Below the pieces are notes generated by a model that was not told the DNA's origin, did no database searches, and was given only the letters and a program-made list of their open reading frames with translations. Shown here one piece after another: positions 1 through 9,538 of a stretch of DNA of 9,538 nucleotides. Source of the DNA: JBFLXN01 sp040755715 [NCBI: Candidatus Edwardsbacteria bacterium] (GTDB taxonomy: Bacteria > Edwardsbacteria > AC1 > JBFLXN01). The stretch lies in contig JBFLXN010000108.1 of assembly GCA_040755715.1 (NCBI GenBank), positions 1 to 9,538 of the forward strand, read 5' to 3'. The position numbers and the translations under genes were made by a program. Each line of letters starts with the position of its first letter. The stretch's first letter is position 1.

Positions 1-23
1 TTCTTATGCAACTGTTTTGCCAT
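1..23 (-). CDS. Transposase, N-terminal fragment cut by the window edge
   Basis: Only seven residues are visible, MAKQLHK, starting at the ATG complementary to 21-23. A strong ribosome binding site, GGAGGG, lies 8 nt upstream, and a TATAAT box (complement of 51-56) lies further up. The gene sits directly inside an IS terminus. From memory, MAKQLHK-type starts occur in helix-turn-helix/rve transposases of metagenomic bacteria, so I call it a transposase. The C-terminal fragment at 9441-9538 probably shows the other end of the same kind of protein from a second copy. Confidence 0.6.
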
Positions 24-50
24 AATCCAAACCCTCCTTTTTTGGGTTAG

Positions 51-56
51 ATTATA
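51..56 (-). promoter_or_regulatory. -10 box of the left transposase promoter
   Basis: The minus strand reads TATAAT here, about 27 nt upstream of the transposase ATG. The -35 position (about 74-80) falls inside the inner copy of the IS subterminal repeat (66-80) and is a poor match to TTGACA. If the transposase binds that repeat, it would cover its own promoter. The self-repression idea is inference. Confidence 0.5.
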
Positions 57-65
57 GCAGTTTAA

Positions 66-113
66 GAGTTCACTTTTGAACTTTAAATTCGCTAAAAAGA
101 GTTCACTTTTGAA
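66..113. repeat. Two copies of an IS subterminal motif
   Basis: GAGTTCACTTTTGAA occurs at 66-80 and again at 99-113, 33 bp apart, each followed by an AT-rich TTTAAAT-like stretch. The same motif in inverse orientation occurs twice at 9425-9460. Paired motifs at each IS end are typical of transposase-binding sites. Confidence 0.8.
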
Positions 114-141
114 TTTTAAATGACAGTTTTTTAGTTTTTCC

Positions 142-170
142 TTGACAGCAAGTCAAAAATTTAGTATACT
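142..170 (+). promoter_or_regulatory. Consensus sigma70 promoter of the tRNA-Leu transcript
   Basis: TTGACA at 142-147 and TATACT at 165-170 are separated by 17 bp. The -10 box ends 9 nt before the first base of the interrupted tRNA-Leu at 180, so transcription would begin almost at the tRNA 5' end. It lies just 16 bp outside the IS boundary, so it is a chromosomal promoter rather than an IS promoter. Confidence 0.85.
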
Positions 171-202
171 TTTCTTGCCGCCGAGGTGGTGAAACTGGAA
201 GA

Positions 203-323
203 CCTGCCCGCCTATGCCTGCGCCGGAGTGGTGGAATTGGGAGACACGCAGCGTTCAGGGCGCTGTGAGCGTAAGCTCGTGAGAGTTCAAATCTCTCCTC
301 CGGCATAGCCGTAGGTAGGCGGG
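203..323 (+). mobile_element. 121-nt insert carrying a whole tRNA between complementary arms
   Basis: The insert splits the outer tRNA-Leu and contains a complete second tRNA-Leu. Its ends are complementary: GCCCGCCTA (206-214) pairs perfectly with TAGGCGGGC (316-324), and after a TG bulge CCT (217-219) pairs with AGG (313-315), giving 12 bp in all. A competing pairing is CTATGCC (212-218) with GGCATAG (302-308), which would mask the inner acceptor end. The arms resemble the GC-rich hairpins elsewhere in this window, so a palindromic element that captured or carries a tRNA is a reasonable guess. Whether it is mobile is inference. Confidence 0.6.
222..305 (+). tRNA. tRNA-Leu(CAG), inner gene nested in another tRNA-Leu
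   Basis: This is an 84-nt class II tRNA with all stems perfect. The acceptor is GCCGGAG (222-228) with CTCCGGC (298-304), and the D stem is GTG (231-233) with CAC (245-247). The anticodon stem is CAGCG (249-253) with CGCTG (261-265), loop TTCAGGG and anticodon CAG at 256-258. The variable arm is 266-280 with GAGC/GCTC, and the T arm is 281-297 with loop TTCAAAT. The discriminator is A305. CCA is not encoded (TAG follows), so it would be added by nucleotidyltransferase, unlike the outer gene. It carries the same anticodon as the gene it interrupts and differs clearly in acceptor, anticodon stem, variable arm and T stem, so it is not a simple local duplication. Confidence 0.93.
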
Positions 324-392
324 CACGCATGGTTCAGGGCCATGTGCCTGCAAGGGCATAGGGGTTCAAATCCCCTCCTCGGCACCATAATA

Positions 393-525
393 AAAATCAA
401 ATATCAAAATGCAAAAAGACAAATCAAAATCCATCCGCCTCAGGTGGATGGATTCTTGGTTTGTCCCGCCATAGCGGGATCCTGCATTTGCGGTGATAAT
501 TTTAATTTTTGATTTTTGATATTAT
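393..525. repeat. Nested imperfect palindrome between tRNA-Leu and tyrS
   Basis: The whole spacer between the tRNA CCA and the tyrS stop folds on itself. AT-rich arms (TCAAATATCAAAAT-like at 393-410, TTTTTGATTTTTGATATT-like at 505-523) enclose AAATGCA (407-413) with TGCATTT (483-489) and GACAAA (418-423) with TTTGTC (460-465). Inside are two hairpins. One has a 13-bp stem, 428-440 with 442-454, with a single G-T pair. The other is TCCCGC (464-469) with GCGGGA (474-479). It lies between convergent genes and may end transcription both ways, but no uridine run follows the GC hairpins, so it is not a standard intrinsic terminator. Confidence 0.6.
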
Positions 526-1745
526 TTTGGCACTATCTTTAGGAACCTTCGCTTGCCTACCTTTATTACTATCGGCTTCTTCAACGATAGTTCTTTCTCT
601 ATATCCGAAATCATCTCCCCATCTATCTCCACCGCACCTTGTTGAATCAACCTTCTGGCGTCACTATTTGTCTTCACCAGTCCAGTTTCTACTAACAATC
701 GCACCAACCAAATCTTTTTTCCTGCTTCTATTCTGTATTCCTCAATCTTTTCTGGCAATCCCTTCTCCTTAAAAATTCTGTCAAATTCCAACTCCGCTTT
801 TTCCGCCGCTGCCTTTCCGTGATATAAACTGACTATCTCTTTGCCCAGGCGGGCTTTGAAGTTTCTGGGATTTTCTCCTTTTGAAAGGGCTGTCTTAATT
901 TTTTCTAAGTCTGAAGAAGAAATTTCCGTAGCCAATTCAAAGTAGTGGACGATTATATTATCTGGAATGGACATAATCTTGCCAAAGATTTCTTTTGGCG
1001 ATTCGGTAATGCCAACATAATTACTCAGAGATTTCCCCATTCTTTTCACGCCGTCAATGCCTACTAAAATCGGCATAGTCACCGCTACTTGAGGTTTTTG
1101 ACCATAATAGATTTGCAGTTCCCGACCCAATAGGAGGTTAAACTTCTGCTCTGTCCCACCCAATTCCACATCCGCTCTAATGGCTACCGAATCATATCCT
1201 TGAAATAGAGGATAGAGAAACTCATGAATGCCGATGGGTCTACTTTCCTTAAAGCGTATGGAAAAATCGTCTCTTTCCAACATTCTGGCCACTGTTTGAA
1301 AGGAGCAAATTTTCACTATCTCAAAAGGAGTGAGTCTTCCGAGCCATTCACTATTACAGCGAAATTCTGTCTTTTCCACATCTAAAATTCTCCCGACTTG
1401 TTCTTTATAGGTAGCCATATTAGTTTTGACCTCTTCTTCGCTCAGTTGTCTTCTGGTGGCAGCCCGACCAGACGGGTCTCCAATTCTGCCGGTAAAATCA
1501 CCGACAATAAAAACAACCTGGTGTCCGAGTTGCTGGAAATCCCGCAGTTTCCGAATGACGACGGCGTTGCCCAGATGGATATGTGGACTGGAAGGGTCCA
1601 CTCCGAGTTTTATCCGCAGTGCCTTCTTTTGTCTTCCGGCTTCCTCAAGTTTCTGAAAGAGTTCTGCCTCAGGCACAATTTCCGCTGTGCCTTTTTTAAT
1701 AAATTCTAGTTGAGTGGTGATATCCATTTGTCTTCTATCTTTCAT
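522..1745 (-). CDS. tyrS: Tyrosine--tRNA ligase (TyrRS)
   Basis: The enzyme charges tRNA-Tyr with tyrosine in the cytoplasm (class I synthetase, works as a dimer). The 407-residue product has the Rossmann-fold signature as HIHLGN at 55-60 and the KMSKS-equivalent loop as KRMGKS at 234-239. The tyrosine pocket region YPLFQGYD (178-185) and ADVELGGTEQ (191-200) is present, and an S4 RNA-binding domain occupies about 338-407. The HxGN plus KMGKS form and length fit the TyrZ-like bacterial subgroup. Two starts are possible, M1 (1745) and M7 (1727); M7 begins MDITTQLEFI as relatives do, and neither has a strong ribosome binding site. M1 lies only 3 nt after the stop of the toxin remnant upstream, so tyrS may be co-transcribed from the antitoxin promoter. 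No T-box leader is visible. Confidence 0.95.
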   Translation of the reverse strand: MKDRRQMDITTQLEFIKKGTAEIVPEAELFQKLEEAGRQKKALRIKLGVDPSSPHIHLGNAVVIRKLRDFQQLGHQVVFIVGDFTGRIGDPSGRAATRRQLSEEEVKTNMATYKEQVGRILDVEKTEFRCNSEWLGRLTPFEIVKICSFQTVARMLERDDFSIRFKESRPIGIHEFLYPLFQGYDSVAIRADVELGGTEQKFNLLLGRELQIYYGQKPQVAVTMPILVGIDGVKRMGKSLSNYVGITESPKEIFGKIMSIPDNIIVHYFELATEISSSDLEKIKTALSKGENPRNFKARLGKEIVSLYHGKAAAEKAELEFDRIFKEKGLPEKIEEYRIEAGKKIWLVRLLVETGLVKTNSDARRLIQQGAVEIDGEMISDIEKELSLKKPIVIKVGKRRFLKIVPK

Positions 1746-1748
1746 TCT

Positions 1749-1906
1749 TCACTGGCTCACAAATTGCTTTTTGCCGTTGTTGCTCCTTTCTTCTATCTTC
1801 TGTATTGGCCGAAACCGGACTCTATTTTCACTTAGAACCACGAAATGCTGCGAAGATAGTTGACTACGCGTTTTTCCACATTTTCATTTGCAAGAAATTT
1901 CATCAT
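1749..1906 (-). pseudogene. DUF5615 (PIN-like) toxin remnant with internal deletion
   Basis: The frame begins with ATG at 1906 overlapping the antitoxin stop as ATGA, the usual layout for a DUF433-DUF5615 toxin-antitoxin pair. It reads MMKFLANENVEKRVVNYLR, matching the conserved MKFLxxEN opening of the family, then runs to a stop at 1832-1834 after 24 residues. In another frame, 1850 to 1749 encodes HFVVLSENRVRFRPI followed by a short tail. This resembles the family's C-terminal strand segment (VVV..xRxRxRPL). The full protein is usually about 110-120 residues, so most of the middle, including acidic active-site residues, is gone and the two ends are out of frame. I infer a dead toxin. Homology is by recalled motifs only. 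Confidence 0.65.
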
Positions 1907-2145
1907 CTTCTACCTGTAACTGTCAAGATTTCATCAGCTGACAATGCTTCCGAGGCATAAGCAATAGCTGCTTTAATGTCATCAATAGTAAGGTTGGGAT
2001 AGTCAACCAAAATTTCATCGACAGAGATATTATGTGAAAGTTTCCTCAGTATGATTTCTACAGGGATACTTGTGCCTCTGATTACAGGTTTACCAAGCAT
2101 TATTTTGGGATTGACTTCAATACGGTTCAGAATCCTATTCATCAT
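1903..2145 (-). CDS. DUF433 family antitoxin (VapB-like)
   Basis: The 80-residue product carries the DUF433 signature: IEVNPKIMLGKPVIRGTSIPV followed by a helix-turn-helix-like segment (ILRKLSHNISVDEILVDYPNLTIDDIKAAIAYA; about residues 34-66). DUF433 proteins are DNA-binding antitoxins usually paired with PIN-like DUF5615 toxins and thought to repress their own operon. I chose the ATG at 2143-2145 because GGAGGG (complement of 2153-2158) lies 7 nt upstream; a longer reading from 2187 would place that site inside the coding sequence. The partner gene immediately downstream is broken, so this antitoxin now stands alone and may survive as a regulator or as protection against a related toxin. Confidence 0.85.
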   Translation of the reverse strand: MMNRILNRIEVNPKIMLGKPVIRGTSIPVEIILRKLSHNISVDEILVDYPNLTIDDIKAAIAYASEALSADEILTVTGRR

Positions 2146-2187
2146 TTTAAATCCCTCCATATAATTCTGGTCTTGTAACTTAAGCAC

Positions 2188-2217
2188 ATTATACCAGAGT
2201 CAGAGGAGTAAAGTCAA
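2188..2217 (-). promoter_or_regulatory. Promoter of the DUF433 antitoxin operon
   Basis: On the minus strand TTGACT (complement of 2212-2217) and a perfect TATAAT (complement of 2188-2193) are 18 bp apart, about 43 nt upstream of the chosen start. It may also serve tyrS, since no other convincing promoter lies between. Confidence 0.75.
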
Positions 2218-2330
2218 GGGAAATTCCCTTCTCTTTATTGAGTTTTTTTATAAGGAGGATAGCCTTTTTTTATTGCTTTGTCAATCTGAAATTACACACA
2301 ATATTATACATTACCAAAAGTGAAAAAGGC

Positions 2331-2359
2331 TTGACAGAAAATCCAAATCGTGGTATAAT
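2331..2359 (+). promoter_or_regulatory. Consensus sigma70 promoter of the DUF2442 gene
   Basis: TTGACA at 2331-2336 and TATAAT at 2354-2359 are separated by 17 bp. The start codon at 2375 leaves a very short leader. The 2218-2330 stretch between this and the divergent antitoxin promoter is AT-rich and holds no other feature I can support. Confidence 0.85.
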
Positions 2360-2374
2360 AGAATGAGGTGAACT

Positions 2375-2659
2375 ATGTGGAATATGAACGATGTGATAAA
2401 GATCGAATACAAGGGAGGTTTTGTCTATCATGTTGTATTTGATGATGGGAAAAGCGGTGACATAGACTTTTCGGAGTACGTGGGGAGGGGTCCTGTCTTT
2501 GAACCTCTACGAGATACAGCATTTTTTAAGAGGGCAATGATAGAGGGTGGAACTATCTGCTGGCCAAATGGCGCTGACATAGCCCCAGAAACGCTATACG
2601 AAAAAATAACCTGCCAACAATTCGCTCTACCAGACGCGCAAAAAGCCGCGCCCCGGTGA
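2375..2659 (+). CDS. DUF2442 domain protein
   Basis: This small 94-residue protein matches the DUF2442 pattern: a beta-rich N-terminus ([30 protein letters not shown]), then [37 protein letters not shown]. That family is often found beside DUF4160 in putative toxin-antitoxin or nucleoid-associated pairs; its biochemistry is not established. No DUF4160 partner is seen here. The ribosome binding site GAGGTG (2365-2370) is close to the first ATG; an ATG at 2384 is an alternative start. The last 15 or so residues (from about [10 protein letters not shown]) look non-conserved because they are encoded by the attC-like hairpin, and the TGA stop lies within it. Tails of this kind are common in integron cassette proteins. 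Confidence 0.75.
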
Positions 2660-2676
2660 GCTCCGGTCCGTTAATC
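2612..2676 (+). other. attC-like integron recombination site
   Basis: The segment runs from TGCCAAC (2612-2618) to GTTAATC (2670-2676), giving the outer AAC/GTT pair of R''/R' boxes. Further in, GCTC-ACC (2624-2631, with one unpaired T at 2628) pairs with GGTGAGC (2655-2661), and CGCG (2635-2638) pairs with CGCG (2647-2650). An unpaired spacer between the outer and inner boxes and a protruding single base are hallmarks of attC sites. The AACAATTCGCTC and GGTGAGCTC wording also resembles known attC sites. Weak points are imperfect R boxes and no integrase or second attC in the window, so it would be a lone cassette. Confidence 0.55.
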
Positions 2677-2976
2677 CTTTGATTTCTTTTCTTGCCTACA
2701 TTATTATCTAACCGAAGTAATGAACAGTTACAACATTCCACATTAAGGAACAGCAATACTTCTATTTATTCCGCTGTAACAAATACAACTGCATTTTTGT
2801 TTTGACAATTGGGTCCACTTCACGAGCGAGCCAAAAGGGCAGGCTTGACCCATCCACTTTCCGCCACAGACACGGCGGACAAGTATCTATTCTTTCAGTC
2901 GTTCAGACCCCGTTTCTCGGGGCGGGGGCAAGGGAAAAGCGGATGTAGTGCATCCAGATTCTCGAAAAGAAGGGAC
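2677..2976. other. Gene-free spacer with three GC-rich hairpins
   Basis: There is no supportable gene here. The first part is AT-rich. Three hairpins follow: TCCGCC (2860-2865) with GGCGGA (2874-2879), CCCCG (2908-2912) with CGGGG (2918-2922), and GGATG (2941-2945) with CATCC (2951-2955). They end just before the promoter of the restriction-modification gene. The 2808-2856 stretch is richer in GC than its surroundings and may be an old insertion, but I recognise nothing in it. Confidence 0.5.
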
Positions 2977-3005
2977 TTGACTTTTGCTTACTTTTCCTGT
3001 ATAAT
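2977..3005 (+). promoter_or_regulatory. Promoter of the restriction-modification gene
   Basis: TTGACT (2977-2982) and TATAAT (3000-3005) are 17 bp apart, 33 nt before the start codon at 3039. A purine run, AAGGGG (3020-3025), is the likely ribosome binding site, though it is rather far (13 nt) from the ATG. Confidence 0.8.
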
Positions 3006-3038
3006 ATTAAGTAAAAGGTAAGGGGTTTTATAATACAA

Positions 3039-6000
3039 ATGAAAAACACAAAATCAGAAAACCAAGATTCCCTTTTCAAATTAGCAGATAATCTTGCGGC
3101 GGAGACAAAAAAACTGGTCCGCCAAACCAAAACCGAAGAAGATTTAAGGATTGGATTTGAGAAACTTTTAGAGCCAATTTTAAAAGAATTGGGAATTAAG
3201 CCAAATCCCAAATACGAAAAGTCAATTTATAATTCCGGGCGTTCTGACGCACTCCACGGTCAGGTGGTAATTGAATATGAACTTCCGCATGCATTTAAAT
3301 CACAAAAATCTATTAACCACGCTTATGAGCAATTAGTCGGTTATATTCAAAAACTTTCAACATCTGAAAAAGAAACCTTATTTTTGTTTGAGTCTAAATT
3401 TGTAGGTGTTGGTTTTGACGGCGATAAAATCTTTTTTGTCCGCTACAAAGGAGATAAAAGCAAGGCAAAGATTGAACTACATACTAAAGACTTTATTTTA
3501 ATTGGACCTTATGATTTTGATGAGAACAGTGCCCGGACTTTACTTACACACCTGCGGGCTTTAGCCCGACTCCCCTTGACTGCCGAAAATCTGGCTGATA
3601 AATTTGGGCCGAAAAGTGAGCTGGCACCAAAAGCAGTCTCCGCTTTTGCTAATTCCTTAGAGTATTGGGGTGACCAAACAAGAGTTCGCACATTTTTTAA
3701 TGAGTGGAAGCGCTTGTTTGGAATTGTTTATGGTGAACAGTTTAGTGGCTACCAAGAAAAAGAAGTGGAAGCACTTGCTACACTTTACAAGGTCGGCAAA
3801 GAAACGGATTTTCAGGAACTTTTATTCTCCGTTCATACTTACTTTGCTTTTTTGATGAAGCTTATTGCTGCTGAACTTCTAACATTAAGAGAAACAGCCC
3901 TCAGCTCTTCACTTGCTTCTGAACTTGCCCATATTTCTGAAGACAAACTCAAAAGACAGCTTGAGGATATTGAGGACGGCGGTATTTATGCCAGAAAAGG
4001 AATTACAAATTTCTTAGAAGGCGACTTTTTCCGCTGGTATCTTGATGCTTGGTCACCACGTCTTAAAGAAGCAATCCAAGAAATCACCAGAGCGCTTTCC
4101 GAATTTGAACCAGCGACAAGTACTTTAGACCCAACCTCTACTCGTGACCTTCTCAAAAAACTCTATCAATATTTAGTCCCGCAGGAAGTCCGGCATCGTC
4201 TCGGCGAATATTACACGCCTGATTGGTTGGCAGAGTTATTGTTAAATGAAGTCGGCTATGATGGCCATAATTTTAAGCGGGTTTTGGACCCTGCCTGCGG
4301 TTCAGGGACATTTTTAGTTCTGGCAATTCAGAGAGCAAAGGAATGGGGAATAAAAAATAGACGCCCAGCACTTGAAATCGCAAAAAACATCAAAGCCAAT
4401 ATTGGGGGATTTGATTTAAATCCTCTGGCAGTCATTGCCGCTCGCACTAATTATCTTTTTGCTTTGGGCGATTTGGCGAATGAATTATCAGATTTAGAGG
4501 TGCCAATTTACTTGGCTGATTCTGTGTTATGGCCAGAGCAAGTGGGCGTCCAAGGAAAATTAAATTTCTATGGTGAACATATCAAAGTGAAAACTTCTGC
4601 AAAAGAATTTCATGTTCCGTCTATCTGGGTGAAAGATAAAGGATTTTTAATGAAAGACGCCGCTCAATTCGTTGAGAAATTTGCAAAGAGTGGTTTTGAA
4701 CCAGAAATAGCGATGAAGCATTTTAAAGAAAAAGGGTTAGTATTTCCGCCGCATGAGAAAACCGTAGAGAATTTCTATAAAGAAATTTTAGACCTTGAAA
4801 AACAGAACCAGAACGGCATCTGGGCTCGCTTTTTGAAAAACGCTTTTGCGCCAATGGTCGCTGGTCAATTTGATTTTGTCGTTGGCAATCCCCCGTGGAT
4901 TAGGTGGGATTATCTTGCGCAGGAATATAGAGAAGCAACAAGACATCTCTGGAAAGATTACGGATTATTTTCGCTTAAAGGATATGCACAAATGCTTGGT
5001 GGTGCAAAACCAGATTTTTCAATGCTATTTGTTTATGCCTCGTCTGATTATTACTTAAAAGATGGTGCGAAATTAGGATTTTTAATAACTCAAGAAGTTT
5101 TCAAGTCAAAAGGTGCTGGAGAAGGTTTTCGGAGATTTCAACTTGGAGATAAAAAACATCTTAAAGTAGTCAAATCTCATGATTTAGTGACTGTACAACC
5201 ATTTGAAGGGGCAGCTAACAAAACTGCGGCAATTATTCTTAAAAAAGGAGAGAAAACAGAATATCCAGTTCCTTACATTATTTGGAATAAGAAAAAAGGT
5301 GTAGGTAAAATCGCCACGGATAAGTTATTAGATGAAGCTTTGTCCTTATTAAGCAGAAAAAAGTTAATAGCAAAACCAATAAAAACAAATGTTGGTGCTT
5401 GGCAAACTATTGAGGCTGGGGAGGACAATTTACTTAGTATTGAAGGTCAAAATTATTATAGGGCACGAGCAGGTGCGTGGGCCGACCCTTACGGAATTTT
5501 CTGGCTTGAGATAAAACAAGTATTGTCTGATGGTAATTTACTCGTAACTAATCTAGTTGAGAGAGGAAAAACAAAAATCCAAAAAGTTGAGGATAAAATA
5601 GAATCAGATTTGGTGTATCCCGCTATTTCGGGACCAGATATTCAACGATGGGGTATTGAGCAGAGTCTTTTTGTTCTCCTTGTTAATGATAGAAATAATC
5701 CGATGAGAGGTTACCCTGAGTTGGTCATGAAAAACAAATGGCCTCTTACTTTTAGTTATTTAACACGATTTCGAAACGAATTACTACAACGGACATCCTA
5801 TAAAAAATTCCATGCTAAGTTAGAAGCACCTTTTTATAGCCAATACAATATCGGCGATTATACATTTTCTCGATATAAAGTTGTTTGGAAAAGAATGACT
5901 ACTGATATTGTGGCGGCTGTGATTTCTGAAATAAAAACAATGTTTAATTATAAGCAAGTAATCTCTCTTGATACTACTGTTATTTTTCCGGTTGATAATG

Positions 6001-6308
6001 AATCCGAAGCCCATTATCTTTGTGCTATTATCAATTCAAAGCCAGTGCGTGATTTTATCAAATCCTTTTCTTCTGCTGGCCGTGGCTTTGGCACGCCTTC
6101 GGTAATGGAGCATATTGGCATTCCCAAATTTGACCCCAAAAAGAAACTCCACCAAAAACTTGTGGAAATCTCTAAAAAGTGCCACCAGCTTAAATCCGAC
6201 CTGCTCGCCGAAGGCTCAGCGAAGGTGGAAGGCAAAGAAAAGCAAATTGAAAAATTGGAAAAAGAAAATGATGAATTGGTAAGAATTTTATTTGGTATTA
6301 AAAAGTAA
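3039..6308 (+). CDS. Single-chain restriction-modification enzyme, Eco57I-type adenine methyltransferase
   Basis: The 1089-residue protein resembles type IIG/IIL enzymes that join nuclease, methyltransferase and target recognition in one chain. Residues 1-170 look like a PD-(D/E)xK-type module: GRSDALHGQVVIEYE with D70, E79 and E81, where the usual final lysine is glutamate. A helical linker leads to LGEYYTPDW (388-396) and the methyltransferase core. Motif I is DPACGSG (417-423), which binds S-adenosylmethionine; FDLNP is at 458-462; the catalytic motif IV NPPW is at 617-620, the form used by N6-adenine methyltransferases. Roughly 750-1040 should be the target recognition region, and the last 45 residues are charged and coiled-coil-like. 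It has its own promoter and no specificity, helicase or other R-M genes beside it. A methylation-only role is possible if the nuclease is inactive. Confidence 0.8.
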   Translation: MKNTKSENQDSLFKLADNLAAETKKLVRQTKTEEDLRIGFEKLLEPILKELGIKPNPKYEKSIYNSGRSDALHGQVVIEYELPHAFKSQKSINHAYEQLVGYIQKLSTSEKETLFLFESKFVGVGFDGDKIFFVRYKGDKSKAKIELHTKDFILIGPYDFDENSARTLLTHLRALARLPLTAENLADKFGPKSELAPKAVSAFANSLEYWGDQTRVRTFFNEWKRLFGIVYGEQFSGYQEKEVEALATLYKVGKETDFQELLFSVHTYFAFLMKLIAAELLTLRETALSSSLASELAHISEDKLKRQLEDIEDGGIYARKGITNFLEGDFFRWYLDAWSPRLKEAIQEITRALSEFEPATSTLDPTSTRDLLKKLYQYLVPQEVRHRLGEYYTPDWLAELLLNEVGYDGHNFKRVLDPACGSGTFLVLAIQRAKEWGIKNRRPALEIAKNIKANIGGFDLNPLAVIAARTNYLFALGDLANELSDLEVPIYLADSVLWPEQVGVQGKLNFYGEHIKVKTSAKEFHVPSIWVKDKGFLMKDAAQFVEKFAKSGFEPEIAMKHFKEKGLVFPPHEKTVENFYKEILDLEKQNQNGIWARFLKNAFAPMVAGQFDFVVGNPPWIRWDYLAQEYREATRHLWKDYGLFSLKGYAQMLGGAKPDFSMLFVYASSDYYLKDGAKLGFLITQEVFKSKGAGEGFRRFQLGDKKHLKVVKSHDLVTVQPFEGAANKTAAIILKKGEKTEYPVPYIIWNKKKGVGKIATDKLLDEALSLLSRKKLIAKPIKTNVGAWQTIEAGEDNLLSIEGQNYYRARAGAWADPYGIFWLEIKQVLSDGNLLVTNLVERGKTKIQKVEDKIESDLVYPAISGPDIQRWGIEQSLFVLLVNDRNNPMRGYPELVMKNKWPLTFSYLTRFRNELLQRTSYKKFHAKLEAPFYSQYNIGDYTFSRYKVVWKRMTTDIVAAVISEIKTMFNYKQVISLDTTVIFPVDNESEAHYLCAIINSKPVRDFIKSFSSAGRGFGTPSVMEHIGIPKFDPKKKLHQKLVEISKKCHQLKSDLLAEGSAKVEGKEKQIEKLEKENDELVRILFGIKK

Positions 6309-6390
6309 AGAAATCGCTCGAATCGGACGATCCCCGCCCAAAGGGCGGGGCTTTCCGCCCGATTCGTGGCTTCGCCACCGCGATTTCTTT
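6307..6390. repeat. Branched palindrome at the stop codon of the R-M gene
   Basis: There are four nested or adjacent stems. The outer stem, AAAGAAATCGC (6307-6317) with 6380-6390, is a perfect 11 bp. CGAATCGG (6319-6326) pairs with CCGATTCG (6359-6366) and encloses CCCCGCCC (6332-6339) with GGGCGGGG (6343-6350). A side hairpin TGGC (6367-6370) pairs with GCCA (6374-6377). The outer stem starts on the last two bases of the TAA stop. It may end the transcript, but only a mixed T-run (TTTCTTT) is present. The nested look suggests palindromes inserted within palindromes. Confidence 0.75.
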
Positions 6391-6415
6391 GACCCAGCAC
6401 CACCCACGCATTCCT

Positions 6416-6434
6416 CCCCGTCCAAAGGACGGGG
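6416..6434. repeat. GC-rich hairpin related to the neighbouring palindrome
   Basis: CCCCGTCC (6416-6423) pairs perfectly with GGACGGGG (6427-6434) around AAA. It differs from the hairpin at 6332-6350 only by a C-to-T change matched by a G-to-A change on the other arm, so pairing is preserved. The rest of 6435-6598 has no gene I can support. Confidence 0.7.
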
Positions 6435-6536
6435 TATCCTGCGAGGCTTTCATGAAGAAGATGTATCCGAAGATTGAAAAAGTAGAGTGGGATTAATGTG
6501 ATGTATTTCCTCGCTCAAAGCCACAAAACAAAACAT

Positions 6537-6547
6537 ACCCATCGGGT
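6537..6547 (-). terminator. Weak candidate terminator of clpB
   Basis: Downstream of the clpB stop on the minus strand, ACCC-GAT-GGGT is followed by ATGTTTTGTTTTG. The stem is only 4 bp, so this is a weak candidate and is given mainly because nothing better lies between clpB and the R-M gene. Confidence 0.25.
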
Positions 6548-6598
6548 GTGAAAGGTAGAGAGCGGCACAATAATCAACTAAACAGGCGAAATCGGGGG

Positions 6599-9181
6599 TC
6601 ACTTTCTACCAAAAACAATCTCCCCGCCTTTGGCGTCTATGGTCACTTTCTCCCCCTCTTTGAATTCCCCTTCAATGACCTTCATTGCCAGGGGGTCCTG
6701 AATCAATCTCTGAATAGTTCGCTTCAATGGTCTGGCACCATAGACCAAGTCAAATCCCTCCTTGGCTAAAAATTCCTTGGCTTTTTCCGTAAGAGTAATC
6801 TCTATCTTTCTTTCCTGCAATCTCTTTTTTAATTGCTCTATCTGAATCTCTACGATTTTCTTAATCTCTCTTTCACTCAGATGATGGAAGATAATAATTT
6901 CGTCAATGCGATTTAAGAATTCCGGTCGGAAGTGCTGGCGCATCGCTTCCATTACCCTTCGCCGCATCTCCTTTTCATCATTTGCTAATTCCTGTATCCA
7001 CTGGCTGCCGATATTGGAGGTCATTATTACGACGGTATTCTTGAAATCAACCGTGCGACCCTGACCGTCTGTCAGTCTTCCATCATCCAAAATTTGCAGA
7101 AGGACATTAAAGACATCCTGATGTGCCTTTTCAATCTCATCAAAGAGCATCACCGAATACGGTCTTCTCCTCACCGCTTCGGTCAGCTGTCCTCCTTCTT
7201 CATAGCCAACATATCCGGGGGGGGCACCAATTAAACGAGCGACCGTATGTTTTTCCATATATTCAGACATATCCAGACGAACCATTGCCCTTTCATCATC
7301 AAAAAGAAATTCAGCCAGGGCTTTGGCTAACTCGGTTTTTCCCACACCAGTGGGGCCCATAAAGATAAAAGAGCCAATCGGGCGATTTGGGTCAGAAAGT
7401 CCGGCTCTGGCTCGCCTGACCGCATTAGCCACCGACTGTAAGGCTTCATCTTGGCCAACTACTCGCAGACGCAAACGGTCTTCCATCTTTAGCAGTTTTT
7501 GCATCTCACCTTCTAAGAGGCGTGAGACCGGTATGCCTGTCCACTTGGAAACCACTTCTGCGATGTCTTCTTCATCAACCTCTTCTTTCAACATCTTCTG
7601 TTCTTTTTGCAATTCTTGCAATTTTTTGTTCTCCTGGTCTAGTTGCTTTTGTAACTCTAATAATGTCCCATAGCGAATCTCGGCTACTTTGCCCAAATCC
7701 CCTCGCCTTTCCGCTCTCTGCTCCTCGCTCTTGGCTTGGTCTATCTTTTCTTTTAGTTCTCTGAGCTTCTTAATCGCAGATTTCTCTGCTTGCCAGTGTG
7801 CCTTCATCTGATTTGACTTTTCTTTCAGTTCAGCCAATTCCTTTTCAAGTTTTTCCAACCTTTCTTTGGACGCCGGGTCTTTCTCTTTCTTCAAGGCAGT
7901 CTTTTCAATCTCCAATTGCATAATCTTTCTTTCCACTTCATCAATTTCTGTGGGCAGGCTATCTATTTCTATGCGCAGTCGTGAAGCGGATTCATCAATC
8001 AGATCCACTGCCTTATCCGGAAGAAAGCGGTCAGAGATATAGCGATGTGAGAGAACGGCAGCGGCTACCAAAGCAGAATCCTGGATTCTCACTCCGTGAT
8101 GCAACTCATATCGCTCTTTTAATCCCCGCAAGATAGCAATGGTATCATCAACCGACGGCTCACCAACAAAAATGGGCTGAAATCTTCGCTCTAAAGCCGC
8201 ATCCTTCTCAATATATTTGCGATATTCATCAAGGGTAGTAGCGCCGATACACCGCAATTCACCTCGGGCTAAGGCTGGTTTCAACATATTTGAAGCATCT
8301 ATTGCTCCTTCCGCTCCGCCCGCACCAACCAAGGTGTGCAATTCATCAATAAAGAGAACCACCTCACCTTCAGCCTGGGCAATTTCTTTTAGGACTGCTT
8401 TCAAGCGGTCTTCAAATTCACCACGGAATTTACTCCCAGCGATTAAAGCCCCCAAATCCAGAGCGACAATTCGTTTATTTTTCAGAGACTCCGGAATATC
8501 ACCCGAGGTGATTCTCTGTGCCAAACCTTCAACAATAGCGGTTTTGCCTACACCTGCCTCACCAATCAAAACTGGATTATTCTTAGTCCGACGAGATAAA
8601 ACTTGAATAACTCTTCTGATTTCGTCATCTCTTCCAATCACTGGGTCTAACTTTCCTTTCCGGGCTAAATCCGTCAAATCCCGACTGTAGCGAGCTAAAG
8701 CCTGATATTTTTCTTCGGGGGCCTGGTCAGTAATTCTCTGAGTTCCTCTGATGTCAACCAAGACTTTATAGATTGAATCTTTATTTACCCCAAGTTCATT
8801 CAGCACCTGGCTGGCTTTCCCGCCTTTTTCCTCAGCCAGAGCAACGAGTAGATGTTCAGTAGAAATATATTCGTCCTTCAAGTGTTCGGCTTCTGTTTGA
8901 GCAGTAGTGAAAATTTTTTGCAAACGGGGCGAAAGATAAATCTGTCCCACTGCACCAAGAATCTTGGGAATCTTTTTTATCTCTTCCTCTATCCTCTGTC
9001 TCGCTAAATCAGGATTGGTGCCTAACTTCTGCAAGATGGGAATAACTACGCCCTCACTCTGTTGCAACAGAGCCAATAGCAGATGTTCTGGCTCAATCTC
9101 TTGATGATTGAATTGTTCTACGATTCTCTGTGAAGCTTCAATGGCTTCCTGAGCTTTGAGGGTAAAACGGTCAAGACGCAT
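6599..9181 (-). CDS. clpB: ATP-dependent chaperone ClpB
   Basis: This hexameric AAA+ disaggregase rescues aggregated proteins with DnaK in the cytoplasm. The 860-residue product is full length for the family. The N-terminal Clp repeat domain spans 1-145. The first AAA+ module has Walker A GEAGVGKT (207-214), Walker B VVLFIDE (274-280), pore motif KFRGEF (251-256, phenylalanine in place of the usual tyrosine) and arginine fingers R332/R333. A long coiled-coil M domain covers about 400-535, distinguishing ClpB from ClpA and ClpC. The second module has GPTGVGKT (609-616), GYVGY pore loop (656-660), VMLFDE (677-682), FLNRID (755-760) and sensor-2 GARPLKR (815-821). The ribosome binding site AGGGAG lies 6 nt upstream of ATG at 9181. 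No CIRCE element or clear heat-shock promoter is visible upstream. Confidence 0.97.
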
Positions 9182-9412
9182 ATAGACTCCCTATCTAAAA
9201 AACATGAAAGAATTAGAAATTTCTATAAGTTTCTTTATTTCGTGTCTTCCTTAGTATTATTTTAACTGATTTCAGGTAGAAAAAACAAGGAAAAAATTTT
9301 ATTCTAAAAAGATTACGCCGATTAAAAATTTGAGCACACAAATTAGATTATCTTAGATTATCGACGAAAAATCTGTGTAGTTAAGTTCTTAAGGACGAAC
9401 TTAATTTTATCA
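9182..9412. other. AT-rich leader between clpB and the right IS
   Basis: There is no gene here. A weak promoter-like pair for clpB is TTGTTT (complement of 9283-9288) and TAAAAT (complement of 9259-9264) with 18 bp between. A perfect 12-bp palindrome TAGAAATTTCTA lies at 9214-9225, where a repressor could bind, though I know no matching operator. Near the IS are a tandem copy of TTAGATTATC (9343-9352, 9353-9362) and a hairpin TTAAGTTC (9381-9388) with GAACTTAA (9397-9404) followed by TTTTAT. Confidence 0.4.
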
Positions 9413-9424
9413 TGTTAGCTAAAT

Positions 9425-9460
9425 TTCAAAAGTGAACCATTTAAACTTCAAAAGTGAACT
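9425..9460. repeat. Two inverse copies of the IS subterminal motif
   Basis: TTCAAAAGTGAAC occurs at 9425-9437 and, with a further T, at 9447-9460, 22 bp apart. It is the reverse complement of the pair at 66-113. The inner copy overlaps the transposase 3' end and encodes part of its last residues (FTFEV). Confidence 0.8.
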
Positions 9461-9538
9461 GCTGTAGATCACTGATTTTTACTCTTTGAACATCGATAAG
9501 TTTGTTATTACACCAGAATCTGACCTCAGCTATGCCGT
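9441..9538 (-). CDS. Transposase, C-terminal fragment cut by the window edge
   Basis: The open frame from the right edge gives 31 residues ending at TAA (complement of 9441-9443): GIAEVRFWCNNKLIDVQ, then RVKISDLQQFTFEV. The visible pattern, xxVRFWxxxKLIDVQxVKxSDL, resembles the small beta-barrel tail found after the rve catalytic domain in some transposases. The frame ends inside the subterminal IS repeat. It cannot be joined to the N-terminal piece at 1-23 within this window, since the catalytic middle is absent. Confidence 0.65.
   Translation of the reverse strand, partial: GIAEVRFWCNNKLIDVQRVKISDLQQFTFEV

What the first reader, a model, noticed from the sequence alone, without database searches (positions are those of the whole stretch)
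180..387. A complete tRNA-Leu(CAG) gene nested inside another tRNA-Leu(CAG) gene
The outer gene is split at the D-loop/D-stem border by exactly 121 nt, and removing them restores a perfect 87-nt tRNA with an encoded CCA. The insert carries a different, fully paired 84-nt tRNA with the same anticodon and no encoded CCA. Both would be made from one consensus promoter. Maturation of the inner tRNA by RNase P at 222 and 3' trimming at 305 would cut the outer one in two. Either the insertion is self-compensating (it breaks a CUG-reading tRNA and supplies another), or the outer tRNA is rebuilt from halves. I know of no described bacterial tRNA intron at this site that encodes a tRNA.
Basis: partly seen in the sequence, partly recalled or inferred. 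Interest (0 to 1): 0.87.

Follow-up and report, generated by a model that had tools for sequence, protein, structure and literature searches.

The report
A leucine tRNA inside another
A bacterial leucine tRNA gene is interrupted by a second, complete leucine tRNA gene that reads the same codon, most likely a tRNA gene being replaced from within, because a parallel case in other bacteria shows the empty, filled and decayed stages.

Summary
An 84-nt tRNA-Leu(CAG) at 222-305 sits inside another tRNA-Leu(CAG), 180-387. Removing 121 nt restores a perfect 87-nt tRNA with CCA. The consensus promoter is spaced for the outer gene; the inner one has none of its own in the 70 nt upstream. The insert's flanks hold a 10-bp inverted repeat. 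No known intron type fits.

Comparative search gave a parallel. In one Omnitrophota order (11 genomes) a different tRNA-Leu(TAG) lies within remnants of the resident tRNA-Leu in three genomes. In three more only the newcomer is recognisable. Four keep the intact resident; one had no match.

Best reading: a self-compensating insertion. The newcomer takes over the resident's promoter and codon, so the cell survives, and the outer gene later decays. Here the outer gene is still intact, so the event looks recent. An outer tRNA used as two held-together halves is not excluded; the halves are predicted to pair, but controls come close and nothing shows it.

The window's own genome, reads and close relatives were not available.

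The parts
142..170 (+). sigma-70-like promoter TTGACA-17-TATACT, 9 nt before the outer tRNA
   Evidence: 11 of 12 matches; 3 promoter-like sites found in 1-700, 1.2 expected in shuffles. Spacing agrees with tRNA-Leu genes in the fetched loci: 42 of 68 have a promoter of at least 10 of 12, at 7-37 nt, 28 of the 42 at 7-13 nt. The best site in the 70 nt before the inner tRNA scores 4 of 12.
180..203 (+). outer tRNA-Leu(CAG), 5' part: acceptor 5' strand GCCGAGG and D-arm up to base 23
204..324 (+). 121-nt insert: left flank 18 nt, inner tRNA 84 nt, right flank 19 nt
205..214 (+). left arm TGCCCGCCTA of a 10-bp perfect inverted repeat
   Evidence: 121 of 200,000 flank shuffles reach 10 bp
222..305 (+). 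inner tRNA-Leu(CAG), complete, no encoded CCA
   Evidence: classed with CAG rather than GAG isoacceptors by 22 bits with the anticodon masked
316..325 (+). right arm TAGGCGGGCA of the inverted repeat; its last base is the first base of the outer 3' part
325..387 (+). outer tRNA-Leu(CAG), 3' part: D-stem end, anticodon arm, variable arm, T-arm, acceptor 3' strand CCTCGGC, ACCA
428..454 (+). terminator-like hairpin AATCCATCCGCCTCAGGTGGATGGATT downstream of the tRNA unit
   Evidence: 1 found, 0.9 expected in shuffles: weak
522..1745 (-). tyrS, tyrosine-tRNA ligase, convergent neighbour used to place the contig

Best explanation
This is a self-compensating tRNA-for-tRNA insertion. A short piece of DNA carrying a tRNA-Leu(CAG) gene between complementary flanks entered the D-arm of the resident tRNA-Leu(CAG) gene. 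Seen in the sequence: two complete cloverleaves with the same anticodon, one nested in the other, clean cut points, and one consensus promoter placed for the outer gene. Inferred: the resident promoter drives one transcript; RNase P at 222 and 3' processing at 305 release the inner tRNA, which now serves CUG codons; the outer tRNA is thereby cut and is a passenger. The insertion was tolerated because it brought the same specificity with it. The outer gene is still perfect because the event is recent, and it should decay as the residents did in the parallel Omnitrophota locus. How the DNA was inserted is not known.
For: Anatomy. Promoter spacing fits the outer gene. Parallel case: at the tRNA-Lys(ttt)/tRNA-Gly(gcc) locus of one Omnitrophota order (11 genomes searched), four genomes have an intact resident tRNA-Leu(tag) (L220, L221, L222, L223; in L221 ARAGORN reports no tRNA-Gly in the stretch). 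Three have a different tRNA-Leu(tag) inside the resident's 5' acceptor and D-arm and its 3' acceptor (L206, L207, L208). In three more the newcomer is the only tRNA-Leu reported there (L209, L210, L211), and one genome had no match. In the three filled sites the 5' remnant's 7 acceptor bases have exactly one perfect complement in the 130 nt after the inner tRNA, followed by A. The other five newcomers match that of L206 at 80-83 of 84 bases, whereas it shares 63 identical bases with the intact residents L223 and L222 (77 and 79 ungapped columns, alignments of 89 and 87 columns). No intact resident-type gene is among the further hits of those six genomes. Both cases pair a tRNA-Leu with a tRNA-Leu of the same anticodon; for the Omnitrophota filled sites the resident's anticodon is inferred from sister genomes.
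Against: The parallel is another locus, phylum and anticodon, and there no anticodon arm of the outer gene is recognisable (judged by eye), so it shows the outcome but not the step seen here. No empty or filled site orthologous to the window was found: 0 of 147 genomes of the WOR-3 group have two D-arms this close, and the nearest TyrRS among 100 of them is only 57-60% identical, the 60% over a fragment. My search pattern was limited to Leu-type D-arms, so 'leucine in leucine' is partly built in; only the equal anticodon is independent. The outer tRNA shows no decay, which also fits selection on it. Whether the genome has another tRNA-Leu(CAG) is unknown.
Confidence: 0.68

Rival explanations
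1. Two-piece tRNA. Maturation of the inner tRNA cuts out the middle; the 42-nt and 82-nt outer pieces stay together through the 7-bp acceptor stem and the junction helix and act, joined or unjoined, as a second tRNA-Leu(CAG). The inner tRNA would in effect be an intron removed by RNase P and 3' processing.
For: All outer arms are intact. The two pieces co-fold into the outer cloverleaf plus junction helix, binding -18.9 kcal/mol at 37 C, against -10.4 without the flanks. The inverted repeat begins at the junction.
Against: 9 of 300 shuffled flanks bind as strongly, the best at -23.5. 67 tRNA-Leu genes of the fetched loci cut at the same place without flanks give -17.0 to -6.4, median -11.4, so strong pairing is not exceptional. 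In the uncut precursor the junction helix forms with probability 0.44 at most. In the parallel Omnitrophota locus the outer gene decayed. The cut ends would be 3'-OH/5'-phosphate (RNase P and RNase Z chemistry, recalled), and no bacterial ligase for such tRNA ends is known to me.
Confidence: 0.12
2. The outer gene is spliced by a dedicated intron mechanism (group I, or archaeal-type bulge-helix-bulge) and the tRNA in the intron is incidental.
For: Exact removal restores a perfect tRNA.
Against: No group I or II intron family among the 7 Rfam matches to 130-480 up to E = 5; 121 nt of which 84 are tRNA leaves no room for a catalytic core; in the predicted fold junctions 203/204 and 324/325 lie inside helices, not in 3-nt bulges.
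Confidence: 0.05
3. Assembly artefact or strain chimera.
For: No reads seen; the contig carries opposite-orientation repeats near both ends (67-121 and 9413-9460), a usual place for assemblies to break.
Against: Two false joins that together restore the outer tRNA to the base would be needed; the repeats lie outside 180-387.
Confidence: 0.06
4. Two-step decay: a palindromic repeat entered the outer gene first and killed it, and the inner tRNA entered the palindrome later.
For: The two flanks are complementary and read CCCGCC/GGCGGG; other such palindromes occur in the window (463-480; 6332-6350); a palindrome sits in the T-loop position of the Omnitrophota residents (by eye), and related copies are scattered in those genomes.
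Against: The outer gene shows no damage from an earlier loss. The full 10-bp palindrome occurs in 0 of 147 genomes of the WOR-3 group. The looser one occurs in 29 of 147, at 45 sites by my count of the table, fewer than the reversed control pattern (107 by the same count).
Confidence: 0.09

Closest known systems
Group I introns in bacterial tRNA genes (tRNA-Leu(UAA) of cyanobacteria and others)
   Same: A bacterial tRNA-Leu gene interrupted by a sequence whose exact removal restores it.
   Different: Those are self-splicing ribozymes, the majority at 37/38 beside the anticodon (PMC4033280, passages seen); here the cut is in the D-arm and the insert is a tRNA with no ribozyme match.
Archaeal split tRNA genes (Nanoarchaeum equitans, Caldivirga)
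   Same: Two tRNA halves brought together by complementary flanks; a split at 25/26 of tRNA-Glu(UUC) in C. maquilingensis (PMC4090602, passages seen) is close to position 23/24 here.
   Different: Archaeal halves are separate transcripts joined by the splicing endonuclease at a bulge-helix-bulge; here one presumed transcript and no such motif in the predicted fold.
Integration of mobile elements into tRNA genes with restoration of the 3' end
   Same: A tRNA gene is invaded and tRNA function is supplied by the incoming DNA (general knowledge, recalled).
   Different: 121 bp in all with no gene but the tRNA, no duplicated target beyond a 1-nt ambiguity, and a whole second tRNA is supplied rather than a restored 3' end.
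tRNA gene replacement by an incoming tRNA of the same anticodon
   Same: The outcome at the Omnitrophota locus, and the outcome expected here.
   Different: I know of no report in which the newcomer lies inside the gene it replaces. My paper searches listed none; the one paper holding the phrase 'nested tRNA' concerns a tRNA-Sec inside a protein gene (PMC8124441, listing and start of abstract only).

Membership tests
Group I / II self-splicing tRNA intron | Conserved ribozyme core | tested here: not met
   No such family among the 7 Rfam matches to 130-480 up to E = 5.
Group I / II self-splicing tRNA intron | Insertion beside the anticodon | tested here: not met
   The cut is in the D-arm.
Bulge-helix-bulge tRNA intron or split tRNA | Two 3-nt bulges around a 4-bp helix at the junctions | tested here: not met
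   Both junctions lie within helices in the predicted fold; a prediction, not a measured structure.
Bulge-helix-bulge tRNA intron or split tRNA | tRNA splicing endonuclease in the genome | not testable with these tools
   No whole genome is held for the window.
Bulge-helix-bulge tRNA intron or split tRNA | Halves held by complementary flanks | tested here: inconclusive
   10-bp inverted repeat; cofold binding -18.9 kcal/mol, but 9 of 300 shuffles do as well. A resemblance in how it could work, not membership.
Self-compensating nested tRNA replacement (the kind proposed here) | Inner and outer tRNA share the anticodon | tested here: met
   CAG in CAG in the window; TAG in inferred TAG in Omnitrophota.
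Self-compensating nested tRNA replacement (the kind proposed here) | Inner tRNA depends on the outer promoter | tested here: inconclusive
   Consensus match and spacing only.
Self-compensating nested tRNA replacement (the kind proposed here) | Empty sites in relatives at the same locus | tested here: inconclusive
   Not found for the window's locus. One genome of the WOR-3 group has a lone tRNA-Leu, anticodon GAG, convergent with tyrS (L082). Found for the Omnitrophota locus (4 of 11 genomes).
Self-compensating nested tRNA replacement (the kind proposed here) | Outer tRNA decays after the insertion | tested here: inconclusive
   Seen in Omnitrophota; in the window the outer tRNA is intact.
Transposon or REP-type mobile element | Copies elsewhere and a target-site signature | tested here: inconclusive
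   The 10-bp arms occur once each in the window and as a close pair in 0 of 147 genomes of the WOR-3 group; no target duplication beyond a 1-nt ambiguity. The window's own genome could not be searched.

The most novel reading that the evidence does not exclude
The outer tRNA works as a permanently two-piece tRNA: RNase P and 3' processing free the inner tRNA, which acts as the intron, and the outer halves remain joined by base pairing through the acceptor stem and the inserted junction helix, giving two leucine tRNAs from one nested gene in a bacterium.
Probability: 0.1. Interest if true: 0.92.

Novelty: new variant of a known kind. Interest (0 to 1): 0.66.

Why it matters
Many tRNA genes are single-copy and essential, so how one lineage of tRNA replaces another is hard to catch in the act. 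A same-anticodon tRNA entering inside its predecessor need lose no function at any step, and the nested stage leaves recognisable remnants, as in the Omnitrophota order here. The window appears to hold an earlier stage, with both genes intact. [quoted passage not shown] A tRNA in a tRNA would add to that list and gives a natural test of whether bacteria can use a nicked tRNA.

Tried and rejected
Outer tRNA as a mutated tRNA-Leu(GAG): at first its anticodon stem and the tyrS synteny in L082 suggested this. With more isoacceptors fetched and the anticodon masked, the nearest tRNAs by identity are still GAG genes (0.815), but the profile score favours CAG by 7.8 bits. In leave-one-out the 26 GAG genes score up to 6.1 and 36 of the 38 CAG genes above 7.8 (the other two -8.1 and 3.7), so this is weak; other CAG genes in the set carry the same stem and CCA. 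I leave its ancestry open.

REP-type palindrome as a repeat of the WOR-3 group: 10-bp version in 0 of 147 genomes; looser version in 29 of 147, one genome with 9 copies, but fewer sites in all than the reversed control (45 against 107, my count of the table). The insert's flanks in viral contigs: 0 and 1 exact matches; the one, L146, was printed in part and not followed.

Nested tRNAs in viruses: three IMG/VR loci match the double D-arm pattern, but they are 5' remnants in front of an intact tRNA, with no outer 3' half that I could recognise. Among 214 tRNAs of the loci fetched by then, 7 have a Leu/Ser-type D-arm in the 80 nt upstream: these three and the two Omnitrophota loci, each fetched twice; L207 is missed there because its D-loop is interrupted. 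Phage and plasmid records: 2 and 3 records matched, none covering 80% of the query.

Taxonomy: TyrRS pairs with a sequence titled WOR-3 (96/87 support) and is 57-60% identical to the best of 100 genomes of that phylum; ClpB in 22 genomes was not decisive. TyrRS of the other named loci and of 6 genomes of another group was no closer. A 23-base stretch of the window was found with one mismatch in 1 of 45 genomes. TyrRS in viral contigs gave nothing. Group names rest on the titles of L001 and L067; the genomes themselves are unnamed.

Compensated acceptor stems in Omnitrophota: the remnants GGGCGGA and GCGGACG each keep a perfect partner, but both also occur in intact residents, so this is not evidence of selection after insertion.

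Full report
What is there. The stretch 180-387 holds two tRNA-Leu genes, one inside the other. The inner, 222-305, is a complete 84-nt tRNA-Leu(CAG) without CCA. The outer consists of 180-203 and 325-387; joined, these make an 87-nt tRNA-Leu(CAG) with every arm paired and CCA. The cut can be placed in two equivalent ways that differ by one C, and both remove 121 nt. The insert is 18 nt, the inner tRNA, and 19 nt. Its flanks contain a perfect 10-bp inverted repeat, TGCCCGCCTA / TAGGCGGGCA, reached by 121 of 200,000 shuffles of the flanks. The double D-arm pattern occurs in none of 200 shuffles of the window.

Expression. A TTGACA-17-TATACT promoter ends 9 nt before the outer tRNA. Of 68 tRNA-Leu genes in the fetched loci, 42 have a promoter of at least 10 of 12, at 7-37 nt, 28 of them at 7-13 nt. 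The inner tRNA starts 51 nt after the same -10 box, and the best site in the 70 nt before it scores 4 of 12. So the promoter looks like the outer gene's, with the inner gene riding on it. This is a consensus match, not a measured start.

Structure. The precursor folds at -101.7 kcal/mol, z = -4.89, with both cloverleaves and a linking helix. In the ensemble the acceptor and anticodon stems of both tRNAs are firm (0.75-1.0), while the two T-stems and the junction helix have probabilities of only 0.32-0.45, with the innermost junction pair at 0.10. If the inner tRNA were cut out at its ends, the 42-nt and 82-nt outer pieces are predicted to pair into the outer cloverleaf (-66.0 kcal/mol, binding -18.9). 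The controls temper this: without flanks the binding is -10.4, 9 of 300 shuffled flanks do as well (best -23.5), and 67 tRNA-Leu genes of the fetched loci cut at the same place without flanks bind at -17.0 to -6.4.

Not an intron of a known kind. Rfam gives no group I or II intron among 7 matches up to E = 5. In the predicted fold the junctions lie inside helices, not bulges, so a bulge-helix-bulge is not met.

Where it comes from. No genome is held for the window. The neighbouring tyrS pairs with a sequence titled WOR-3 in a tree of 81 rows (96/87), and the best of 100 genomes of that phylum are 57-60% identical. The contig is therefore probably from WOR-3 or a neighbour, with no close relative found. 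None of 147 genomes of that group has two Leu-type D-arms this close. With the anticodon masked, the inner tRNA groups with CAG isoacceptors by 22 bits; the outer by only 7.8 bits, while its nearest neighbours by identity are GAG genes, which is not conclusive.

The parallel case. The same double D-arm pattern in 384 genomes of the Omnitrophota group (named by the title of L067) hit two, and they are the same locus. A search of that order, 11 genomes, with tRNA annotation, gives a series between tRNA-Lys(ttt) and tRNA-Gly(gcc). Four genomes have an intact resident tRNA-Leu(tag) (L220, L221, L222, L223; no tRNA-Gly reported in the L221 stretch). Three have a different tRNA-Leu(tag) lying between the resident's acceptor and D-arm on the left and its acceptor on the right (L206, L207, L208; in L207 the D-loop is itself interrupted). 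In three more the newcomer is the only tRNA-Leu reported there (L209, L210, L211); L209 may keep a degraded remnant, judged by eye. One genome has no match. The other five newcomers match that of L206 at 80-83 of 84 bases; it shares 63 identical bases with each of the residents L223 and L222, in alignments of 89 and 87 columns. In the three filled sites the resident's 7 acceptor bases have one perfect complement downstream, followed by A. By eye, its anticodon arm is not recognisable and a palindrome sits where its T-loop was; related palindromes are scattered in those genomes. No intact resident-type gene is among the further hits of the six genomes with the newcomer. This reads as tRNA gene replacement from within, with the resident decaying.

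Mechanism. Seen: anatomy, promoter match, equal anticodons, clean junctions, and the Omnitrophota series. Inferred: that the inner tRNA is processed out of the common transcript and takes over CUG decoding, and that the outer copy is a recent relic. The rule that would link the two cases is that an insertion into a needed tRNA gene survives if it brings the same specificity. Both cases obey it, but two are few, and my pattern was limited to Leu-type D-arms, so only the anticodon agreement is independent. The insertion machinery is unknown; the absence of a target duplication beyond 1 nt argues against the commonest transposons (inference).

Against this reading. The outer tRNA of the window is flawless, which a functional outer tRNA would explain equally well. 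The parallel shows decay at another locus. No reads, expression data or close relatives were available. Three viral loci that share the pattern are simple 5' remnants, which shows that partial tRNAs in front of whole ones also arise without nesting.

Literature. [quoted passage not shown] Archaeal split and intron-bearing tRNAs were checked in PMC4090602 (passages), and cyanobacterial introns in PMC5733544 (passages). Searches for nested, interrupted or inserted tRNA genes listed no tRNA gene inside a tRNA gene; other papers were seen as listings only, and the library holds open-licence papers only.

Noticed in passing
L206:1500-1720, L207, L208: Remnant resident tRNA-Leu genes in Omnitrophota carry a CCGCC/GGCGG palindrome in the T-loop position. 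The remnants' acceptor stems differ between genomes (GGGCGGA, GCGGACG) and match different intact residents, so one or two insertion events are possible.
   Followed up: partly
L219:1585-1690: In G572 an intact tRNA-Leu(CAG) is followed by what looks like a 3' tRNA-Leu fragment ending in ACCA whose T-loop is split by a palindromic repeat (by eye).
   Followed up: no
L094, L095, L203: Viral contigs with a tRNA-Leu 5' half directly in front of an intact tRNA-Leu; L094 also has 25 tRNA calls within 12 kb, one of them reported as tRNA-Pyl.
   Followed up: partly
window 67-121 and 9413-9460: Paired copies of a repeat containing AGTTCACTTTTGAA in opposite orientation near the two ends of the contig.
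   Followed up: no
window 308-387: ARAGORN makes a false tRNA-Leu call from the outer 3' part plus insert bases; an automatic annotation could report two tandem tRNAs here.
   Followed up: yes
window 3039-6308, 1903-2187, 2375-2659: A 1089-aa protein with N6-adenine methylase and Eco57I-type domains near two small genes with DUF433 and DUF2442 domains, the latter weakly DhiA antitoxin-like, far below the curated cut-off.
   Followed up: no
L082:1404-1487: In one genome of the WOR-3 group a tRNA-Leu(GAG) lies convergent with tyrS, the same arrangement as in the window; of 20 tyrS neighbourhoods of that group annotated for tRNAs, several cut short by contig ends, this was the only one.
   Followed up: partly
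L163:540-680 and 1440-1570: G162 has an intact tRNA-Leu(GAG) and, about 900 bp away, a copy that seems to have lost its T-arm and 3' end (by eye).
   Followed up: no
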